From Kaistella gelatinilytica (GTDB lineage Bacteria > Bacteroidota > Bacteroidia > Flavobacteriales > Weeksellaceae): a stretch of 64,000 nucleotides of DNA. Shown one piece after another: positions 1-64,000 of the stretch (position 1 is its first letter; each line of letters begins with the position of its first letter). The stretch is taken from positions 733,126 to 797,125 of the forward strand of contig NZ_JADPVI010000002.1 in NCBI RefSeq assembly GCF_015679325.1, given 5' to 3'. The notes under the pieces are model-generated. The model saw only the letters and a program-made list of their open reading frames with translations. It was not told the DNA's origin and ran no database searches. A program made the position numbers and the translations under genes.

Positions 1-431
1 CCAAAACTTAAATAAAACTGATTTCTGAGCAGATCGTCGCCAATTGTTTTTCTTTTATTGAAACCGTGAACGACCATGGGAACTTTCGATATTTTTCGGA
101 AAGGAATTAATCGGGAGAATCTTCTTACACAATGAATAATTAAAGGTTTTTGAATTTCATTCGCGAGATAAATCTGCCTTTCAAAAACTTCTTCCTGCAA
201 TTTTTCTTCAACTTCGATCAAACCATCTAAACCACACTCTCCGATCGCAACACACTTTTCTAACTTAGAAATTTCTTTTAACCAATGAAATTCTTCCTCC
301 ATATTATCCGAAATTGAATTGGGGTGAATTCCTGCAGAAAAATAATTCTTGGGCAATTCTTCTTTAAATTTCAAATTATAAATACCGAATTCGCTGTTAA
401 AATAATGATGGTGAAAATCAAAAAATTGCAT
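1..431 (-). CDS. TatD family metal-dependent hydrolase (3' part beyond window)
   Basis: The reading frame opens with ATG at 431 and is still open at base 1, so about 143 N-terminal residues are visible. They carry the TatD amidohydrolase-like landmarks in order: an early DFHHH metal-binding segment (residues 5-9), AGIHPN, AIGECGLDG with the metal-ligand Glu, PLIIHCVR and VVHGF. TatD proteins are two-metal phosphoesterases, usually DNases acting on 3' ends in the cytoplasm. The C-terminal half cannot be seen. The gene is divergent from the TetR-type gene at 522, with 90 bp between them. The family call is firm; the substrate is not known. Confidence 0.85.
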   Translation of the reverse strand, partial: MQFFDFHHHYFNSEFGIYNLKFKEELPKNYFSAGIHPNSISDNMEEEFHWLKEISKLEKCVAIGECGLDGLIEVEEKLQEEVFERQIYLANEIQKPLIIHCVRRFSRLIPFRKISKVPMVVHGFNKRKTIGDDLLRNQFYLSF

Positions 432-521
432 TCTCAAAAATACCGAAAAAACTAAACAAGTGACAAAATAGTAACATAAATTGTGTTAAAATTTCATTAA
501 CTTTACTCGAAATAAAACACC

Positions 522-1148
522 ATGAAGAAGAAATTTTCAGAAAAACAGATCCATATTTTGGATGTGGCTGAGAAATTAATTGCAAAAAAAGGCTTTGAGG
601 GAACGTCGATCCGGGATATTTCTACTGAAGCAAAAATAAATGTTGCCATGATCTCATACTACTTTGGCTCCAAGGAAAAAATGATGTCGTATCTCTACCG
701 CTACAGAGTTCAAAAAACCAGAGAAAGCTTTGCAGAATTTGCCGAAATTATAAAAGAAGGAAAACCGGAAATGCAGATGAAAGAACTGGTGAAATATGTA
801 GTCAATCAATTGTTTAAATATAATTATTTCCATGGCTTCGTAACACAGGAACTTCGTCATACCGAACATTTAAAAGATGATCTGCTCGAATTCTACACAA
901 CCTTTACCACAAAAATCGATGATGTTATTAAAAAAGGAGTTGCTTCCGGAGTTTTCACCAATGCTCCAAAACCGGAAGATGTTTTGACACTGATCGTGGG
1001 ATCTTCCCTTTTTGTAATTCGGAACAAAAATTTCTATGAACTGTATGTTTCGGGTAAAGAAGAAAATTATTTAGTGGAGGCAGAAAAAAAAATTCAGGCG
1101 AATCTTTTGATCACCGTTTTCTCCGTAATTGGATATCAAGCCTATTAA
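522..1148 (+). CDS. TetR/AcrR family transcriptional regulator
   Basis: A 208-residue protein with a typical TetR N-terminal helix-turn-helix at about residues 8-55: a helix ending in KKGFEGTS, the recognition region IRDISTEAKINVAMISYYF, then GSKEKMM. The remaining ~150 residues are alpha-helical and should form the ligand/dimer domain, which is not conserved enough to name a ligand. No efflux pump or target operon is adjacent: TatD is divergent upstream and the bamD homologue follows 147 bp downstream with its own promoter-like element. It is probably a local or self-acting repressor. The family call is certain; the target is unknown. Confidence 0.9.
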   Translation: MKKKFSEKQIHILDVAEKLIAKKGFEGTSIRDISTEAKINVAMISYYFGSKEKMMSYLYRYRVQKTRESFAEFAEIIKEGKPEMQMKELVKYVVNQLFKYNYFHGFVTQELRHTEHLKDDLLEFYTTFTTKIDDVIKKGVASGVFTNAPKPEDVLTLIVGSSLFVIRNKNFYELYVSGKEENYLVEAEKKIQANLLITVFSVIGYQAY

Positions 1149-1235
1149 AAAGGTGTTTTTTTTGAAATTATGAATATTTACCGTTAAAATATTAGTTAAA
1201 TAATCATAAAAGAAAATCTATTGATAAAAAAATGA

Positions 1236-1243
1236 TATTTTTG
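1236..1243 (+). promoter_or_regulatory. Putative -7 promoter element of bamD
   Basis: TATTTTTG matches the Bacteroidota -7 consensus TAnnTTTG and lies about 50 bp before the bamD start. The -33 TTG is not at ideal spacing. Confidence 0.45.
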
Positions 1244-1294
1244 CAAACTTAACCGCAGAAATCATTTAAAATTATTTTCTGCTATAATAGATTT

Positions 1295-2269
1295 ATGAAA
1301 AAACATTTGATAGTACTTCTTGCATTTTTCGCATTGTCTGCGTGTAACAGACAGCAAGGTTTAGCGATGAAAAGTGCAGATAAAGATTTTATCCTGAAAG
1401 TTGCCAACGAAAAATTCGAAAAGAAAAAATGGAGCGATGCACTTGCTCTCTACGAAAGGTTATCTAATCTGGTTGCAGGAACCGATGATGCGCCAAACGT
1501 AGTGTACAATTCTGCATACGCGAATTATTACGATAAAAATTACAAATTAGCAGGACATCAGTTCAAAAATTTCGCGGTGACTTTTCCCCAGGATAAGCGG
1601 GCGGAAGATGCATCTTACATGTCTGCGTTATGTTTTTACGAAGGTTCAATGGACTACAATCTCGATCAGACCAACACTGATCTGGCGATCAACGAACTTC
1701 AGACTTTCCTCAACAATTATCCGAACTCTGACAAGTCAAAAAACATCAATGAACTTATCGATGAACTGACTTATAAACTGGAATTCAAAGCGTATGAGAA
1801 CGCAAAACAATATTATAAGATAGCAGATTACAAAGCTGCAAATGTTGCTTTCGACAATGTGTTAAATGATTTCCCAAGCACCAAACTTCGTCCGAAAATT
1901 TATGATTATATTTTGAGATCGAGATACGAGCTTGCAACGAACTCTGTTTACGATTTGAAAAAAGACAGAATCGAAAACGCTTTATCGTTTACAAAACAGG
2001 TTGAAAGAGAAATGCCGAACAGCGAAAATGCAAAAACAGCAGTGGACTTGAGAACGAAATTAAACAAAGCGAAAGAAGATTTCGTGGTGTTAGAGAAAAG
2101 AGTGGAAGACCGAAGAAAAGAACTTTTGGATAAACAGAAAGCAGAAGAGGTAAGAACAAACGCAGAGAAAGATCTGAAAAGCGCAGAAAAGAACAGCGAT
2201 CAGATCAGGAGAGACAGTGCGTCTCTTGCTACACCGGCTCCTGCTGCGACTTTCCAAATCCAAAAATAA
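1295..2269 (+). CDS. bamD: Outer-membrane assembly lipoprotein BamD
   Basis: A 324-residue lipoprotein with a hydrophobic signal ending in the lipobox LSAC (Cys17). TPR-like helical repeats typical of BamD/YfiO follow: NEKFEKKKWSDAL, YNSAYANYYDKNYKLA, AEDASYMSALCFYEGS, and a second pair around KQYYKIADYKAANVAFD. BamD is the essential lipoprotein of the BAM complex, which inserts beta-barrels into the outer membrane from the periplasmic side. The C-terminal ~80 residues are highly charged and probably coiled coil, longer than in E. coli BamD (about 245 residues) but common in Bacteroidota. rpoZ-like, coaBC and recN follow in the order usual for flavobacteria. Confidence 0.88.
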   Translation: MKKHLIVLLAFFALSACNRQQGLAMKSADKDFILKVANEKFEKKKWSDALALYERLSNLVAGTDDAPNVVYNSAYANYYDKNYKLAGHQFKNFAVTFPQDKRAEDASYMSALCFYEGSMDYNLDQTNTDLAINELQTFLNNYPNSDKSKNINELIDELTYKLEFKAYENAKQYYKIADYKAANVAFDNVLNDFPSTKLRPKIYDYILRSRYELATNSVYDLKKDRIENALSFTKQVEREMPNSENAKTAVDLRTKLNKAKEDFVVLEKRVEDRRKELLDKQKAEEVRTNAEKDLKSAEKNSDQIRRDSASLATPAPAATFQIQK

Positions 2270-2273
2270 CCCG

Positions 2274-2281
2274 TATATTTG
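2274..2281 (+). promoter_or_regulatory. Putative -7 promoter element of the omega-subunit gene
   Basis: TATATTTG lies directly after the bamD stop codon and 31 bp before the next start, matching TAnnTTTG. It suggests that the omega gene can be transcribed separately from bamD. Confidence 0.5.
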
Positions 2282-2311
2282 CAAACTTATTAATATAATA
2301 ATTCACTGAAT

Positions 2312-2635
2312 ATGAGCGTAAAAGATTCTAAAGCCGAATTAAGTACAATAACTTACGACAAAGATAAAATCGAGGAAAAAGTGGGCTCTATCTATGAAGC
2401 CATCGTAATTATGGGGAAAAGAGCAGAGCAGATCAATGCTGAGATCCGCACTGAACTTCACAGTAAATTAGACGAATTTGCAGTGCATAATTCAACATTG
2501 GAAGAAGTTTTCGAAAACAGAGAGCAGATTGAGATCTCTAAACATTACGAAAAACTTCCTAAACCTACATCCATCGCGATCAGAGAATGGTTAGATGGTG
2601 AAATTTATTTTAGAAATACAGACGAAAGAAACTAA
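2312..2635 (+). CDS. rpoZ: RNA polymerase omega subunit (Bacteroidota type)
   Basis: A 107-residue protein between bamD and coaBC, the position where flavobacteria carry their RpoZ-like protein. It contains an omega-like segment, YEAIVIMGKRAEQINAEI (about residues 28-45), followed by a helical acidic middle and a short conserved tail. Omega assists folding and assembly of the beta' subunit. Sequence conservation with proteobacterial RpoZ is weak, so the call rests on this motif and on gene order. A strong intrinsic terminator follows at 2660. Confidence 0.8.
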   Translation: MSVKDSKAELSTITYDKDKIEEKVGSIYEAIVIMGKRAEQINAEIRTELHSKLDEFAVHNSTLEEVFENREQIEISKHYEKLPKPTSIAIREWLDGEIYFRNTDERN

Positions 2636-2659
2636 TTTCTGGTTTTTTCCAAATACAAT

Positions 2660-2694
2660 AAAAGTCACAAAAGATCTATGCTTTTGTGACTTTT
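2660..2694 (+). terminator. Intrinsic terminator after rpoZ
   Basis: A perfect 14-bp inverted repeat (AAAAGTCACAAAAG with its complement) around a 7-base loop, with U residues at the 3' arm. Confidence 0.85.
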
Positions 2695-2789
2695 GCTATT
2701 TCTAAAGTACATATTTCGCTACATCATTCCTCCAAATTTCTATTTCTAAAAATTTAAGTAAATTCGTTCCACTATAAACGGTCACTGAA

Positions 2790-3995
2790 ATGAACATTAA
2801 AGGTAAAAAAATTCTCATCTGTATTTGCGGCGGAATTGCTGCTTACAAAATAACTTACCTCGTGCGAAACCTCATTAAAAAAGGTGCAGAAGTTCAAATT
2901 TTAATGACTCCTTCAGCGGAAAATTTCGTTTCGAAACTCACGCTTTCTACCCTTTCAAAAAATCCTGTTTTCTCCGACTTTTATTCTGAAAATGGAACGT
3001 GGAATAATCATGTGGAATTTGCACTTTGGGCAGATCTGATCGTAGTTGCTCCCTGTACTGCAAATACTCTGGCTAAAATGGTTCACGGAATTTGCGATAA
3101 TTTAGTGATTGCCACTTATATGTCGGCGAAATGCCCCGTCTTTATTGTTCCTGCAATGGATCTGGATATGTATAAACATCCGTCGACGCGACAAAATTTA
3201 GAAATGGCAGAAGATTTCGGACATTTTATTATTCCCGCAGAAATAGGTGAATTAGCCAGCGGATTATCCGGACAAGGTCGAATGGCCGAACCTGAAACTA
3301 TCGTCGAAAAAATAGAAGAATTTTTTAATACAACGTCTCAATCCAAAACCTGGGTCGGAAAAACAGTATTGATTACAGCTGGACCAACTTACGAAGCGAT
3401 TGATCCTGTTCGATTTATAGGAAATCATTCTTCCGGAAAAATGGGTTTCTCACTGGCAGATGTTGCTGCTGATCGCGGCGCGAACGTGATCTTAATTTCC
3501 GGGCCAAGTTCTCAGACTACCAATCATCCCAATATAAAAGTTCACCGCGTTACTTCTGCAAAAGAGATGTTTGAGGAAGTTTTCAAACATTACGAAAATT
3601 GCGATGTTGCGATTGCAAGTGCTGCGGTTGCCGATTACTCTCCGAAAGAAATAGCCAAAGAGAAAATTAAAAAAAATGATGATTCTTTGACCATTGAACT
3701 CATAAAAAATCCGGATATACTGAAAACGATGGGCGAGAGAAAAACCCATCAATTTCTCGTAGGATTTGCGCTGGAAACTCAAAATGAAGAAGAGAATGCA
3801 AAAGGCAAACTGGCGAAAAAGAATCTCGATATGATCGTTTTAAATTCATTGCGCGATGCTGGAGCAGGATTTAAAAGCGACACCAATAAAATTAAAATTA
3901 TTACAAAAACCGAAGTGAAAGAATTTACTTTGAAATCGAAAAATGATGTCGCAAAAGATATTTTAAATTTCGTGGAAGAACAGATTTCAAAATAA
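2790..3995 (+). CDS. coaBC: Bifunctional phosphopantothenoylcysteine decarboxylase / phosphopantothenate-cysteine ligase
   Basis: A 401-residue fusion enzyme of coenzyme A synthesis. Residues ~1-175 are the flavoprotein decarboxylase (CoaC): GGIAAYK near the N-terminus, the active-site region NHVEFALWADLIVVAPCTANT, and VPAMDLDMYKHP. Residues ~185-401 are the ligase (CoaB), with the nucleotide-binding start VLITAGPTYEAIDPVRFIGN and HSSGKMG, and the later NPDIL and VGFALET motifs. Together they convert 4'-phosphopantothenate and cysteine to 4'-phosphopantetheine. Length and domain order are normal. It is followed closely by the DUF4835 gene (31-37 bp) and recN. Confidence 0.95.
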   Translation: MNIKGKKILICICGGIAAYKITYLVRNLIKKGAEVQILMTPSAENFVSKLTLSTLSKNPVFSDFYSENGTWNNHVEFALWADLIVVAPCTANTLAKMVHGICDNLVIATYMSAKCPVFIVPAMDLDMYKHPSTRQNLEMAEDFGHFIIPAEIGELASGLSGQGRMAEPETIVEKIEEFFNTTSQSKTWVGKTVLITAGPTYEAIDPVRFIGNHSSGKMGFSLADVAADRGANVILISGPSSQTTNHPNIKVHRVTSAKEMFEEVFKHYENCDVAIASAAVADYSPKEIAKEKIKKNDDSLTIELIKNPDILKTMGERKTHQFLVGFALETQNEEENAKGKLAKKNLDMIVLNSLRDAGAGFKSDTNKIKIITKTEVKEFTLKSKNDVAKDILNFVEEQISK

Positions 3996-4032
3996 TATCC
4001 TTAAATTTCCGTTTTCTAATTTTACATTGAAC

Positions 4033-4938
4033 ATGAAGAAACTTTTTACAATATTCCTCCTTATTTTCACCTTTCAATTAAGCTTCTCTCAGGAGCTTTT
4101 GGCAAATGTTCAGGTCAACGCACAACAGCTTGGCGGGAGTAATACGCAGGTTTATAAAACTTTAGAAAAAAATTTAAGAGATTTTATCAACAATACAAGC
4201 TGGACCGGAAAAAAACTGCAGAATTTAGAAAAGATCAAGTGCAATTTCGCCATTGTTATCGCAGAACGATCTGGAAACAGTAATTTCAAAGCAAGTCTCG
4301 TCGTACAGGCAGTTCGACCGGTTTTCAATACGACTTATGAAACGCCACTTTTAAACCTCAACGATACTAAATTTTCGTTTGATTATACCGAAAATGAAAA
4401 TCTCGTTTTTAATGAAAGACAGTTTTCCGGTAAAAACTTAATTGATGTAATCAGTTTTTATGTTTATACTATTTTGGGCTACGACGGCGACAGTTTCAAA
4501 GTGAAAGGGGGACAACCTTGGTTTGAAAAAGCTCAGAAAATTTTGAACAATTCTCAAAATCAAAGTTTTGAAGGATGGTCATTAATTGAAGGCCCAAAAA
4601 CCAGAGCCGCTTTGGTCGATAATATGTTGAGACCGGAACAAAATACACTCCGAAACCTTTATTATACTTATCATCGTGCGGGTTTAGATAATCTTGGAAA
4701 ACAGGATCAATCTGCCGGAAAAAAGATTATTGCAGATGCTGTTTTACAATTGAAAGAGTATGAAAATAATTTTCAGATGAATTATCCGGTGAATATTTTC
4801 ATCGACACCAAAAAACAGGAAATTTTCGACATTTTCAATACCGGAAATAATGCCAATATCAATATGGCAGATCTTAAATCGCTGCTCATTATTTTATCTC
4901 CGAAAGATATCGATAGCAAATGGAATAAGTGGAAATAG
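4033..4938 (+). CDS. DUF4835 family protein, PorD-like
   Basis: A secreted protein of 301 residues; the ATG at 4033 gives a clean signal peptide ending ...FSQ, better than the in-frame TTG at 4027. The mature part begins LLANVQVNAQQLGGSN and continues with a long alpha/beta body (KTLEKNLRDFINNTSW, FNTTYETPLLNLND), which is the flavobacterial family found between coaBC and recN. From memory, this family includes PorD, linked to the type IX secretion system; that link is family knowledge and is not shown by the sequence. Probably periplasmic. Confidence 0.75.
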   Translation: MKKLFTIFLLIFTFQLSFSQELLANVQVNAQQLGGSNTQVYKTLEKNLRDFINNTSWTGKKLQNLEKIKCNFAIVIAERSGNSNFKASLVVQAVRPVFNTTYETPLLNLNDTKFSFDYTENENLVFNERQFSGKNLIDVISFYVYTILGYDGDSFKVKGGQPWFEKAQKILNNSQNQSFEGWSLIEGPKTRAALVDNMLRPEQNTLRNLYYTYHRAGLDNLGKQDQSAGKKIIADAVLQLKEYENNFQMNYPVNIFIDTKKQEIFDIFNTGNNANINMADLKSLLIILSPKDIDSKWNKWK

Positions 4939-5013
4939 ATTGAAATCTCTTTTAAATTCTTAAATTTACAAACCGAAATTCAATTGGTAATTTCGTAATT
5001 GATTTTTCAAAAT

Positions 5014-6663
5014 ATGCTTTCAAGAATTTTCATTCAAAACTTTGCGCTTATTGATTCCCTCGAAATTACTTTGAACAAGGGTTTACAGGTAATTACGGGA
5101 GAAACTGGTGCTGGGAAATCAATTATTCTTGGTGCGCTGCGTTTAATTCTGGGCGAAAGAGCAGACGTAAAATCAACTCAGAGTTCCGAAACTAAAAGTA
5201 TCGTTGAAGCTGAATTTAATTTAAATGAAACGTTTAAATTTTTTTTTGAAGAAAACGATCTAGACTTCGAAAATCAAACGATTATCCGAAGAGAAATTCT
5301 GCCCACCGGTAAATCCCGCGCTTTTGTCAATGATGTTCCTGTCACTTTGGAGACATTGAAGAAACTTTCTGAAAAGCTCATCGATATTCACTCCCAATTT
5401 GAAACATCCAATTTGTTTGATGAGGAATATCAATTTCGAATGATCGACGGACTTTCGAAAAACAAAACCTTAATTACCAATTATCAGCAGGAGTTTTTAG
5501 TTTACAAAAGGTTGGTCAAAGAACTGGAGAATTTTAAAAAACAACTTCTTGAAGGCAATAAAGAAAACGATTACAAAGTATTTTTGCTGGAGGAATTGTT
5601 GGAGGCGAATCTGGATGAATTTGATCTGGAAGAAGTTCAGGATCAATTAAGCAAACATGAAAACGCGGAGACGATCATTGAAAATCTGTCTTTGATCTTC
5701 AATAAAATGGATGCAGAAGAAATTGGCGTTCTGGATTCATTGCTCGATGTAAAAACGAAATTATCAAAAGTTGCTTCTCTTTCTCATGAATTTTCAAGGT
5801 TAAATCAGAGATTTGAGGAAACTTTTGTTGAATTGAAAGATCTCGTTTTCGACCTTCAAAACGAAGCTGAACATATGGAAACAAATCCACAAACATTGCT
5901 GGATCTGTCTTCGAGACTCAATAAAATTAATACTTTATTCCTGAAACATAAAGTAAATTCCGTCGATGAACTGAAGGCAATTCGCGACGAAATGCAGAAC
6001 GATCAAACTGGTTTTGCAGAATTAGAGTTTTTAATCGAGAGCACTGAAAAGCAAATTGCGGCTTCTTCTCAAAGTTTAGAAAAAGCTTCAAACGAATTAT
6101 CTCAGAACCGAAAAAAAGCCATTCCAAATTTCATTAAAAAGACGGAAAAGCTACTTAATCAGTTAGGTTTAGAAAAAGCCAAAATCGAAGTTCAGTTAAC
6201 TGAAGTTGAAAGCTATAACAATTTTGGAAAAGAAAATATTCAATTATTATTTCAGGCAAATGCAGGTTTTCCTTTAAAGCCGATCCAGACCGCAATTTCA
6301 GGTGGTGAACGTTCCCGGGTAATGCTTTCCATTAAAAAACTGATGGCAGAAAATGCAGAACTTCCGACATTAATTCTGGACGAAATCGACACCGGAGTTT
6401 CCGGTAAAGTCGCAGAAGAAATGGGAAATGTGATGAAAGACATGTCAGAAAACATGCAACTCATCGTGATCACCCATCTTGCACAGGTTGCGGCGAAAGG
6501 AAATAATAATTACAAAGTCATCAAAAGAGAAGTTTCCGGGAAAACCCAAACGACGATCATTCCTTTGAATCACGACGAAAAATTACAGGAAATCGCACAG
6601 TTGCTTTCTGGCAGTAAGATCACTGATGCCGCAGTTTCTCAGGCAAGAGAACTGATGAAGTAA
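5014..6663 (+). CDS. recN: DNA repair protein RecN
   Basis: An SMC-like ATPase of 549 residues from ATG 5014; an in-frame TTG at 4999 is less likely because the family starts MLSRIFIQNFALI. Walker A GETGAGKS is at residues 29-36, a long coiled-coil arm spans about 150-350, the signature is ISGGERSRVMLS, and Walker B is LPTLILDEIDTGVSG, followed by the His switch VITHLAQVAA. RecN acts in the cytoplasm in double-strand-break repair with RecA. Length matches the family (550-560 residues). Confidence 0.95.
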   Translation: MLSRIFIQNFALIDSLEITLNKGLQVITGETGAGKSIILGALRLILGERADVKSTQSSETKSIVEAEFNLNETFKFFFEENDLDFENQTIIRREILPTGKSRAFVNDVPVTLETLKKLSEKLIDIHSQFETSNLFDEEYQFRMIDGLSKNKTLITNYQQEFLVYKRLVKELENFKKQLLEGNKENDYKVFLLEELLEANLDEFDLEEVQDQLSKHENAETIIENLSLIFNKMDAEEIGVLDSLLDVKTKLSKVASLSHEFSRLNQRFEETFVELKDLVFDLQNEAEHMETNPQTLLDLSSRLNKINTLFLKHKVNSVDELKAIRDEMQNDQTGFAELEFLIESTEKQIAASSQSLEKASNELSQNRKKAIPNFIKKTEKLLNQLGLEKAKIEVQLTEVESYNNFGKENIQLLFQANAGFPLKPIQTAISGGERSRVMLSIKKLMAENAELPTLILDEIDTGVSGKVAEEMGNVMKDMSENMQLIVITHLAQVAAKGNNNYKVIKREVSGKTQTTIIPLNHDEKLQEIAQLLSGSKITDAAVSQARELMK

Positions 6664-6713
6664 TTCATCTGTAACATTTTTCTTATTTTTAGACTTATCA
6701 TAAAACTAAGAAA

Positions 6714-8180
6714 ATGTACCGAAGACTCATCCAGTTCGAATTCAAAAATTTCATACGAAATCCGCAATTCGGCGCTAATCTTGGAATGAAAATTCTGATG
6801 TTTTTCGGAATGGCTTATTTCAGTTTTGCCTATCTGGCTCTTCCATTTCTGCTTTATTTCTTTGCGACTGAAAAATTACATGTAGATCCTGTTCTTATTT
6901 TCTGTAAGTATTTTATTTACTATTGGGCAATTGATCTGCTGGTTCGTTATTTCATGCAACAAATGCCGACGCAAAACATCAAACCTTTTCTCACTCTAGG
7001 AATTTCGAAAAAAAAACTGGTGAATTATACCATGGTCAAAGTTCTTGTGAATTTTTTCAACTGGGGAAATTTACTTTTTCTTCTCCCTTTTGCCGGACTT
7101 CTTATTATTGATGGCGGATTTTCGGTGATTCATGTCTTAATGTTTACCATTGGAATTTTAGCGGTTTTCTATTTTAACAATTTTCTCAATATTTTACTCA
7201 ACGGAAAAAATGCGGTTGTCATAACCGTCTTCGGAATTATGGCGATTTTTGGCGCTTTAGAATATTATAAAGTCATCCAACTGTCTCACTATTCGCAGAA
7301 AATCTTCTACAGCTTCTATCAATATTTTGGAGTGTTTCTTATCCCAGTAATTCTGGCAATTTTAGCAGCATATGTCGCTTATCAGGAAATTTACAGAAAC
7401 TTTTACCTCGATAAAGGATTAGAATTAAAAGTCGCAGAAGGTAAAACTGAAAACATCGTATTTTTGAATCGCTACGGTGTGATGGGAACTTTTATTAACA
7501 ATGATATAAGATTGCTGAAGAGAAGTAAAGCTGCTAAATCGGCTTTAACAATGAGCTTGTTCTTTCTGTTTTATGGTTTACTGACTTACTCGAAAGGCTA
7601 TGACAACAGTTTTATGCAACTCTTCACCGGAATTTTTATCACGGGCGGATTTATGTTGATGTTTGGTCAGCGCGTTCCAAGTTGGGACAGTTCGTATTAT
7701 CCTTTGATGATGACACAAAATGTTCCGTATAAAGAATATTTGAAAGGAAAATGGTCGCTGATCATCATCGGTATTTCTGTTTCGATTGTTCTGGCTTCAG
7801 CTTATCTTCTGATTAGTTGGGAGTTTTATTTAACAGTTCTTGCTGCAGGTTTATATAATTTAGGCGTCAATTCCTACATCACGCTTTTAGCAGGTGCTTT
7901 CAATAAAAAACCAATTGACCTGAACTCAAAAAGCAAATCATTCGGTGGTGGTGGCAATAATTTTAATATGAAAATTATGCTGCTTCTCCTACCACAAATG
8001 ATTTTACCGATGGGCGTTTTTGCGGTAATGAAACACTTCTTCGGAATTTATCCTGCAGTTGGGAGTTTAGCAATTCTGGGAATTATTGGTTTTTCTCTTA
8101 GACACAAAATTTTCGATGTGATCGTTAAAGTTTATAAAAACCAGAAATATTCGACCCTCGATGCCTTCAAAAAAGTATAA
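6714..8180 (+). CDS. DUF5687 family membrane protein, probable ABC exporter permease
   Basis: A 488-residue integral inner-membrane protein with about ten hydrophobic segments, starting MYRRLIQFEFKNFIRNPQFG, as in DUF5687 proteins of Bacteroidota. A Gly-rich cytoplasmic loop (SFGGGGNNFN) lies near residue 415. The ABC ATPase follows 69 bp downstream, so the pair most likely forms one ABC-2-like transporter. The substrate is unknown. Confidence 0.82.
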   Translation: MYRRLIQFEFKNFIRNPQFGANLGMKILMFFGMAYFSFAYLALPFLLYFFATEKLHVDPVLIFCKYFIYYWAIDLLVRYFMQQMPTQNIKPFLTLGISKKKLVNYTMVKVLVNFFNWGNLLFLLPFAGLLIIDGGFSVIHVLMFTIGILAVFYFNNFLNILLNGKNAVVITVFGIMAIFGALEYYKVIQLSHYSQKIFYSFYQYFGVFLIPVILAILAAYVAYQEIYRNFYLDKGLELKVAEGKTENIVFLNRYGVMGTFINNDIRLLKRSKAAKSALTMSLFFLFYGLLTYSKGYDNSFMQLFTGIFITGGFMLMFGQRVPSWDSSYYPLMMTQNVPYKEYLKGKWSLIIIGISVSIVLASAYLLISWEFYLTVLAAGLYNLGVNSYITLLAGAFNKKPIDLNSKSKSFGGGGNNFNMKIMLLLLPQMILPMGVFAVMKHFFGIYPAVGSLAILGIIGFSLRHKIFDVIVKVYKNQKYSTLDAFKKV

Positions 8181-8249
8181 TTTATTTATTCAATTTTCGC
8201 ACAAAGAAATTTCTTCCTATCTAAAACCCATCATCTAAAACCTCATCAA

Positions 8250-8963
8250 ATGATTTCAATTCAAAATATATCTAAAGTTTACGGAACCAAAAAAGTGCTT
8301 CACATCGAAAACCTCGTCATTCCGAAAGGAGAGAGTTTCGGTTTGGTAGGAAATAACGGCGCCGGAAAAACGACCCTTTTCAGTCTTTTGTTAGATTTAA
8401 TAGAACCTACAACAGGATTTATCGAAATCGATGGAAATAAAGTTAACGAAAATGAAAACTGGAAAAAGAAAGTTTCTGCTTTTATTGATGACACGTTCTT
8501 GATCGGTTATTTAACTCCGGAAGAATATTTCTATTTTCTGGGCGAACTTCGCGGGCAAAACAAAGCAAGTGTCGACGAATTCTTAAAACAGTTCCATGAT
8601 TTTTTTAATGGTGAGATTTTAAATGCCAAAAAATACATCCGTGATCTATCGAAAGGAAATCAGAAAAAAGTCGGAATTGTAGGCGCTTTAATTGGAACTC
8701 CCGAAATTATTGTTCTGGATGAACCTTTTGCGAACCTCGATCCTTCCACTCAAATTAAATTGAAGAAATTAATAAAAGACTGGACAAAAAACGAACAAGT
8801 CACTTTTCTAATTTCAAGTCACGATCTTGCACATACGACCGAAGTCAGCAACAGAATCGTATTGCTCGACAAAGGCGAAATGATAAAAGATATCATCACG
8901 ACTCCGGAAACTTTGCAGGAATTAGAAGATTTCTTCGCCACCTCGGTTGAAGTTTCAATCTAA
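8250..8963 (+). CDS. ABC transporter ATP-binding protein
   Basis: A 237-residue ABC ATPase with Walker A GNNGAGKTT (about residues 34-42), signature LSKGNQKKVGI, Walker B IIVLDEPFANLDP and H-loop SSHDLAH. It is the likely partner of the upstream DUF5687 permease, with which it is co-oriented. The sequence resembles the CcmA/NatA-type exporter subfamily. An intrinsic terminator follows. The substrate cannot be inferred. Confidence 0.92.
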   Translation: MISIQNISKVYGTKKVLHIENLVIPKGESFGLVGNNGAGKTTLFSLLLDLIEPTTGFIEIDGNKVNENENWKKKVSAFIDDTFLIGYLTPEEYFYFLGELRGQNKASVDEFLKQFHDFFNGEILNAKKYIRDLSKGNQKKVGIVGALIGTPEIIVLDEPFANLDPSTQIKLKKLIKDWTKNEQVTFLISSHDLAHTTEVSNRIVLLDKGEMIKDIITTPETLQELEDFFATSVEVSI

Positions 8964-8974
8964 ATTCATAATCA

Positions 8975-9011
8975 AAATCCATTTTCATTTATTAGAAAGT
9001 GGATTTTTTTT
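8975..9011 (+). terminator. Intrinsic terminator after the ABC ATPase
   Basis: Inverted repeat AAAATCCATTTTC / GAAAGTGGATTTT (one mismatch) followed by a run of T. Confidence 0.75.
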
Positions 9012-9111
9012 TAATTCATTATCAATTACTTACAGTTTAAATATTGAAAAATTATTTTTAACTGTAACCTTTTTAAAATTTTGTTGTCTTTAAAGTAGAA
9101 ATAGAATAAGT

Positions 9112-9678
9112 ATGAAGATTTTGTTCAATAATAAAAAAGATGATTTGCTAAGTCGCCTGCAAAAACAGGAGCCGGCTGCGCAGAAAATCTTCTATGAACA
9201 AAATGTAAAGCGATTCTTAAGTGTGAGCAAAAGTTATGTCAGCGATATTTACCAGGCTGAAGATTGCGTGATCAAAGCATTTTGCAAGATGTTCAAAAGT
9301 ATCGAAACATTTCGCAGCGAAGGAAATCTCGAAGGTTGGGCCAGAAGAATTGTAGTGAACGAATGTCTGAATTTTATTAAAAGCCACAAAACGGTTTTTT
9401 ATATTGATGACATTAATCCCGCAGTTCTGGAAGAATTTCATGACGAAATCACCGACTTTGATTTTAATGCGCAGGAACTTTTAGACCAGCTTCCGGATGC
9501 TTACAGAATGGTTTTTAACCTTTATGTCATCGAAGGTTGTTCGCATCAGGAAATTTCTGAAACGCTCGACATTTCTTTAGCAGTAAGTAAAACACAACTG
9601 TTTCGCGCAAAAGAGAAATTAAGAAAAATCTACTTTCAGCAACAAAAAAACTTGAAAAATGAATACTCCGAAATATAA
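9112..9678 (+). CDS. ECF-type RNA polymerase sigma factor
   Basis: A 188-residue sigma-70 family protein. The sigma-2 region (about residues 12-90) includes SVSKSYVSDIYQAEDCVIKAFCKMF and WARRIVVNECLNFIK. The sigma-4 region has LPDAYRMVFNLYVIEGCSHQEISE then LDISLAVSKTQLFRAKEKLRK. It overlaps the next gene by 20 bp, so the two are translationally coupled, and a beta-barrel gene follows. The arrangement is sigma factor, single-pass membrane protein, outer-membrane protein. This suggests an envelope-responsive regulon; the signal is unknown. Confidence 0.92.
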   Translation: MKILFNNKKDDLLSRLQKQEPAAQKIFYEQNVKRFLSVSKSYVSDIYQAEDCVIKAFCKMFKSIETFRSEGNLEGWARRIVVNECLNFIKSHKTVFYIDDINPAVLEEFHDEITDFDFNAQELLDQLPDAYRMVFNLYVIEGCSHQEISETLDISLAVSKTQLFRAKEKLRKIYFQQQKNLKNEYSEI

Positions 9679-10279
9679 TTTTGAACAAGAGATCAAAAAG
9701 CAAATCGACGGGCGGGAAATTACTCCGAAGAGAGATTTGTGGGCTGAAATTGAAAGTCAAAGTCAAACTTTAGTTCAGACTTCTTCAAAATCAAAAATGA
9801 ATTGGTTCTTAATGGCGGCTTGCTTTATTTTACTGGCAACATTAAGCTTTTTAATCTTTAATAAAAAAGAAGCTACTCAACCTCAAATTGTAAAAACGGA
9901 AGTTCTACAGAAAAACAAATTAGAGAAGACTGTTGAACAAGAAGTTTCGCCAATTTTAAATCAAAAAACTGAATTGATCGCTTCTAAAAACACCAGAATT
10001 CAATCCTCTCAAAAAATTGAAATTTCAAAACCGGACGTTGTTGTAGCAAAATCAGCAACTCCAGTAAAAGAGACTGAAAAACAAATTGCTTCTGAAATCT
10101 ATAAAAATCAGAGTTCAAATCAGAATATTCTTGCGACGATAGATTCAACAAATGTTCCTAAAAAAAGAAAAAAATATGTTGATGCTTCTACCCTCTTATT
10201 TTCCGTAGAACATAAAGAAGTGATCGAAAATTCGAAAGATGGAAGCAACGTTGCAACGATTGACCTCCACTCCAAATAA
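9659..10279 (+). CDS. Single-pass membrane protein, possible anti-sigma partner
   Basis: A 206-residue protein with a short cytoplasmic N-terminus (about 47 residues, including RDLWAEIESQ), one transmembrane helix at about 48-67, and a low-complexity Lys/Ser/Glu-rich region predicted outside the membrane. Its start lies within the sigma-factor gene (20-bp overlap). This topology and the coupling fit an anti-sigma factor. No classical zinc-binding anti-sigma HxxxCxxC motif is visible, so the role is inferred from context only. Confidence 0.6.
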   Translation: MNTPKYNFEQEIKKQIDGREITPKRDLWAEIESQSQTLVQTSSKSKMNWFLMAACFILLATLSFLIFNKKEATQPQIVKTEVLQKNKLEKTVEQEVSPILNQKTELIASKNTRIQSSQKIEISKPDVVVAKSATPVKETEKQIASEIYKNQSSNQNILATIDSTNVPKKRKKYVDASTLLFSVEHKEVIENSKDGSNVATIDLHSK

Positions 10280-10309
10280 CTCAACTACAAACTTTTAAAA
10301 ATTAATAAG

Positions 10310-11347
10310 ATGATCAAGAAAATTATCATGATGGGATTGGTATGTTTTTATGCCGCTACTATTAACGCCCAGGTCAACATCAGACTCAATCTTCCTTCGA
10401 GAAAAGAGAGCGAGATAAGTCCTGTTGTAAAAGAGAAAGTTGAAGAGTATGCATCGAGCATAAATGCTATTATTCAGCAGGAAAAAACTTTGATGGACGC
10501 AGAATTAAAAGTTCTTGTAAGTAAAAACCTGGACAAAGCTGATTTCGATAAACAAAAAGCAGAAATTTCTGAAAAGTATGCGGGAAAAATAGACCAAAGA
10601 ATTGAAGCATTGGGATTTGATCTTGATTCTGTCATTCAAAAGCAAGTAAGATATTCTTTATTGAACGCCGATATTACTTCTGAAGAAGAATTAAAAGCAA
10701 ATCTTTTAAAAAAATACCGCGCGACGCGAAGTTTAGATCCCTATTTTTCTTACGGCATAATGAATCTTACGAACAGCTTACCAAATAATGAACTGGATAC
10801 CAACATTGCGTATAGCAGTAATCTGGAATTTGGGTTGAAATTGAACTATCAATTTAGCAGAACGAGTCCTTGGGGTTTAATTTCAGGTATAGGATTTTCC
10901 TGGAGAACATTGCGGTTAGATAATAATAAGATTTTTGCGAAAGATGGTAATGGTCAGGTTTATATAGAAAATTACGGCGGTAATATTGATAAAAGTAAAT
11001 TGAGAACAGGTTATCTGATGATTCCACTTGGTTTACAATACAATTTTTCTAAATTAAAAAATGTTGGGATGGATATTCAATACAGAAAATACAGTCGCGG
11101 ATTTCGAATGGGAGCCAACGTTTATGGCGGAGTGCAAATGTCTACCAATAATATTGTAGCAGGAAGTGGTGACGATTTTAGAAACAGATCGAATTATCAG
11201 GTAAATCCTTTTATCTATGGTGGTCAACTCACTTTTTCTTATGACAGCTTAAGTATTTTCGTGAAAAAAGATTTCAGTAATTACTTCAAAGACAGTCACT
11301 TTCCAAATGATAAAGCTTTAGTAATTGGTTTGGCTCTTGGATTATAA
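10310..11347 (+). CDS. Outer-membrane beta-barrel protein
   Basis: A 345-residue exported protein with a signal peptide ending INAQ (about residue 21). Residues ~25-125 are a helical, charged region. The rest is made of alternating beta strands (LEFGLKLNYQFSRTSPWGLISG, GYLMIPLGLQYNFSKL) and ends FVKKDFSNYF...GLALGL, as in PorT/OmpW-like barrels. It is the third gene of the sigma-factor cluster and ends at a terminator. The function is unknown. Confidence 0.75.
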   Translation: MIKKIIMMGLVCFYAATINAQVNIRLNLPSRKESEISPVVKEKVEEYASSINAIIQQEKTLMDAELKVLVSKNLDKADFDKQKAEISEKYAGKIDQRIEALGFDLDSVIQKQVRYSLLNADITSEEELKANLLKKYRATRSLDPYFSYGIMNLTNSLPNNELDTNIAYSSNLEFGLKLNYQFSRTSPWGLISGIGFSWRTLRLDNNKIFAKDGNGQVYIENYGGNIDKSKLRTGYLMIPLGLQYNFSKLKNVGMDIQYRKYSRGFRMGANVYGGVQMSTNNIVAGSGDDFRNRSNYQVNPFIYGGQLTFSYDSLSIFVKKDFSNYFKDSHFPNDKALVIGLALGL

Positions 11348-11372
11348 ATTTTTCATAGCACTTCATATCAAC

Positions 11373-11403
11373 AAAAAACTCTGGAAATATTCCAGAGTTT
11401 TTT
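11373..11403 (+). terminator. Intrinsic terminator after the beta-barrel gene
   Basis: AAAAACTCTGGAA / TTCCAGAGTTTTTT hairpin with a T run. It may also serve fumC, which converges from the other side. Confidence 0.8.
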
Positions 11404-11450
11404 GCATTTAAAAATCTATCATTTATCCGTCTATTATCTTTTCTTTCAAA

Positions 11451-12833
11451 CTAAACCATTTCCTCTGGTTTAACCCATTCATCAAATTGTTCCGCCGTCA
11501 ACAATCCTAAATTCACGGCTTCTTCTTTTAAAGTCGTTCCGTTTTTGTGAGCCGTTTTTGCAATTTTTGCAGCGTTTTCATAACCGATATGCGTATTTAA
11601 AGCAGTAACCAACATTAATGATTTCTCCACCAGTTCTTTAATTCGAGGTTCATTTGGTTCAATTCCAACCGCGCAGTGATCATTAAAGGAAATACAGGCG
11701 TCACCTAATAATTGCGCAGATTGTAAAAAATTATACGCCATCACCGGTTTGAAAACATTGAGTTCAAAATTCCCCTGAGTTCCGGCAAAAGAAATTGTAG
11801 TGTCATTTCCTAAAATTTGTGCGCAAACCATGGTCATTGCTTCATTCTGAGTTGGATTAACTTTTCCGGGCATTATGGAAGAACCCGGTTCATTTTCAGG
11901 AATATGAATTTCTCCAATTCCAGATCTCGGTCCGGAAGCGAGAAAACGAATATCCTGAGCAATTTTATAAAGAGAAACTGCTAATTGTTTGAGCGCTCCA
12001 TGACTTTCAACAATCGCATCGTGTGCTGCTAAAGCTTCAAATTTATTCGGCGCCGTCTCAAACGGAAGTCCCGTAAATTCTGAAATATATTTTGCGACCA
12101 AAACATCGTAACCTTTTGGGGTATTTAAACCTGTTCCAACTGCAGTTCCACCTAAAGCGATTTCCTGCAAATGCTCGAATGTATTCGTAATCGCTTTCAT
12201 CGCATAATCCAGTTGTGCAACATAACCGGAAAATTCCTGACCTAAAGTTAAAGGAGTTGCATCCATTAAATGGGTTCGTCCGATTTTCACGATCGATTTA
12301 AAATTTTCTGCTTTTTCATGCAACGTATTTCGCAATTTTTCTACCGCGGGCAAAGTATGTTCAACCACTTTTTTATAGGCTGCAATATGCATCGCTGTTG
12401 GAAAAGTATCATTGGAACTTTGGGATTTATTCACATCGTCATTGGGATGAATTTCAGATTTTTCGCCCAAAGTTCCGCCGTTATTTACATGGACTTTATT
12501 TGAGATGACCTCGTTCATATTCATATTCGACTGAGTTCCGGAACCGGTTTGCCAGATCACGAGAGGAAACTGATCATTTAATTTCCCGTTTAAAATTTCA
12601 TCGCATACTTCTGCAATCATATCTCTCTTTTCGGAGGAAAGAACGCCTAATTCAGCATTCGTAAATGCTGCCGCTTTTTTTAAATAAGCAAAAGCTTCTA
12701 TAATTTCATGCGGCATGGAAGCTTCAGGACCGATTTTAAAATTATTGCGGGAACGCTCCGTTTGTGCGCCCCAAAATTTATCTGCAGGAACCTGCACATC
12801 GCCCATGGTATCTTTTTCTGTTCTGTAATTCAT
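11451..12833 (-). CDS. fumC: Class II fumarate hydratase (iron-independent)
   Basis: A 460-residue enzyme starting [20 protein letters not shown]. The fumarase/aspartase superfamily signature [16 protein letters not shown] is present (about 315-330), along with [16 protein letters not shown] and [11 protein letters not shown], which contain the substrate-binding residues. It interconverts fumarate and malate in the TCA cycle without an iron-sulfur cluster. A class I fumarase lies 1.4 kb away (14230), and a WYL-type regulator is transcribed divergently from this gene. Confidence 0.97.
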
Positions 12834-12975
12834 TGCTTAATATTTATTTTCTTAAAATTAAGGAATTTAATAAGGACCGACAAAGAAATATGATGATAAA
12901 AATCCATCATTTACACTGATAAAGTTGATGATAAGCCATTAAAAATCCCTATTTTTATATACAAAATGAATTTAG
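12834..12975. promoter_or_regulatory. Divergent control region fumC / WYL regulator
   Basis: A 142-bp region between divergent genes. It contains repeated TGATGATAA words and an inverted ATGATG...CATCAT pair around 12890-12930, plus a -7-like TATTTTTA before the regulator start. These are candidate operator sequences; no binding site is proven. Confidence 0.35.
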
Positions 12976-14037
12976 ATGTCAGAAAAGTCGAAAAGATTAA
13001 TGATGATTTACAGCCGCCTGAAATCTGGTCCCGTAACAATCGAAATGTTATCAAACTGGGCGAGTAAAAATGCGGTTCAAATCTCCGCACGCAGCTTCTA
13101 TCGGGATTTGTATGATCTAGAAAACTCTGTTATTCCCGCAAATGAAAAACTGGTGGTTTCTGTCGGAGAAAAAAACAGAAAAACATGGAAGATCGAATAT
13201 ATCAACGACGAAAAACCGTTGACGGAATTTGATATAAATTCTTATGTCCTTTTTCAAAATTTTATGCCTTTATCCATCATTTCTTCCAGAAGCAGTTCTC
13301 TCGGGAAGATCATCGGACTTTTCTATCAAAAGTACAGCAAAAGCCAGTTTGAGCATTTTGTCAATGTTGCAAAATCTCAGATCAAAGCAAGCCACTTTTA
13401 TGAAGGTTCGGTATTCACCAATTATCATAAAATTTTAGATGACTGCATTTGGAGCATTCAAAACAAAAGAGAAATGCAACTTATAGAGGTCAATTACGAT
13501 TACACTTCTATATCTTCTCACGTAGAATTTCCGCAAATGTTCTTTCCAATTCAAATTTTATATCATCGCGGCGTCGTTCATGTTTCAGGTTTTATTAAAG
13601 AGAATAATCAACTTTTGATCCTCGGTTTAGAACAGATCGAAAAATACAAGTTAACCAATGATTCTTTTGACAACAGCAGTTTTGTACAAAATCTGGATGT
13701 TGAACTTTCTAAAAGATTTGGGATCACTCAAAATATAGATAACGAAATTTATGATATTGAAATTGAATTCACAGAACGCACCGGAAATTTTGTAAGCAAA
13801 CAGTTTTGGAATGACTCCCAGGAATTTGAAAAGCTGGAAAACAAAAATTTCATGATGAAAATGACTTGCGGCATCAACCGAGAACTTATCGGATGGATTT
13901 TTCACTGGATGTCAAACGCTAAAGTAATAAAACCAGAAATTCTGAAAGAGTTGGTTGTTGAAAAATACACTGAAATGGTAAACCTTTATGAACAGGACGC
14001 TGGGATCGTTTCCAACAATTCTTTCCGACCGTTGTAG
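12976..14037 (+). CDS. WYL-domain-like transcriptional regulator
   Basis: A 353-residue protein with an N-terminal winged-helix segment (about residues 1-50: KRLMMIYSRLKSGPVTIEML, ISARSFYRDLYDLE) of the DeoR/YafY type. The middle resembles a WYL domain (about 150-220: FPIQILYHRGVVHVSGFIKE, LILGLEQIEKYKL), followed by a WCX-like C-terminal extension. WYL proteins sense small ligands or nucleotides and bind DNA. It sits between a class II fumarase (divergent) and a class I fumarase (downstream, same strand), so regulation of fumarase choice is a reasonable guess but is not shown. Confidence 0.75.
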   Translation: MSEKSKRLMMIYSRLKSGPVTIEMLSNWASKNAVQISARSFYRDLYDLENSVIPANEKLVVSVGEKNRKTWKIEYINDEKPLTEFDINSYVLFQNFMPLSIISSRSSSLGKIIGLFYQKYSKSQFEHFVNVAKSQIKASHFYEGSVFTNYHKILDDCIWSIQNKREMQLIEVNYDYTSISSHVEFPQMFFPIQILYHRGVVHVSGFIKENNQLLILGLEQIEKYKLTNDSFDNSSFVQNLDVELSKRFGITQNIDNEIYDIEIEFTERTGNFVSKQFWNDSQEFEKLENKNFMMKMTCGINRELIGWIFHWMSNAKVIKPEILKELVVEKYTEMVNLYEQDAGIVSNNSFRPL

Positions 14038-14068
14038 ATGATTGACAATAAATGACAATGTTATGCAT

Positions 14069-14156
14069 TATATTTGTATACACAAATGATGAAAGAGGAA
14101 TAAGATAATTTTATCCTTCTGAAAAAGGTGAAGACATGTTCTTCACCTTTTCTGTT
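14069..14156 (+). ncRNA. Possible short transcript between regulator and fumarase
   Basis: A -7 element TATATTTG (14069-14076) lies only ~45 bp before a strong hairpin with T run (14122-14156). This would give an RNA of about 70-75 nt. The only ORF in it is a 5-codon one (14088). No RNA family was recognised, and it could equally be the 3' end of the upstream mRNA. Confidence 0.2.
14122..14156 (+). terminator. Intrinsic terminator after WYL regulator
   Basis: AAAAGGTGAAG / CTTCACCTTTT hairpin with a 7-base loop and downstream T-rich sequence. Confidence 0.8.
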
Positions 14157-14229
14157 TTCTAAATAGTAGGAAATTCCTGACTGAAGAATTTTTTATTTGC
14201 TTAATTTTACGCTTTTCAAAAATTAAACA

Positions 14230-15837
14230 ATGGATTTCCACTACCAAGAACCTTTTCCAATTCTAAAAGACGAAACTCAGTACAAAAAATTGAGTTCTGA
14301 ATACGTAAAAACAGAAATGTTGGGCGACCGCGAAATTTTGACTATCGATCCAAAAGCCTTAGAACTTTTAGCAGAAAATGCTTTAGCCGACGTTTCTTTC
14401 ATGCTTCGATCTTCTCATTTACAGAAATTGAAAAACATTATCGACGATCCCGAAGCAACCGATAACGATCGTTTTGTGGCTTATAATCTTTTACAAAATG
14501 CAGCCGTTGCAATTGAAGGTGCGCTTCCTTCTTGCCAGGATACGGGAACTGCGATCTGTGTTGCAAAAAAAGGAGAAAATGTTTTTACGGGCGTTGAAGA
14601 TGCTGCCTGGATCTCAAAAGGAATTTACAACACCTATCAGGAAAGAAATTTAAGATATTCTCAAATCGTTCCTTTAACCATGTTCGAGGAAAAAAATTCC
14701 GGCTCAAATCTTCCGGCTCAAATTGACATTTACGCAGAGACTGGAAATGAATACAAATTCTTATTTTTAGCAAAAGGTGGAGGTTCTGCCAATAAAACTT
14801 TCCTTTATCAAAAAACCAAATCTTTGCTGAACGAAAGTTCTTTAGATGCATTTGTGCGCGAAAGAATTATGGATCTGGGAACCGCGGCTTGTCCACCTTA
14901 TCATTTGGCGATCGTTATTGGCGGAACTTCTGCCGAAGCCAATTTAGCTGCGGTCAAAAAAGCAAGTGCGGGTTATTATGATCATCTTCCGACAGAAGGA
15001 AATATGGGCGGTCAAGCATTCCGTGATCTGGAATGGGAAAAAAGAGTTCAGAAAATTTGCCAGGAAAGTTCTATCGGAGCGCAGTTTGGCGGAAAATATT
15101 TAACCCACGATGTTCGCGTAATTCGTCTTCCACGACACGCAGCAAGTTGTCCGGTTGGAATGGGTGTTTCGTGTTCTGCAGATCGAAATATTAAAGGAAA
15201 AATCACCAAAGACGGGATCTTTTTAGAACAGTTAGAGGTGAATCCGAAACAGTTTTTACCTTCAACACCACCGCATTTAGAAGCAGCAGTTTCCATCGAT
15301 TTGAATCAGCCGATGCCTCAAATTTTAGCAGAACTTTCAAAATATCCAATTAAAACAAGATTAAGTCTCAACGGAACTTTAATCGTAGCCCGAGATATCG
15401 CTCACGCAAAAATTAAAGAACTCTTAGACAGCGGAAAACCAATGCCAGAATATTTCAAAAACCATCCGATCTATTACGCAGGTCCCGCAAAAACTCCAGC
15501 TGGAATGGCATCCGGAAGTTTCGGACCAACAACTGCGGGGAGAATGGATGTCTATGTTGACGAATTTCAGGCAAATGGCGGAAGTATGATCATGCTCGCA
15601 AAAGGAAACCGCAGCAAAGACGTTACAAATGCCTGTCACAAACACGGCGGATTTTACTTAGGATCCATCGGCGGACCTGCGGCAATTTTAGCAAAAGAAA
15701 ATATAACTTCTGTTGAAGTTGTTGATTTCGAAGAACTTGGCATGGAAGCCGTTCGTAAAATAGAGATCAAAAATTTCCCCGCTTTTATAATTTCAGATGA
15801 CAAAGGAAACGACTTCTTCGAATCAATCGCACACTAA
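14230..15837 (+). CDS. Class I fumarate hydratase ([4Fe-4S])
   Basis: A 535-residue single-chain class I fumarase, close to the size of E. coli FumA/FumB (548). The N-terminal alpha domain includes [11 protein letters not shown] with a cluster Cys and [20 protein letters not shown]. The beta domain has [24 protein letters not shown] and [22 protein letters not shown]. The three cluster cysteines are plausible in SCQD, AACPP and SCPVG. It catalyses fumarate to malate using an oxygen-sensitive cluster. Having both fumarase classes side by side allows an iron-sparing or oxidative-stress switch, which is inference. Confidence 0.95.
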
Positions 15838-15904
15838 GAAATTTAAAATCACTTTAAATAACAAAAATCAGCGATAAATCTTTTGTAGCAACCGAAATTT
15901 ATCC

Positions 15905-15912
15905 TATTTTTG
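15905..15912 (+). promoter_or_regulatory. Putative -7 promoter element
   Basis: TATTTTTG, matching TAnnTTTG, 17 bp before the start of the next gene. Confidence 0.4.
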
Positions 15913-15928
15913 CCTAAAATCTATTGCA

Positions 15929-16222
15929 ATGTTAGTATTATTATATTCATCATTCTGGCCTTTCTATCAATTCCTTTGGACCATCTATTTCATATGCATG
16001 TTCCTCGTTGGTTTTTGGTGTATTTTCATGTTCTTCGGATATGTAATTCCGGTCTGGTTAACTTCCGGATTATTAGAATATTTCGGTAAAACAAAACCAT
16101 TCGATCCAGAAGAGGTAAGAAGAAAAATAATGACTGAGCAAGAAGGAGTTGAACTGCTTTTCAGCGATCCAAAAGGGTCCGGTCCATTTCTTCACAGCCA
16201 CGACAATCACGGTCATCACTAG
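15929..16222 (+). CDS. Small membrane protein with His-rich tail
   Basis: A 97-residue protein not recognised as a named family. Residues ~1-50 are strongly hydrophobic, aromatic-rich and likely form one long or two short transmembrane helices. The C-terminal half is soluble (KPFDPEEVRRKIMTEQEGVE) and ends in a histidine-rich tail (HSHDNHGHH), which might bind metal. It is a single gene with its own promoter-like element and a following terminator. Confidence 0.65.
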   Translation: MLVLLYSSFWPFYQFLWTIYFICMFLVGFWCIFMFFGYVIPVWLTSGLLEYFGKTKPFDPEEVRRKIMTEQEGVELLFSDPKGSGPFLHSHDNHGHH

Positions 16223-16286
16223 TTGATGTCATTGCTTTCCCACTTTAATTCCGGGAAAAGCGATCGCAAAGCAAAATCATATATAT

Positions 16287-16320
16287 AATCAGTTTCTAAT
16301 TATTTAGGAACTGATTTTTT
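16287..16320 (+). terminator. Intrinsic terminator
   Basis: AATCAGTTTCTAA / TTAGGAACTGATT hairpin followed by a T run. Confidence 0.75.
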
Positions 16321-16325
16321 TGTTG

Positions 16326-16427
16326 AGGAGCAACACAATTTTCGCTTCTTTAAAAAATCGTACCGGCTCTCCACTCTATCTTTTTCTCCACTTCGTTCCG
16401 AAAAAGGATGCCGTTACGATCCGGGCT
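16326..16427 (+). repeat. Dispersed palindromic repeat, copy 1
   Basis: About 100 bp in the otherwise empty 354-bp gap 16223-16575. Shared blocks are AGGAGCAACA, TTTTCGCTTCTT, CTCCACTCTATCTTTT, CTTCGTTCCG, AAAAGGATGCCGTT and CGAT..GGGCT. Related copies lie at 37191-37253 (reverse, interrupted by the IS element), 57918-58040 and, more divergent, 47596-47690. Confidence 0.8.
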
Positions 16428-16547
16428 AAAATAAAGTTCATTTCTTCTCCCGAAAGTTTTAAAATCCTAAAAAAATAAAATTAAGAAATCGATTTTTTAT
16501 TTAATATCCAACTTTCCGCTCTCAACTTCAATCTTCCAACTTTTCAC

Positions 16548-16555
16548 TATCTTTG
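16548..16555 (+). promoter_or_regulatory. Putative -7 promoter element of prfA
   Basis: TATCTTTG 20 bp before the prfA start, matching TAnnTTTG. Confidence 0.5.
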
Positions 16556-16575
16556 CACACTACAAAAAATCAGAA

Positions 16576-17661
16576 ATGTCAAAGTCCCTTATACCCAAAC
16601 TCGAAGCCATAAAACAACGCTACAACGAAGTAGCAGACTTAATTATTCAGCCCGATATCATTTCTGATCAGAAAAAATATTCAGTACTCAACAAAGAATA
16701 CAGCGATTTAAAGAAAATTGTTGATGTTTTTGATCAATATAAACAGGCTTTAACGACGATCGAGGAATCCGACGAAATTATTGCAGACGGTTCTGATAAA
16801 GAATTTGTAGAGATGGCAAAAGCTGAAAAATACGAAGCCATGGATAAAATCCCGGCATTTGAAGAACAGCTCAAAGTTTTATTGATCCCGAAAGATCCTA
16901 CCGATGATAAAAACGTCATCGTAGAACTTCGCGCTGGAACTGGAGGAGATGAAGCTGCCATTTTTGTTGAAGATGTTTACAGAGCTTATGCAATGTACTT
17001 CAAAACAAAAGGCTGGAAACACGAGATCACCGATGCCAACGAAGCTTCAAAAGGTTACAAGGAATTAATTTTAAAAATAGAAGGCGACGGCGTTTACGGA
17101 ATTATGAAATTCGAATCCGGAGTTCACCGTGTACAACGTGTCCCGGAAACCGAATCTCAAGGAAGAGTCCATACTTCTGCAATTACGATCGCAGTTCTTC
17201 CGGAAGCCGAAGAAATCGATTTTGAATTAAATCCTGCCGACATCGAAATGCAAACTTCCAGATCAGGTGGTGCAGGTGGACAAAACGTAAATAAAGTAGA
17301 AACAAAAGTACAGTTAACACACAAACCTTCCGGAATGGTGGTTGTTTGTCAACAGGCACGTTCTCAGTTAGCTAACCGTGAATTGGCCATGGAAATGCTT
17401 CGTACAAAATTATACGACATCGAGGTTCAAAAATCAGTTGGAGATATCGCAGCACAAAGAAAATCGATGGTTTCAACCGGTGACCGTTCTGCAAAAATTA
17501 AAACCTACAATTATCCGCAAGGAAGAGTTACCGACCACCGAGTAAACAAATCAATGTACAACCTTGATGCTTACATGAACGGTGATCTTCAGGAAATGAT
17601 AGACGCTGTGATTATGGCAGAAAATGCTGAGAAAATGAAAGGTGAGGAAGATAATTATTAA
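16576..17661 (+). CDS. prfA: Peptide chain release factor 1
   Basis: A 361-residue class I release factor. The catalytic GGQ is in [16 protein letters not shown] (about residues 230-245). The codon-recognition domain includes the PxT-like segment preceding [19 protein letters not shown]1 reads UAA/UAG stop codons and releases the peptide in the cytoplasm. Length is normal and no programmed frameshift is visible, as expected for RF1 rather than RF2. Confidence 0.96.
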
Positions 17662-17697
17662 TCTGAGTTTTTAATTTTATTTATTTAATTTTATTTA

Positions 17698-17943
17698 ATG
17701 AAAATGAAATCTGAGAATATCAATTTTTTGTTAACCCTTCTTTTCGTTGGAGGCATCGTCGTTTTATATCTAACAGATAGCAATTCTGAAAATAGCACAA
17801 GTCCTTATGGGATTATTCTCGCGTTGTCTCTTCCACAAATTTTAAGGATATTTCCTAAAATGAGAGATTTCGGAGTTGGTAGCTCAGAATTTATTCCAAA
17901 CTTATATTCTTATGTTCAACAGAAATTAAGACGTTCTGAATAA
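17698..17943 (+). CDS. Small hypothetical membrane protein
   Basis: An 81-residue protein with two hydrophobic segments (about 9-25 and 38-50) separated by a polar SDNSENSTS-rich loop, and a basic C-terminus. It begins 36 bp after prfA and may be cotranscribed. No family recognised; codon use looks normal for the window. Confidence 0.55.
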   Translation: MKMKSENINFLLTLLFVGGIVVLYLTDSNSENSTSPYGIILALSLPQILRIFPKMRDFGVGSSEFIPNLYSYVQQKLRRSE

Positions 17944-17984
17944 TATCTTATTAAAAAATTGACTCTTAATATTTAAAAATAGTT

Positions 17985-18015
17985 AAAAAGCTTTCAGATT
18001 CTTCTGAAAGCTTTT
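17985..18015 (+). terminator. First of two tandem terminators
   Basis: AAAAAGCTTTCAG / CTGAAAGCTTTTT hairpin with a 6-base loop. Confidence 0.75.
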
Positions 18016-18042
18016 TAACTCCATTTCTCAATTTTACTAATC

Positions 18043-18082
18043 AACCCTTTCAGCCTTTAAAAGGCTGAAAGGGTTTTTTAAT
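18043..18082 (+). terminator. Second tandem terminator
   Basis: A perfect 16-bp stem, AACCCTTTCAGCCTTT with its complement, around two bases and followed by T residues. The stem word resembles dispersed flavobacterial hairpins. Confidence 0.75.
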
Positions 18083-18136
18083 TGAAAAAACTTTTCTTAA
18101 AAATTCGTAACTTTACTTTCTTCAAAGCCAAGTAAA

Positions 18137-20257
18137 ATGCGTCAAAAAATCCAAAATACAAATCCTGACTTTTCCCTTAAATCGGAACCAACACTTCCCT
18201 ACTTTTTCGAAAAAGACGGTTTGGAAATGAAATCTTCATATACTGAAAATGATTCAAAAGTTCTCACAGAAAAAAAATATGCTGCAGGAATTGCGCCGTA
18301 CTTGCGTGGACCGTATTCTACAATGTATGTTCAAAAACCCTGGACTATTAGGCAATACGCAGGATTTTCTACTGCAGAAGAATCCAATGCATTTTACAGA
18401 AGAAATTTAGCAGCCGGACAAAAAGGTTTATCCGTTGCCTTTGATTTGGCGACGCACCGCGGTTACGATTCCGATCATCCACGAGTTGAAGGCGATGTGG
18501 GAAAAGCCGGAGTTGCCATTGATTCCGTGGAAGACATGAAGATTTTATTTAATGAAATTCCTTTGGATGAGATCTCAGTTTCAATGACGATGAACGGAGC
18601 GGTTTTACCTGTTTTGGCTTTTTATATTGTAGCTGCAGAAGAGCAAGGCGTTTCTCAGGACAAACTTTCAGGTACGATTCAAAATGATATTCTAAAAGAA
18701 TTCATGGTGCGGAATACTTACATTTATCCGCCGACTCCTTCTATGAAAATTATTGCCGATATTTTCGAATATGCCTCTAAAAATATTCCGAAATTTAATT
18801 CGATTTCAATTTCCGGATATCACATGCAGGAAGCTGGAGCGACACCAGTTTTAGAAATGGCCTATACTTTAGCAGATGGTTTAGAATATGTTAGAACAGG
18901 AATGAAAGCGGGGATGAAGACCGATGATTTTGCACCACGCCTATCGTTTTTTTGGGCAATCGGAATGAATCACTTCATGGAAATTGCCAAACTGAGAGCT
19001 GCAAGATATATTTGGGCAAATCTCTTAACACCTTTTAATCCGCAAAATCCGAAATCTTTAGCCTTAAGGACACATTCTCAAACTTCAGGTTGGAGTTTAA
19101 CGGAACAAGAACCTTTCAATAATATCACCAGAACTACGATTGAAGCATTATCTTCTGCTTTAGGAGGAACACAATCTTTACACACCAATGCTCTGGATGA
19201 AGCCATCGCTTTACCAACAGATTATTCCGCAAAAATTGCCAGAAACACACAGATCATTTTACAGCAGGAAAGCGGAATTACCGATGTTGTAGATCCAATG
19301 GGCGGAAGTCATTTGGTAGAAAGTCTGACTCAACAAATGATCGATGAAGCCATGAAATTCATCGATGAAGTGGAAAAAGAAGGCGGAATGACAAAAGCAA
19401 TCGAGGCTGGAATTCCAAAGATGAGGATCGAAGAAGCTGCCGCTAAAAAACAGGCAAAAATTGATAGTGGTGAAGAATTCATCATTGGCGTTAATTCTTT
19501 CAAATCAACTCAAAAACAAATGGAACTGGATATTTTAGATATCGATAATTCTGAAGTTCGACGTAAACAGATCGAAAGATTACATCAAATAAAAAGAGAT
19601 CGAAATCCTGAAGCAGTGGTAGAAATTTTAAATAAATTAAAAGAATCTGCAAAATCCGGAGAAGGAAATCTGCTGGAAATCTGCATCGAAGCAGCTCGAA
19701 GAAGAGTGACACTCGGAGAAATGAGCGATGCGATGGAAGAAAGTTTCGGACGATACAAAGCGAATATCAGAACCATACAAGGAGTTTACGCCATGAATGC
19801 AAGCAAAAATGAATATTTTCCGAAAGCTCTTGCTCTAACTGAAAAGTTTGAAGAGCACGAAGGAAGAAGACCAAGAATTATGGTCGTGAAAATGGGACAA
19901 GACGGTCACGATCGTGGTGCAAAAGTAGTCGCAACGGCTTTCGCAGATATGGGATTTGATGTTGATGTCGCTCCATTATTTCAAACACCGGAAGAAGTAG
20001 CGAAACAGGCTGTAGAAAATGACATTCATATTTTGGGCGTTTCTTCTTTAGCGGCCGGACATAAATACCTCGTTCCGGAAGTTGTATCAGAATTGAAAAA
20101 ACTCGGCGCAGAAGATATTACGATCGTTGTTGGGGGCGTAATTCCAAAACAGGATTATGAGTTTCTTTATGCAAATGGTGCTGATTTTATTTTCGGACCA
20201 GGAACGAATTTACCTAAATCGGCCTGTGAGATTTTAGAAAAAATGCTCATCAACTAA
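18137..20257 (+). CDS. scpA: Methylmalonyl-CoA mutase, large (catalytic) subunit
   Basis: A 706-residue B12-dependent mutase. The N-terminal TIM barrel carries [47 protein letters not shown] and [12 protein letters not shown]. The C-terminal cobalamin domain has the DxHxxG motif in [13 protein letters not shown] and FGPGTN. It interconverts succinyl-CoA and methylmalonyl-CoA. The small-subunit gene normally expected nearby in heterodimeric systems is not present in the flanks, so it is elsewhere or the protein is homodimeric. Confidence 0.95.
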
Positions 20258-20262
20258 AAAAT

Positions 20263-20292
20263 AAAAGGAAACCCATTCAGGTTTCCTTTTTC
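20263..20292. terminator. Bidirectional terminator
   Basis: AAAAGGAAACC / GGTTTCCTTTT hairpin with A and T runs on both sides, between the convergent mutase and DUF4349 genes. Confidence 0.8.
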
Positions 20293-20300
20293 ATTATCAA

Positions 20301-21239
20301 TTATTGATTAGCTTCTGCTGTTTTCTTTTTTTTAAAGTAATAATAAACGCCGCCTCCAATTAAGAAAAGTGGCCAAAAGGGTAACATAAAGAGAAATATT
20401 TCCTGAATAACATTCCAGCCACTTCCGACTGCGCCCAAAGTTCTGCCGCCAAATGTTTTTGGAGCACCGGCAACGAGCGCATCTTTAGAATTCTTTATGA
20501 GTGTGACCTCCAAATGGCAAACTGAATTTTTCACGTATTCTTCCCCCGTAATTTGAATATTTCTAGCGCTTATTTTTCCCACATTACTTTCCAGATCTTT
20601 TATAAGATATTCCGATTTATCGAGCGGTACGTTTATTGTCAGAAAATCAAATTGCTGATTCTTATCGCTTGAAATTTGTTCGCTTTTTACCGTTCCATTA
20701 TATTTAGATACTTGCTCCTTAGTGGCATATTGCGCAGTTTCCATATCTTCGACTTCAATTTCCAAAGTACCTTTTTTAGTTATTTTTGGAGTAACAACCA
20801 CTTCTTTTCGACTTGGCTTTTCGCGATAAATGATTTTCGTTTCCCGAACAATTTTTGGTGCGTTTATCTGTTTTTTCCTGTTTAACGCCACATTATTTCG
20901 TACGGAATCAATTTTCTTTTGGGTAATCTTGATTTCAGAGATAATGGCAGACCTAGTGGAAGAATCCATTTCTTTTGCGACCTTTTCTGTAAGCAGTTTT
21001 TTCTCGTTATTTAATTTTTGAATTTTTGCAACAGCAGTATCCTTTACAGAAGAAGTTAGAGAATCACTATTTTTTCTCATAGAATTTTGCGTACTGTCAA
21101 ATACCGCAGAATTATTCATGGATAAGGAATCTCCATTTGTAATAGAAGAACTCGATTCTGCACTGGTAGAAACGCCTTCTTGTTTTTTACAAGCAATGAA
21201 GCTTAAAACGGTTACGATCGATAGAATAAGATTTTTCAT
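20301..21239 (-). CDS. DUF4349 domain lipoprotein
   Basis: A 312-residue protein with a lipoprotein signal (SFIAC, Cys17) and a long Ser/Lys-rich coiled-coil stretch (about 60-130). It then has a DUF4349-type segment (GTLEIEVEDMETAQYATKEQVSKYNG..., FDFLTINVPLDKSEYLIKDLE, GKISARNIQITGEEYV) and ends with a transmembrane helix at about 278-300 and a KKKK tail. DUF4349 proteins are envelope proteins of unknown function. The combination of lipobox and C-terminal membrane anchor is usual for the family. Confidence 0.82.
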   Translation of the reverse strand: MKNLILSIVTVLSFIACKKQEGVSTSAESSSSITNGDSLSMNNSAVFDSTQNSMRKNSDSLTSSVKDTAVAKIQKLNNEKKLLTEKVAKEMDSSTRSAIISEIKITQKKIDSVRNNVALNRKKQINAPKIVRETKIIYREKPSRKEVVVTPKITKKGTLEIEVEDMETAQYATKEQVSKYNGTVKSEQISSDKNQQFDFLTINVPLDKSEYLIKDLESNVGKISARNIQITGEEYVKNSVCHLEVTLIKNSKDALVAGAPKTFGGRTLGAVGSGWNVIQEIFLFMLPFWPLFLIGGGVYYYFKKKKTAEANQ

Positions 21240-21438
21240 TTTGCTGATTTTAATTGGTTAATTTTCGATGAGGTAAAATTATCCCAGATTAAAAACTTCT
21301 GTTTGAAAAACACATGTAAAAGCCTAGTAAAACATAACATTATGAAATACAGCGACTTAAAAATACTTTACAAATAGTTTACAAGATCAGATTCTATTTT
21401 TTGTAAATCTTTTTCAAAGAAAAGAGAAATTATATGAT

Positions 21439-21945
21439 TCAAATAGCGGCGATGAAATTCTCTAATTCTAATTTCTGCTCTGCATATTTATTTTGAAGTT
21501 CTGAATGTTCACCCATTCTCTTATAATATTCCAAAGCCTTTTCTGCGAAGAATTTTTTATGAAAATCGGAAACATCGGGAACACGCGGGAATTCTTTATG
21601 GAAAAGCATTTCGCGATACGCCTGAAATTCTCTTTCGTTCTTATCTTCTACTAAAGATTCTGGTGCTTTCTGTCGAACGTGTAACATTTCGTGAGCAACC
21701 ATATTTGCGACTAAATTCAAATCAAAATCAAAAAGATTTCTTGGAATCATGACCATTTGTTTTTCACCGAGTTCTCCTTCTGTAGTGAGCAACATTTTGT
21801 TGGGTTCTAATTCCGGACGGAAACCGAAGCCTGCAAAGTTTTTACTTTCTAAACCAAAGGTTTCAATGAGAAAATGGGCGGCTTCAAAGATTTGATCATT
21901 TGCTTTGAAGGTGGTGAGATTGGTTTTGATTTGGTCTAGGTTCAT
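21439..21945 (-). CDS. Putative zinc metallopeptidase-like protein
   Basis: A 168-residue cytoplasmic-looking protein with a HExxH-like motif, VAHEMLHVRQ (His/Glu/His spacing as HEMLH, about residue 86), followed by an acidic region that could supply a third ligand (NEREFQAYREMLF). No named family is recognised. The motif suggests a zincin fold; peptidase activity is inference. Confidence 0.6.
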   Translation of the reverse strand: MNLDQIKTNLTTFKANDQIFEAAHFLIETFGLESKNFAGFGFRPELEPNKMLLTTEGELGEKQMVMIPRNLFDFDLNLVANMVAHEMLHVRQKAPESLVEDKNEREFQAYREMLFHKEFPRVPDVSDFHKKFFAEKALEYYKRMGEHSELQNKYAEQKLELENFIAAI

Positions 21946-22025
21946 TTTTTAAGTTTTTTTCGCAAAGGTGCGAGGGAATATGCAAAGAAATAAAAGTGAC
22001 GTTAAATCCTAATTATAAAATAAGT

Positions 22026-22215
22026 TTTGGCTAAAGCCAAATTCTTTCTACAATAAAAAAACGGGCTAAAGCCCGTTCCTATTGATGGTTTTGTTGTTAT
22101 AACAAATTCATATTTTTAATCCCAGTTGCGACCCGACTTGAGTGGAGCTCTTTTTTATTGGTGACTGAGCTTGTCGAAGCCATCAATTAAAAAAGCGGGA
22201 ACGGAAGGCGGAATT
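22026..22215. repeat. Cluster of hairpin repeats between genes
   Basis: The 277-bp gap before sufD holds two short hairpins with the same TAAA loop (TTTGGC-TAAA-GCCAAA at 22026 and ACGGGC-TAAA-GCCCGT at 22051). A longer element at about 22130-22215 contains GACTGAGCTTGTCGAAGCC, a word I know as widespread in Bacteroidota intergenic DNA. They look like REP-type repeats, and some may also terminate transcription. Confidence 0.6.
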
Positions 22216-22222
22216 TGTCGCC

Positions 22223-23542
22223 CTAAAAAATCTCTTCAAAAGAAATATCTACTTCTAATTTTTCGGCAATGAGTTTTGAAATTTTGCCTTTCAGAGGTTC
22301 GATATCAATATTTTCCATGGCATCATTTGCAAAGGCAAAAAGCAACATTCCCATCGCTTTTTGTTTGGAAATTCCACGTGCGCGAAGGTAAAAAAGCGCG
22401 TCTTCATTGAGCTGACCAACCGTACAACCATGCGAACATTTCACATCATCTGCGAAAATTTCCAGTTGCGGCTTGCTGTCAATCGTTGCACCTTCGTCAA
22501 GCAAGATATTGTTATTTTGCTGATAAGCATTGGTTTTCTGCGCGATTTTATCCACGAAAACTTTACCGTTGAAAACTCCGTGAGATTTCCCTTTGTAGAT
22601 TCCTTTGTAATTTTGGTAACTTTCGCAATGCGGCGTTTTGTGATGAACTGCGGTGTGATGATCGACCAGTTGCTCATCATCAATGATCGTAATTCCGTTC
22701 ATAAAGGAGTTGATATTTTCTCCGTTATGAATAAAATCTAAATTATTTCGAACCAATTTTCCGCCAAAAGTAAAGGTGTTCACAGTGGTTAAACTGTCGC
22801 GTTCCTGTTTCGCAAAAGTATGATCAATCATATAAGAAGTGTCGCTGTCATTTTGTATTTTGTGCCAATCTGCTTTTGCATTTTGGTGAGAAAAAATTTC
22901 AGTAACAGAGTTGGTGAACACATAAGTTTCATCAAAATTATGATGACTTTCAATCACTTCAATTTTTGATCCCGATTCTGCAATCAATAAATTTCGCGTG
23001 TTGTAAAATGTGTTTTCGTCTTGATTCTGAGAGATATAAAAAACGTGGATCGGTTTTTCAATCACTACATTTTTTGGAACTTTCAAGAAAAACCCTTGCT
23101 TACAGTAAGCAGTATTCAAGTTCGTAAACGCCAAATTTTGATCAGCGATACTATTAAAATAGTGATCAAAAACATCTTTATGTTTCGGATCGTTTAAAGC
23201 AAAATTGAAAGAAAGTAACTCTACATTTTCAATAGAGATCTTAGACAATTCTTTGTGCAATTGCCCATTAATAAAGACAATCCAGTCAAAATTTTCTTCA
23301 CCTAAATGAAGTTCTGCAATTTGTTCCTTAGAAATAGTATGTGATTCGTTCGGGAAAAAATTATAATTTTTCTCCGTGATCTCTCTTAAATTTGTGTATT
23401 TATATTCTTCGTCTTTTTTAGTTGGAAAGCCTGATTGAAAGAATTTTTTCAGGGAAGCATTTCGATTTTCATCCAGAAAACGGTGTTGAAGCGTATCTAA
23501 AAAAGCAGCGTGATTATTTTGTATATTTTCTAATAAAGCCAT
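22223..23542 (-). CDS. sufD: Fe-S cluster assembly protein SufD
   Basis: A 439-residue SufB/SufD superfamily protein with the beta-helix core around QKTNAYQQNNNILLDEGATI and the C-terminal conserved block DDVKCSHGCTVGQLNEDALFYLRARGI. SufD partners SufB and SufC in the SufBC2D scaffold that builds iron-sulfur clusters in the cytoplasm. It is the last gene of the sufA-sufB-sufC-sufD operon, 57 bp after sufC. Confidence 0.95.
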   Translation of the reverse strand: MALLENIQNNHAAFLDTLQHRFLDENRNASLKKFFQSGFPTKKDEEYKYTNLREITEKNYNFFPNESHTISKEQIAELHLGEENFDWIVFINGQLHKELSKISIENVELLSFNFALNDPKHKDVFDHYFNSIADQNLAFTNLNTAYCKQGFFLKVPKNVVIEKPIHVFYISQNQDENTFYNTRNLLIAESGSKIEVIESHHNFDETYVFTNSVTEIFSHQNAKADWHKIQNDSDTSYMIDHTFAKQERDSLTTVNTFTFGGKLVRNNLDFIHNGENINSFMNGITIIDDEQLVDHHTAVHHKTPHCESYQNYKGIYKGKSHGVFNGKVFVDKIAQKTNAYQQNNNILLDEGATIDSKPQLEIFADDVKCSHGCTVGQLNEDALFYLRARGISKQKAMGMLLFAFANDAMENIDIEPLKGKISKLIAEKLEVDISFEEIF

Positions 23543-23599
23543 TGTATTGATTTGAAATTCGACATTTTAACAGGAAACTTGTGGTTTACAAATTTCAAA

Positions 23600-24343
23600 T
23601 TAATTCAAAAGCCAATCGTATCCTTTTTCTTCAAGTTCTAAAGCCAATGATTTATCGCCGGTTTTAATGATTTTTCCGTCGGCTAAAACGTGAACAAAAT
23701 CTGGCTCGATATAATCTAAAAGTCTTTGGTAGTGCGTAATTAACAGAACTGCGTTTCCTTCTTTTCTGAATGAATTAACTCCGTCTGCAACAATTCTCAA
23801 AGCGTCGATGTCTAAACCAGAATCGGTTTCATCAAGAATCGCTAATTTCGGATTTAACATCATCATTTGAAAGATCTCATTACGTTTCTTCTCTCCACCG
23901 GAAAATCCCTGATTGAGCGAACGATTCAAGAAATCTCTTTTAATGCTCAGTTTTTCAGAATTTTCTTTTACCAAAGCTAACATTTCTTTTGCCGGCATAT
24001 TCTCTAAACCTTTTGCTTTTCGGTTTTCGTTGATGGCTGCTTTGATAAAGTTGGTTACCGTAACTCCCGGTATTTCCACTGGATATTGAAAAGAAAGGAA
24101 AATTCCTTTGTGAGCTCTTTCTTCCGGCGCATCTTCTGAAATATCGGTTCCTTCAAAAAGAATTTCACCGTCAGTTACTTCGTACTCTTCTTTTCCGGCA
24201 ACGACTGAAGCGAGGGTTGATTTTCCTGCTCCGTTTGGTCCCATGATCGCGTGAACTTCGCCTGGATTTATTTGTAGATTGATACCCTTTAAGATTTCTG
24301 CTCCGTCTTGGATTCTTGCGTGTAAGTTGTTAATTTTTAACAT
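23600..24343 (-). CDS. sufC: Fe-S cluster assembly ATPase SufC
   Basis: A 247-residue ABC-type ATPase: Walker A GPNGAGKST (about 35-43), Q-loop FLSFQYPVEIPG, signature FSGGEKKRNEI, Walker B LAILDETDSGLDIDAL and switch His LLITHYQRLL. The DETDSGLD variant is characteristic of SufC. It powers the SufBCD scaffold. It lies between sufB and sufD. Confidence 0.97.
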   Translation of the reverse strand: MLKINNLHARIQDGAEILKGINLQINPGEVHAIMGPNGAGKSTLASVVAGKEEYEVTDGEILFEGTDISEDAPEERAHKGIFLSFQYPVEIPGVTVTNFIKAAINENRKAKGLENMPAKEMLALVKENSEKLSIKRDFLNRSLNQGFSGGEKKRNEIFQMMMLNPKLAILDETDSGLDIDALRIVADGVNSFRKEGNAVLLITHYQRLLDYIEPDFVHVLADGKIIKTGDKSLALELEEKGYDWLLN

Positions 24344-24468
24344 AATATGAAATGAGGTAATTAGATAATTTAAATGATAATTACTTCCTGTTTTTTTACT
24401 GTTATGATCTATAAATTTTTAAAACAAAGTGCGTTATTTAAATTGATGTCCGAATTGAAACAAACAAT

Positions 24469-25926
24469 TTATCCCACACTTCCCTCCAAAGATATTTCTA
24501 ATAATTTCTGAGCTTCGATGGCAAATTCCATCGGTAATTTATTCAAAACTTCTTTACCGAAACCGTTGACGATCAAAGCAATTGCTTTTTCTGTACTGAT
24601 TCCCCGCTGGTTACAATAGAAGATCTGATCCTCACCGATTTTTGAAGTGGTGGCTTCGTGTTCGAGTTGTGCGCTCGTATTTTTAACTTCGATATAAGGG
24701 AAAGTATGCGCACCACATTCATTGCCCATCAATAAAGAATCACATTGTGAAAAGTTACGCGCTCCTTTTGCAGAAGGCATCATTTTCACCAAACCTCTAT
24801 AAGAATTGTTTGATTTTCCGGCTGAGATTCCTTTAGAAATAATCGTTGATTTGGTATTCTTCCCGATGTGGATCATCTTCGTTCCAGTATCAGCATATTG
24901 ATGATGATTCGTAACCGCAATCGAATAAAATTCTCCGACTGAGTTATCACCTTTCAATATACAAGAAGGATATTTCCAGGTTACAGCAGAACCTGTTTCA
25001 ACTTGCGTCCAGGAGATTTTTGCGTTTTTCTCACAAATTCCTCGTTTTGTTACGAAATTGAAAACGCCACCCTTTCCTTCTGAATCTCCGGGATACCAAT
25101 TTTGTACGGTTGAATATTTGATTTCAGCATCATCCATAGCAAAAAGTTCTACTACAGCGGCGTGCAATTGGTTTTCATCTCTTGCAGGTGCGGTACAACC
25201 TTCGAGGTAAGAAACGTAACTTCCTTCATCAGCGATGAGTAAAGTTCTTTCAAACTGTCCACTTCCGGATTGGTTAATTCTAAAGTAAGTTGAAAGTTCC
25301 ATCGGACATTTAATGCCTTTTGGAATATAACAGAAACTTCCGTCAGAAAATACTGCTGAATTTAAAGCTGCGTAATAGTTATCTCCTCTTGGAACAACTT
25401 TACCGATATATTTACGAACCAATTCGGGATAATCTCTGATTGCTTCAGAGATCGCACAGAAAATAATTCCTTTTTCTTTTAATGTTTTTTGAAAAGTCGT
25501 TTTTACAGAAACCGAATCGATCACAATATCCATTGCAACTCCTGAAAGTCTTTTTTGCTCCTCAATGTTAATACCCAGCTTCGCAAATGTTTTCAATAAT
25601 TCAGGATCAACTTCATCTAAACTTGCTAATTCAGGCTTTACTTTCGGTGCTGAATAATATTGAATTGCTTGAAAATCAGGTTTTTCATAAGAAACGTTCG
25701 CCCAATTTGGCTCTTCCATCTTCAACCAGATCCTGTAAGATTCCAAACGCCACTCCGTCATCCATTCCGGTTCTTCTTTTTTAGCAGAAATCATCCGCAC
25801 AATTTCTTCAGATAAACCGATGGGAAAATCCTCATACTCGATATCTGTCGTAAAACCGTATTCGTATTTTTGATTTTCTAGATCTACTCTTAAATCGTCT
25901 TCAGTATATTTTGTAACAGTTGCCAT
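24469..25926 (-). CDS. sufB: Fe-S cluster assembly protein SufB
   Basis: A 485-residue SufB with the features [42 protein letters not shown] and the C-terminal segment [14 protein letters not shown], which includes the conserved Cys near the assembly site. It is the core scaffold subunit. The gene starts 31 bp after sufA and is followed by a 125-bp gap before sufC; no hairpin terminator was noticed there, so one transcript is likely. Confidence 0.97.
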
Positions 25927-25956
25927 AAATTTAAATTTTGAGCATTAAACCTTCGA

Positions 25957-26286
25957 TCATAACGAGAAACTTTCCCCGCAACCGCAAGTTCTGTTTGCAT
26001 TCGGATTGTTGAATACAAATCCTTTCCCATTTAATCCCCCGGAAAATTCTAATATTGTCCCCGCTAAATAAAGTATTGATTTTTTATCAATAATGATCTT
26101 TATACCATTATCTTCAAAAACCTGATCTGAATCTGTTTTTTCGTTATCAAATTTCAGAACATATTCCAAACCGGAACAACCGCCGCTTTTAACGCCGACT
26201 CTTATATAATCTTCAAAAGGTTTGAAGCCGTCTTCAGTCATTAACTGAATGGCTTTTTCTTTTGCATGATCGCTTACTTTTATCAT
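25957..26286 (-). CDS. sufA: HesB/IscA-type Fe-S carrier (SufA)
   Basis: A 109-residue A-type carrier with the three conserved cysteines: SGGCSGLEY (about residue 38) and the C-terminal TCGCGESF. It receives clusters from SufBCD and delivers them to apo-proteins. It is the first gene of the suf operon. It could be called iscA or erpA; context favours sufA. Confidence 0.92.
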   Translation of the reverse strand: MIKVSDHAKEKAIQLMTEDGFKPFEDYIRVGVKSGGCSGLEYVLKFDNEKTDSDQVFEDNGIKIIIDKKSILYLAGTILEFSGGLNGKGFVFNNPNANRTCGCGESFSL

Positions 26287-26433
26287 TGTTTTTATTTAGA
26301 ATGAATTTAGATTGCAAAATTACTAATAATATAATGAAAATCAAATTTGTAGCCGTATATTTATCTATCTGCTTTATAGACGAAGATTTTAACTTTTTTC
26401 GCAATTAACAATCAAAATCGTAAATCAACTTTT

Positions 26434-27249
26434 ATGAAAAAAATTGGAATTTTATTTTTAGGGATTTTTTCTCAATTGGTATTTTCACAAGCCACGCGTT
26501 TCATTTATCAGGTGTCAATGAAGAGGGATTCGACGAACCGAAACGACGTAAAAACTGAAATTGCTTACCTTGATATTAACCCCGAAAAATCAATTTTCTA
26601 CGGTGAAAAGCGCGTGAAAAGGGATTCGATCTTTGGAAGAGCTAGCCAAACCGGTAGTTTTAATTTTGATAGAAGTCAAATGCAAAATTTACGTTCTGAC
26701 ATCGATTTCACTATTGAAAAAGATAGAAAGACCGGAGTTAAAACCTTTAACACAAGAATTGCAAGAGACCAGTATTCTTACGAAGAAGACCGACCCATGG
26801 AGTGGAAAATTCTTCCTGAAACCGCAAAAATAGGAGAATACAAAACCCAGAAAGCAGAAACAAATTTTGCAGGTAGAACCTGGTACGCGTGGTTTACAAC
26901 AGAAATTCCTTTTCAGGACGGACCTTACAAATTTTCGGGACTTCCGGGATTGATCATAAAAGCAGAAGATTCCAAAAACGACTATTCCTTTGATTTGAAA
27001 GAAACTAAAAAAATACCGGAAATGCAGACTTTCACCCAGTCCGGTAATCTCATAAAAGTTAAAAGGAAAGATTTTGAGAAGCAGAATGCTTTATTTAAGA
27101 AAGATCCGGTTTCCTTTATGCAAGCATCAATGACTTCAGGAAGAGGATTTGGACCGACAAGAACTACCGATCCCGATCAAAGAAAACAAATGGAGGACCG
27201 CTTGAAAGACGAAGCAAAGAAAAATAACAACCCGATAGAACTGAAATAA
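26434..27249 (+). CDS. GLPGLI family exported protein
   Basis: A 271-residue protein with a signal peptide ending VFSQ. It carries the family-defining motif FQDGPYKFSGLPGLIIKAED (about 160-180), preceded by WYAWFTTEIP. The function of this Bacteroidota family is unknown; members are exported. The gene is monocistronic. A second GLPGLI gene lies in the cassette array at 63121 with the same motif layout. Confidence 0.92.
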   Translation: MKKIGILFLGIFSQLVFSQATRFIYQVSMKRDSTNRNDVKTEIAYLDINPEKSIFYGEKRVKRDSIFGRASQTGSFNFDRSQMQNLRSDIDFTIEKDRKTGVKTFNTRIARDQYSYEEDRPMEWKILPETAKIGEYKTQKAETNFAGRTWYAWFTTEIPFQDGPYKFSGLPGLIIKAEDSKNDYSFDLKETKKIPEMQTFTQSGNLIKVKRKDFEKQNALFKKDPVSFMQASMTSGRGFGPTRTTDPDQRKQMEDRLKDEAKKNNNPIELK

Positions 27250-27255
27250 ATCATA

Positions 27256-27292
27256 AAAAATCCCGGTCAGCAATTGTTAACCGGGATTTTTA
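27256..27292 (+). terminator. Intrinsic terminator after GLPGLI gene
   Basis: AAAAAATCCCGGT / ACCGGGATTTTT hairpin. It also faces the convergent L,D-transpeptidase gene. Confidence 0.8.
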
Positions 27293-27294
27293 TA

Positions 27295-28056
27295 TTAAAT
27301 AGTTTCGTCTGTCTTCAGCCATTTTGAACTCGACAGGTATTGAACGTCTGGATAGTAAATAAAAAGACAATTCTTTCCTTTAATTGTGTTGATAATTGGT
27401 TCTGCCAAAGCTCTGGGAACGGCAGGACAACCCCAACTTCGACCAATTCTATGTTGTGTTTTGATAAAGTCGTCGCTTACATAATCTGCACCGTGCATTA
27501 CAATCGCACGTTGTAAAGCGGCGTCGTTATATCCAGAATCCATTCCTGATAACTTCAATGAATACCCATTATTTCCGTTATAAGTGCTTTCTGTTATATA
27601 AAAACCAAGACTTGTTTGATAAGAACTTTCAGTATTTGAAAATTTTTGTGCAAATTCTTCTCCTGTGTTTTTTCCGTGTGCTACCAAAGAGTTAAAAAGA
27701 ACTTTCTTCTGATCGAGATCAATTACCCAAAGTCTTTTTATTGTAGAGGAAATCGAGAAATCGCAAATGGTCAGTAAATGAGAATCTTCGTTTAATTTTC
27801 CGGCTTTTTTAAGATTTTCAAAACCTAAAAAAGCTTTTAGAAAGACTTCTTCCTTCAATATATTGATGTTCTCGAAAGATAGATCAGTATAAATCTCCGT
27901 TGCAATTTCTGCGGAGGATTTTTTTTCGGAATTTGAGATTGATTTTGCGGGTTCAACTTTTAGATGAGTTTCTGTTTTAGTGGTTTTTGAATCAAGGCTG
28001 TAGAAGGATGTTGAAACTAAAAAAACAGAAATTAATGTTAAAAGGACTTTCTTCAT
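27295..28056 (-). CDS. L,D-transpeptidase catalytic domain family protein (YkuD_2 type)
   Basis: A 253-residue exported protein with signal peptide (about 1-22). The catalytic motif is split as IVMHGADYV and HRIGRSWGCPAVP (about residues 190-220), giving the His/Gly/Cys core of the family. Such enzymes modify or cross-link peptidoglycan in the periplasm, although this Bacteroidota subfamily is poorly characterised. A related lipoprotein is at 50073. Confidence 0.88.
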   Translation of the reverse strand: MKKVLLTLISVFLVSTSFYSLDSKTTKTETHLKVEPAKSISNSEKKSSAEIATEIYTDLSFENINILKEEVFLKAFLGFENLKKAGKLNEDSHLLTICDFSISSTIKRLWVIDLDQKKVLFNSLVAHGKNTGEEFAQKFSNTESSYQTSLGFYITESTYNGNNGYSLKLSGMDSGYNDAALQRAIVMHGADYVSDDFIKTQHRIGRSWGCPAVPRALAEPIINTIKGKNCLFIYYPDVQYLSSSKWLKTDETI

Positions 28057-28184
28057 TCTATATTATGTTAAATGATTTTGACTGGGCAAAAATACAATTA
28101 ATTAACTGTCAAGCAATTGAATCGATATTTTTTAACTTAATTTAAGAAGGTTTAACACAATGCTGTTATTCAATTTATATTCAT

Positions 28185-28192
28185 TAATTTTG
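28185..28192 (+). promoter_or_regulatory. Putative -7 element very close to start codon
   Basis: TAATTTTG ends 7 bp before the ATG at 28200. If used, the transcript would begin at or next to the start codon. Confidence 0.35.
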
Positions 28193-28199
28193 CAAAAGC

Positions 28200-28574
28200 A
28201 TGTCAGGAACTTTGAAAATATTTTTAATTGTCATGGGGTTGAGTATCTTTATTCTTCCCAAACAGATGATTTTTGCTCAAACTAAAGTTGAATGTTGCGA
28301 CCAGAAATCAACGAAAGACGATTGCTGCAAAACTGAAAAAACAAAAACTTGTCATTCAGAAAATTCAAAAACGAAGTCCGAGAAAAATAATTGTGGTGAC
28401 GATTGCACGCAATGTCATTCCTGCTCCGTTCATTTTGTAATTAATTTTATTTCTCCAGAATCAAAAACCTTTCTAACTCAGCATTTTCACTCCCAAATAT
28501 TGAGTTTTGAGTATAGAAATTTTTATTTTTCATCTTCTTTTCAAAACATCTGGCAACCGCCAAAATTAGTTTAA
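28200..28574 (+). CDS. Cys/His-rich exported small protein of metal cluster
   Basis: A 124-residue protein with a signal peptide ending IFAQ (about 27). A cysteine-rich stretch follows (CC at 33-34, CC, TCHS, NNCGDDCTQCHSCSVHF), then a hydrophobic or aromatic C-terminal part ending IWQPPKLV. The Cys pairs suggest binding of copper or another soft metal. It precedes a TonB receptor that carries heavy-metal-binding domains, so a shared role in metal handling is likely. No named family is assigned. Confidence 0.6.
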   Translation: MSGTLKIFLIVMGLSIFILPKQMIFAQTKVECCDQKSTKDDCCKTEKTKTCHSENSKTKSEKNNCGDDCTQCHSCSVHFVINFISPESKTFLTQHFHSQILSFEYRNFYFSSSFQNIWQPPKLV

Positions 28575-28642
28575 TACCTTAAATAACAGCCAAAAGAATG
28601 TTCTTTTGGAATTCCTTATTGTCATTAAACTTAATTTAAAAA

Positions 28643-31309
28643 ATGAAAATTTTATTTAAAAGTCTCTTACTTTTTTCTTTTCTAATTACGTCCTTCCTAT
28701 TTTCGCAAACCATCACAAAATCTACTTTCCTCGTGAAAGGCGAATGTACAATTTGTAAAGAAAGGATCGAAACCTCGGCTAAAAAATCAGGTGCGACAAC
28801 CGCAGTTTGGAATGTTGATTCTCAAAAACTCGATCTGGAATTTGATCCTGCGAAAATTTCAGCAGACCAAATTTTAAAAAACATTGCCGAAGTTGGTCAC
28901 GATAACGAAAAATACAAAGCAAAAGATGATGTTTACGAAAAACTTCCCAGTTGTTGTCATTACAAAAGAGAACCTTCTTTCCTGAAAAATGCGATTTCAG
29001 AACAACCTATTAAAAAAGAAAATCAGTATTTCGTTCGCGGAAATTGCAGTTCATGTAAAGCGAGAATTGAAAAGGCTGCTTCAACTGCAGGTGCTGATTC
29101 CTCAATCTGGGATCCACAAACTCAGATAGTGACTCTTAATTTTGACCCTTCGAAAACTTCAGCAGAGCAAATTTTGAAAAAAATTGCAGAAGTTGGTCAT
29201 GATAATGAGAAATTTCTGGCGAAAGATGATGTCTATAAAAAACTTCCTGATTGTTGTCTCTATGACCGAACACTACCGTTTGGAGTGAAAAGTTCCCTTG
29301 TTCATGACGATGAAAATCCGGAAGCCAAAATTGAAATTGAAGATGATGCAGATCATGTTAATAAATCAATTGAAGAAGTTCGAGTGACTAAATTAGCCGA
29401 TGCAACTGCGTTGAACAGAAAAGAAACCGGTCTTACTTTCAATATCAGCAGCAAAGAATTATTGAAAGCTGCATGTTGTAACTTATCTGAAAGCTTTGAA
29501 ACCAACGCAACGGTCGATGTTTCCTTCACTAATGCGGTAACAGGAACGAAGCAACTAAAAATGCTTGGTTTAGACCAAAAATATACGTCTTTGACCAAAG
29601 AACTTTTGCCATCGATTCGTGGTATAGCCGCACCTTACGGATTGAATTTAATTCCCGGAAGATGGATTGGCGGAATTCAATTGACTAAAGGTGGAAGTAC
29701 TGTTGTTAATGGGTATGAAAGCATTACAGGACAAATCAATACCGAACTTTTAAAACTTCAGGATAAACCAGAAACTTCACTGAATGTTTTTGCAGACGTC
29801 AATGGAAGAGTAGAAACTAATATTACCTCCACTTCACAACTCAACGAACACTGGAATCAATCGGTTTTATTGCATGGAAACGCCACTTTAACAAAAAAAG
29901 ATTCTAATCATGATGGTTTTTTAGATCAGCCAACTGGAAATCAAATCAACGCAGCTTATCTTTTGAATTACAATGATTTAGAGCATTCAGGATTAGGTTC
30001 TCATTTCGGAATCAGTTTTGTGAAAGATGAACGATTCGGCGGACAAACTGCTTTTGATAAAAAAATAGATCGCTCACAACAAAATGCTTACGGAGTTGGC
30101 ATCAATCTTTCCCGATTTGAGATCTGGAATAAAACCGGCTATGTTTTCAAAGGCAAACCTTACCAAAGTATCGGGTGGATGAACCAGTTTACGACACATC
30201 AACAGGATAGTTTTTTTGGTCAGCGGAATTATTTTGGGAATCAAAATACGTTCTACTCTAATTTAATTTTCGAAAGTATTATTGGGAACACCAACAATAA
30301 ATTCAAAACCGGAGCGAGTTTCTTATACGATAAATATGACGAAGATTATCTGACTCAAAATTATAAAAGAACAGAAACAGTTCCCGGGTTATTTTTCGAA
30401 TATACTTTGACAGGCGTAAAATATACTTTGGTTGCAGGAGTTCGAACCGATTTTCACAATTTAGCAGGAACGCAGTTTACACCAAGAGTTAACTTTAAAT
30501 ATGATCTAACGCCAAAAACAATTCTTCGTCTTTCTGCGGGACGAGGCTTTAGAACTGCGAATATTTTTGCAGAAAGTCAGCAATATTTCGGATCAAACCG
30601 ACAAATTGAGATTTTAGGAAACGGCGGGAAAATTTATGATTTAAAACCAGAGATCGCCTGGAATTACGGTGCAAGTCTTCAACAGGAATTTAAATTGTTT
30701 AATCGAAAAGCAAGCGTAGTTGCAGATTTCTTTAGAACAGATTTCCAAAATCAAGTTTTGACAGATTTGGATGTTTCGCCACAAAAACTGGTTTTTTATA
30801 ACCTCAGCGGAAAATCTTTTGCGAACAGTTTTCAGACTCAACTGGATCTGATTCCTTTAAAAAATTTAGAGGTTAGATTGGCTTACAAATATTACGATGT
30901 AGAAGCAGATTTCATCGGTGGGAAAAGAGAAATTCCGTTTATGGCAAAAAACAGAGGATTTTTCAACGCTTCTTATTCTACAGAAAAAACAGAAAAAGGA
31001 GCATTCTGGAGTTTTGATTCTACGCTTCAATTAATTGGAAAACAGAAACTTCCAAACCTCAATTCTAATCCTGAAGAATACAGATTACCGGAATTTTCTA
31101 AAAGTTACACGACTCTTAATGCACAAATCGCCAGAAATTTCAATAAAAATATTCGCGCTTATGTAGGTGGAGAAAACTTGACAGGCTACACGCAAAACAA
31201 TCCGATTATCGATCCACAAAATCCGTTTGGAAATTACTTTGATGCAGGAATGGTTTACGCACCAATTATGGGCGCAAATGTATATTTCGGTCTTGATTTT
31301 AAGTTTTAA
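28643..31309 (+). CDS. TonB-dependent receptor with two N-terminal HMA domains
   Basis: An 888-residue outer-membrane protein with signal peptide ending LFSQ. Two tandem heavy-metal-associated domains follow with CxxC at 35-38 (CTIC) and 135-138 (CSSC). Each ends in IAEVGHDNEK and LP(S/D)CC, so the unit is repeated at exactly 100 residues. After residue ~230 come a plug domain (PSIRGIAAPYG, STVVNGYESITGQINTELL) and a TonB barrel ending in the C-terminal strand NVYFGLDFKF. It probably imports or senses a metal such as copper. The flanking genes also encode Cys- or His-rich exported proteins. Confidence 0.88.
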   Translation: MKILFKSLLLFSFLITSFLFSQTITKSTFLVKGECTICKERIETSAKKSGATTAVWNVDSQKLDLEFDPAKISADQILKNIAEVGHDNEKYKAKDDVYEKLPSCCHYKREPSFLKNAISEQPIKKENQYFVRGNCSSCKARIEKAASTAGADSSIWDPQTQIVTLNFDPSKTSAEQILKKIAEVGHDNEKFLAKDDVYKKLPDCCLYDRTLPFGVKSSLVHDDENPEAKIEIEDDADHVNKSIEEVRVTKLADATALNRKETGLTFNISSKELLKAACCNLSESFETNATVDVSFTNAVTGTKQLKMLGLDQKYTSLTKELLPSIRGIAAPYGLNLIPGRWIGGIQLTKGGSTVVNGYESITGQINTELLKLQDKPETSLNVFADVNGRVETNITSTSQLNEHWNQSVLLHGNATLTKKDSNHDGFLDQPTGNQINAAYLLNYNDLEHSGLGSHFGISFVKDERFGGQTAFDKKIDRSQQNAYGVGINLSRFEIWNKTGYVFKGKPYQSIGWMNQFTTHQQDSFFGQRNYFGNQNTFYSNLIFESIIGNTNNKFKTGASFLYDKYDEDYLTQNYKRTETVPGLFFEYTLTGVKYTLVAGVRTDFHNLAGTQFTPRVNFKYDLTPKTILRLSAGRGFRTANIFAESQQYFGSNRQIEILGNGGKIYDLKPEIAWNYGASLQQEFKLFNRKASVVADFFRTDFQNQVLTDLDVSPQKLVFYNLSGKSFANSFQTQLDLIPLKNLEVRLAYKYYDVEADFIGGKREIPFMAKNRGFFNASYSTEKTEKGAFWSFDSTLQLIGKQKLPNLNSNPEEYRLPEFSKSYTTLNAQIARNFNKNIRAYVGGENLTGYTQNNPIIDPQNPFGNYFDAGMVYAPIMGANVYFGLDFKF

Positions 31310-31341
31310 TAAAAATCCTTACTTTTGAAAAAATAGAAAAT

Positions 31342-31845
31342 ATGAAAATACTTCCGTTAATAATAGCAAGCGCGGCACTTGTTTACTCGTGCGATAAAAA
31401 AGAATCAACTTCAAAAGAAAATTCAGAAATAAGCGCACCGAAAACTGATTCTGCAAATGGTACAGAAACTGCTTCGGCAAATGTCATCGATCAAAACGCA
31501 GAATTAGTTGCACAAGTTCCTGCAAATGCAGTTGCGGCAAATACTCCCAGAGAAAAACCGGCTCTGAATCCTGCACACGGAGAACCTTATCACCGCTGCG
31601 AAATTCCTGTGGGAGCACCGATTGACAGTGCACCTCAACAAAATGCTGCGCCACAAGTTGCTTCACCGCAAATGCAAACCAGTACTACCAATTTTAATAC
31701 AAATCCAATGTCACCATCAATGTCTGGTCCGGTTGCTACACCAGTTTCTGAACCACAGGCAACAGGTCCGAAACCCGCATTAAACCCAGCGCACGGAGAG
31801 CCTCATCACCGATGTGACTTACAGGTTGGTGCACCTTTGACGTAA
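31342..31845 (+). CDS. Lipoprotein with duplicated NPAHGEP-HRC motif
   Basis: A 167-residue lipoprotein (lipobox VYSC, Cys17) dominated by low-complexity Ala/Pro/Ser/Thr. It carries two copies of a 22-residue motif at 72-93 and 144-165: KPALNPAHGEP(Y/H)HRC followed by an acidic or hydrophobic residue pair and VGAP. His and Cys are invariant in both copies, which suggests metal binding. It is 33 bp downstream of the HMA-TonB receptor, probably in one operon. I recall similar motifs in Chryseobacterium proteins of unknown function. Confidence 0.7.
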   Translation: MKILPLIIASAALVYSCDKKESTSKENSEISAPKTDSANGTETASANVIDQNAELVAQVPANAVAANTPREKPALNPAHGEPYHRCEIPVGAPIDSAPQQNAAPQVASPQMQTSTTNFNTNPMSPSMSGPVATPVSEPQATGPKPALNPAHGEPHHRCDLQVGAPLT

Positions 31846-31866
31846 ATAAATCTCAATTTTAAACAT

Positions 31867-31897
31867 AAAAAAATGCAGCGTAAATGGCTGCATTTTT
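31867..31897 (+). terminator. Intrinsic terminator after metal cluster
   Basis: AAAAAATGCAGC / GCTGCATTTTTT hairpin with T run. Confidence 0.8.
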
Positions 31898-31918
31898 TGT
31901 TTTTAAATCTCTTGAAAT

Positions 31919-32101
31919 TTATTGCTCTATATCCCGCGCTTCAAATCCAACCAACTCTTCACCTTCAAAACTTACCTGCAATTCTATAGGATTGCAGCAA
32001 ACTTCGCAGTCTTCAATGTACGTTTGATTAGATACGGAGGGATCCAACAAGGCGGAAATTTCTTCCCAACAGTAGGGACAGGTATAAAAATGTTCTAACA
32101 T
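31919..32101 (-). CDS. CPXCG-motif small cysteine-rich protein
   Basis: A 60-residue protein with a zinc-ribbon-like arrangement: CPYC at residues 8-11 and CEVCC at about 32-36, then an acidic tail. The family is annotated by its CPXCG motif; the function is unknown. It is probably cytoplasmic. It lies downstream of msrB on the same strand but beyond a terminator. Confidence 0.82.
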   Translation of the reverse strand: MLEHFYTCPYCWEEISALLDPSVSNQTYIEDCEVCCNPIELQVSFEGEELVGFEARDIEQ

Positions 32102-32142
32102 GATCTAAGAATTATTTTTAGATAATCTTCACTAATCTAAAT

Positions 32143-32176
32143 AAAAATTGCTCAAAGAAAATCCATCGTTGAGCAA
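32143..32176 (-). terminator. Intrinsic terminator after msrB
   Basis: On the minus strand TTGCTCAA ... TTGAGCAA is followed by TTTTTAT. Confidence 0.65.
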
Positions 32177-32196
32177 TATTATTTTGAAGGCGATTG

Positions 32197-32763
32197 TTAT
32201 TTCGCAGCTGTTTTATTATCTGCAACAAAATCTAAGCTGACAGAATTCATACAGAAACGCGTTCCTGTTGGTGGTGGTCCATCATTGAAAACGTGGCCTA
32301 AATGTGAATCACAACGTTTGCAAAGGACCTCAGTTCTTTCCATTCCGTAAGTGGAATCTCTTTTATAAATAACTCCGTCTTTCTCTGCTTCAAAAAAACT
32401 TGGCCATCCGCAAGTTGAGGAAAATTTAGAGTCTGAACGGAAAAGGTGATTTCCGCAAACTGCGCAGTAATATTCACCCAACGCGTCGAAATTGTTATAT
32501 TTTCCCGTTCCCGGTCTTTCAGTTTCAGCTTCACGCGACACCGCATAAACTTCTGGACTTAGAATTTTTTTCCATTCAGAATTAGCAACATTTAGTTTCG
32601 TATGGTCTGTTCTGGAATAATATGGGTTGTTTTTCGTACTTGAATTTTCCATTGATTTTGATTTTTCGGTTGAGTTCGATTTTTGCGGTTGTTTAACTTG
32701 GGAACACATTTGCATAGAAATGCAGAATAGTAAAAAGACTAGTGGTTTCATAAATGTTGACAT
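32197..32763 (-). CDS. msrB: Peptide-methionine (R)-S-oxide reductase, lipoprotein form
   Basis: A 188-residue MsrB. An N-terminal lipoprotein signal (MQMCSQ) is followed by a Lys/Ser-rich linker. The MsrB domain runs from about 55: zinc ligands in CAVCGNHLF and CKRCDSHLGHVF, the GWPSF motif, and the catalytic RFCMNSVSLDF. It reduces methionine-R-sulfoxide in proteins. The lipobox places it in the envelope, so it would repair oxidised periplasmic or outer-membrane proteins. It may start at MSTF or four codons later. Confidence 0.93.
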   Translation of the reverse strand: MSTFMKPLVFLLFCISMQMCSQVKQPQKSNSTEKSKSMENSSTKNNPYYSRTDHTKLNVANSEWKKILSPEVYAVSREAETERPGTGKYNNFDALGEYYCAVCGNHLFRSDSKFSSTCGWPSFFEAEKDGVIYKRDSTYGMERTEVLCKRCDSHLGHVFNDGPPPTGTRFCMNSVSLDFVADNKTAAK

Positions 32764-32967
32764 TATTTTATATTTTAATTTGAATTACTAAATAGCTTTT
32801 AAATTGATATTCTTTAATTTAAAAGAGAAAGTGACACCAAATAAAATACGATTTTTGAGTACAAAAGGTTTGCCATGAATGAGGTAATTTTCTATTTTGT
32901 TAAAGAGAAAAACAAATAAATCAGATGTTACGTCTTGAAAAAATTTAAAATTCACTAATTTGGCTGA

Positions 32968-34212
32968 ATGAACGACGAGCAGAAAAAACGACAACTACGG
33001 AATTATAAAATGTTTGCCACAGGACTTTTTGTTTTGATGGCAATTCTATTTGTAGTCATGACGATTTTGGAAAAGAAAAATCATGCGCACTGGATCGGTT
33101 ATATTCGGGCTTTTTCAGAAGCTGCGATGGTCGGAGCTTTAGCAGACTGGTTTGCGGTGACTGCGCTTTTCAATTATCCACTTGGAATAAAAATTCCACA
33201 CACGAATTTAATTGAAAACAGCAAGGAACGAATTGGGGATAATCTGGGAAATTTTGTGGTTGAGAATTTCTTGTCGCCACAAAATATTCGACCTTATATT
33301 CAGAAAATTAAGATCTCAAATTTCGTGGGAGACTGGCTTTCGAAAGAACGGAATCAGGAAAATTTAATGAAAGAGGTTTCCACAATTATTTTAGACATTT
33401 TAAATAAACTCGATGATACCGAAGTGGTAAATTTCATTGGTAAAAAGGCAAAAGAAATGTCTAATGATCTGAAAATTAACGAAATTATCGGAAACGGAAT
33501 TGAATATATCCTCGATAAAAAAGACCATCAAAGATTCATCACCAATCTTTCCAAACAGATCAAGGATTATGTTTTAAATAATCAGGAAATGGTAAAAAAC
33601 AGAGTTAAGAAGGAAAGTTATTTTTTGGTCCCGAAGTTTGTTGATGATGGCATCGCGGATAAGATCACGAAAGGTCTGTCTAAATATTTTGAAGAAGTTG
33701 AGTTGGATGAAGACCATCCTTTGAGAAATGAGATCACTGAGAAACTTTATTCTTTTTCTACAGAAATTAAAACAGAGGAAAAATGGGTTGAAGAATTCAG
33801 AGACATTAAAAACGATTTTCTGAAAGAAGAAAAAATCAATCAATACTCCACAGACATCTGGAATTCTATCAAGAAATCTTTAACGAAAGAATTAGAGGAA
33901 CAAAATTCTACTTTGAAAAATTACATCCAAAGAAATCTTGCCGAACTTTCTCAAAATTTAAAAACCGACGAGAAATTTCAGAATAAGATCGATCACTGGA
34001 TTCGGGTAACTGCTTATAAATATATTTTAAAAAATACACATCAATTTGGAGCATTGATCAGTTCTACCGTCGGAAACTGGGAAGGAAAACAGCTGAGCGA
34101 AAAACTGGAACTCGAAGTCGGAAAAGATCTGCAGTTTATCCGTGTGAACGGCACAATTGTGGGTGGTTTGGTTGGATTGGTAATTTATACCGTGGCAAAT
34201 TTTTTCATTTAG
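32968..34212 (+). CDS. DUF445 family membrane protein
   Basis: A 414-residue protein with an N-terminal transmembrane helix (about 14-32), the DUF445 hallmark HWIGYIRAFSEAAMVGALADWFAVTALF, a long helical charged middle, and a C-terminal transmembrane helix (VNGTIVGGLVGLVIYTVANFFI). It is an inner-membrane protein of unknown function. Monocistronic and convergent with pyrD. Confidence 0.9.
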   Translation: MNDEQKKRQLRNYKMFATGLFVLMAILFVVMTILEKKNHAHWIGYIRAFSEAAMVGALADWFAVTALFNYPLGIKIPHTNLIENSKERIGDNLGNFVVENFLSPQNIRPYIQKIKISNFVGDWLSKERNQENLMKEVSTIILDILNKLDDTEVVNFIGKKAKEMSNDLKINEIIGNGIEYILDKKDHQRFITNLSKQIKDYVLNNQEMVKNRVKKESYFLVPKFVDDGIADKITKGLSKYFEEVELDEDHPLRNEITEKLYSFSTEIKTEEKWVEEFRDIKNDFLKEEKINQYSTDIWNSIKKSLTKELEEQNSTLKNYIQRNLAELSQNLKTDEKFQNKIDHWIRVTAYKYILKNTHQFGALISSTVGNWEGKQLSEKLELEVGKDLQFIRVNGTIVGGLVGLVIYTVANFFI

Positions 34213-34218
34213 AAACTT

Positions 34219-35229
34219 TTACAAACCTTTCTCTAAAATCTTTTTATTAATCTCCCGAATCAATTGCGGTCCTTCGTAAATAAATCCGGTATACAATTGC
34301 ACTAAACTTGCGCCAGCTTCCAATTTTTCTAAAGCATCTTCCGCAGAATGAATGCCACCAACACCGATAATTGGAAAAGCTTTTCCGCTTTTTTGGGAGA
34401 GAAATCGAATAACTTCTGTGGATCTTTTTGTTAAAGGTTTCCCGGAAAGTCCGCCTGTTTCTTTTTTATTTTCTGAACTTAAATTCTCCCGCGAAAGTGT
34501 GGTATTTGTTGCGATCACTCCAGCAATTTGCGTTTCTTTTACAATATCGATAATATCTAAAAGTTGATCATCACTTAAATCTGGTGCAATTTTGAGAAGA
34601 ATTGGCTTTGGATTTTTCTTCGTTAAATTTAATTGCTGCAAAGTTCCGAGCAATTTAGTTAAAGGTTCTTTGTCCTGAAGTTCCCGAAGATTCGGCGTAT
34701 TCGGCGAACTAACATTCACTACAAAATAATCGACAACTGGAAATAATTTCTCGACACAAATGATATAATCACTGACCGCTTCTTCATTCGGCGTCACTTT
34801 ATTTTTACCAATATTTCCACCAATCAAAACGTTTTTATTCCTCTTCAATCGTTCTACCGCCGCATCTACTCCACCATTATTAAAACCCATTCGGTTGATG
34901 ATCGCAGAATCTTCCTTCAATCGAAACAATCGTTTTTTAGGATTTCCTTCCTGTGCTTTCGGTGTTAAAGTTCCTATTTCTACAAAGCCAAATCCGAGGT
35001 CTGAAAGTTCATTAAACATTTTCGCGTCTTTATCAAATCCTGCAGCCAAACCAACCGGATTTTTAAACTTCAAACCGAAAACTTCTCTTTCCAGTCTTTT
35101 ATCTTCAATCGGTTTTGGCAGAAACAGTTTTGATAAAAGAGGAAAATTCTTTAAAACAGAAAAAGTAAAATAGTGTACTTCTTCCGGATCAAATTTGAAA
35201 AGTATTGGACGAATAAAGGATTTGTACAT
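34219..35229 (-). CDS. pyrD: Quinone-dependent dihydroorotate dehydrogenase
   Basis: A class 2 DHODH of 336 residues from ATG 35229; an upstream in-frame start would add 11 residues with no family support. The N-terminal [23 protein letters not shown] is the membrane-associating helix pair of class 2 enzymes. FMN-binding and catalytic segments are [24 protein letters not shown] with the catalytic Ser, IATNTTL, IIGVGGI and [13 protein letters not shown]. It oxidises dihydroorotate to orotate using quinone in pyrimidine synthesis, on the inner face of the cytoplasmic membrane. Confidence 0.95.
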
Positions 35230-35331
35230 GAAAAAAGAGTTTGACAAATATAAGAAATTCAAATATTTTATAAAGGTTGAAAATAACGATCAGGTTCAAA
35301 TAATTTTGATATTTTAGCAAAAAAAGATATT

Positions 35332-35826
35332 ATGAATAAAATTCTACTTTTAGGTGGAATGCTTTGCGTTCAAAGTTTATTTTCCCAAGTTGCCTTATCT
35401 AGTAATAAATTAATAAAAGATGGTAAGACTTATAAAATGTCTCAGTATGAGCAGGTTTTTCAAAAGTCAGAAGCGCTTGAAAGTATGAAAAAAGCCAGAT
35501 CCAATAATACGGTAGCCAGTATTTTAGGGTTCGGTGGCGGGGCATCTCTCGGATTTGGGGTCGCTCAACTTATTGCTAGTGGAACAACGAGAACAGCGTA
35601 CGACATTTTCGGAAATCCATACACCATTAAACCTGATAATAACGATGCCTGGATATTAGCAGGTGCAGGTGCTGCAGCAATCGTGCTGGCAATTCCTCTA
35701 TCGGCCGCTGGTAAGAAAAAAGTAAATGAAGCTATCCAGATTGAGAACGGAGAATCCAGTGCTTTTACACCATATTTTAAAATACAAACGGCGGGAAATG
35801 GTTTGGCTCTGAGTTATAATTTTTAA
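35332..35826 (+). CDS. Exported hypothetical protein with Gly/Ala-rich segments
   Basis: A 164-residue protein with a signal peptide ending LFSQ (about 19). Two hydrophobic Gly/Ala-rich stretches (ILGFGGGASLGFGVAQLIASG near 65-85 and ILAGAGAAAIVLAIPLSAAG near 108-127) could span a membrane as a hairpin. It ends in a beta-type strand, GLALSYNF. No named family. Monocistronic, next to the IS110 element. Confidence 0.6.
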   Translation: MNKILLLGGMLCVQSLFSQVALSSNKLIKDGKTYKMSQYEQVFQKSEALESMKKARSNNTVASILGFGGGASLGFGVAQLIASGTTRTAYDIFGNPYTIKPDNNDAWILAGAGAAAIVLAIPLSAAGKKKVNEAIQIENGESSAFTPYFKIQTAGNGLALSYNF

Positions 35827-35948
35827 ATAACATTTAATTTAAATACTAATAAAGGCGGAATGTGATTTCAGTCTTTTTCTTTATTTTTTTGCTTTTAAAA
35901 GTCAATCAATTTACAGCAAAACTTTTCTTATAAAACCAAATCGTAACC

Positions 35949-35957
35949 AGCCCTGAT
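35949..35957. repeat. Left stub of dispersed repeat copy 2
   Basis: AGCCCTGAT abuts the IS110 left end. Joined to the sequence right of the element it restores the repeat core AGCCCTGATCGAAACGGCAT, comparable with the reverse complements of copies 1 and 3. Confidence 0.6.
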
Positions 35958-35981
35958 GTTCTATGTTACTTTGCAAATTAT

Positions 35982-36971
35982 TTAGGTTAAAATTTTTAAG
36001 TTTTTTTGATAATCTTGTTGATATGCAATTTTGTTTTTCACAACACCAAAACAAATCCTTAAGAGTTTATTACAAACAGCGATCAATGCTACTTTTTTTG
36101 GTTTCCCTTTTGCCAATAGTCGCAAATAAAGTTCTTTGCAAGGTGCGTTATGTTTCATAGCCGTCCTGGAACAAACATACAACATACCTCTAATATGAGT
36201 TTTGGAAGTTCTGCACTTACCCGGAGAGTAGGATTTTTTACCTGATTGATAAATTCGAGGAGCAAGTCCAAAGTATTTAACTAATGATTTTGCGGAATGA
36301 AAATTTTTAAAACCAGAAGTTGCCGTCATTAGCTGAAGAGAAGTTTTCTCCCCAATTCCCGAAACACTTTGTAATAAATCTTTTATTTCTTTAAATTCTT
36401 CATCCTGAAGTTGTGGAAGACGCATCTCTACTTCCTGAATCTCTTTTCCCAACTGTTTAAGTCTTTTCTCATAATGCTTTTCAGTGTTAGGATTAAGATG
36501 AGGGTTATAACGGATTGCTTTTAGCTTTACAGCATACCGACGTTTTTCTTCCTCAAGATCATTCAGCAATTTTATTTCCTGATCCAGATGTTCAACTTGA
36601 ATACTCTTGGGTACATAAATATCTGGCCGAAACATCTCTCCATAAAGCCGGATGAGTTTAGCATCCTCCGCATCGGTTTTGGTAATGATGTTTTTCATCC
36701 TGGAAAAATGTTTTACAGACATGCAGTTGATCAAACTGGATTCAAAACCTTTTTCCAACGAGAGATGAAGAAGACGACTGCTGTAATTACCTGTCGCTTC
36801 AATAACGAAACAATAATCTTCAGTAGAAATTTTCTTCAGAAAAACTAAAATCGAGCGCTGATTATTTTCAATATTATGCACTTGATCTTTATCACAGTGG
36901 TCATTGAAACTTACCGTTAAAAATTTTGCTCCAACATCGACACCAATCACTTTTTTTAATAAATTTGACAT
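35982..36971 (-). CDS. IS110-family DEDD transposase
   Basis: A 329-residue recombinase. The N-terminal RuvC-like DEDD domain has KKVIGVDVGAKFLTVSF (first Asp), FVIEATGNYSSRL (Glu) and TKTDAEDAKLIRLYGE (Asp pair). A coiled-coil region spans about 130-190. The C-terminal transposase_20 domain has LLQSVSGIGEKTSLQLMT, KYFGLAPRIYQSG and the catalytic-Ser region around KSYSPGKCRTSKTHIRGML. Length is typical and the frame is intact, so it may be active. Confidence 0.95.
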   Translation of the reverse strand: MSNLLKKVIGVDVGAKFLTVSFNDHCDKDQVHNIENNQRSILVFLKKISTEDYCFVIEATGNYSSRLLHLSLEKGFESSLINCMSVKHFSRMKNIITKTDAEDAKLIRLYGEMFRPDIYVPKSIQVEHLDQEIKLLNDLEEEKRRYAVKLKAIRYNPHLNPNTEKHYEKRLKQLGKEIQEVEMRLPQLQDEEFKEIKDLLQSVSGIGEKTSLQLMTATSGFKNFHSAKSLVKYFGLAPRIYQSGKKSYSPGKCRTSKTHIRGMLYVCSRTAMKHNAPCKELYLRLLAKGKPKKVALIAVCNKLLRICFGVVKNKIAYQQDYQKNLKILT

Positions 36972-36989
36972 ACAATGATTTTTTAAAAA

Positions 36990-37140
36990 GAGGCTTTCTT
37001 CTGATCCACCATGGTAAAAGTTCTTACCAACAATGTTCTATCCGGATTTGGAAGAAAACAGCAGCAGGGGAATAAAATCAGGGGCGATATCTTAGTATCA
37101 ACGCAACGTCGGCCTTTATCCTGCTGCTTTTACTCTTTGG
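36990..37140 (-). ncRNA. Candidate IS110 bridge RNA (seekRNA)
   Basis: This is the non-coding end upstream of the transposase. It holds a 9-bp stem (AGCAGCAGG 37060-37068 with CCTGCTGCT 37120-37128) enclosing a loop with ATCAGGGGC (37077), nearly complementary to the left target half GCCCTGAT. A second region has CTTACC (37023) and ATGTTCTAT (37033), copies of the right and left element termini, as expected for a donor loop. Boundaries are approximate. Confidence 0.5.
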
Positions 37141-37190
37141 TTAATATTATTAACCAAATTATTAATTATTTTTATTAATACAAACTTACC

Positions 37191-37253
37191 ATCGAAACGG
37201 CATCCTTTTGCGGAACGAAGTGAAGTAAAAGATAGAGTGGAGAGCAGGATTAA
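37191..37253 (-). repeat. Dispersed palindromic repeat, copy 2 (interrupted by IS110)
   Basis: Reverse orientation. It shares GGATGCCGTTTCGAT, CACTTCGTTCCG and CTCTCCACTCTATCTTTT with copies 1 and 3. Its other end is the stub at 35949. The 336-bp gap 36972-37306 is fully accounted for by the IS end, this repeat and the glyS promoter. Confidence 0.75.
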
Positions 37254-37281
37254 GCTCAAAAGAAAATAGATTTAAATTCCT

Positions 37282-37289
37282 TATTTTTG
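37282..37289 (+). promoter_or_regulatory. Putative -7 promoter element of glyS
   Basis: TATTTTTG 17 bp before the start codon, matching TAnnTTTG. Confidence 0.5.
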
Positions 37290-37306
37290 CACAAATTCTA
37301 AAAAAG

Positions 37307-38848
37307 ATGGCTAAACAGGAAGATGTTTTCAAAAAAATAATTTCGCACGCGAAAGAGTATGGTTTTATTTTTCCTTCAAGTGAAATTTATGACGGTCTTT
37401 CGGCGATTTACGATTATGGACAAAATGGAGCGGAACTGAAAAACAACATCAAACAATATTGGTGGAAAGCAATGGTACAGCTCAATGACAACATTGTGGG
37501 AATTGATACTGCGATTTTTATGCATCCAACAATTTGGAAAGCTTCGGGTCATGTTGATGCTTTTAATGATCCTTTGATCGATAATAAAGATTCGAAAAAA
37601 CGTTTCAGAGCCGATGTTTTGATTGAAGATTACTGCGCAAAATTAGAAGATAAAGCAGATAAAGAAATTGAAAAAGCTGCCAAAAGATTTGGGGATGCTT
37701 TCGATAAAAAAGAATTTGAGAGCACGAATCCACGTGTTTTAGAATATAGAGAAAAGCAGAAAACGATTCTTTCGAGAATGGCGCAATCTCTTGAAAAAGA
37801 GGATCTTGGCGACGTGAAAGCATTAATTGAAGAGTTGGAAATTGCTGATCCGGAAACCGGTTCTAAAAACTGGACAGATGTTCGTCAATTCAACTTGATG
37901 TTCGGAACGAAATTAGGCGCTTCCGCAGATTCTGCAACAGATTTATATTTGAGACCGGAAACGGCACAGGGAATATTCGTGAACTTTTTAAATGTTCAGA
38001 AAACTTCCCGTCAGAAATTACCTTTTGGAATTGCCCAAATCGGAAAAGCCTTTAGAAATGAGATCGTTGCAAGACAGTTTATTTTCAGAATGCGGGAATT
38101 CGAACAGATGGAAATGCAATATTTTGTACCTCCAGGAACAGAATTAGGTTTTTATGAAACCTGGAAAGAAAAACGTTTGAACTGGCACTTGGCTTTAGGA
38201 TTAGGCGCAGAAAACTATAAATTCCATGACCATGAAAAATTGGCGCATTATGCAAATGCTGCGGCTGATATTGAATTTAAATTCCCTTTTGGCTTTAAGG
38301 AATTGGAAGGAATTCACTCCCGAACAGACTTTGATCTAAGTGCACATGAAAAACATTCCGGTCGTAAACTACAGTATTTTGATTCCGAAAGAAATGAAAA
38401 CTACGTTCCTTATGTGGTAGAAACTTCGGTTGGTTTAGATCGATTATTCCTGGCGATTTTTTCTAACTGTTTGAAAGATGAAGTTTTAGAAGACGGTTCG
38501 GAAAGAACAGTACTTTCCCTTCCTCCAGCTTTAGCTCCATATAAAGCGGCGATCTTACCATTGATGAAAAAAGATGGTTTAGCAGAATATGCGCAAACTA
38601 TTTTTGATGATCTGAAATTTGATTTCAATCTATTTTACGAAGAAAAAGATGCCATTGGAAAAAGGTACAGACGTCAGGATGCGATCGGCACACCTTTCTG
38701 TATTACGATCGACCACGATTCTTTAACTGAAAATACGGTGACTTTAAGAGATCGGGATACGATGAAACAGGAAAGAGTTGCTGTTGCAGATCTGCGCAGA
38801 ATTATCGACGAGAAAACGAATTTTAGAAACTTGCTTTCTAAGATTTAA
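37307..38848 (+). CDS. glyS: Glycine--tRNA ligase (single-chain, alpha2 type)
   Basis: A 513-residue class II aminoacyl-tRNA synthetase of the homodimeric (eukaryote/archaea-like) type found in Bacteroidota. Motif features are IYDGLSAIYDYGQNGAELKNN, RPETAQGIFVNFLNV, FRNEIVARQFIFRMREFEQME (motif 2) and VVETSVGLDRLFLAI (motif 3). The C-terminal anticodon-binding domain starts at about LAPYKAAILPLM. It charges tRNA-Gly in the cytoplasm. The start is supported by the promoter spacing. Confidence 0.96.
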   Translation: MAKQEDVFKKIISHAKEYGFIFPSSEIYDGLSAIYDYGQNGAELKNNIKQYWWKAMVQLNDNIVGIDTAIFMHPTIWKASGHVDAFNDPLIDNKDSKKRFRADVLIEDYCAKLEDKADKEIEKAAKRFGDAFDKKEFESTNPRVLEYREKQKTILSRMAQSLEKEDLGDVKALIEELEIADPETGSKNWTDVRQFNLMFGTKLGASADSATDLYLRPETAQGIFVNFLNVQKTSRQKLPFGIAQIGKAFRNEIVARQFIFRMREFEQMEMQYFVPPGTELGFYETWKEKRLNWHLALGLGAENYKFHDHEKLAHYANAAADIEFKFPFGFKELEGIHSRTDFDLSAHEKHSGRKLQYFDSERNENYVPYVVETSVGLDRLFLAIFSNCLKDEVLEDGSERTVLSLPPALAPYKAAILPLMKKDGLAEYAQTIFDDLKFDFNLFYEEKDAIGKRYRRQDAIGTPFCITIDHDSLTENTVTLRDRDTMKQERVAVADLRRIIDEKTNFRNLLSKI

Positions 38849-38870
38849 GGTTTTACGAAATACCTTTACT

Positions 38871-38902
38871 AAAAGTTCTGGAGAAATCTGGAACTTTTTT
38901 CT
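38871..38902 (+). terminator. Intrinsic terminator after glyS
   Basis: AAAAGTTC ... GAACTTTT hairpin followed by T run. Confidence 0.7.
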
Positions 38903-38950
38903 TTTTAGACATTTCCATTAATATGATTAAATTTGTTTCAAAGATTTGAA

Positions 38951-40090
38951 ATGTTTAGAAAATTTCTGAAAGGAGTCTTAGTAGTATCGGCTGCGTTAAT
39001 TGCACTTTCTTATACGTTCGGCTATAGTTATTTGTTCAAAGGAATTCGCGAAACTTATTTGCGCGGAGAAACGGGTTCCAACATTAATGACGGCACTTAT
39101 TTTTCCTCACATACTGTTGCAAAAGGACAATCTATCCCTTGGGAAAAAGACTCCGCTTATAATAAAAACGCTTTGCCGAAAGCTTTAGTTGAAGATTTAA
39201 AGAAATCAAAAACGGCTTCTTTTTTAGTTATAAAAAACGGAAGACTCTTGCATGAGGAATATTGGGACGGTTATAATCAAAACTCCAAAACCAATTCTTT
39301 CTCAATGGCAAAAGCCGTGACCGTAATGCTTGTAGGAAAAGCGATCGAGCAGAAAAAGATCAAAGGCTTTGATGAGAAATTCTCTGCTTTTTTTCAAAAT
39401 TATGATAACGTACAATTCGGAAAATATTTGACGCTCAATAATTTAGCAGAAATGGAAGCCGGATTAAACTGGAATGAAGATTACAACAATCCTTTTCTTC
39501 CCAATGCGAAAGCGTATTACGGCAAATCCTTGGAAGAAGCAGTTCTTCTGCGTGGATTTAAAGATCAACCCGGAACGAAGTTCGAATATCAATCAGGTGC
39601 AACGCAGCTTTTGGGTTTTGCCTTGAGAAAATCAGTCAATAAAACGATAGCGGAATATGCCTCTGATAACTTATGGCAACCACTTGGAATGGAACAAAAT
39701 GCAGAGTGGAACACTGATGATTTCGGCATGGAAAAAACCTTCTGCTGTCTCAATTCAAGTTCAAGAGATTTTGCGAAACTCGGCCAGCTCTTTTTAAATG
39801 ATGGTAAATTTAATGGTAAGCAAATCCTGAATTCAAATTTCATAGAAGAAATGCGAACTCCTACCAAATTGTCAAAAGAAGCTTATGGAATGGGTCTCTG
39901 GATCAATAACGATTCATCGATCAAGCATTATTATTTCCGGGGAATTTATGGACAATATATCATCATCATTCCAGAAAAACAAATGATCATCGTACGCACA
40001 GGAATGGATAAAAGGGAAACTTTCGATGAGAAGCACCGTCCAAAACAAGTCGAGCTCTATGTGGATGAAGTGGTGAAAAATTATAATTAA
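38951..40090 (+). CDS. Serine hydrolase, beta-lactamase/class C family
   Basis: A protein of 379 residues from ATG 38951 (an in-frame TTG at 38933 is weaker) with an N-terminal membrane anchor (about 7-25). The beta-lactamase-like domain has the catalytic SxxK in FSMAKAVTV, then FEYQSGATQLLGFALRK (YxN-like position occupied by YQS), and a C-terminal IIIIPEKQMIIVRTG. Such proteins are periplasmic esterases or peptidases rather than resistance enzymes. Monocistronic. Confidence 0.88.
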   Translation: MFRKFLKGVLVVSAALIALSYTFGYSYLFKGIRETYLRGETGSNINDGTYFSSHTVAKGQSIPWEKDSAYNKNALPKALVEDLKKSKTASFLVIKNGRLLHEEYWDGYNQNSKTNSFSMAKAVTVMLVGKAIEQKKIKGFDEKFSAFFQNYDNVQFGKYLTLNNLAEMEAGLNWNEDYNNPFLPNAKAYYGKSLEEAVLLRGFKDQPGTKFEYQSGATQLLGFALRKSVNKTIAEYASDNLWQPLGMEQNAEWNTDDFGMEKTFCCLNSSSRDFAKLGQLFLNDGKFNGKQILNSNFIEEMRTPTKLSKEAYGMGLWINNDSSIKHYYFRGIYGQYIIIIPEKQMIIVRTGMDKRETFDEKHRPKQVELYVDEVVKNYN

Positions 40091-40174
40091 AGAGCGACAA
40101 ACCGCTGTTATTTAATAGTCTTCTTCTATATTAGTAAAAGTTTTTTGGTGTGGATTATTCAATTTAAAATTCCG

Positions 40175-40182
40175 TAAATTTG
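40175..40182 (+). promoter_or_regulatory. Putative -7 promoter element of sufS
   Basis: TAAATTTG 20 bp before the start, matching TAnnTTTG. Confidence 0.5.
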
Positions 40183-40202
40183 AGGGATTCTAAATAAGAA
40201 AC

Positions 40203-41423
40203 ATGTTCGACATTCAAAATATTCGCAGCCAATTTCCTATTCTTTCTCAAAAAGTAAACGGTAAGGATCTGGTTTACCTCGATAACGCCGCAACTTCTCA
40301 AAAACCTATGTCCGTGCTGAAAAGTTGGGAAAAATATTATTCTGAAATCAACGCGAATGTTCATCGCGGGATCCACACTTTGAGTCAGTTAGCGACCGAG
40401 GAAATGGAAGTTTCCCGACGAAAAGTTCAAAAATTCATCAATGCGAAAAATGATTTCGAAGTTATTTTTACAAAAGGAACAACGGAAGGAATTAACCTCA
40501 TCGCTTATGCAATCACGAATTTGATCAAGAAAGATGATGAGATCATTATTTCCTATTTAGAGCATCACTCGAATATTGTTCCGTGGCAAATGCTTTGTGA
40601 AAGAACAGGCGCAAAACTGAAAGTAATTCCGATGGATGAAAACGGAATACTTCAACTCGATTTTCTTGATAAAAATTTAAGTGAAAAAACAAAGATCGTT
40701 TCTGTAAATCAGGTTTCAAATGCTTTGGGAGTGATCAATTCTATAGAAGAAATTATTGCGAAAACCCGAGCGAATTCCGATGCAATGATAGTTATTGATG
40801 GTGCTCAATCTGTGCCCCATTTCAAAATCGATGTTCAAAAAATGGATTGCGATTTCTTCGTGTTTTCCGGACATAAAATTTACGCGCCGATGGGAACGGG
40901 AATTCTTTATGGCAAGGAAGAAATTTTGAGAAAAATTCAGCCTTTTCATGGTGGCGGAGAAATGATCGCAACGTGTTCTTTTGAAAAAACTACTTATGCA
41001 GATCTACCTTTTAAATTTGAAGCCGGAACCCCAAATGTAGGTGGGAATATCGCTTTGGGAGCAGCGATCGATTTCATGGATCAAATAGGTCAATCAAATA
41101 TTCAATCTCACGAAAGTGCTTTGCTTGATTACGCGCAGAAAAAATTATTAGAAATTGAAGGTCTCAAAATTTATGGGGAAAAAGCCAATAGAACTGGCGT
41201 TGTTTCCTTTAATTTGGAAGGAATTGGGATCGCGTCTGACGTCGGAATGATCCTCGATAAACTCGGGATTGCGGTAAGAACGGGTCATCATTGTACGCAA
41301 CCCATCATGGAATTTTTCAATATCGCTGGAACAGTTCGTGCGAGTTTCGCCGTCTATAATACGATGGAGGAAATTGATATTTTGGTAGAAGGCGTGAAAA
41401 AAGCGCAGAGAATGTTGAGTTAA
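40203..41423 (+). CDS. sufS: Cysteine desulfurase SufS
   Basis: A 406-residue PLP enzyme of the SufS/CsdA group: LDNAATSQKP, HRGIHTLSQLAT, the PLP lysine in VFSGHKIYAPMGTG, and the catalytic Cys in VRTGHHCTQPIM near the C-terminus. It supplies persulfide sulfur to SufBCD. It is unlinked to the suf operon (14 kb away). No sufE gene is adjacent. Confidence 0.95.
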   Translation: MFDIQNIRSQFPILSQKVNGKDLVYLDNAATSQKPMSVLKSWEKYYSEINANVHRGIHTLSQLATEEMEVSRRKVQKFINAKNDFEVIFTKGTTEGINLIAYAITNLIKKDDEIIISYLEHHSNIVPWQMLCERTGAKLKVIPMDENGILQLDFLDKNLSEKTKIVSVNQVSNALGVINSIEEIIAKTRANSDAMIVIDGAQSVPHFKIDVQKMDCDFFVFSGHKIYAPMGTGILYGKEEILRKIQPFHGGGEMIATCSFEKTTYADLPFKFEAGTPNVGGNIALGAAIDFMDQIGQSNIQSHESALLDYAQKKLLEIEGLKIYGEKANRTGVVSFNLEGIGIASDVGMILDKLGIAVRTGHHCTQPIMEFFNIAGTVRASFAVYNTMEEIDILVEGVKKAQRMLS

Positions 41424-41549
41424 CAAAGTCGAAGAATTTTAATTCTATTTCTCGCAAATTTCGTGGATTGCGCACATCCTCTCTGAACTTTCGACAGGAA
41501 AATTTTTACTTTAAAACTTTTGTGACTTTTGTGGTTAAAAAAATTGTGA

Positions 41550-41999
41550 TTAATTTTCTAAAATTTGACTTGCCGCTTCTTTCGTTTTTACTTTATCGAT
41601 CACACGAATACAAGTTCCATTTTCATCAAAAATAAAAGTGGTTCGCACAATTCCCATGAATTCTTTACCCATGAATTTTTTCAGTTGCCAAACTCCAAAT
41701 TTTTCCAGAATCTCTTTCTTTTCATCCGCAATTAACGGATACTGAAAGCCGAATTTCTCATGAAATTTCTTTTGAGCTTTTACAGGATCAGCGGAAACTC
41801 CCAACAATTGATAGCCTTCTTTTTTAAGAATTGAAATATGGTCGTTTAAGTCGCAAGCTTCTGCAGTACAACCGGGTGTATTTGCTCTTGGATAAAAGAA
41901 AATGATCAATTTATTTCCTGAAAAATCGGTTGACTTCACAGTTTCTCCGTCTTGATTTACACTTTCGAATTCTGGTAATTTATCGCCTACTTTCAACAT
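41550..41999 (-). CDS. bcp: Thioredoxin-dependent thiol peroxidase (Bcp/PrxQ)
   Basis: A 149-residue peroxiredoxin with FFYPRANTPGCTAEACDLND: the peroxidatic Cys in TPGC and, five residues later, the resolving Cys. It also has LLGVSADPVKAQKKFHEKF. It reduces hydroperoxides with thioredoxin. Divergent from nth, only 32 bp apart. Confidence 0.95.
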   Translation of the reverse strand: MLKVGDKLPEFESVNQDGETVKSTDFSGNKLIIFFYPRANTPGCTAEACDLNDHISILKKEGYQLLGVSADPVKAQKKFHEKFGFQYPLIADEKKEILEKFGVWQLKKFMGKEFMGIVRTTFIFDENGTCIRVIDKVKTKEAASQILEN

Positions 42000-42031
42000 A
42001 ATGTTTAATTTTGTTCAAATTTACTTTTAAA

Positions 42032-42652
42032 ATGACAAAAAAGCAAAGAGCTAAAATTGTAATAACCGAACTGGAAAAATTATATCCCGAAGTTCCGATC
42101 CCGCTTGATCATCATGATCCATTTACATTGCTGGTTGCGGTTGCACTTTCGGCGCAAACGACCGATAAAAAAGTGAACCAGATTTCACCAAAACTTTTTG
42201 AAGTTGCAGGTGATCCTTTCAAAATGAAAGATCTGGAAGTGGAGGAAATTAGATTTTTAATTAAAGAAATTGGTCTTGCGAATACCAAAGCGAAGAATCT
42301 AAAAAAAATGGCAGAACTTCTGGTAGAAAGACATGACGGTATTGTGCCGCAGACTTTTGAAGAACTCGAAGATCTTCCCGGAGTTGGTCACAAAACTGCT
42401 TCCGTGGTGATGAGTCAGGCATTTGGTGTTCCTGCTTTCCCCGTTGACACTCACATTCACCGGTTGATGACGCAGTGGAAATTAACATCCGGAAAAAATG
42501 TGGTCGAAACTGAAAATGATGCGAAGAAACTTTTTCCGCGAGAAACCTGGAACAAATTACACCTTCAAATTATTTTTTATGGCAGAGAATATTCTCCGGC
42601 GAGAGGAAATAAAGAGAGAGAGTTTTTGCAAAAAATGCTGTTTATTGACTGA
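42032..42652 (+). CDS. nth: Endonuclease III-like DNA glycosylase without Fe-S cysteines
   Basis: A HhH-GPD glycosylase of 206 residues from ATG 42032 (an in-frame TTG at 42011 is less likely). The helix-hairpin-helix and catalytic residues are present in LEDLPGVGHKTASVVMSQAF (Lys) and FPVDTHIHRL (Asp). It excises oxidised pyrimidines in base-excision repair. The whole protein contains no cysteine, so the C-terminal [4Fe-4S] motif of E. coli Nth is absent; the end reads IIFYGREYSPARGNKE. Overall fold and core motifs are otherwise normal. Confidence 0.9.
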   Translation: MTKKQRAKIVITELEKLYPEVPIPLDHHDPFTLLVAVALSAQTTDKKVNQISPKLFEVAGDPFKMKDLEVEEIRFLIKEIGLANTKAKNLKKMAELLVERHDGIVPQTFEELEDLPGVGHKTASVVMSQAFGVPAFPVDTHIHRLMTQWKLTSGKNVVETENDAKKLFPRETWNKLHLQIIFYGREYSPARGNKEREFLQKMLFID

Positions 42653-42697
42653 TAAAAAAAGAAGTAACAAGCATCGAATCGGGAAGTAAAAATTAAA

Positions 42698-42965
42698 TTA
42701 TTTCGACAGAAATTCTACTTTACTCACGAGATCATCAATTTCAGATGGTTTGGTTAAAAAATCATCGACACCGGCTTTCTCACTCAGCTTTTTTTCATCA
42801 GGATGTACAGACATCGTCATAATTTTGATGTTTTCTGTCTCGGAATTTCCTTTTAATTCCTTTGTTAAAGTTCGCCTATTGTAACCCGACATGAGTGGAT
42901 CGGTAATGATCAGCTTCGGTTTATGATCTTTAATAATACTGCTGAACAGCTGTACGATTAAAAAA
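42698..42965 (-). pseudogene. Truncated response-regulator receiver domain
   Basis: The frame reads LIVQLFSSIIKDHKPKLI, ITDPLMSG (phospho-Asp region), then KELKGNSETENIKIMTMSVH and AGVDDFLTKPSEIDDLV. These are the later beta strands and the conserved Thr/Lys region of a receiver domain. The first ~45 residues, including the acidic DD pair, are missing, and the frame instead runs back through a terminator into the neighbouring gene. It is most likely a decayed remnant, with no start codon of note. Confidence 0.6.
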
Positions 42966-42990
42966 AATCCGCTGAGTAACTCAACGGATC
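42961..42990 (-). terminator. Intrinsic terminator of DUF885 gene
   Basis: On the minus strand ATCCG...CGGAT with an inner TGAG/CTCA pairing is followed by TTTTTTT. Confidence 0.75.
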
Positions 42991-43014
42991 TGCTTCTACT
43001 ATTTTTTAAAATAA

Positions 43015-44808
43015 TTACTGTCTTTTTGCCCAGTTTTCCATTTTGCGATCTAATACATCTAAAGGAAGGCAACCTTGATTTAAAATCTCATCATGAAACT
43101 TAGCGAGGTTGAATTTTGCTCCAAGATCTTTTTGATACAAATCTCTCAATTCCCTGATTTTCAATGCGCCAATTTTATAAGAAAGCGCTTGACCCGGAGT
43201 TGCCATATATCTTTCTACTTCGGCGGTTGCACCCTGTTCATCATATGAAATATTCTTTAAAAAGTAAGCGATCGCCTCTTCTCTGTTCATCTTTCCCGTA
43301 TGCAAACCTGTATCTACAACAAGTCGAACTGCACGCAACATTTGATCGCTCAAATAACCCATTTTTTGATAAGGATCGGTGTAAAGCCCTAGTTCTGGAC
43401 CGAGTGTTTCGCAATAATGCGCCCAACCTTCACCGTAAGCTCCGAACCAGCCGAAACGCATAAATTTCGGAAGCTTCGTATTTTCCTGTTGCAGAGAAAC
43501 CTGGTAATGGTGACCGGGAATTGCTTCGTGTAAAAAGAGAGATTCCATGCCGGAAGTCACATTAAATTTGGTAGGATCAGGAAGCGGAATGTAAAATATC
43601 CCGGGTCTTTTCCCGTCCGGAGTTCCAGGCATATATTCCGCACTTGCTGTGTTCTCCCGAAACTTTTCTGTTTGTCGGATCTCAAAAGGCGTTTTTGGCG
43701 TCACGCTGAACATGGTTTTTAATTTCGGAGTGATCTTGGTTAAAATCCCGTTGAAAGCACTTATTACTTCATTGTCGGTTTTGTAAGGCATGGCTTTCGG
43801 ATCAGATTTTAAGTGGATCAAAAATTCTTCCAACGAACCACTGAAACCTAATTGTTGTTTTACTTTTTCCATTTCGCCACGCAGCATTGCCACCTGATCC
43901 AAACCAATTTGATTGATTTCTTTCGGGGTTTTTGCAGTAGTAGTCCAGCTTTTTGCAAAGTAGGCATAAACCTCGTTTCCTTTAGGCAAACCATTAATAC
44001 CATCGGTAGCTCTTGCTTTTGGTAAATATTCTGTTTCTAAAAAAGCACCCATTTTCGTATAAGACGGAATAATGATTTTCGTAATCATCGTCTTAAACTC
44101 CTTCGTAAATTTTTCTTTTTGAGCTGCAGTGAAGTTTTTCGGAAAATTATTGACCGGTCCGTAAAATATATTTTTGCTAAAATCTGAGGTGGTGATCTCT
44201 TCAGATTTCATTTGTACGACCATTTTCGCTACCAATTTTCTGGGCAAAACATATTGGTTCGTCATTCCTTCTTTAAAGTTATCAATGGCGGCATCCATCC
44301 ACGCTGGAAAATTTTCAGTTCTTTTCAACCAGTCGCTGTAATCTTTTTCAGTTTTGAAAGGTTGATTTCCCTGTCCACTTCCAAGCAAAGGAAAATCGAG
44401 AGGAAGTCCGCTAAACTGGGTAAAAGGAATGTATTCCGGGTGATAAGCGTACCGTTCAATTTTATCTTTCAAAGTATAATCCAGAACATCATAAACGGTT
44501 TTATCATTATCACTCAGTGATTTATAATCTACTTTTTTCAGTTGATTCTGAACCGAATTATAAAAGGTAATTTCTCCGGAAATGAAATCTTTATCAATAT
44601 TGATGGGCAACTGATCATTGTATCTTAAATCACCTTGAGCCGTTGCTTCAAGGGGATATAATTTTAAATACTGCTCATAATAATTAGCTGCAATAGAATC
44701 TAGATCGACGGGAGTAATTTTGGTGACGGGAGAATCAGACTTTTTGCAGGAGAGCACACTTGCAAAGATCAGCAATCCGAAAAGCGTTTTATAAAGGATG
44801 TTTTTCAT
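43015..44808 (-). CDS. DUF885 family lipoprotein, putative zinc carboxypeptidase-like
   Basis: A 597-residue lipoprotein (lipobox VLSC, Cys21) of the DUF885 family. It includes a gluzincin-type HExxH: LFLHEAIPGHHYQ (about residues 435-447), then AYGEGWAHYCETLG. These proteins resemble M3/M32-type metallopeptidases. It is probably attached to the outer or inner membrane facing the periplasm. The substrate is unknown. A terminator follows. Confidence 0.88.
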   Translation of the reverse strand: MKNILYKTLFGLLIFASVLSCKKSDSPVTKITPVDLDSIAANYYEQYLKLYPLEATAQGDLRYNDQLPINIDKDFISGEITFYNSVQNQLKKVDYKSLSDNDKTVYDVLDYTLKDKIERYAYHPEYIPFTQFSGLPLDFPLLGSGQGNQPFKTEKDYSDWLKRTENFPAWMDAAIDNFKEGMTNQYVLPRKLVAKMVVQMKSEEITTSDFSKNIFYGPVNNFPKNFTAAQKEKFTKEFKTMITKIIIPSYTKMGAFLETEYLPKARATDGINGLPKGNEVYAYFAKSWTTTAKTPKEINQIGLDQVAMLRGEMEKVKQQLGFSGSLEEFLIHLKSDPKAMPYKTDNEVISAFNGILTKITPKLKTMFSVTPKTPFEIRQTEKFRENTASAEYMPGTPDGKRPGIFYIPLPDPTKFNVTSGMESLFLHEAIPGHHYQVSLQQENTKLPKFMRFGWFGAYGEGWAHYCETLGPELGLYTDPYQKMGYLSDQMLRAVRLVVDTGLHTGKMNREEAIAYFLKNISYDEQGATAEVERYMATPGQALSYKIGALKIRELRDLYQKDLGAKFNLAKFHDEILNQGCLPLDVLDRKMENWAKRQ

Positions 44809-44968
44809 GCGTATATTTTGAGAAAGCTAATTTAAATTATTTTGACTAAAGTTTCCATCTTAATTAGATTCGAAACGCGGATTGTTTGGAAACATTATTG
44901 ATTGTACGTTTTTTGCCTTAACTTCTTTAAAAATATCCCAAAACACTTTGCGCAATCAATCAATTTTT

Positions 44969-44976
44969 TATCTTTG
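44969..44976 (+). promoter_or_regulatory. Putative -7 promoter element
   Basis: TATCTTTG 44 bp before the start at 45021, matching TAnnTTTG. Confidence 0.45.
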
Positions 44977-45020
44977 TTGAACCAGTTCAAAACAAATTAC
45001 TTAACTATTTTTCTTAAAAA

Positions 45021-45482
45021 ATGAAAGGGATTTTAAAAATCTACCACCCTGAAGAAACCCTTAAATATCACATCAAGAGCACTTACTGCAAAGCAGTTTA
45101 CAGCAACAAAAAACATTTTCTGGAAGTTGAAATCATTACCGATGATTCTTTAGACCATGTTGATGATGATTCTTTACAGTACAATTTCCCTCAACTGTCA
45201 TTGAATATTATTGAGTTCCCGATTGAAGAAGAGGAACTTGTCGGAAAAACTTTCGAAATTACGGATACTTCCGACGACCACTACACCGAAGTAGATCTTT
45301 TCGATGATGAAGATGCTTATCTTTACGACAGTGAATTATCTTTTGACAGAAATGCTGAAGGTGAACTGCAACTTTTCTGGAAAGGGACCATTGATGATTT
45401 TTACACAGATTCGGGTGAACCAATTCCCTTCAAAATGAAATGTCATTTCAAACCCGATGTTATTGAAGTAGAAGAAGATTAA
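45021..45482 (+). CDS. Acidic hypothetical protein
   Basis: A 153-residue, strongly acidic cytoplasmic-looking protein (clusters such as DHVDDDSLQ and DLFDDEDAY) with no signal peptide. Alternating beta-type segments suggest a compact fold. It is not recognised as a named domain. It lies 93 bp before the ExbB-ExbD-TonB operon and may be a separate unit. Confidence 0.6.
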   Translation: MKGILKIYHPEETLKYHIKSTYCKAVYSNKKHFLEVEIITDDSLDHVDDDSLQYNFPQLSLNIIEFPIEEEELVGKTFEITDTSDDHYTEVDLFDDEDAYLYDSELSFDRNAEGELQLFWKGTIDDFYTDSGEPIPFKMKCHFKPDVIEVEED

Positions 45483-45575
45483 TTTCCGCAAATTCATTAC
45501 AAATTCGAGAATCGCCTTAAAATCTATACTATTAAGGTAATTTCGCCGTTCAATTTTAATATCAAAAACTAAAAA

Positions 45576-46256
45576 ATGTTTTTACAAACACCAACTTCAG
45601 TTATTACCACGACTACCGAAAAACATGTATTCTCTCTTTGGGAAATTCTTTTCAGTGGCGGAATTGTCGGAAATATAATCATGATCGCTATTTTTCTTTT
45701 AGGAATTTTAGCCCTTTATATCTTTTTAGAAAGATATTTCTTTATTAAAAGAGCTTCGAAAGCCACGCCAAATTTCCTCGAAAACATCAAAGATTTCGTT
45801 CAGGAAGGTAAAATACAAACTGCAGTTGATTATTGTAAAACAATCGATTCGCCTGAAGCCAGAATGATCGAGAAAGGTTTGGCGAGAATTGGAAGACCCA
45901 TTTCCGACATTTCCAACGCGATGCAAAACCAGGGACAACTTGAAGTTTCAAAACTGGAAAAGAATCTGAACATTTTAGCTTCAGCTTCCGGAGCGGCGCC
46001 GATGTTAGGATTTCTGGGAACCGTAGTTGGAATGATCATGGCTTTCTTCGAAATCTCAAACGTAACCGGTGCGGTGAGTCCGAAATTGCTTGCTTCCGGG
46101 ATTTATACGGCAATGGCAACAACGGCAGTTGGTTTGTTCATCGGTATTCCAGCCTATTTTTTCTACAACATTTTGGTAACGAATGTCGATCGTCTGGTTT
46201 TGAAAATTCAAACCCACGTGAATGAATTTTTGGATGCTTTAAATAAACCTTTGTAA
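45576..46256 (+). CDS. MotA/TolQ/ExbB proton channel protein
   Basis: A 226-residue inner-membrane protein with three hydrophobic helices (about 30-50, 125-150, 165-190). The family motif ASASGAAPMLGFLGTVVGMI and the following ASGIYTAMATTAVGLFIGIPAYF form the proton channel. It forms with ExbD the motor for TonB (or Tol). The stop codon overlaps the next start by one base. Confidence 0.93.
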   Translation: MFLQTPTSVITTTTEKHVFSLWEILFSGGIVGNIIMIAIFLLGILALYIFLERYFFIKRASKATPNFLENIKDFVQEGKIQTAVDYCKTIDSPEARMIEKGLARIGRPISDISNAMQNQGQLEVSKLEKNLNILASASGAAPMLGFLGTVVGMIMAFFEISNVTGAVSPKLLASGIYTAMATTAVGLFIGIPAYFFYNILVTNVDRLVLKIQTHVNEFLDALNKPL

Positions 46257-46657
46257 TGGAATTAAAACGCAGAAACAGAGTCAACGCCGAGTTCAGCATG
46301 GCTTCAATGACAGATATTATTTTTCTGTTGCTGATCTTTTTTATGATCACAAGTTCCGCCATCAGCCAAAGTGCCATTGATGTAAAACTTCCGAAAGCTG
46401 ATGCTACCAATCCAACTGTTCAGGACCCTTCAACAGTAACCATCAAAGAAGATGGCAAATATTTTGTAAACGATAAGGAGATTCCAAAAGAACAACTCGA
46501 AAATCAATTGGTGAATGCTTTGAAAGGAGAGACAAACCCTTCTTTTACCATTCGCGCCGATGGAAATTCGAAACACAAAGACGTTGTTTTTGTAATGGGA
46601 ATCGCAGAAACACACCATTTCAATTTAGCCATTGCGACAACTCAGGAAGACAATTAA
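46256..46657 (+). CDS. ExbD/TolR family biopolymer transport protein
   Basis: A 133-residue protein with one N-terminal transmembrane helix preceded by FSMASMTDIIFLLLIFFMI. This contains the essential Asp (about residue 18) used in proton coupling. The periplasmic domain follows. It is translated with ExbB by a one-base stop/start overlap. It could belong to a TonB or Tol motor; the next gene favours TonB. Confidence 0.92.
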   Translation: MELKRRNRVNAEFSMASMTDIIFLLLIFFMITSSAISQSAIDVKLPKADATNPTVQDPSTVTIKEDGKYFVNDKEIPKEQLENQLVNALKGETNPSFTIRADGNSKHKDVVFVMGIAETHHFNLAIATTQEDN

Positions 46658-46699
46658 AATTTTGCTTTAATTCTTTAATTAAAGGATTTTAAGAACAAT

Positions 46700-47578
46700 A
46701 TGGATTATACGATTCAACATAAAAAAAATCAGGAAAAGGACAGAAGGAAAAGTGCATTTTTTACTTTCCTTGTTTCGCTGTTGATTTTTTTAGGGATTTT
46801 CTATTATAAATTCACGAAGATTACAGAAAAGCCAGAGGAAATTACCACAATGCTCATCAATTTTGGGGATGAGAAAAACGGTGCTCAGTTAGAAGAGCCA
46901 GCAAATCAGGAAGGAAGTTTGGCTGCGAATACAGAAACCGTAGTTCCGGAAACCGTTCCAGAAGCAGTACCCGAAACCCAGCCAGAACCGAAAGTAGAAC
47001 CCGCAAAACCCGTAGTTAAGGAAAAACTTCTTACCGGAAACAATACCAAGGTTTCCGCACCGAAAGTAGAAAAGATATCGAAAACGACAAAAACGGCTAC
47101 TAAAGCAACTCCCGCTAAATCAACTCCTTCTAAAACTACAGCTGCGAAAGCGACCACGCCCAATTCTAAAACAGGAAACGGCGATGGAAAAGGAACCGCA
47201 GCAATCGGTAATTTGATCAAAGGAAGAGGCACAAAAACCGGAAGTCAGGGAACAAACGGCACCACTGGAAACGCGGGAGATCCTCTTGGCGGCGATAGTA
47301 ACGGTGACAGCAAAATTGGTGTTGACCGAAAATTGATTGGCTTTATTCCGGGAACCATGGGTCGTGGCGGCGCGCAACCTACGCACAATTGTTCCGCGAG
47401 CGGCACGATCAGTATTTCTTACACCGTCGATAAAGCCGGAAACGTGATTTCAGCCCGTCGTTTGGGTGGCGTTTCCGATGCCTGTGTGGCTACAAATTCG
47501 GTGGCGTGGGTAAAACGATATGTAAAAGCGGAGAAAGCAAACACTTCATCAACAGGCGTTTACCAGATCACTTTCTAA
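46700..47578 (+). CDS. TonB-like energy transducer
   Basis: A 292-residue protein with an N-terminal transmembrane helix (about 20-40). A Pro/Glu/Lys-rich spacer (about 75-115) is followed by a Thr/Lys/Ala-rich low-complexity stretch and a Gly-rich region. The TonB C-terminal-type domain has ISISYTVDKAGNVISARRLG and ends GVYQITF. It would connect ExbB-ExbD to outer-membrane receptors such as the one at 28643. It is the third gene of the operon. Confidence 0.85.
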   Translation: MDYTIQHKKNQEKDRRKSAFFTFLVSLLIFLGIFYYKFTKITEKPEEITTMLINFGDEKNGAQLEEPANQEGSLAANTETVVPETVPEAVPETQPEPKVEPAKPVVKEKLLTGNNTKVSAPKVEKISKTTKTATKATPAKSTPSKTTAAKATTPNSKTGNGDGKGTAAIGNLIKGRGTKTGSQGTNGTTGNAGDPLGGDSNGDSKIGVDRKLIGFIPGTMGRGGAQPTHNCSASGTISISYTVDKAGNVISARRLGGVSDACVATNSVAWVKRYVKAEKANTSSTGVYQITF

Positions 47579-47595
47579 ATTGGTCACTTGTATTT

Positions 47596-47690
47596 GGGCG
47601 CACATTTCCTGCTTTCACTACTCGCTTTTTTATAATTTTTCTGAGAAAAAATTATAAAAAGAGCTCAAACATGCCGTTCGATCAGGGGCG
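47596..47690 (+). repeat. Dispersed palindromic repeat, copy 4 (divergent)
   Basis: It shares the layout of the other copies (CCTGCTTTCACT, CTTTTT, ATGCCGTT, CGATC and GGGGC). Its middle is a 14-bp AT-only hairpin (47626-47660), which may also terminate the exbB operon. Confidence 0.55.
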
Positions 47691-47769
47691 CAGTTTTCGT
47701 TTCTTCCCCAGATTAAAATTAACAACTCAATTTCTTCGCTATCTCAAAAACTTTTGAGAATTTTGCACC

Positions 47770-49008
47770 ATGACCAATCAGGAATACCAAAAAGAAGTAG
47801 AATGGCTTTTTAGTCAAATTCCCAATTACCAAAATGATGGCGCACAAGCCTACAAACCTGGACTCGAAAATATCATCAAACTCTGTGCGTTTTTCGGTAA
47901 TCCGCAAGATCATTTAAAAACCATCCATATCGGCGGAACCAACGGCAAAGGTTCTACCAGTAATATGCTTGCGTCGGTTTTGCAGGAAGCGGGTTACAAA
48001 ATTGGGTTGTACAATTCACCTCATCTTATCGACTTTACAGAAAGAATAAAAATAAACGGTATCAATTGCGATAAAGAATTTGTTTATCAATTCATTCAAA
48101 AGCTAAAAAAACTCCCAAAAGAAATTACGCCTTCCTTTTTCGAATTTACGACCATCATGGCCTTCGAATACTTTTACCAAAAGAATGTTGATTATGCCAT
48201 CATAGAAGTCGGTTTAGGTGGCAGATTAGATTCCACCAATATCATTACTCCGCTCCTTTCGGCAATAACCAATATCGCTCTTGATCACCAGGATTTACTG
48301 GGAAATACTATTGAAGAAATCGCGGGAGAAAAAGCGGGGATTATCAAGCAAAACGTGCCCGTAATTTCAGGTGATGAGAATGATGTTGTCAAAAATATTT
48401 TTAAAGAAAAGGCAATAAAGATGAATTCAACATTTATTGATGCAACTGGCCTTCAAACAACATTAAATTCAGATTTAAAAGGAAATTATCAGAAAAAAAA
48501 TATTAAAGTGGTTCTGGCAATCATCCAGCAATTGCAAAATCTCGGAATTGAAATTTCTACTCAAGATATCGAGGAAGGCCTTTTAAAAGTTCAAAAAAAT
48601 ACCAATTTCATTGGCCGCTGGTATGAATTTTCATCTGAGCCCCTAACAATTTGCGATACCGCTCATAATCAGGCAGGTTTAAAAGAAGTTTTTGCACAAC
48701 TGAATTCAATCCCAAAATTCAAACATATTATCTTGGGCTTTGTGAATGATAAAAAAATTGATGAAGTTTTACAGATCCTTCCCTCCGATTCCACTTACTA
48801 TTTTGCCAAACCTAATAACAATCGCGGTCGTCATCCACGAGATTATGAAGATTTATTAAAAAAATCGAAAATAAATTATAAAATTTTTGATAAAGTTCAG
48901 GAGGCTTATCTTTCTGCTAAACAGAATGTTAAAAAGCATGAAATGATTTTTATTGGTGGCAGCAACTTCGTCGTGGGAGAATTTTTAGAAAAAAATTTGG
49001 AGAAGTAG
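47770..49008 (+). CDS. folC: Bifunctional folylpolyglutamate / dihydrofolate synthase
   Basis: A 412-residue Mur-ligase-family enzyme. The P-loop is HIGGTNGKGSTSNML (about 57-71), the Mur/FolC motif is IEVGLGGRLDSTNII, and the magnesium and substrate region is NIALDHQDLLG. The C-terminal domain has CDTAHNQAGLKEVF. It adds glutamate to folates and makes dihydrofolate from dihydropteroate. Normal length. A tRNA-Val gene follows 52 bp downstream. Confidence 0.95.
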   Translation: MTNQEYQKEVEWLFSQIPNYQNDGAQAYKPGLENIIKLCAFFGNPQDHLKTIHIGGTNGKGSTSNMLASVLQEAGYKIGLYNSPHLIDFTERIKINGINCDKEFVYQFIQKLKKLPKEITPSFFEFTTIMAFEYFYQKNVDYAIIEVGLGGRLDSTNIITPLLSAITNIALDHQDLLGNTIEEIAGEKAGIIKQNVPVISGDENDVVKNIFKEKAIKMNSTFIDATGLQTTLNSDLKGNYQKKNIKVVLAIIQQLQNLGIEISTQDIEEGLLKVQKNTNFIGRWYEFSSEPLTICDTAHNQAGLKEVFAQLNSIPKFKHIILGFVNDKKIDEVLQILPSDSTYYFAKPNNNRGRHPRDYEDLLKKSKINYKIFDKVQEAYLSAKQNVKKHEMIFIGGSNFVVGEFLEKNLEK

Positions 49009-49060
49009 AAAATTTTTGTACATTTGCCGAACCAAAATTTGAGAAATCAAATACGGTATC

Positions 49061-49135
49061 GGGCTCTTAGCTCAGTTGGTTCAGAGCATCTGGTTTACAC
49101 CCAGAGGGTCGGGGGTTCGAATCCCTCAGGGCCCA
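49061..49135 (+). tRNA. tRNA-Val (anticodon UAC)
   Basis: A 75-nt cloverleaf: acceptor GGGCTCT/AGGGCCC with one G-T wobble, D arm GCTCAGTTGGTTCAGAGC, anticodon stem TCTGG/CCAGA around the loop TTTACAC with anticodon TAC, T arm GGGGGTTCGAATCCCTC, discriminator A. CCA is not encoded (ACCC follows), as is common in Bacteroidota. Confidence 0.95.
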
Positions 49136-49140
49136 CCCAA

Positions 49141-49172
49141 AACTCCTCAAGAAATTGAGGAGTTTTTTTTAT
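49141..49172 (+). terminator. Intrinsic terminator after tRNA-Val
   Basis: AACTCCTCAA / TTGAGGAGTT stem with a 4-base loop and eight T residues. Confidence 0.9.
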
Positions 49173-49198
49173 ATTTTTTTTAAATTTAAGTTGAAATC

Positions 49199-49870
49199 TT
49201 ACCCTTCATTACTTTCTGCCAGCAAACATTCTCCTTCAAATTCTGCTCCGATAATTTCGTCTTTATTTAACCAGTATTCTGAAGTAATTAAGGTAAACTC
49301 ACCGTCTTTGATCTTGTCTAATTTCCATAAAATATTTTCAGCTTCTTCAAAGGAAAGATCTGTAGACATCTTCTCAGAAAATAGTCGTTTGATAATATTG
49401 CTGTCGGAAATTCCGCGATCGAGCGATTTTAAAACTATTTCTTTTGTTATTTCTCCATCAAATTTATCGACAGCGCTCATTGTAAAATTAACGATTGTTG
49501 CTTTCGCATTGGGAAATTTGCCATTGTAGGCTTTAAATAACAATTGGTTGATATTAAACAGATCATAATGGAGATCGATCTCCGGGTACTCCTCAGAAAT
49601 TTTATCCAGTAACATATCATTGGACATTTGATCGATCTGCCCTTCATTTAAAAACGCTGATAATTTATAAGTCAGCAGTATTTTCGCCGCTTCATTGGGT
49701 TCAAAATCGGTGATTGCCATAAAGAGCATTTCTCTCAAATTTTCCGGTTTGATGGTATTTGCATCTGGGAAATTAAACAATTCTAAAAGGTTGGTATAAT
49801 CTTCATTTTTCCAGTAATCTTTGATTTCTTCGATGGTTGAAGCACTATTTATGATGATATTAAATTTCAT
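49199..49870 (-). CDS. Hypothetical acidic protein
   Basis: A 223-residue, mostly helical, acidic protein without signal or membrane helices (NFPDANTIKPENLREMLFMA, DFEPNEAAKILLTYKL). No domain recognised. Monocistronic. I have a weak impression of a conserved flavobacterial hypothetical protein, and no function can be given. Confidence 0.65.
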   Translation of the reverse strand: MKFNIIINSASTIEEIKDYWKNEDYTNLLELFNFPDANTIKPENLREMLFMAITDFEPNEAAKILLTYKLSAFLNEGQIDQMSNDMLLDKISEEYPEIDLHYDLFNINQLLFKAYNGKFPNAKATIVNFTMSAVDKFDGEITKEIVLKSLDRGISDSNIIKRLFSEKMSTDLSFEEAENILWKLDKIKDGEFTLITSEYWLNKDEIIGAEFEGECLLAESNEG

Positions 49871-50072
49871 TTTAAAGGTTTTAAATTTTATGTATTTGTT
49901 GTTTTCGACCGAATTTTGCTTAATTCGCTAAAGTCAGTAATTGGTACGCAATAGTCAGACCTAAAATATAATAATCCAAACAAAATGGTTTTTACCAAAT
50001 GAAATTCAATATAAATTCCAAAAAATGATCTGTGAAAATTTCATATATTTTCAATTCCAAATTCAATCCTTT

Positions 50073-50747
50073 ATGCTCTGTAAAATTTCCTCCATAATTT
50101 GCATCTTCGCCCTTTTTATATTGACATTGAGTTGCAATAAAACCAAGGAAAACTCAATTAAAAAATCAAGTAAAGTAATTGCTCCATTATCGAAAACAAT
50201 GGTGAAAACTTATACATCAAGAGCGACCGAAGCTTTAGAATTCTGTAAAAAAAATAAAATGAGTGAGGATTTCTGCATTCTGATTGATATGGAAATTCAC
50301 TCTGGAAAAAAGAGATTCTTCGTCTGGGATTTTAAAAAAAATGAAATAACCCATCGTTTCTTAGTAGGTCACGGTTGTGGAGATAATGCCTGGAGCACTT
50401 CTACCACAAAAGATAATCCGACTTTCAGCAACGTAGAAGACAGTCACCGTTCTTCCCTCGGAAAATACAAAATTGGAGCAAGAGCCTACAGTGAGTGGGG
50501 TGTGAACATTAAATATTTGATGCATGGTCTGGAGGAATCAAATAGTAATGCACTAAAAAGATTTATCGTTTTTCATTCCTGGGAAGCCGTTTCTGATGAA
50601 GAGGTCTTTCCTAATGGAACTCCCGAAGGTTGGGGTTGTCCCACTATTTCTAATGCAAGTTTTAAAGTAGTTGACCCAATGCTGCAGAAAGCTTCAAAAC
50701 CAGTGTTGATGTGGATCTTTGATGACAGAACTGATCAACTCAAATAA
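50073..50747 (+). CDS. L,D-transpeptidase catalytic domain family lipoprotein
   Basis: A protein of 224 residues from ATG 50073, which gives a lipoprotein signal with lipobox TLSC; the longer in-frame start at 50025 adds residues without support. The catalytic area reads YLMHGLEES, FIVFHSWEAV and PEGWGCPTIS, with the His and Cys of the YkuD_2-type family. It is paralogous to the gene at 27295 but membrane-anchored. It probably acts on peptidoglycan in the periplasm. Confidence 0.85.
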   Translation: MLCKISSIICIFALFILTLSCNKTKENSIKKSSKVIAPLSKTMVKTYTSRATEALEFCKKNKMSEDFCILIDMEIHSGKKRFFVWDFKKNEITHRFLVGHGCGDNAWSTSTTKDNPTFSNVEDSHRSSLGKYKIGARAYSEWGVNIKYLMHGLEESNSNALKRFIVFHSWEAVSDEEVFPNGTPEGWGCPTISNASFKVVDPMLQKASKPVLMWIFDDRTDQLK

Positions 50748-50799
50748 ATTTTCTATCAATCCGCCAAATTTCCCTACTTTTATTCATTAAACACAGATT

Positions 50800-52335
50800 A
50801 TGTTAGTAAAAGTTTATGGAAGTGCCATTTTTGGAGTTTCAGCACAAACAATTACGATTGAGGTAAATGTGGATACTTCCGGCGTTGGCTATCATTTGGT
50901 CGGTTTACCAGACAATGCCATTAAGGAAAGCAGTTACCGAATTTCTGCCGCGCTCAAAAATGTAGGTTTCAAAATCCCGGGCAAAAAAATCACCATCAAC
51001 ATGGCTCCTGCAGATCTGCGCAAAGAAGGTTCTGCCTACGACCTTAGTATCGCTTTGGGTATTTTAGCGGCTTCTGATCAGATAAAAGCTGAACATATCG
51101 GTGAATATATTATTATGGGAGAATTGTCCTTAGATGGAGGCTTATTGCCCATCAAAGGAGTTTTACCCATCGCCATCAAAGCCAGAGAAGAAGGTTTCAA
51201 AGGAATTATCTTACCAAAACAAAATATTCGGGAAGCAGCGATCGTAGATCAACTCGAAGTTTACGGCATCGAAAATATAAAAGAAGTCATTGATTTCTTT
51301 AATGAAGATATTCCTTTGGAAAGAACGATTTTGGATACTCGAAAAGAATTTCAAGACAAAATAAACTTTTTCCCTTTTGATTTTTCTGAAGTTAAAGGGC
51401 AGGAAACCGCGAAACGAGCCATGGAAGTTGCGGCTGCAGGAGGACATAACATCATTCTCATCGGACCGCCCGGAAGTGGAAAAACAATGCTCGCGAAAAG
51501 ACTTCCAAGTATTTTGCCGCCATTAACCATGAAAGAAGCTTTAGAAACAACCAAGATTCATTCTGTTGCGGGGAAAATTGGTACAGAAACTTCTTTGATG
51601 ACGGTTCGACCTTTTCGCAGTCCGCATCATACGATTTCCGATGTTGCGCTCGTTGGCGGAGGAAGTTACCCGCAACCGGGAGAGATTTCCCTGGCGCACA
51701 ACGGTGTTTTGTTTTTAGATGAAATGCCCGAATTTAAAAGAACGGTTTTAGAAGTCATGCGTCAACCTTTGGAGGATCGCGAAGTCACCATTTCCCGCGC
51801 AAAATTCACCGTGAATTATCCCGCGAGTTTTATGCTGGTCGCAAGCATGAATCCAAGTCCGAGTGGTTATTTTCCTGATGACCCGAACAATACTTCTTCA
51901 CAGTTTGAAATGCAGCGGTATATGAACAAATTGTCAGGACCGCTTCTGGATCGGATCGATATTCACATCGAAGTTCAGAAAGTAGAATTTGAACAACTTG
52001 CCGACAAAAGAAAAGGGGAAACAAGCGATGGGATAAGAAACCGGGTTTTGAAAGCACGCGAAATTCAGACCGAAAGATATAAGGACACAGAAATCCACTA
52101 CAACGCTCAAATGGGTCCGAAAGAAATAGAAAAATTTTGTGAACTCGATGAAACTTCAAAAAACCTCATCAAAATCGCCATGGAAAAGTTGAATCTTTCT
52201 GCGCGGGCTTATGATCGAATTCTAAAAGTTTCCCGTACGATCGCAGATCTGGAACTTACCGAAACGCTCAATTCCTCTCATATTTCAGAAGCCATTCAGT
52301 ATCGAAGTCTCGACCGTGAATTCTGGAGTGTATAA
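50800..52335 (+). CDS. comM: ComM/YifB family Mg-chelatase-like AAA+ ATPase
   Basis: A 511-residue protein. The N-terminal ChlI-like domain (about 20-140: GVGYHLVGLPDNAIKESSYRI, INMAPADLRKEGSAYDL) is followed by an AAA+ core with Walker A GPPGSGKTMLAKRL (about 225-238) and Walker B GVLFLDEMPEF. The C-terminal domain starts KLNLSARAYDRILKVSRTIAD. ComM is a branch-migration helicase that helps integrate DNA during natural transformation. dprA, also a transformation gene, lies 2.8 kb downstream. Confidence 0.94.
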   Translation: MLVKVYGSAIFGVSAQTITIEVNVDTSGVGYHLVGLPDNAIKESSYRISAALKNVGFKIPGKKITINMAPADLRKEGSAYDLSIALGILAASDQIKAEHIGEYIIMGELSLDGGLLPIKGVLPIAIKAREEGFKGIILPKQNIREAAIVDQLEVYGIENIKEVIDFFNEDIPLERTILDTRKEFQDKINFFPFDFSEVKGQETAKRAMEVAAAGGHNIILIGPPGSGKTMLAKRLPSILPPLTMKEALETTKIHSVAGKIGTETSLMTVRPFRSPHHTISDVALVGGGSYPQPGEISLAHNGVLFLDEMPEFKRTVLEVMRQPLEDREVTISRAKFTVNYPASFMLVASMNPSPSGYFPDDPNNTSSQFEMQRYMNKLSGPLLDRIDIHIEVQKVEFEQLADKRKGETSDGIRNRVLKAREIQTERYKDTEIHYNAQMGPKEIEKFCELDETSKNLIKIAMEKLNLSARAYDRILKVSRTIADLELTETLNSSHISEAIQYRSLDREFWSV

Positions 52336-52424
52336 TTATTGAAATTTTTTGGTGAGATCGCGTTTCTTCTGAAGACCAATTCAAATATTTTCAAATTGAA
52401 ATTCGCTGTGTAACAATCAAACAC

Positions 52425-52463
52425 TAAAAAACCGACTCAAGTTCTATCCTGAGTCGGTTTTTT
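52425..52463. terminator. Bidirectional terminator
   Basis: AAAAAACCGACTCA / TGAGTCGGTTTTTT hairpin between the convergent comM and the next minus-strand gene. Confidence 0.9.
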
Positions 52464-52486
52464 CTATTTATTAGAAACGAAGCACA

Positions 52487-52963
52487 TTATCTGTGACCTT
52501 TCACCCAAAGGTGACTTCCATCTCCACGTTTTTTACTTTTTTCGTAATCTCTCGCTTTGTAAGATTCGTTTCTGTGTTTGGATTTATGCTCCATATGTTT
52601 CTTTCTCGAATCGTGGTGCTTGTTTTTATTGTAAACGGCTACAGGATTTTGACCTTTGTAATATTTATTTTTGAATTTTTTGTATTTATCATTACCCAAA
52701 ATCCTCTGCATCGAACTGTATCGATCACTCGACCATTTTTCCGGCTGATTTGCATATTTTGCATTCCAGGAATCGTAGGTTGGATACTGGTTGTTCAAAT
52801 TCGATAACTGCTGTTTCTGAGTGGCGTTGAGAACCAAACTTGAGGCAACCGATTCCCAATTCATCGTGTTTACACTGTTCGAATAATCATTATAATACGT
52901 TGATTGTGAATATCCAAAAGAGAAAGCACCTAAAATAATTGCTGATAAAAAAAACTTTTTCAT
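52487..52963 (-). CDS. Exported basic hypothetical protein
   Basis: A 158-residue protein with a signal peptide ending GYSQ (about 20). A helical repeat-like middle (LNATQKQQLSNLNNQYPTYD) is followed by a very basic Lys/His/Arg-rich C-terminal third. The middle resembles Spy-like or DUF-type periplasmic helical proteins. No firm family. Monocistronic. Confidence 0.65.
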   Translation of the reverse strand: MKKFFLSAIILGAFSFGYSQSTYYNDYSNSVNTMNWESVASSLVLNATQKQQLSNLNNQYPTYDSWNAKYANQPEKWSSDRYSSMQRILGNDKYKKFKNKYYKGQNPVAVYNKNKHHDSRKKHMEHKSKHRNESYKARDYEKSKKRGDGSHLWVKGHR

Positions 52964-53055
52964 AATATTAAGTTATGATGAACAAAGTCTCAATTCACGT
53001 GCCACCAATTTTTAGGAATTAAGAAAAACAACTTTTAAATCTTCGCTACCTCCCA

Positions 53056-54168
53056 TTAATTCGTGATAAAAGGCTTGATCAGTTTTTTATTCTTCTCCCT
53101 GTTTTCATAACCAAAATTGTAGGAAAAGCCAATTCCCAACGTTTGCTTCAATTGAAGTTTCTCGATCTGATCATGATCGTAAAGCAGATCTAAACTTACG
53201 ACCGTAGAAATAAATTTATTGAATCGAAAGTTCAGTGTTCCATTATAGGAAACATCAACATTTAGAGGTTGATTTGTATAACTGCTAAAGAAGTTGATCC
53301 TGTTCACCAGATTAATGTCCTTATAAATATTAATTCGGTAGAGAATATTCACCAAAGCACCTAACTCTGCACGAACACTTTGCCCATCATGTTCCAACCC
53401 ATATTTTCCTTCTTTTTGCAGATAAGGATCGAGCACAAAAGTAAACTTACCATTGATCGGTCTGAAAATCACCTGAAAATTTTCATTTGGATTATACGAT
53501 ATACCCAAACCTGCGTTCAAATATCCCGGTGCCATAAAACGGGAAATACGGTCTTCAAAAGTCGGATTCGGTGTTGTGGAAAAATTATAACCGGGAGAAA
53601 ACTGCGATAAAAACTGAAAACCTGTGGAGAGGTAAAAATTCTTCCCGATATCATAACCATAGTTGGTCATGAGGTTAATGTAATCTTCGGTTTTTCTGGA
53701 TTGCTCCCCTTGCGAGGCTACAAAACCGTACCCAAGCTGAAGCGTGTTATCCAGAAAATGCTTGCCATTTTTATAACTAAAATTATAGTTTATTTTTCCG
53801 ATGATGCCAATATTATTATTTCCCCCAGAATTCCAGTTAGAGAAAGAAGACTGATTAAAAACAAAATTATTTTGTCCGAAATAGAACCATCTTTTTGCGG
53901 TGGTCAACTTCATAATGTTGTAGGGCGTGATGGGAATGCTTTCCGTAAGATCTGCCATGACTATTTTATCGCGAATAACGATGGTATCTTTAAAATGGAT
54001 GTCAAAGTTCACCAACTTTGGATTCGCCAAACTGTCAAGATCCAACGCAACAGAATCCCACCTTTTCTGAGAAATAGAATCGATTTCCTTTAAAGTGTTT
54101 GTACGGATTTGCGCTAAAAAATTTCCCGAAGTAATTAAAAAAATAGCGATTAAAAAAAACTTTCTCAT
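53056..54168 (-). CDS. DUF3078 family outer-membrane beta-barrel protein
   Basis: A protein of 370 residues from ATG 54168, giving a signal peptide MRKFFLIAIFLITSGNFLAQ; upstream in-frame starts precede it without a usable signal. The body is beta-rich and typical of DUF3078 (WFYFGQNNFVFNQSSFSNWNSGG, NFYLSTGFQFLSQFSPGY, FVLDPYLQKEGKYG), ending in an outer-membrane-type terminal strand region. Function unknown. Confidence 0.85.
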   Translation of the reverse strand: MRKFFLIAIFLITSGNFLAQIRTNTLKEIDSISQKRWDSVALDLDSLANPKLVNFDIHFKDTIVIRDKIVMADLTESIPITPYNIMKLTTAKRWFYFGQNNFVFNQSSFSNWNSGGNNNIGIIGKINYNFSYKNGKHFLDNTLQLGYGFVASQGEQSRKTEDYINLMTNYGYDIGKNFYLSTGFQFLSQFSPGYNFSTTPNPTFEDRISRFMAPGYLNAGLGISYNPNENFQVIFRPINGKFTFVLDPYLQKEGKYGLEHDGQSVRAELGALVNILYRINIYKDINLVNRINFFSSYTNQPLNVDVSYNGTLNFRFNKFISTVVSLDLLYDHDQIEKLQLKQTLGIGFSYNFGYENREKNKKLIKPFITN

Positions 54169-54317
54169 AGCGTACAAAGTTATGATAAACCCTGAAATCT
54201 CTAAAATTAAATGCAAACAATTAGAACTTTTTGTCTGAATTCTTAACTTCAATTAAAAAGTTATAGCCATATTTACTTATTAATTTTTTTGGCAACAGTT
54301 TTGACAAAATTGTATTT

Positions 54318-55085
54318 ATGTTTAAGGAATCCCTCAGTTTTAAAGCAGTTTTATACGCAGCAGCAATGGTTTCGGCCATGTGGATCGGATTTCTTCTGCA
54401 GCATGTCGGCTGGTTTGAAGGTTGCAGTGGCGCAATTATTCCCCTCAATCCGGCTGGATTAAAAGGCATCTTCCTTTCTCCTTTTCTGCACGGCAGTCTT
54501 GAACATATATTTGGAAATTCCGTTCCTATTTTCGTCCTCATCTTTCTTCTTTTCCAGTTTTATCCATTTATTGGTAAAAAGGTATTTTTTCTGGGTTGGT
54601 TTGTTTCGGCCTTTTTGGTCTGGCTTCTTCCGCCTGTTGATATTTTTACGGGCGAAATTAACCATGTCTGCATTATTGGCGCAAGTGGAATTGTTTACAC
54701 TTTGGCATTTTTCCTTTTTTTCAGTGGGATTTTCCGGTGGAATATGAAATTGCTTACTGTTTCGCTTGTCGTCGCTTTATATTATGGAAGTTTGATCTGG
54801 GGCGTGGTACCCGAAGAATTATTTTCTCATCTCCCGGAACCAAGCAGAATTTCCTGGCAATCGCATCTTTCCGGCGCCGTGGTAGGAGTTATTATCGCTT
54901 TCGTTTTCCGAAAAAATGGGGAGAAAAATATCCATTTCATTTGGGAATTCCCGAATTATTACAGTGAAAAGGATGATAAATTGTGGCAGGAATACAAAGA
55001 AAATCATCCAGACGACTTCTTAGAATTACCTTACCGTAAAAAAGAAGATCTGTGGGATCACTTAGATGAAATTCGAAAGAAATGA
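54318..55085 (+). CDS. Rhomboid family intramembrane serine protease
   Basis: A 255-residue polytopic membrane protein with six to seven hydrophobic helices. The catalytic Ser is in IIGASGIVYTL (about residue 121) and the catalytic His in SWQSHLSGAVVG (about 182). HGSLEHIFGNSVPI resembles the conserved L1/TM2 His-Asn region. It cleaves transmembrane substrates within the inner membrane; the substrates are unknown. Confidence 0.9.
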   Translation: MFKESLSFKAVLYAAAMVSAMWIGFLLQHVGWFEGCSGAIIPLNPAGLKGIFLSPFLHGSLEHIFGNSVPIFVLIFLLFQFYPFIGKKVFFLGWFVSAFLVWLLPPVDIFTGEINHVCIIGASGIVYTLAFFLFFSGIFRWNMKLLTVSLVVALYYGSLIWGVVPEELFSHLPEPSRISWQSHLSGAVVGVIIAFVFRKNGEKNIHFIWEFPNYYSEKDDKLWQEYKENHPDDFLELPYRKKEDLWDHLDEIRKK

Positions 55086-55096
55086 TTAATTTTCTA

Positions 55097-55104
55097 TAAA
55101 TTTG
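55097..55104 (+). promoter_or_regulatory. Putative -7 promoter element of dprA
   Basis: TAAATTTG 13 bp before the dprA start, matching TAnnTTTG. Confidence 0.4.
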
Positions 55105-55117
55105 ATAAAAATTAACC

Positions 55118-56227
55118 ATGTTTTCGGAAGAAACGCTTTATTCTGTTGCTCTTCGACATTGCCCTTTGATCGGCGATATTATTTTCCGTAAACTGGTTGG
55201 TGAAGTGGGTTCTGCAAAAGAAGTATGGGATCTTTCAAAATCAGGTTTAAAAAATATATACGGAATTGGCAAAAAAATTTCTCTGGAAATTGGCAATCCC
55301 GACCATTTAGATTTTGCGGAGAAAGAACTAAAATTCTGCGAGAAAAATAACATCAAAATTAATCTTCGCCATCAAAATGATCTGCCTGCTTTTTTGAACG
55401 AGTGTGACGATGCACCCGCAATTCTCTATCAAAAAGGAATCTATGATCCTTCTTTAAAACCACTCAGTTTAGTCGGAACCAGAAATATTACTTCTTATGG
55501 AAAACACTTCATTCAAGATTTTTTAGAGGAGGTGAAAAACAAAAATATAATCACCGTAAGTGGTTTGGCTTTAGGAGTTGATACAGAAGTCCACCAAATA
55601 TCCCTTACAAATAATATCCCTACCGTGGCAGTTTTAGCGCATGGATTTCACACCCTCTACCCTTCCAAAAATAAAAAACTAGCCGAAAAAATACTGGAAG
55701 AAAACGGCGTCCTCTTTTCAGAATTTAATTCTTCTCAAAAACCTGATCGCGAAAATTTCATCCAGAGAAACCGGGTTATTGCAGGATTATCTCCGGCAAC
55801 GATCGTTGTAGAAACTGCTTTTGGCGGTGGCTCCATCAGTACCGCAACTTTTGCCCTCAATTATAATCGGGAAGTGTTTGCATTGCCGGGAAGAATCTCA
55901 GATAAATACAGTCAGGGCTGCAACCAGTTGATATTTCAGAATAAAGCGGGCGTTATTTCTATGATTTCTGCGATGTCTGAACAACTTGGTTTTCATGGCG
56001 ATTCTGAAAAAACGGGTGAACTTTTCCCACGATCCGAAGTACGGATCCATCTATCGGAGAGTCAGCAAAATATCTTAAACGCGATTGATAAAACCCAACC
56101 CATCTCTTTGGATGAGCTCTCTGAAAAAATTGAAACCGCTACCTATAAAATATTGCCAGATTTACTGCAACTGGAAATTTCGGGTTACATCAAAGCACTT
56201 TCGGGAAGACAATATCTTGCCATTTAG
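55118..56227 (+). CDS. dprA: DNA-processing protein DprA
   Basis: A 369-residue DprA. The N-terminal helical domain is followed by the Rossmann-like fold with LVGTRNITSYGKHFIQDFLEEV, SGLALGVDTEVHQ and RNRVIAGLSPATIVVETAFGGGS, then ALPGRISDKYSQGCNQLI. A C-terminal winged-helix-like domain starts near SESQQNILNAIDKT. DprA loads RecA on incoming single strands in transformation. Confidence 0.95.
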   Translation: MFSEETLYSVALRHCPLIGDIIFRKLVGEVGSAKEVWDLSKSGLKNIYGIGKKISLEIGNPDHLDFAEKELKFCEKNNIKINLRHQNDLPAFLNECDDAPAILYQKGIYDPSLKPLSLVGTRNITSYGKHFIQDFLEEVKNKNIITVSGLALGVDTEVHQISLTNNIPTVAVLAHGFHTLYPSKNKKLAEKILEENGVLFSEFNSSQKPDRENFIQRNRVIAGLSPATIVVETAFGGGSISTATFALNYNREVFALPGRISDKYSQGCNQLIFQNKAGVISMISAMSEQLGFHGDSEKTGELFPRSEVRIHLSESQQNILNAIDKTQPISLDELSEKIETATYKILPDLLQLEISGYIKALSGRQYLAI

Positions 56228-56413
56228 CATTTATTCGTTTTTAAAAATCTATTAATATTCACTTAACATTCAATAATTAATACGATAAGTGTTAAAATTA
56301 TCGATTTAATAAAAATAAAGTTGAATTTTATTAATATTTTATCAAATTACAAATTTTTACTTGTAAGTTTTGAAAAAAAAATTAAATTTGTTAACAATAA
56401 TAATCACCATTCT

Positions 56414-57772
56414 ATGGAGCACTATAATGTAGAGCAAAAAATTGAAGAATTCATTGCTAAAATTGAAGCTAAAAATCCTAACGAGCCCGAGTTTCTTCAG
56501 GCTGTAAAAGAAGTTGCAGTCACTGTGATTCCTTTTATTGCAAACAAGCCACAATATAATGGCATGAAACTGCTGGAAAGAATGGCAGAACCGGAAAGGA
56601 CTATTATTTTCCGCGTTTCCTGGGTTGATGATAAAGGCGAAATTCAAGTTAACAGAGGATTCAGAATTCAGATGAACTCTGCGATCGGACCTTACAAAGG
56701 TGGAATTCGTTTTCATCCGACCGTCAATTTATCAGTTCTTAAATTTTTGGCTTTTGAGCAAACTTTCAAAAACTCTTTGACCACACTTCCAATGGGCGGT
56801 GGAAAAGGAGGTTCAGATTTCGATCCTCAGGGAAAATCGGATATGGAAGTGATGCGTTTTTGCCAGGCTTTCATGACAGAATTGTGCAAACATATTGGTC
56901 CGGAAACCGACGTTCCAGCAGGAGATATCGGAGTTGGAGCAAGAGAAATCGGTTATTTATTCGGACAGTATAAAAGAATACGCAACGAATTTACAGGAGT
57001 ATTGACCGGAAAAGGTTTGGCTTACGGTGGTTCATTGATCAGACCGGAAGCTACAGGTTATGGTGTTGTATATTTCGCTGAGCAAATGTTGAAAACAATT
57101 GGTGAAACCTTTAAAGGAAAAACCGTTTCTGTTTCCGGGTTTGGAAATGTTGCCTGGGGCGTTGTCAAAAAAGTAGAAGAATTGGGTGGTAAAGCAATTA
57201 CCATTTCAGGACCAGATGGTTACATCTACGACAAAGACGGTATTACCGGTGAAAAAATAGATTATTTATTAGAGCTTCGTTCTTCCGGAAACAACAGAGC
57301 TGAAGATTATGTAAAAAAATATCCGACTGCTGAATTTCATGCAGGAGAAAGACCTTGGGGTGTAAAATGTGATGTAGCAATTCCTGCCGCAACGCAAAAT
57401 GAATTATTCCTGGAGGATGCGCAGAAATTGGTTGAGAACGGCGTGATCTGTGTAACTGAAGCTGCAAATATGCCTTCAACGCTGGATGCGATCAACTATT
57501 TCCTGGACAGCAAAGTTTTATTCTCCCCGGGAAAAGCATCAAATGCAGGTGGAGTTGCCACTTCTGGATTAGAAATGACACAGAACTCAATTCGTTTGAA
57601 CTGGTCCTCAGAAGAAGTTGATGCCCGATTAAAAGAAATTATGATCGGCATTCACAAAGCGTGCAGAGATTACGGAAAAGAAGAAGACGGCTATGTAAAT
57701 TACGTGAAAGGCGCAAACATTGCGGGCTTCGTGAAAGTAGCAGAAGCAATGCTGGCTCAAGGAGTCGTTTAA
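56414..57772 (+). CDS. gdhA: NADP-specific glutamate dehydrogenase
   Basis: A protein of 452 residues from ATG 56414; the longer in-frame start at 56321 adds 31 residues with no support. Catalytic motifs: GPYKGGIRFHPTVNLSVLKF, LPMGGGKGGSDFDPQGKSD with the catalytic Lys, PAGDIGVGAREIGYLFGQYK, and the Rossmann VSVSGFGNVAWG. It makes glutamate from 2-oxoglutarate and ammonium. Length fits the hexameric family. Confidence 0.96.
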   Translation: MEHYNVEQKIEEFIAKIEAKNPNEPEFLQAVKEVAVTVIPFIANKPQYNGMKLLERMAEPERTIIFRVSWVDDKGEIQVNRGFRIQMNSAIGPYKGGIRFHPTVNLSVLKFLAFEQTFKNSLTTLPMGGGKGGSDFDPQGKSDMEVMRFCQAFMTELCKHIGPETDVPAGDIGVGAREIGYLFGQYKRIRNEFTGVLTGKGLAYGGSLIRPEATGYGVVYFAEQMLKTIGETFKGKTVSVSGFGNVAWGVVKKVEELGGKAITISGPDGYIYDKDGITGEKIDYLLELRSSGNNRAEDYVKKYPTAEFHAGERPWGVKCDVAIPAATQNELFLEDAQKLVENGVICVTEAANMPSTLDAINYFLDSKVLFSPGKASNAGGVATSGLEMTQNSIRLNWSSEEVDARLKEIMIGIHKACRDYGKEEDGYVNYVKGANIAGFVKVAEAMLAQGVV

Positions 57773-57780
57773 AAAATAGA

Positions 57781-57811
57781 AAGTCCGGGGAAATCTCCCG
57801 GACTTTTTTTA
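57781..57811 (+). terminator. Intrinsic terminator after gdhA
   Basis: AAGTCCGGG / CTCCCGGACTT hairpin followed by seven T residues. Confidence 0.85.
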
Positions 57812-57917
57812 TCATAAAACCTGTCCCGGGTTAAGGGGAAAAAAGTAAAGTGAAAGGATAAAAAGCATTGATTTTTCAGTGCTTTTTAGTTTGTTGGCAA
57901 GTCTTGCTGTTTTTATT

Positions 57918-58040
57918 AGGAGCAACAGGATTTTCGCTTCTTACAAAACCAGTCCCGCTCCCCACTGTACCTGTCTGCCGACGGGCAGGTCTTTTTCTCC
58001 TCGTTCCTCTTCAAAAAAGGATGCCGTTTCGATCGCGGCT
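57918..58040 (+). repeat. Dispersed palindromic repeat, copy 3
   Basis: This is the most complete copy, 123 bp, in the 326-bp gap before the recombinase. It shares AGGAGCAACA, TTTTCGCTTCTT, AAAAAAGGATGCCGTTTCGATC and GCGGCT with copy 1. An extra hairpin (CCTGTCTGCCGACGGGCAGG, about 57970-57990) sits inside. The gap also holds a -7-like TATCTTTA at 58071. Confidence 0.8.
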
Positions 58041-58098
58041 ATCATTCCAGTCACTTTATTTTACATTAGTTATCTTTATTACTCAAAATCAACCTGCT

Positions 58099-59142
58099 AT
58101 GATTTGGAAAGCAAAACTAATTAAACACAATAATTTAGATAGAATTGCTGTGGAATTCGAGAAGGATCAAGAACTGATTCGCAAAATAAGACTAATTGGG
58201 GATGCACGCTGGAGCGCCCAAAAAAAGCTTTGGCACATTCCGGATACGTTTGAAAACAGGGAGCGGTTTAAAATCATTCAACAAGAAGATACGCTTCCTT
58301 CCAATGATGGTATTGAGCAAATTAAAATATTTATACAGTGGCTCTCTTCGAAAAGGTATAGCCAAAATACTATAAAAACCTATTCTGCCGGACTTCGTTC
58401 TTTTTTTATTTTTTTCAGAAAAAAGAATATTTCAGAAATTACAAACGATGATGTCCTCTATTTTAATACGGAATATATTTTAAAAAATAATTTTTCTGCT
58501 TCCTATCAAAATCAAATAACGAGTGCTGTAAAATTGTATTTTAAAACCATTCGTGAAACTAAAATAGAAATTGAAAAAATTCACCGCCCGAAAACACCAA
58601 AAATCTTGCCCAATGTTTTAAGCAAAGAAGAAGTAAAATCTATTCTGAACGCGCACAGCAACATCAAACATAAAATGATGTTGAGTTTGATTTACAGTTG
58701 TGGTTTGCGCAGAAGCGAGTTACTCAACTTAAAACCTTTGGATATAGACTCTAAAAGAAACATTGTTATTATAAGACAGTCTAAAGGAAAGAAGGATCGA
58801 ATAACGCCACTATCTCCGAAAATTTTGGACTTACTGCGGATCTATTACAAAGAATACAAACCAACAAATTTTCTGTTTGAAGGGCATCAAAAAGGTTTTA
58901 GATATTCTGAAAGAAGTTTGGAGGAGGTTCTGAAGAAAAGTATTAAATTAGCAAATATCAATAAACCTGTAACGCTGCACTGGCTTAGACACAGTTACGC
59001 TACGCATCTGTTAGAAAGCGGAACAGATTTAAGATATATTCAAGAATTATTAGGACATAACAGCAGTAGAACCACGGAAATCTACACGCACGTAAGCACG
59101 AAAAATTTACAGCATATTAAAAGTCCTTTTGATGATTTATAA
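58099..59142 (+). CDS. Tyrosine recombinase of the cassette array
   Basis: 347 residues from ATG 58099. An upstream in-frame extension from 57868 only translates the dispersed repeat and is rejected. Residues ~1-60 form a small extra N-terminal domain (ARWSAQKKLWHIPDT). A SAM-like core-binding domain spans ~71-152. The catalytic domain has Arg204 (GLRRSELLNL), Lys near 229 (SKGKKDR), His294/Arg297 (HWLRHS), His320 (LLGH) and nucleophile Tyr329. It ends SPFDDL, like the IntI end SPLDAL, but Arg-to-HxxR spacing is only 90 residues, as in XerD, so the IntI-specific insertion is absent. It most likely moves the downstream cassettes. Confidence 0.85.
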   Translation: MIWKAKLIKHNNLDRIAVEFEKDQELIRKIRLIGDARWSAQKKLWHIPDTFENRERFKIIQQEDTLPSNDGIEQIKIFIQWLSSKRYSQNTIKTYSAGLRSFFIFFRKKNISEITNDDVLYFNTEYILKNNFSASYQNQITSAVKLYFKTIRETKIEIEKIHRPKTPKILPNVLSKEEVKSILNAHSNIKHKMMLSLIYSCGLRRSELLNLKPLDIDSKRNIVIIRQSKGKKDRITPLSPKILDLLRIYYKEYKPTNFLFEGHQKGFRYSERSLEEVLKKSIKLANINKPVTLHWLRHSYATHLLESGTDLRYIQELLGHNSSRTTEIYTHVSTKNLQHIKSPFDDL

Positions 59143-59153
59143 AAAAAATAAAA

Positions 59154-59240
59154 CTCAACTATAGTTGAGCAAACACAACAGCATATTGTTATATTTGCTC
59201 AATAAATTGCGATAAAGTTGAGCATATAAGTAAGTTGGCA
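59154..59240 (+). promoter_or_regulatory. attI-like recombination site
   Basis: Three copies of the word TTGAGCA: GTTGAGCAAA at 59164, its complement TTTGCTCAA at 59194, and GTTGAGCAT at 59217. The first two form a 9-bp stem, and the first also lies in the 16-bp palindrome CTCAACTATAGTTGAG (59154-59169). They precede GTTGGCA at 59234, where the first cassette begins; that cassette's far end (TGCCAAC, 59852) is its complement. The words are candidate recombinase binding sites. Confidence 0.65.
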
Positions 59241-59267
59241 GAAATTTTAAAAACTAAAACATCATAT

Positions 59268-59843
59268 ATGAAAATTTTACAATATTTAATTATCTTATAT
59301 TTTGTAATATTTTCGTGCACTAAAAACATTGTAGATAATAGCAGTAAAGTAGAACAAATTAAAATTTCTGAAAATATATTTTCAACTACAGATATTAAAA
59401 TTAATATAGTCGCAAAAAATGAAATTGATGATGAAATCATCTTTTTAATAAAAGGAATTTATAAAGGGAAAATTGTAGGTTTTCAAATTAAAGTCAATAA
59501 AGTATTTGAAAAAGAAATAGCAGTTTCATATCCTTTGGTTTTTTCAAATATCGGAAAAGAAACTGATAATTTTGTTAAGGCATTTACGGAAATATTAAAA
59601 CAAAAAATGCAGGTTCATAAGATCCCTCAAAATTTTACTTTTGAATGCTACAATCAAAATCGCAGAAAAGTAGACCTAACTTCCAAAGATGTTCTAATAT
59701 TAAAAATTGTGTCAACTGAAAAAACAAAAGATGATATCGAATTTTTTTTAATGATCAATACGAATGAAGACTATATTGTAATATCAGAAAAAGATTCGAA
59801 TTTTAGGAAAGGAATAATCAATATCTTCTCGGGAAATAAATAA
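59268..59843 (+). CDS. Cassette 1 lipoprotein, unknown
   Basis: 191 residues from ATG 59268. An in-frame TTG at 59235 is the cassette junction itself and an unlikely start. Lipoprotein signal MKILQYLIILYFVIFSC (Cys17). The mature part is beta/alpha-like and lysine-rich (IVGFQIKVNKVFEKE), with no recognised domain. The stop is 8 bp before the attC-like core. Base composition is more AT-rich than the core genes, in keeping with acquired DNA. Confidence 0.7.
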   Translation: MKILQYLIILYFVIFSCTKNIVDNSSKVEQIKISENIFSTTDIKINIVAKNEIDDEIIFLIKGIYKGKIVGFQIKVNKVFEKEIAVSYPLVFSNIGKETDNFVKAFTEILKQKMQVHKIPQNFTFECYNQNRRKVDLTSKDVLILKIVSTEKTKDDIEFFLMINTNEDYIVISEKDSNFRKGIINIFSGNK

Positions 59844-59851
59844 AAAACTTC

Positions 59852-59984
59852 TGCCAACAAGGTATTTCTATTAGCGGGGCGGAAGTTTATGTCATCAAGA
59901 CTTTCGCTAATTGTTCAATTTGTTATATTTACAAAGACTTGTTATAAAAAGTCCCCGCCAACAGAAATACCCAACCGTTAGCGG
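59852..59984 (+). repeat. attC-like site A
   Basis: Left core TGCCAAC (59852), right core GTTAGCG (59977). Inner stems GGTATTTCT/AGAAATACC and GCGGGG/CCCCGC enclose a ~75-base loop. Near-identical in the loop to sites D, E and F (TTGTTCAATTTGTTATATTT). Confidence 0.8.
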
Positions 59985-60028
59985 TCATTCTAAGGACGAC
60001 CACCAGAACATAAACGACAGAAATAAAA

Positions 60029-60703
60029 ATGACATTTAAAGTATTCACATTAGGACTTCTAATATTTGTTGGCTTGACAAGTTGCAATCAAAACTCAAAC
60101 AAGCAAATTGAAGGACAAACGAAATCAACTTTGGTTGCGGACAAAGAAATTTTCAGTTTATACAAAAAGTCAGACAATATCATTAATGTTGCAAGAGCAT
60201 TGAAAAATGGCAATGGTAAGTTTGACTTGCATTTATATGAGTTAAACATATCAACTCCTGAAAGTGGCAAACAGACTTTTACTTCTCTTCAACAGTTGAC
60301 GAAGCAACAACTTGACAATAAAAAAACTGAATTACTCCGCACGTACAACTGGACAACTTTCAAAGGCAATGAAGTTTTATTTGTTCAAATTCAGCCTATA
60401 GGTTTCAAGGACGAAATGCAACTACTTGACAAACGACAAGAAATTGAAGATAAATTGAGTAAGGCTCTTGAAAATAAAAAACTTGGGGAATGGTTCGCTA
60501 GTGACTTAGGACCAGGCGGTGGAAATATGCTTTATACTGTAACGGACATTGATAAATCATTACAAGTTGTTCGTGAAGTTTTGCAACAAAATAATTTAGA
60601 CAAAAATGTTTTAATAGGTAGAAGAGTTTTGGTGGATAATGATGACTGGTTTTATGAGGTTATTTATCCAACGAAATATTCGGGTGAATTTAATACAATG
60701 TAA
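60029..60703 (+). CDS. Cassette 2 lipoprotein, unknown
   Basis: A 224-residue lipoprotein (lipobox LTSC, Cys19). The mature domain is an alpha/beta fold (KFDLHLYELNISTPESGKQ, FVQIQPIGFKDEMQLLDKRQ) without a family I recognise. The repeating DKRQEIEDKLSKALENKKLGEWFASDLG segment looks helical and could be a ligand or partner surface. Start 52 bp after the cassette junction; stop 24 bp before the next core. It is a single-ORF cassette. Confidence 0.7.
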   Translation: MTFKVFTLGLLIFVGLTSCNQNSNKQIEGQTKSTLVADKEIFSLYKKSDNIINVARALKNGNGKFDLHLYELNISTPESGKQTFTSLQQLTKQQLDNKKTELLRTYNWTTFKGNEVLFVQIQPIGFKDEMQLLDKRQEIEDKLSKALENKKLGEWFASDLGPGGGNMLYTVTDIDKSLQVVREVLQQNNLDKNVLIGRRVLVDNDDWFYEVIYPTKYSGEFNTM

Positions 60704-60727
60704 AATGCGGAGGATAAAAGAACGAAC

Positions 60728-60855
60728 CGCTAACAAGGTATTTATACAAGCGGGTCTGAAGTTTTCATCGAAGATTTTAGCCATTAATTAAGTTTTTAGC
60801 AAGTATAAAGTTTTCGTATTTTTAGCCCGCCTGCATAAATACCCAACCGTTAGCT
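60728..60855 (+). repeat. attC-like site B (divergent loop)
   Basis: CGCTAAC (60728) and GTTAGCT (60849). Stems GGTATTTAT/ATAAATACC and GCGGG/CCCGC. The loop differs from A, D, E and F, but the stem positions are kept by compensatory changes (CA/TG instead of TT/AA between the stems). Confidence 0.78.
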
Positions 60856-61173
60856 GCAATATTTCCACACCGCTTTTTTAGCCAATTTTTTTTGAGTTTT
60901 AAGATCGGATTTTTTTACGAAATTCTTGAGAATTACTGAAATCTCACCTGTAAGAATGGACTGTAATTTTCGTGCGGAGATTTATAGGAATGGAAATTTA
61001 CTGTGAATCACGGAAAAACCCACACTGGAAAACTTTTCCTTGAATTTTGGAATTTATTGGAGAAATTTAAATCTAACTTAACTCAATGAGGTAAACTTCT
61101 ACCCTTTCTAAAAATTATCAACCTGAATAAAAATTTCTGTCTAACTAAAAACTTTTTGGAGAAGAAATACTGC
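60856..61173 (+). other. Cassette 3 without a recognisable ORF
   Basis: 318 bp between sites B and C with no ORF of useful length on the plus strand; the best, at 60956, has 16 codons. It holds two to three short internal inverted repeats but no gene signal. It may be an ORF-less cassette, a small RNA or a promoter cassette. Confidence 0.6.
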
Positions 61174-61302
61174 AGCTAACACAAGATTTCTACAAGCGGG
61201 GACGAAGTTTTTAATCCACGATTTTAGATATTATCACTATATTCGTAAATAGATAACGCAGTTATATTAAACCCCGCCTGCAGAAATCCCCGGACGTTAG
61301 TA
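61174..61302 (+). repeat. attC-like site C (divergent)
   Basis: AGCTAAC (61174) and GTTAGTA (61296). Stems GATTTCT/AGAAATC and GCGGGG/CCCCGC. The right shoulder reads CCCCGGACG instead of the usual CCCAACCG. Confidence 0.75.
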
Positions 61303-61333
61303 GCCATTTTAAAAACCAGCGACAATTCACGAT

Positions 61334-61753
61334 TTGAAAAAAAATATAAAACAGATTTTTGGAATTTTTATATTTCTTTTAAATATAAATGTTTACTCTC
61401 AAAAAGTTAGTTTGACAATTGACTGTAAAGAAATCGTGTTTGATTCTCTCAAATACGAAAACAAAATAGTACTATATAAAATTTTATCCAAGAGAGTCCT
61501 TTACACAAAGGGAACAACTTCGTATTTTACCACAGATATTTTATTGCCAGAATTTGATAAAAATTCTGACCGTTCCTTACTACAGATTATCATAAATAAG
61601 ATTTCGGAAAATAATCAAACGGATGAATTTAATGCGTTTAAAAACTGTGAGTCTAAAGAAACATTTTATCAAAAAACAAAATTATCGCGGAAACAAAAAC
61701 AAATCTTAAAACAGAATTTCATTGGTTATTTTTATAGAAATAACATAAAATAA
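61334..61753 (+). CDS. Cassette 4 exported protein, unknown
   Basis: A 139-residue protein using a TTG start at 61334 (MKKNIKQIFGIF), which gives a normal signal peptide ending VYSQ; no ATG exists in frame before the signal. The mature part is small, with Lys-rich C-terminus (KLSRKQKQILKQNF) and one Cys pair (Cys31, Cys108). No family recognised. The stop is 7 bp before the attC-like core. Confidence 0.6.
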   Translation: MKKNIKQIFGIFIFLLNINVYSQKVSLTIDCKEIVFDSLKYENKIVLYKILSKRVLYTKGTTSYFTTDILLPEFDKNSDRSLLQIIINKISENNQTDEFNAFKNCESKETFYQKTKLSRKQKQILKQNFIGYFYRNNIK

Positions 61754-61760
61754 AAACGGC

Positions 61761-61892
61761 TACTAACAAGGTATTTCTATTAGCGGGTCGGAAGTTCCTA
61801 TCATAAAAGTTTTCGCTAATTGTTCAATTTGTTATATTTACAAAGACTTCTTAAAAAAAGTCCCCACCAACAGAAATACCCAACCGTTAGCG
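61761..61892 (+). repeat. attC-like site D
   Basis: TACTAAC (61761) and GTTAGCG (61886), same loop subfamily as A. The stem has CCCCAC for CCCCGC, giving a C-A mismatch. Confidence 0.78.
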
Positions 61893-61947
61893 ACTACCTT
61901 AAAACCAGGTTAAGTAATAAAACCTTTGAATAAATTAAAACAAATAA

Positions 61948-62217
61948 ATGTCTAAATTCTTCGAACTTATCACTGAATCGATTGGTTGGTTACAAATAGT
62001 AGCATCACCTTTTTTAATTGGAATTTGTATTGGATCTTTTATTTATTTTCCTAACCAAACTTCTACTCGACTTGTATTAGGAGTTATAATAGCAACTTTA
62101 GGACTTGTCATAGGAATAATTTGGGCAACTAAAGCATGGAAAGGCAAAGGAACAATTTGGACAATATCGAGAGTAATGGCAACACCTGAATTAGATGAGC
62201 CAGATGATGAAAATTGA
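61948..62217 (+). CDS. Cassette 5 small membrane protein
   Basis: An 89-residue protein with two hydrophobic segments (IGWLQIVASPFLIGICIGSF and LVLGVIIATLGLVIGIIW) and a soluble C-terminal tail ending in acidic residues (PELDEPDDEN). Predicted inner-membrane hairpin; no named family. It starts 61 bp after the junction and ends 21 bp before the next site. The only cassette product here without an export signal, though still membrane-located. Confidence 0.65.
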   Translation: MSKFFELITESIGWLQIVASPFLIGICIGSFIYFPNQTSTRLVLGVIIATLGLVIGIIWATKAWKGKGTIWTISRVMATPELDEPDDEN

Positions 62218-62238
62218 GATCTGTAAATAAAAGGCAAT

Positions 62239-62370
62239 CGCTAACACGGTATTTCTATTAGCGGGGCGGAAGTTTCTATCATTAAGATTTTTGCTAATTG
62301 TTCAATTTGTTATATTTACAAAGGCTTGTTATAAAAAGTCCCCGCCAACAGAAATACCCAACCGTTACCA
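62239..62370 (+). repeat. attC-like site E
   Basis: CGCTAAC (62239) and GTTACCA (62364). Loop subfamily as A. Stems GGTATTTCT/AGAAATACC and GCGGGG/CCCCGC. Confidence 0.8.
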
Positions 62371-62391
62371 GCAATACTATCATAAAATCGT

Positions 62392-62955
62392 ATGAAGTTC
62401 AAAGTCATCATTTTTATAGTTTTCATCTTCTTTGTTGGATGTAAAAAGAATGAATCTAAATTTCAAGCAGAGATAATTCAAAATCCGGTCAGTGAAAAAA
62501 TCATTTACAACTTTATAAATAGTGCATTAATTGAAAATCGCGTTTATAAATCATGTCCAAATATTCTTGAAACAAAACGATTTATATATGAAAATATTGA
62601 TGAAAGCGAGTTAAATTATTTCTTGCGAAACTTAAAGGAAAATGATTCAACTTTCATAGAAAATCAATTAATCTCTCGCGAAAAATTTTATTGGAAAGAA
62701 AATTTACTAGCAAATAAAAAAGTAATTAAAATTGACACAACTGCTAATACTGATGAAGCACAAGATAAAAGTTGGAAAAACACTCTTTCAAAATACAAAT
62801 GTGTTCTGTTTATTAATCAACCTATTTTCAATAAAGGACTTAATTTAGCAATTGTAAAAATTCAAAACTCAGAATATTTAGAAACAGTTTTATTTCAGTT
62901 TATAAATGGAAAGTGGAAAAAAATTAAAGTTTTAGAAATTGGAATCATTGACTAA
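62392..62955 (+). CDS. Cassette 6 lipoprotein, unknown
   Basis: A 187-residue lipoprotein (lipobox FVGC, Cys16), with an alpha/beta mature part (YNFINSALIENRVYKSC, KCVLFINQPIFNKGLNLAI, NGKWKKIKVLEIG). The pattern resembles small Bacteroidota periplasmic proteins but no family is recognised. It starts 27 bp after the junction and ends 9 bp before the next site. Confidence 0.7.
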   Translation: MKFKVIIFIVFIFFVGCKKNESKFQAEIIQNPVSEKIIYNFINSALIENRVYKSCPNILETKRFIYENIDESELNYFLRNLKENDSTFIENQLISREKFYWKENLLANKKVIKIDTTANTDEAQDKSWKNTLSKYKCVLFINQPIFNKGLNLAIVKIQNSEYLETVLFQFINGKWKKIKVLEIGIID

Positions 62956-62964
62956 AAGTACTGC

Positions 62965-63095
62965 TGGTAACACGGTATTTCTATTAGCGGGTCGGAAGTT
63001 TCTATCATAAAGATTTTTGTTAATTGATCAATTTGTTATATTTACAAAGACCATTTATAAAAAATCCCGCCAACAGAAATACCCAACCGTTATCT
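62965..63095 (+). repeat. attC-like site F
   Basis: TGGTAAC (62965) and GTTATCT (63089). Loop subfamily as A, with small changes (TTGATCAATTTG). Stems GGTATTTCT/AGAAATACC and GCGGG/CCCGC. Confidence 0.8.
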
Positions 63096-63120
63096 GCAAT
63101 CTAAAATTAAAATATCATAA

Positions 63121-63951
63121 ATGAAATTTCTTACCCTTATTCTTTTACTCGCAACAAGTATTTTAGGAGCGCAAACTAATCGTTACATTTACGAACTTAA
63201 ACTAAAAATGGACTCAACGGAAATTGAATATCAAAAATCGTACATGGTTTTAGATATTGGACAATTGGATACTAAATTCTATGGAAGAGATCTGCTAGTC
63301 ACTGATTCACTGAATAATAAGTTCGGAAATCTTGATAATAGATACGTAGATATGACAGGACAAATTGTTAAGCGAAAAAACGGAACATCAAAAAATGAAA
63401 ATTTCATTAATATAAAATTTGAATATTATTCGTTCATTACCAGTGATCCTATAACATGGAATATTCTTCGAGAAACAAAAAGCGAAAACGGATATACACT
63501 TCAAAAGGCAACCGGAAATTTTGGAGGAAGAAAATGGATTGCCTGGTTTAATAAAGACATTCCCTTTAATGAAGGTCCTTACAAATTTTGCGGATTGCCA
63601 GGATTGATATTTGAAATTATGGACGACAAACAAAATTTTATTTACAAATTGGTAAAAAATCAAAATTTAAAAGAAAATATTTCAACAGAAAGCTTTGTGG
63701 AAAGCAATTTTGGAAATAAAGCGATACCAATAAATGAACAACAAAAAAGAAAACTATTATTAAATTTTTACAACGATCCTTTCGCATTTGAAAGGGAAAG
63801 TTTCAAAAATAATACGGATTTAAAAATCAATATTGGGGGCAAAGAAGCACATAATATTGAAGAATTGAATACTCTAGTAAAAAGTATGCAATCTATTATT
63901 CGCAAATACAACAATCCCCTGGAAATTGACAAAGTCATACATTACAAATAA
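63121..63951 (+). CDS. Cassette 7 GLPGLI family exported protein
   Basis: A 276-residue protein with a signal peptide ending LGAQ (about 18). The family motif is FNEGPYKFCGLPGLIFEIMD, preceded by KWIAWFNKDIP, as in the core-genome GLPGLI protein at 26434. Other shared features are the opening RYIYELKLKMDST and the C-terminal NNPLEI. Function unknown. Its presence as a cassette shows that a house family can be mobilised by this system, or that a cassette can be captured by a core locus. Confidence 0.85.
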   Translation: MKFLTLILLLATSILGAQTNRYIYELKLKMDSTEIEYQKSYMVLDIGQLDTKFYGRDLLVTDSLNNKFGNLDNRYVDMTGQIVKRKNGTSKNENFINIKFEYYSFITSDPITWNILRETKSENGYTLQKATGNFGGRKWIAWFNKDIPFNEGPYKFCGLPGLIFEIMDDKQNFIYKLVKNQNLKENISTESFVESNFGNKAIPINEQQKRKLLLNFYNDPFAFERESFKNNTDLKINIGGKEAHNIEELNTLVKSMQSIIRKYNNPLEIDKVIHYK

Positions 63952-63961
63952 AATAGAATGC

Positions 63962-64000
63962 AGATAACATCGTATTGGCAATAGTGCGGAAGAATCGCAA
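63962..64000 (+). repeat. attC-like site G, left part only
   Basis: AGATAAC core at 63962, complementary to the start of the same cassette at 63089. The following stem sequence (CGTATTGGCAATAGTGCGG) differs from the other sites, and the right half lies outside the window. Confidence 0.6.

What the first reader, a model, noticed from the sequence alone, without database searches (positions are those of the whole stretch)
58099..64000. Integron-like cassette array in a flavobacterial chromosome
A tyrosine recombinase gene is followed directly by an attI-like site and at least seven cassettes. Each carries at most one ORF, all are in the same direction, and each ends in a ~130-bp imperfect palindrome with GTT/AAC core ends and two inner stems. 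Cassette ORFs begin 26-61 bp after the predicted junction and end 7-24 bp before the next core, as in integrons. Integrons are best known from Proteobacteria; I am not aware of a standard description of this Bacteroidota type but cannot check. It could be a separate family of cassette-capture system.
Basis: partly seen in the sequence, partly recalled or inferred. Interest (0 to 1): 0.95.

Follow-up and report, generated by a model that had tools for sequence, protein, structure and literature searches.

The report
A second kind of integron
Behind a recombinase gene this Kaistella-type chromosome carries a row of small gene cassettes, each ending in a hairpin site, which the enzyme would likely capture and swap as integrons do, although it lacks the extra segment that integron enzymes are thought to need; the same kind of site is in 91 of 119 sampled Bacteroidia genomes.

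Summary
The array is real. A tyrosine recombinase (58099-59142) is followed by an attI-like junction (G|TT at 59234/59235), six complete cassettes and the start of a seventh; it continues on a contig that overlaps by 52 nt, 15 sites in all. A cassette's first 15 nt typically pair with its own last 15, around a conserved A.C mismatch, and the pairing covaries (199 Kaistella, 188 other cassettes), as expected of units that circularise and recombine at GTT. Near-identical cassettes lie between unrelated neighbours, also across species; near-identical platforms carry unrelated first cassettes. 248 of 249 plus-strand sites in 80 loci lie downstream of the recombinase. It works like an integron but fails the IntI tests: no IntI insertion (65 versus 106 residues between motifs) and no extrahelical bases; instead top-strand A.C mismatches become G.T wobbles on the bottom strand, which folds better in 215 of 219. 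Two recombinase clades are linked to such sites, one co-directional with its array, one divergent. Ten paper searches found no description. Movement itself, and the enzyme that does it, are untested.

The parts
58099..59142 (+). clade-1 tyrosine recombinase, 347 aa; R204, KGKKDR 229-234, HWLRH 294-298, H320, Y329 present (that these are the catalytic residues is recalled); about 70 aa N-terminal to the SAM-like domain; no IntI insertion
59143..59236 (+). attI-like region; predicted crossover G|TT at 59234/59235; inverted repeats upstream (GCTCAA...TTGAGC)
   Evidence: start of cassette 1 (GTTGGCAGAA) is complementary to its own end (sequence); similar motif in 82 of 92 clade-1 regions
59190..59197 (+). 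TATATTTG, predicted -7 box of an array-ward promoter (inferred; consensus recalled)
   Evidence: TANNTTTG in 53 of 92 clade-1 regions toward the array, 8 of 92 on the other strand, shuffled mean 3.1
59235..59977 (+). cassette 1, ORF 59268-59843 (lipoprotein-like by eye)
59856..59979 (+). attC-like site A (AAC to GTT)
59978..60849 (+). cassette 2, ORF 60029-60703; no full-length DNA relative in 35 other genomes of the genus
60732..60851 (+). attC-like site B
60850..61296 (+). cassette 3, no convincing ORF; body 95% identical to a cassette of another species (G009:C23) with unrelated neighbours
61178..61298 (+). attC-like site C
61297..61886 (+). cassette 4, ORF 61334-61753
61765..61888 (+). attC-like site D
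61887..62364 (+). cassette 5, ORF 61948-62217 (membrane protein by eye); 73-77% DNA relatives in 4 other genomes of the genus
62243..62366 (+). attC-like site E
62365..63089 (+). cassette 6, ORF 62392-62955 (lipoprotein-like by eye)
62969..63091 (+). attC-like site F
63090..64000 (+). cassette 7 (cut by the window end), ORF 63121-63951, GLPGLI family; its site begins at AAC 63966 and is complete on contig C3 (L010:15381-15511, minus strand)

Best explanation
This is an integron-like cassette platform in which the adjacent tyrosine recombinase would likely excise cassettes as circles and insert them at an attI-like G|TT just behind its own gene, by predicted recombination of the folded bottom strand of each cassette's hairpin site. 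Shown by sequence: array, junction, own-end complementarity, traces of precise past movement of cassettes, and linkage of sites to the recombinase. Inferred: that this recombinase (and not XerC/XerD) is the enzyme, that it acts on the single-stranded bottom strand, and that the array is read from a promoter at the end of the recombinase gene. Proposed division of labour (inferred): the outer arm (GTT plus 12 nt, with an A.C on top that becomes a T.G wobble on the bottom) and the inner stem are the two recombinase boxes; the unequal spacer next to the AAC and GTT cores is the unpaired central spacer; strand choice comes from wobbles, not from extrahelical bases, which would fit an enzyme without the IntI insertion. 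Because the outer arm is complete only in the circle, the circle is predicted to fold more stably than an integrated site.
For: Own-end pairing after GTT: 229 Kaistella cassettes 0.69-0.93 over +1..+7 and 0.76-0.86 over +9..+12, above random pairs at each of these positions; 199 nonredundant: +4 TA47 CG45 GC37 AT36; +8 A.C in 178. 188 cassettes of other genera: +1..+6 0.91-0.94, +7 0.62, +8 A.C in 157, +9..+12 0.80-0.86, then 0.14-0.16. Bottom strand folds better in 215 of 219 and 171 of 185 reconstituted circles; own start -26.3, random start -19.7 kcal/mol. Movement: 32 near-identical cassette pairs among 227; of 16 inspected, 14 are alike over the whole cassette and break at CG|TT, with neighbours at chance identity. 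Platforms: 8 pairs (6 of them among four Flavobacterium loci) share 94-99% of the recombinase gene and 97-100% of attI, with no BLAST match in 500 nt after GTT. Linkage: 46 of 49 loci with at least 1.5 kb downstream have sites there. Cassette-1 start found 60-130 nt behind the gene in 40 of 52 loci at 12 or more of 14 matches. ORFs forward in 209 of 227 cassettes. A plasmid copy of the platform has 6 sites.
Against: No movement observed; enzyme-site pairing rests on linkage. 7 of 36 genomes of the genus have sites but no full-length clade-1 or clade-2 recombinase (G005 has 19 sites), so arrays can sit without a platform. Lone sites lie far from it in G000. The window recombinase scores above the XerA model (223.5 > 220). 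A C. oryzae plasmid platform has no site in 25 kb; loci L111, L115, L165 have none. In 10 of 52 loci the cassette-1 start was not found behind the gene, in 2 more only with 9-11 matches. 7 of 227 cassettes have the longer ORF reversed. 2 of 16 inspected cassette pairs differ at their ends, and of the 16 not inspected at least one shares a neighbour too. R2 was trained on 56 matches from 28 of the 80 loci, so one search is partly circular; R1 (Kaistella only) gave 52 of 54 matches on the right strand and side. Related sites are not independent.
Confidence: 0.85

Rival explanations
1. An ordinary IntI integron, merely divergent: the recombinase is a member of the IntI family that lost or shortened the insertion, and the sites are ordinary attC sites.
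For: TIGR02249 is the second-best NCBIfam model (203.5 bits); IntI4 2a3v is among the best fold matches; classical arrays of this phylum pair over +5..+7 as well (0.86-0.90; +1..+4 are forced by the search); weak R2 matches in classical loci all lie on the expected side (3 of 3, E 0.004-0.03).
Against: Below the IntI cut-off of 265 in 6 of 6 proteins, with the match in two stretches, one ending at profile 175-178, the other beginning at 236-241; 28 IntI form their own clade 100/100 without clades 1 and 2 (with long-branch warnings); no extrahelical base and longer arms.
Confidence: 0.15
2. The cassettes are moved by the housekeeping XerC/XerD, as in IMEX elements, and the nearby recombinase is a passenger.
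For: Other Xer-like genes were matched in the genomes of the genus and all 36 have sites, but 7 lack a full-length clade-1/2 gene. CTX phage shows that XerCD can use a hairpin (PMC4792948 passages; PMC7790495 section 21).
Against: 248 of 249 plus-strand sites lie downstream of the recombinase; attI-like junction at a near-fixed distance from it; two recombinase clades, each with its own layout.
Confidence: 0.07
3. A passive repeat family: cassettes are genes between REP- or MITE-like repeats, shuffled by homologous recombination.
For: Site loops are conserved between cassettes and lone sites lie elsewhere.
Against: Own-end complementarity outside the repeat, breakpoints at CG|TT, one direction, attI-like junction.
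Confidence: 0.03

Closest known systems
Integrons with IntI, attI and attC (sedentary chromosomal integrons)
   Same: Tyrosine recombinase, adjacent junction, one-way array of mostly single-ORF cassettes ending in hairpin sites; G|TT junction; cassette ends complementary; bottom strand folds better; a plasmid-borne copy; a group II intron in an array.
   Different: Recombinase without the IntI insertion (65 v 106 residues) and with about 70 extra N-terminal residues; inner stem without extrahelical base (bulge helps 4 of 247 and 34 of 235 sites v 17 of 22 classical); arm of 15 nt with a conserved A.C instead of about 10 nt; clade 1 is co-directional with its array.
Archaeal XerA / bacterial XerC-XerD with dif
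   Same: Closest solved sequences and folds (4a8e, 5hxy); NF040815 XerA model just met by the window protein.
   Different: Not one per genome: full-length clade 1/2 is missing from 7 of 36 genomes of the genus and stands beside other Xer-like genes; lies beside cassette arrays. A dif-like site was not searched for.
'Integron-like' subgroup of simple tyrosine recombinases (PMC8138268)
   Different: The passages I saw do not describe arrays or sites for them and call the insertion essential for integron function; whether these clades fall in that subgroup was not tested.

Membership tests
IntI integron | Recombinase carries the IntI-specific insertion (additional domain with the I2 helix) | tested here: not met
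   Motif spacing 65 residues in 76 of 78 clade-1 and 64 in 19 of 19 clade-2 proteins v 106 in the 15 of 28 IntI that matched both motifs; TIGR02249 under its cut-off in 6 of 6 proteins
IntI integron | attI recombination site next to the recombinase gene | tested here: met
   Cassette-1 start 60-130 nt behind the gene in 40 of 52 loci; motif YWTA..GTT in 82 of 92 regions (48 of 53 in a recheck, shuffled mean 5.1); function untested
IntI integron | Sites are imperfect hairpins with R and L boxes, central spacer and variable loop | tested here: met
IntI integron | Extrahelical bases in the L box | tested here: not met
   Ungapped 14-nt inner stem pairs 13.85 (247 sites), 13.10 (235) v 9.68 in 22 classical sites, bottom-strand G.T counted as paired
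IntI integron | R' core GTTRRRY | tested here: inconclusive
   5 of 227 here, but also only 4 of 21 in classical arrays of the same phylum
IntI integron | Tandem one-way cassettes, mostly one ORF each, that move as units | tested here: met
   (traces in sequence, no movement seen)
IntI integron | Recombinase excises and inserts cassettes through the single-stranded bottom strand | not testable with these tools
   only folding asymmetry
IntI integron | IntegronFinder/HattCI attC model hit | not tested
   model not available; own R2 model gave 3 weak matches in 10 IntI loci
Xer/dif | Single conserved housekeeping recombinase per genome | tested here: not met
   full-length clade 1/2 absent in 7 of 36 genomes, two copies of clade 1 in G014, G024 and G030
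Xer/dif | XerA model NF040815 | tested here: inconclusive
   223.5 v cut-off 220 for the window protein; 5 relatives 193.4-219.8, below it
Xer/dif | dif site and chromosome dimer resolution | not tested
   no dif search was made

The most novel reading that the evidence does not exclude
A second class of integron runs through the class Bacteroidia. Its recombinase does without the IntI insertion that holds the I2 helix, its sites need no extrahelical bases, and it chooses the strand through A.C/G.T asymmetry and a conserved mismatch in a 15-nt arm that is complete only in the excised circle. It may have been missed because integron finders ask for the IntI domain. Its attI, too, may be read as structure: its inverted repeats covary, and in one pair of near-identical recombinases (L118, L123) they differ altogether. 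If so, single-strand cassette recombination arose without I2, or existed before it.
Probability: 0.65. Interest if true: 0.93.

Novelty: new variant of a known kind. Interest (0 to 1): 0.88.

Why it matters
Work on IntI attributes the step from double-strand to single-strand recombination to gain of the I2 helix (abstract of PMC7790495), a 20-residue domain 'not identified elsewhere' that accommodates extrahelical bases (passage of PMC4792948). Here the IntI insertion and the extrahelical bases are missing together, while arrays, junctions and traces of cassette movement look the same. That gives a natural test of whether I2 is needed, and perhaps a second structure-guided recombinase for engineering. 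It also means that many Bacteroidia may hold a cassette pool that surveys do not count: a 2022 survey names one complete integron in Bacteroidetes proper (Salinibacter ruber M1; passage of PMC9024848), while R2 sites occur in 91 of 119 Bacteroidia genomes sampled here. Cassettes include defence-like genes, and one platform with sites lies on a plasmid.

Tried and rejected
Rfam: no family matches the sites at E up to 1. Classical GTTRRRY core as discriminator: rejected, since classical arrays of the phylum also rarely obey it. First motif-spacing regex was partial and took wrong ORFs; replaced, where 13 of 28 IntI and 1 of 78 clade-1 proteins still lacked the motif pair and give no spacing. IntI as origin of the clades: the tree separates them, but it warns of long branches and its root is only a midpoint; it held 27 of the 78 clade-1 proteins. 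AlphaFold model: pLDDT 82.7 but pTM 0.54, so the domain arrangement was not used. Cassette 2 as mobility evidence: no full-length relative in 35 genomes. IntI over the cut-off occurs in 84 of 296 phylum genomes, 1 of the 73 in the window's class (G072; my count of the rows).

Rows dropped or chosen before counts: 9 of 258 R2 matches (five minus-strand, two cut off by contig ends, two of odd length in L155); repeat loci, partial sites and gaps outside 50-4000 nt; 16 of 32 cassette pairs were picked, most of them pairs without shared neighbours. L118/L123, whose attI differ, is told apart from the other 8 pairs. One search holds two cassettes of L218 that look like chance; one search left L218 out. 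In one search the chain search forces +1..+4; clade-2 attI motif clear in 4 of 6 loci; G020 and G007 did not show it.

Literature: ten searches listed no description of this system; only titles, counts and abstract starts of the listed papers were seen, and bioRxiv and most subscription papers are not held. Seen: passages of PMC9024848, PMC9668308, PMC8138268, PMC2426708, PMC8618304, PMC4792948, PMC2727003; abstract, outline and section 21 of PMC7790495.
Full report
What is there. The window is the end of one contig of a 3.2-Mb genome. A 347-aa tyrosine recombinase at 58099-59142 is followed on the same strand by an array of cassettes. Six complete sites, A-F, lie 447-872 bp apart, and a seventh begins at 63966. 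The contig stops there, but its last 52 nt are the first 52 nt of contig C3 read backwards, and C3 carries nine sites on the matching strand, the seventh included: one array of 15 sites, split in the assembly. Many relatives end early too: 19 of 80 loci have under 700 nt behind the recombinase.

Anatomy of a site. Each site runs from AAC to GTT, about 120 nt apart. Inside is a long stem: of 14 ungapped positions a mean of 13.85 pair on the bottom strand in 247 distinct Kaistella sites and 13.10 in 235 sites of other genera. The top strand carries 620 A.C against 11 G.T, and 392 against 78; these A.C are G.T wobbles on the bottom strand and were counted as paired. In 22 classical sites from IntI loci of the same phylum, found with a model-free chain search, the ungapped stem pairs only 9.68 and a one-base bulge helps in 17; it helps in 4 of 247 and 34 of 235 here. 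So the classical extrahelical base is missing in most of these sites.

The cassette closes on itself. After the GTT, the first 12 nt of a cassette are mostly complementary to the 12 nt before the AAC at its own far end, except +8, which is usually A opposite C. Pairing stops at +13. In 199 nonredundant Kaistella cassettes all four Watson-Crick pairs occur at +4 (47, 45, 37, 36) and +8 is A.C in 178. In 188 cassettes of other genera, found with model R2, the profile is the same: 0.94, 0.93, 0.94, 0.91, 0.92, 0.91, 0.62, 0.03, 0.86, 0.85, 0.86, 0.80, then 0.14. Pairs drawn from different cassettes or loci match far less, and the two flanks of one integrated site match about like random ones (3.28 of 8, random 3.12, own ends 5.85). 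This is what a unit that circularises and recombines at GTT through a folded site would show. For most IntI cassettes self-pairing runs to 9-11 nt (passage of PMC2727003); in 21 classical cassettes here it holds to +7, that is 10 nt with the GTT (+1..+4 forced by the search). In this system it goes on past a mismatch to 15.

Strand. Folded as DNA, the reconstituted circle is more stable on the bottom strand in 215 of 219 Kaistella and 171 of 185 other cassettes, against 15 of 21 classical ones. The circle is more stable than the integrated site in 189 of 219; joining a random start gives -19.7 instead of -26.3 kcal/mol. IntI uses the bottom strand (passages of PMC2727003). That the enzyme here does so is inference.

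Past movement. Among 227 distinct Kaistella cassettes, 32 pairs have near-identical bodies. I picked 16 to inspect. In 14 the likeness fills the whole cassette and stops at CG|TT; neighbours on either side are at 0.23-0.40 ungapped identity, that is near chance (two of the pairs are cassettes of one array close together). In two, G006 1249094/863102 and G006 861420/G012 1805, the ends differ. Of the 16 not inspected, G013 1171863/1186143 shares its upstream neighbour too. One 643-bp cassette is 99.7% identical in two species (G005, G020); one is 99.7% identical in two arrays of G020 more than 600 kb apart; window cassette 3 is 95% identical in G009. Among loci of named genomes, 8 pairs share 94-99% of the recombinase gene and 97-100% of the attI stretch, and have no BLAST match in the 500 nt after GTT; six of the eight are pairs among four Flavobacterium loci, so they are not independent.

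Link to the recombinase. With R2, 248 of 249 plus-strand sites in 80 loci lie downstream of the recombinase, although 729,313 upstream and 384,500 downstream bases were searched; 46 of 49 loci with at least 1.5 kb downstream have sites. R2 was built from 56 matches in 28 of these loci; the Kaistella-only model R1 gave 54 matches, 52 of them plus and downstream. The start of cassette 1, found through its own-end pairing, lies 60-130 nt behind the gene in 40 of 52 loci with 12 or more of 14 matches, in 2 more with 9-11; in 10 it was not found there. 82 of 92 regions have a YWTA..GTT motif at 85-125 nt; in a recheck 48 of 53 have it, against a shuffled mean of 5.1. Upstream of it are inverted repeats whose letters differ between loci but stay complementary (-58..-55 with -26..-23, and -26..-23 with -15..-12); whether this is a folded attI, an attenuator or repeated binding sites is open. 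A TANNTTTG box, the recalled -7 element of Bacteroidota, points to the array in 53 of 92 regions, against 8 on the other strand.

Two recombinases, one kind of site. Clade 1 (the window's) is in 13 of 36 genomes of the genus (one copy, in G016, has a stop inside); clade 2, 35-43% identical, reads away from its array, the classical layout: of 20 clade-2 loci fetched, 13 have R1 matches, all beyond the 5' end of the gene and on the other strand. In 4 of 6 clade-2 loci a GCGTATATTTG..GTT junction lies 166-237 nt upstream of the gene. 29 of 36 genomes have one or both clades; all 36 have sites. G006 also has a large array next to a fragment of a clade-1 gene. Outside the genus, R2 sites occur in 91 of 119 Bacteroidia genomes at E 0.001; in seven that I picked and compared by eye across (G339, G355, G370, G395, G413 co-directional; G398, G425 divergent) the array lies beside a relative of the recombinase.

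What it is called. The recombinase is above the cut-off of the XerA model and below that of integron integrase. The latter matches in two stretches, one ending at profile position 175-178, the other beginning at 236-241 in the proteins for which it is shown, which leaves out the region of the IntI insertion. Motif spacing is 65 and 64 residues in clades 1 and 2 and 106 in the 15 IntI that matched the motifs. In the tree, 28 IntI are one clade (100/100) and clades 1 and 2 are together (99/90) outside it, with long-branch warnings. True IntI over the cut-off was found in 84 of 296 phylum genomes but in 1 of the 73 of the class Bacteroidia. So it works like an integron; by the insertion and extrahelical-base tests it is not an IntI integron.

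Cargo. 209 of 227 cassettes have their longest ORF forward, 7 reverse, 11 none of 50 aa. Of 80 cassette proteins scanned (75 drawn from 197, plus 5 more of the window), no Pfam family shown was in more than 2 (25 of 47 families shown); PADLOC gave families with one member each, among them a strong PD-Lambda-1.

Limits. Everything is sequence. Related sites are not independent, R2 is partly trained on what it found, E-values of the models are rough, and the enzyme has not been shown to cut these sites.

Noticed in passing
L231:22765-24081 (plasmid of Chryseobacterium sp. SNU WT5), site at 24572-24700: A group II intron (ltrA) sits in the cassette array, and a site resumes after it without its AAC core, as if the intron had entered the site; reminiscent of introns that target attC (the latter recalled).
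   Followed up: partly
L049 and L048 (G029, G003); L230:13969-15911: Several near-identical 329-aa tyrosine recombinases lie in or near arrays (L048, L049); on the C. oryzae plasmid a tyrosine recombinase sits beside an IS91 family transposase, twice, behind a clade-1 gene near which no site was found.
   Followed up: partly
window 57947-58044, minus strand: Sub-threshold match to the Flavo-1 RNA family (29.5 bits, gathering 42, E 0.0078) just upstream of the recombinase.
   Followed up: no
L118 and L123, about 95 nt upstream of the attI GTT: Recombinase genes are 96.6% identical, yet the attI hairpins have wholly different but self-complementary arms.
   Followed up: partly
G006:C1:1229824-1272723: Array of dozens of cassettes beside a 138-aa fragment of a clade-1 recombinase: a platform that seems to have lost its enzyme.
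   Followed up: no
G000 contig C1 near 657840 and 1463758, contig C2 near 206547: Lone sites far from any platform, like the orphan cassettes known from integrons.
   Followed up: no
loop of sites A, D, E and F, e.g. 59906-59937: The loop between the stems is strongly conserved between several cassettes although it is unpaired in the main stem; possible promoter or protein site.
   Followed up: no
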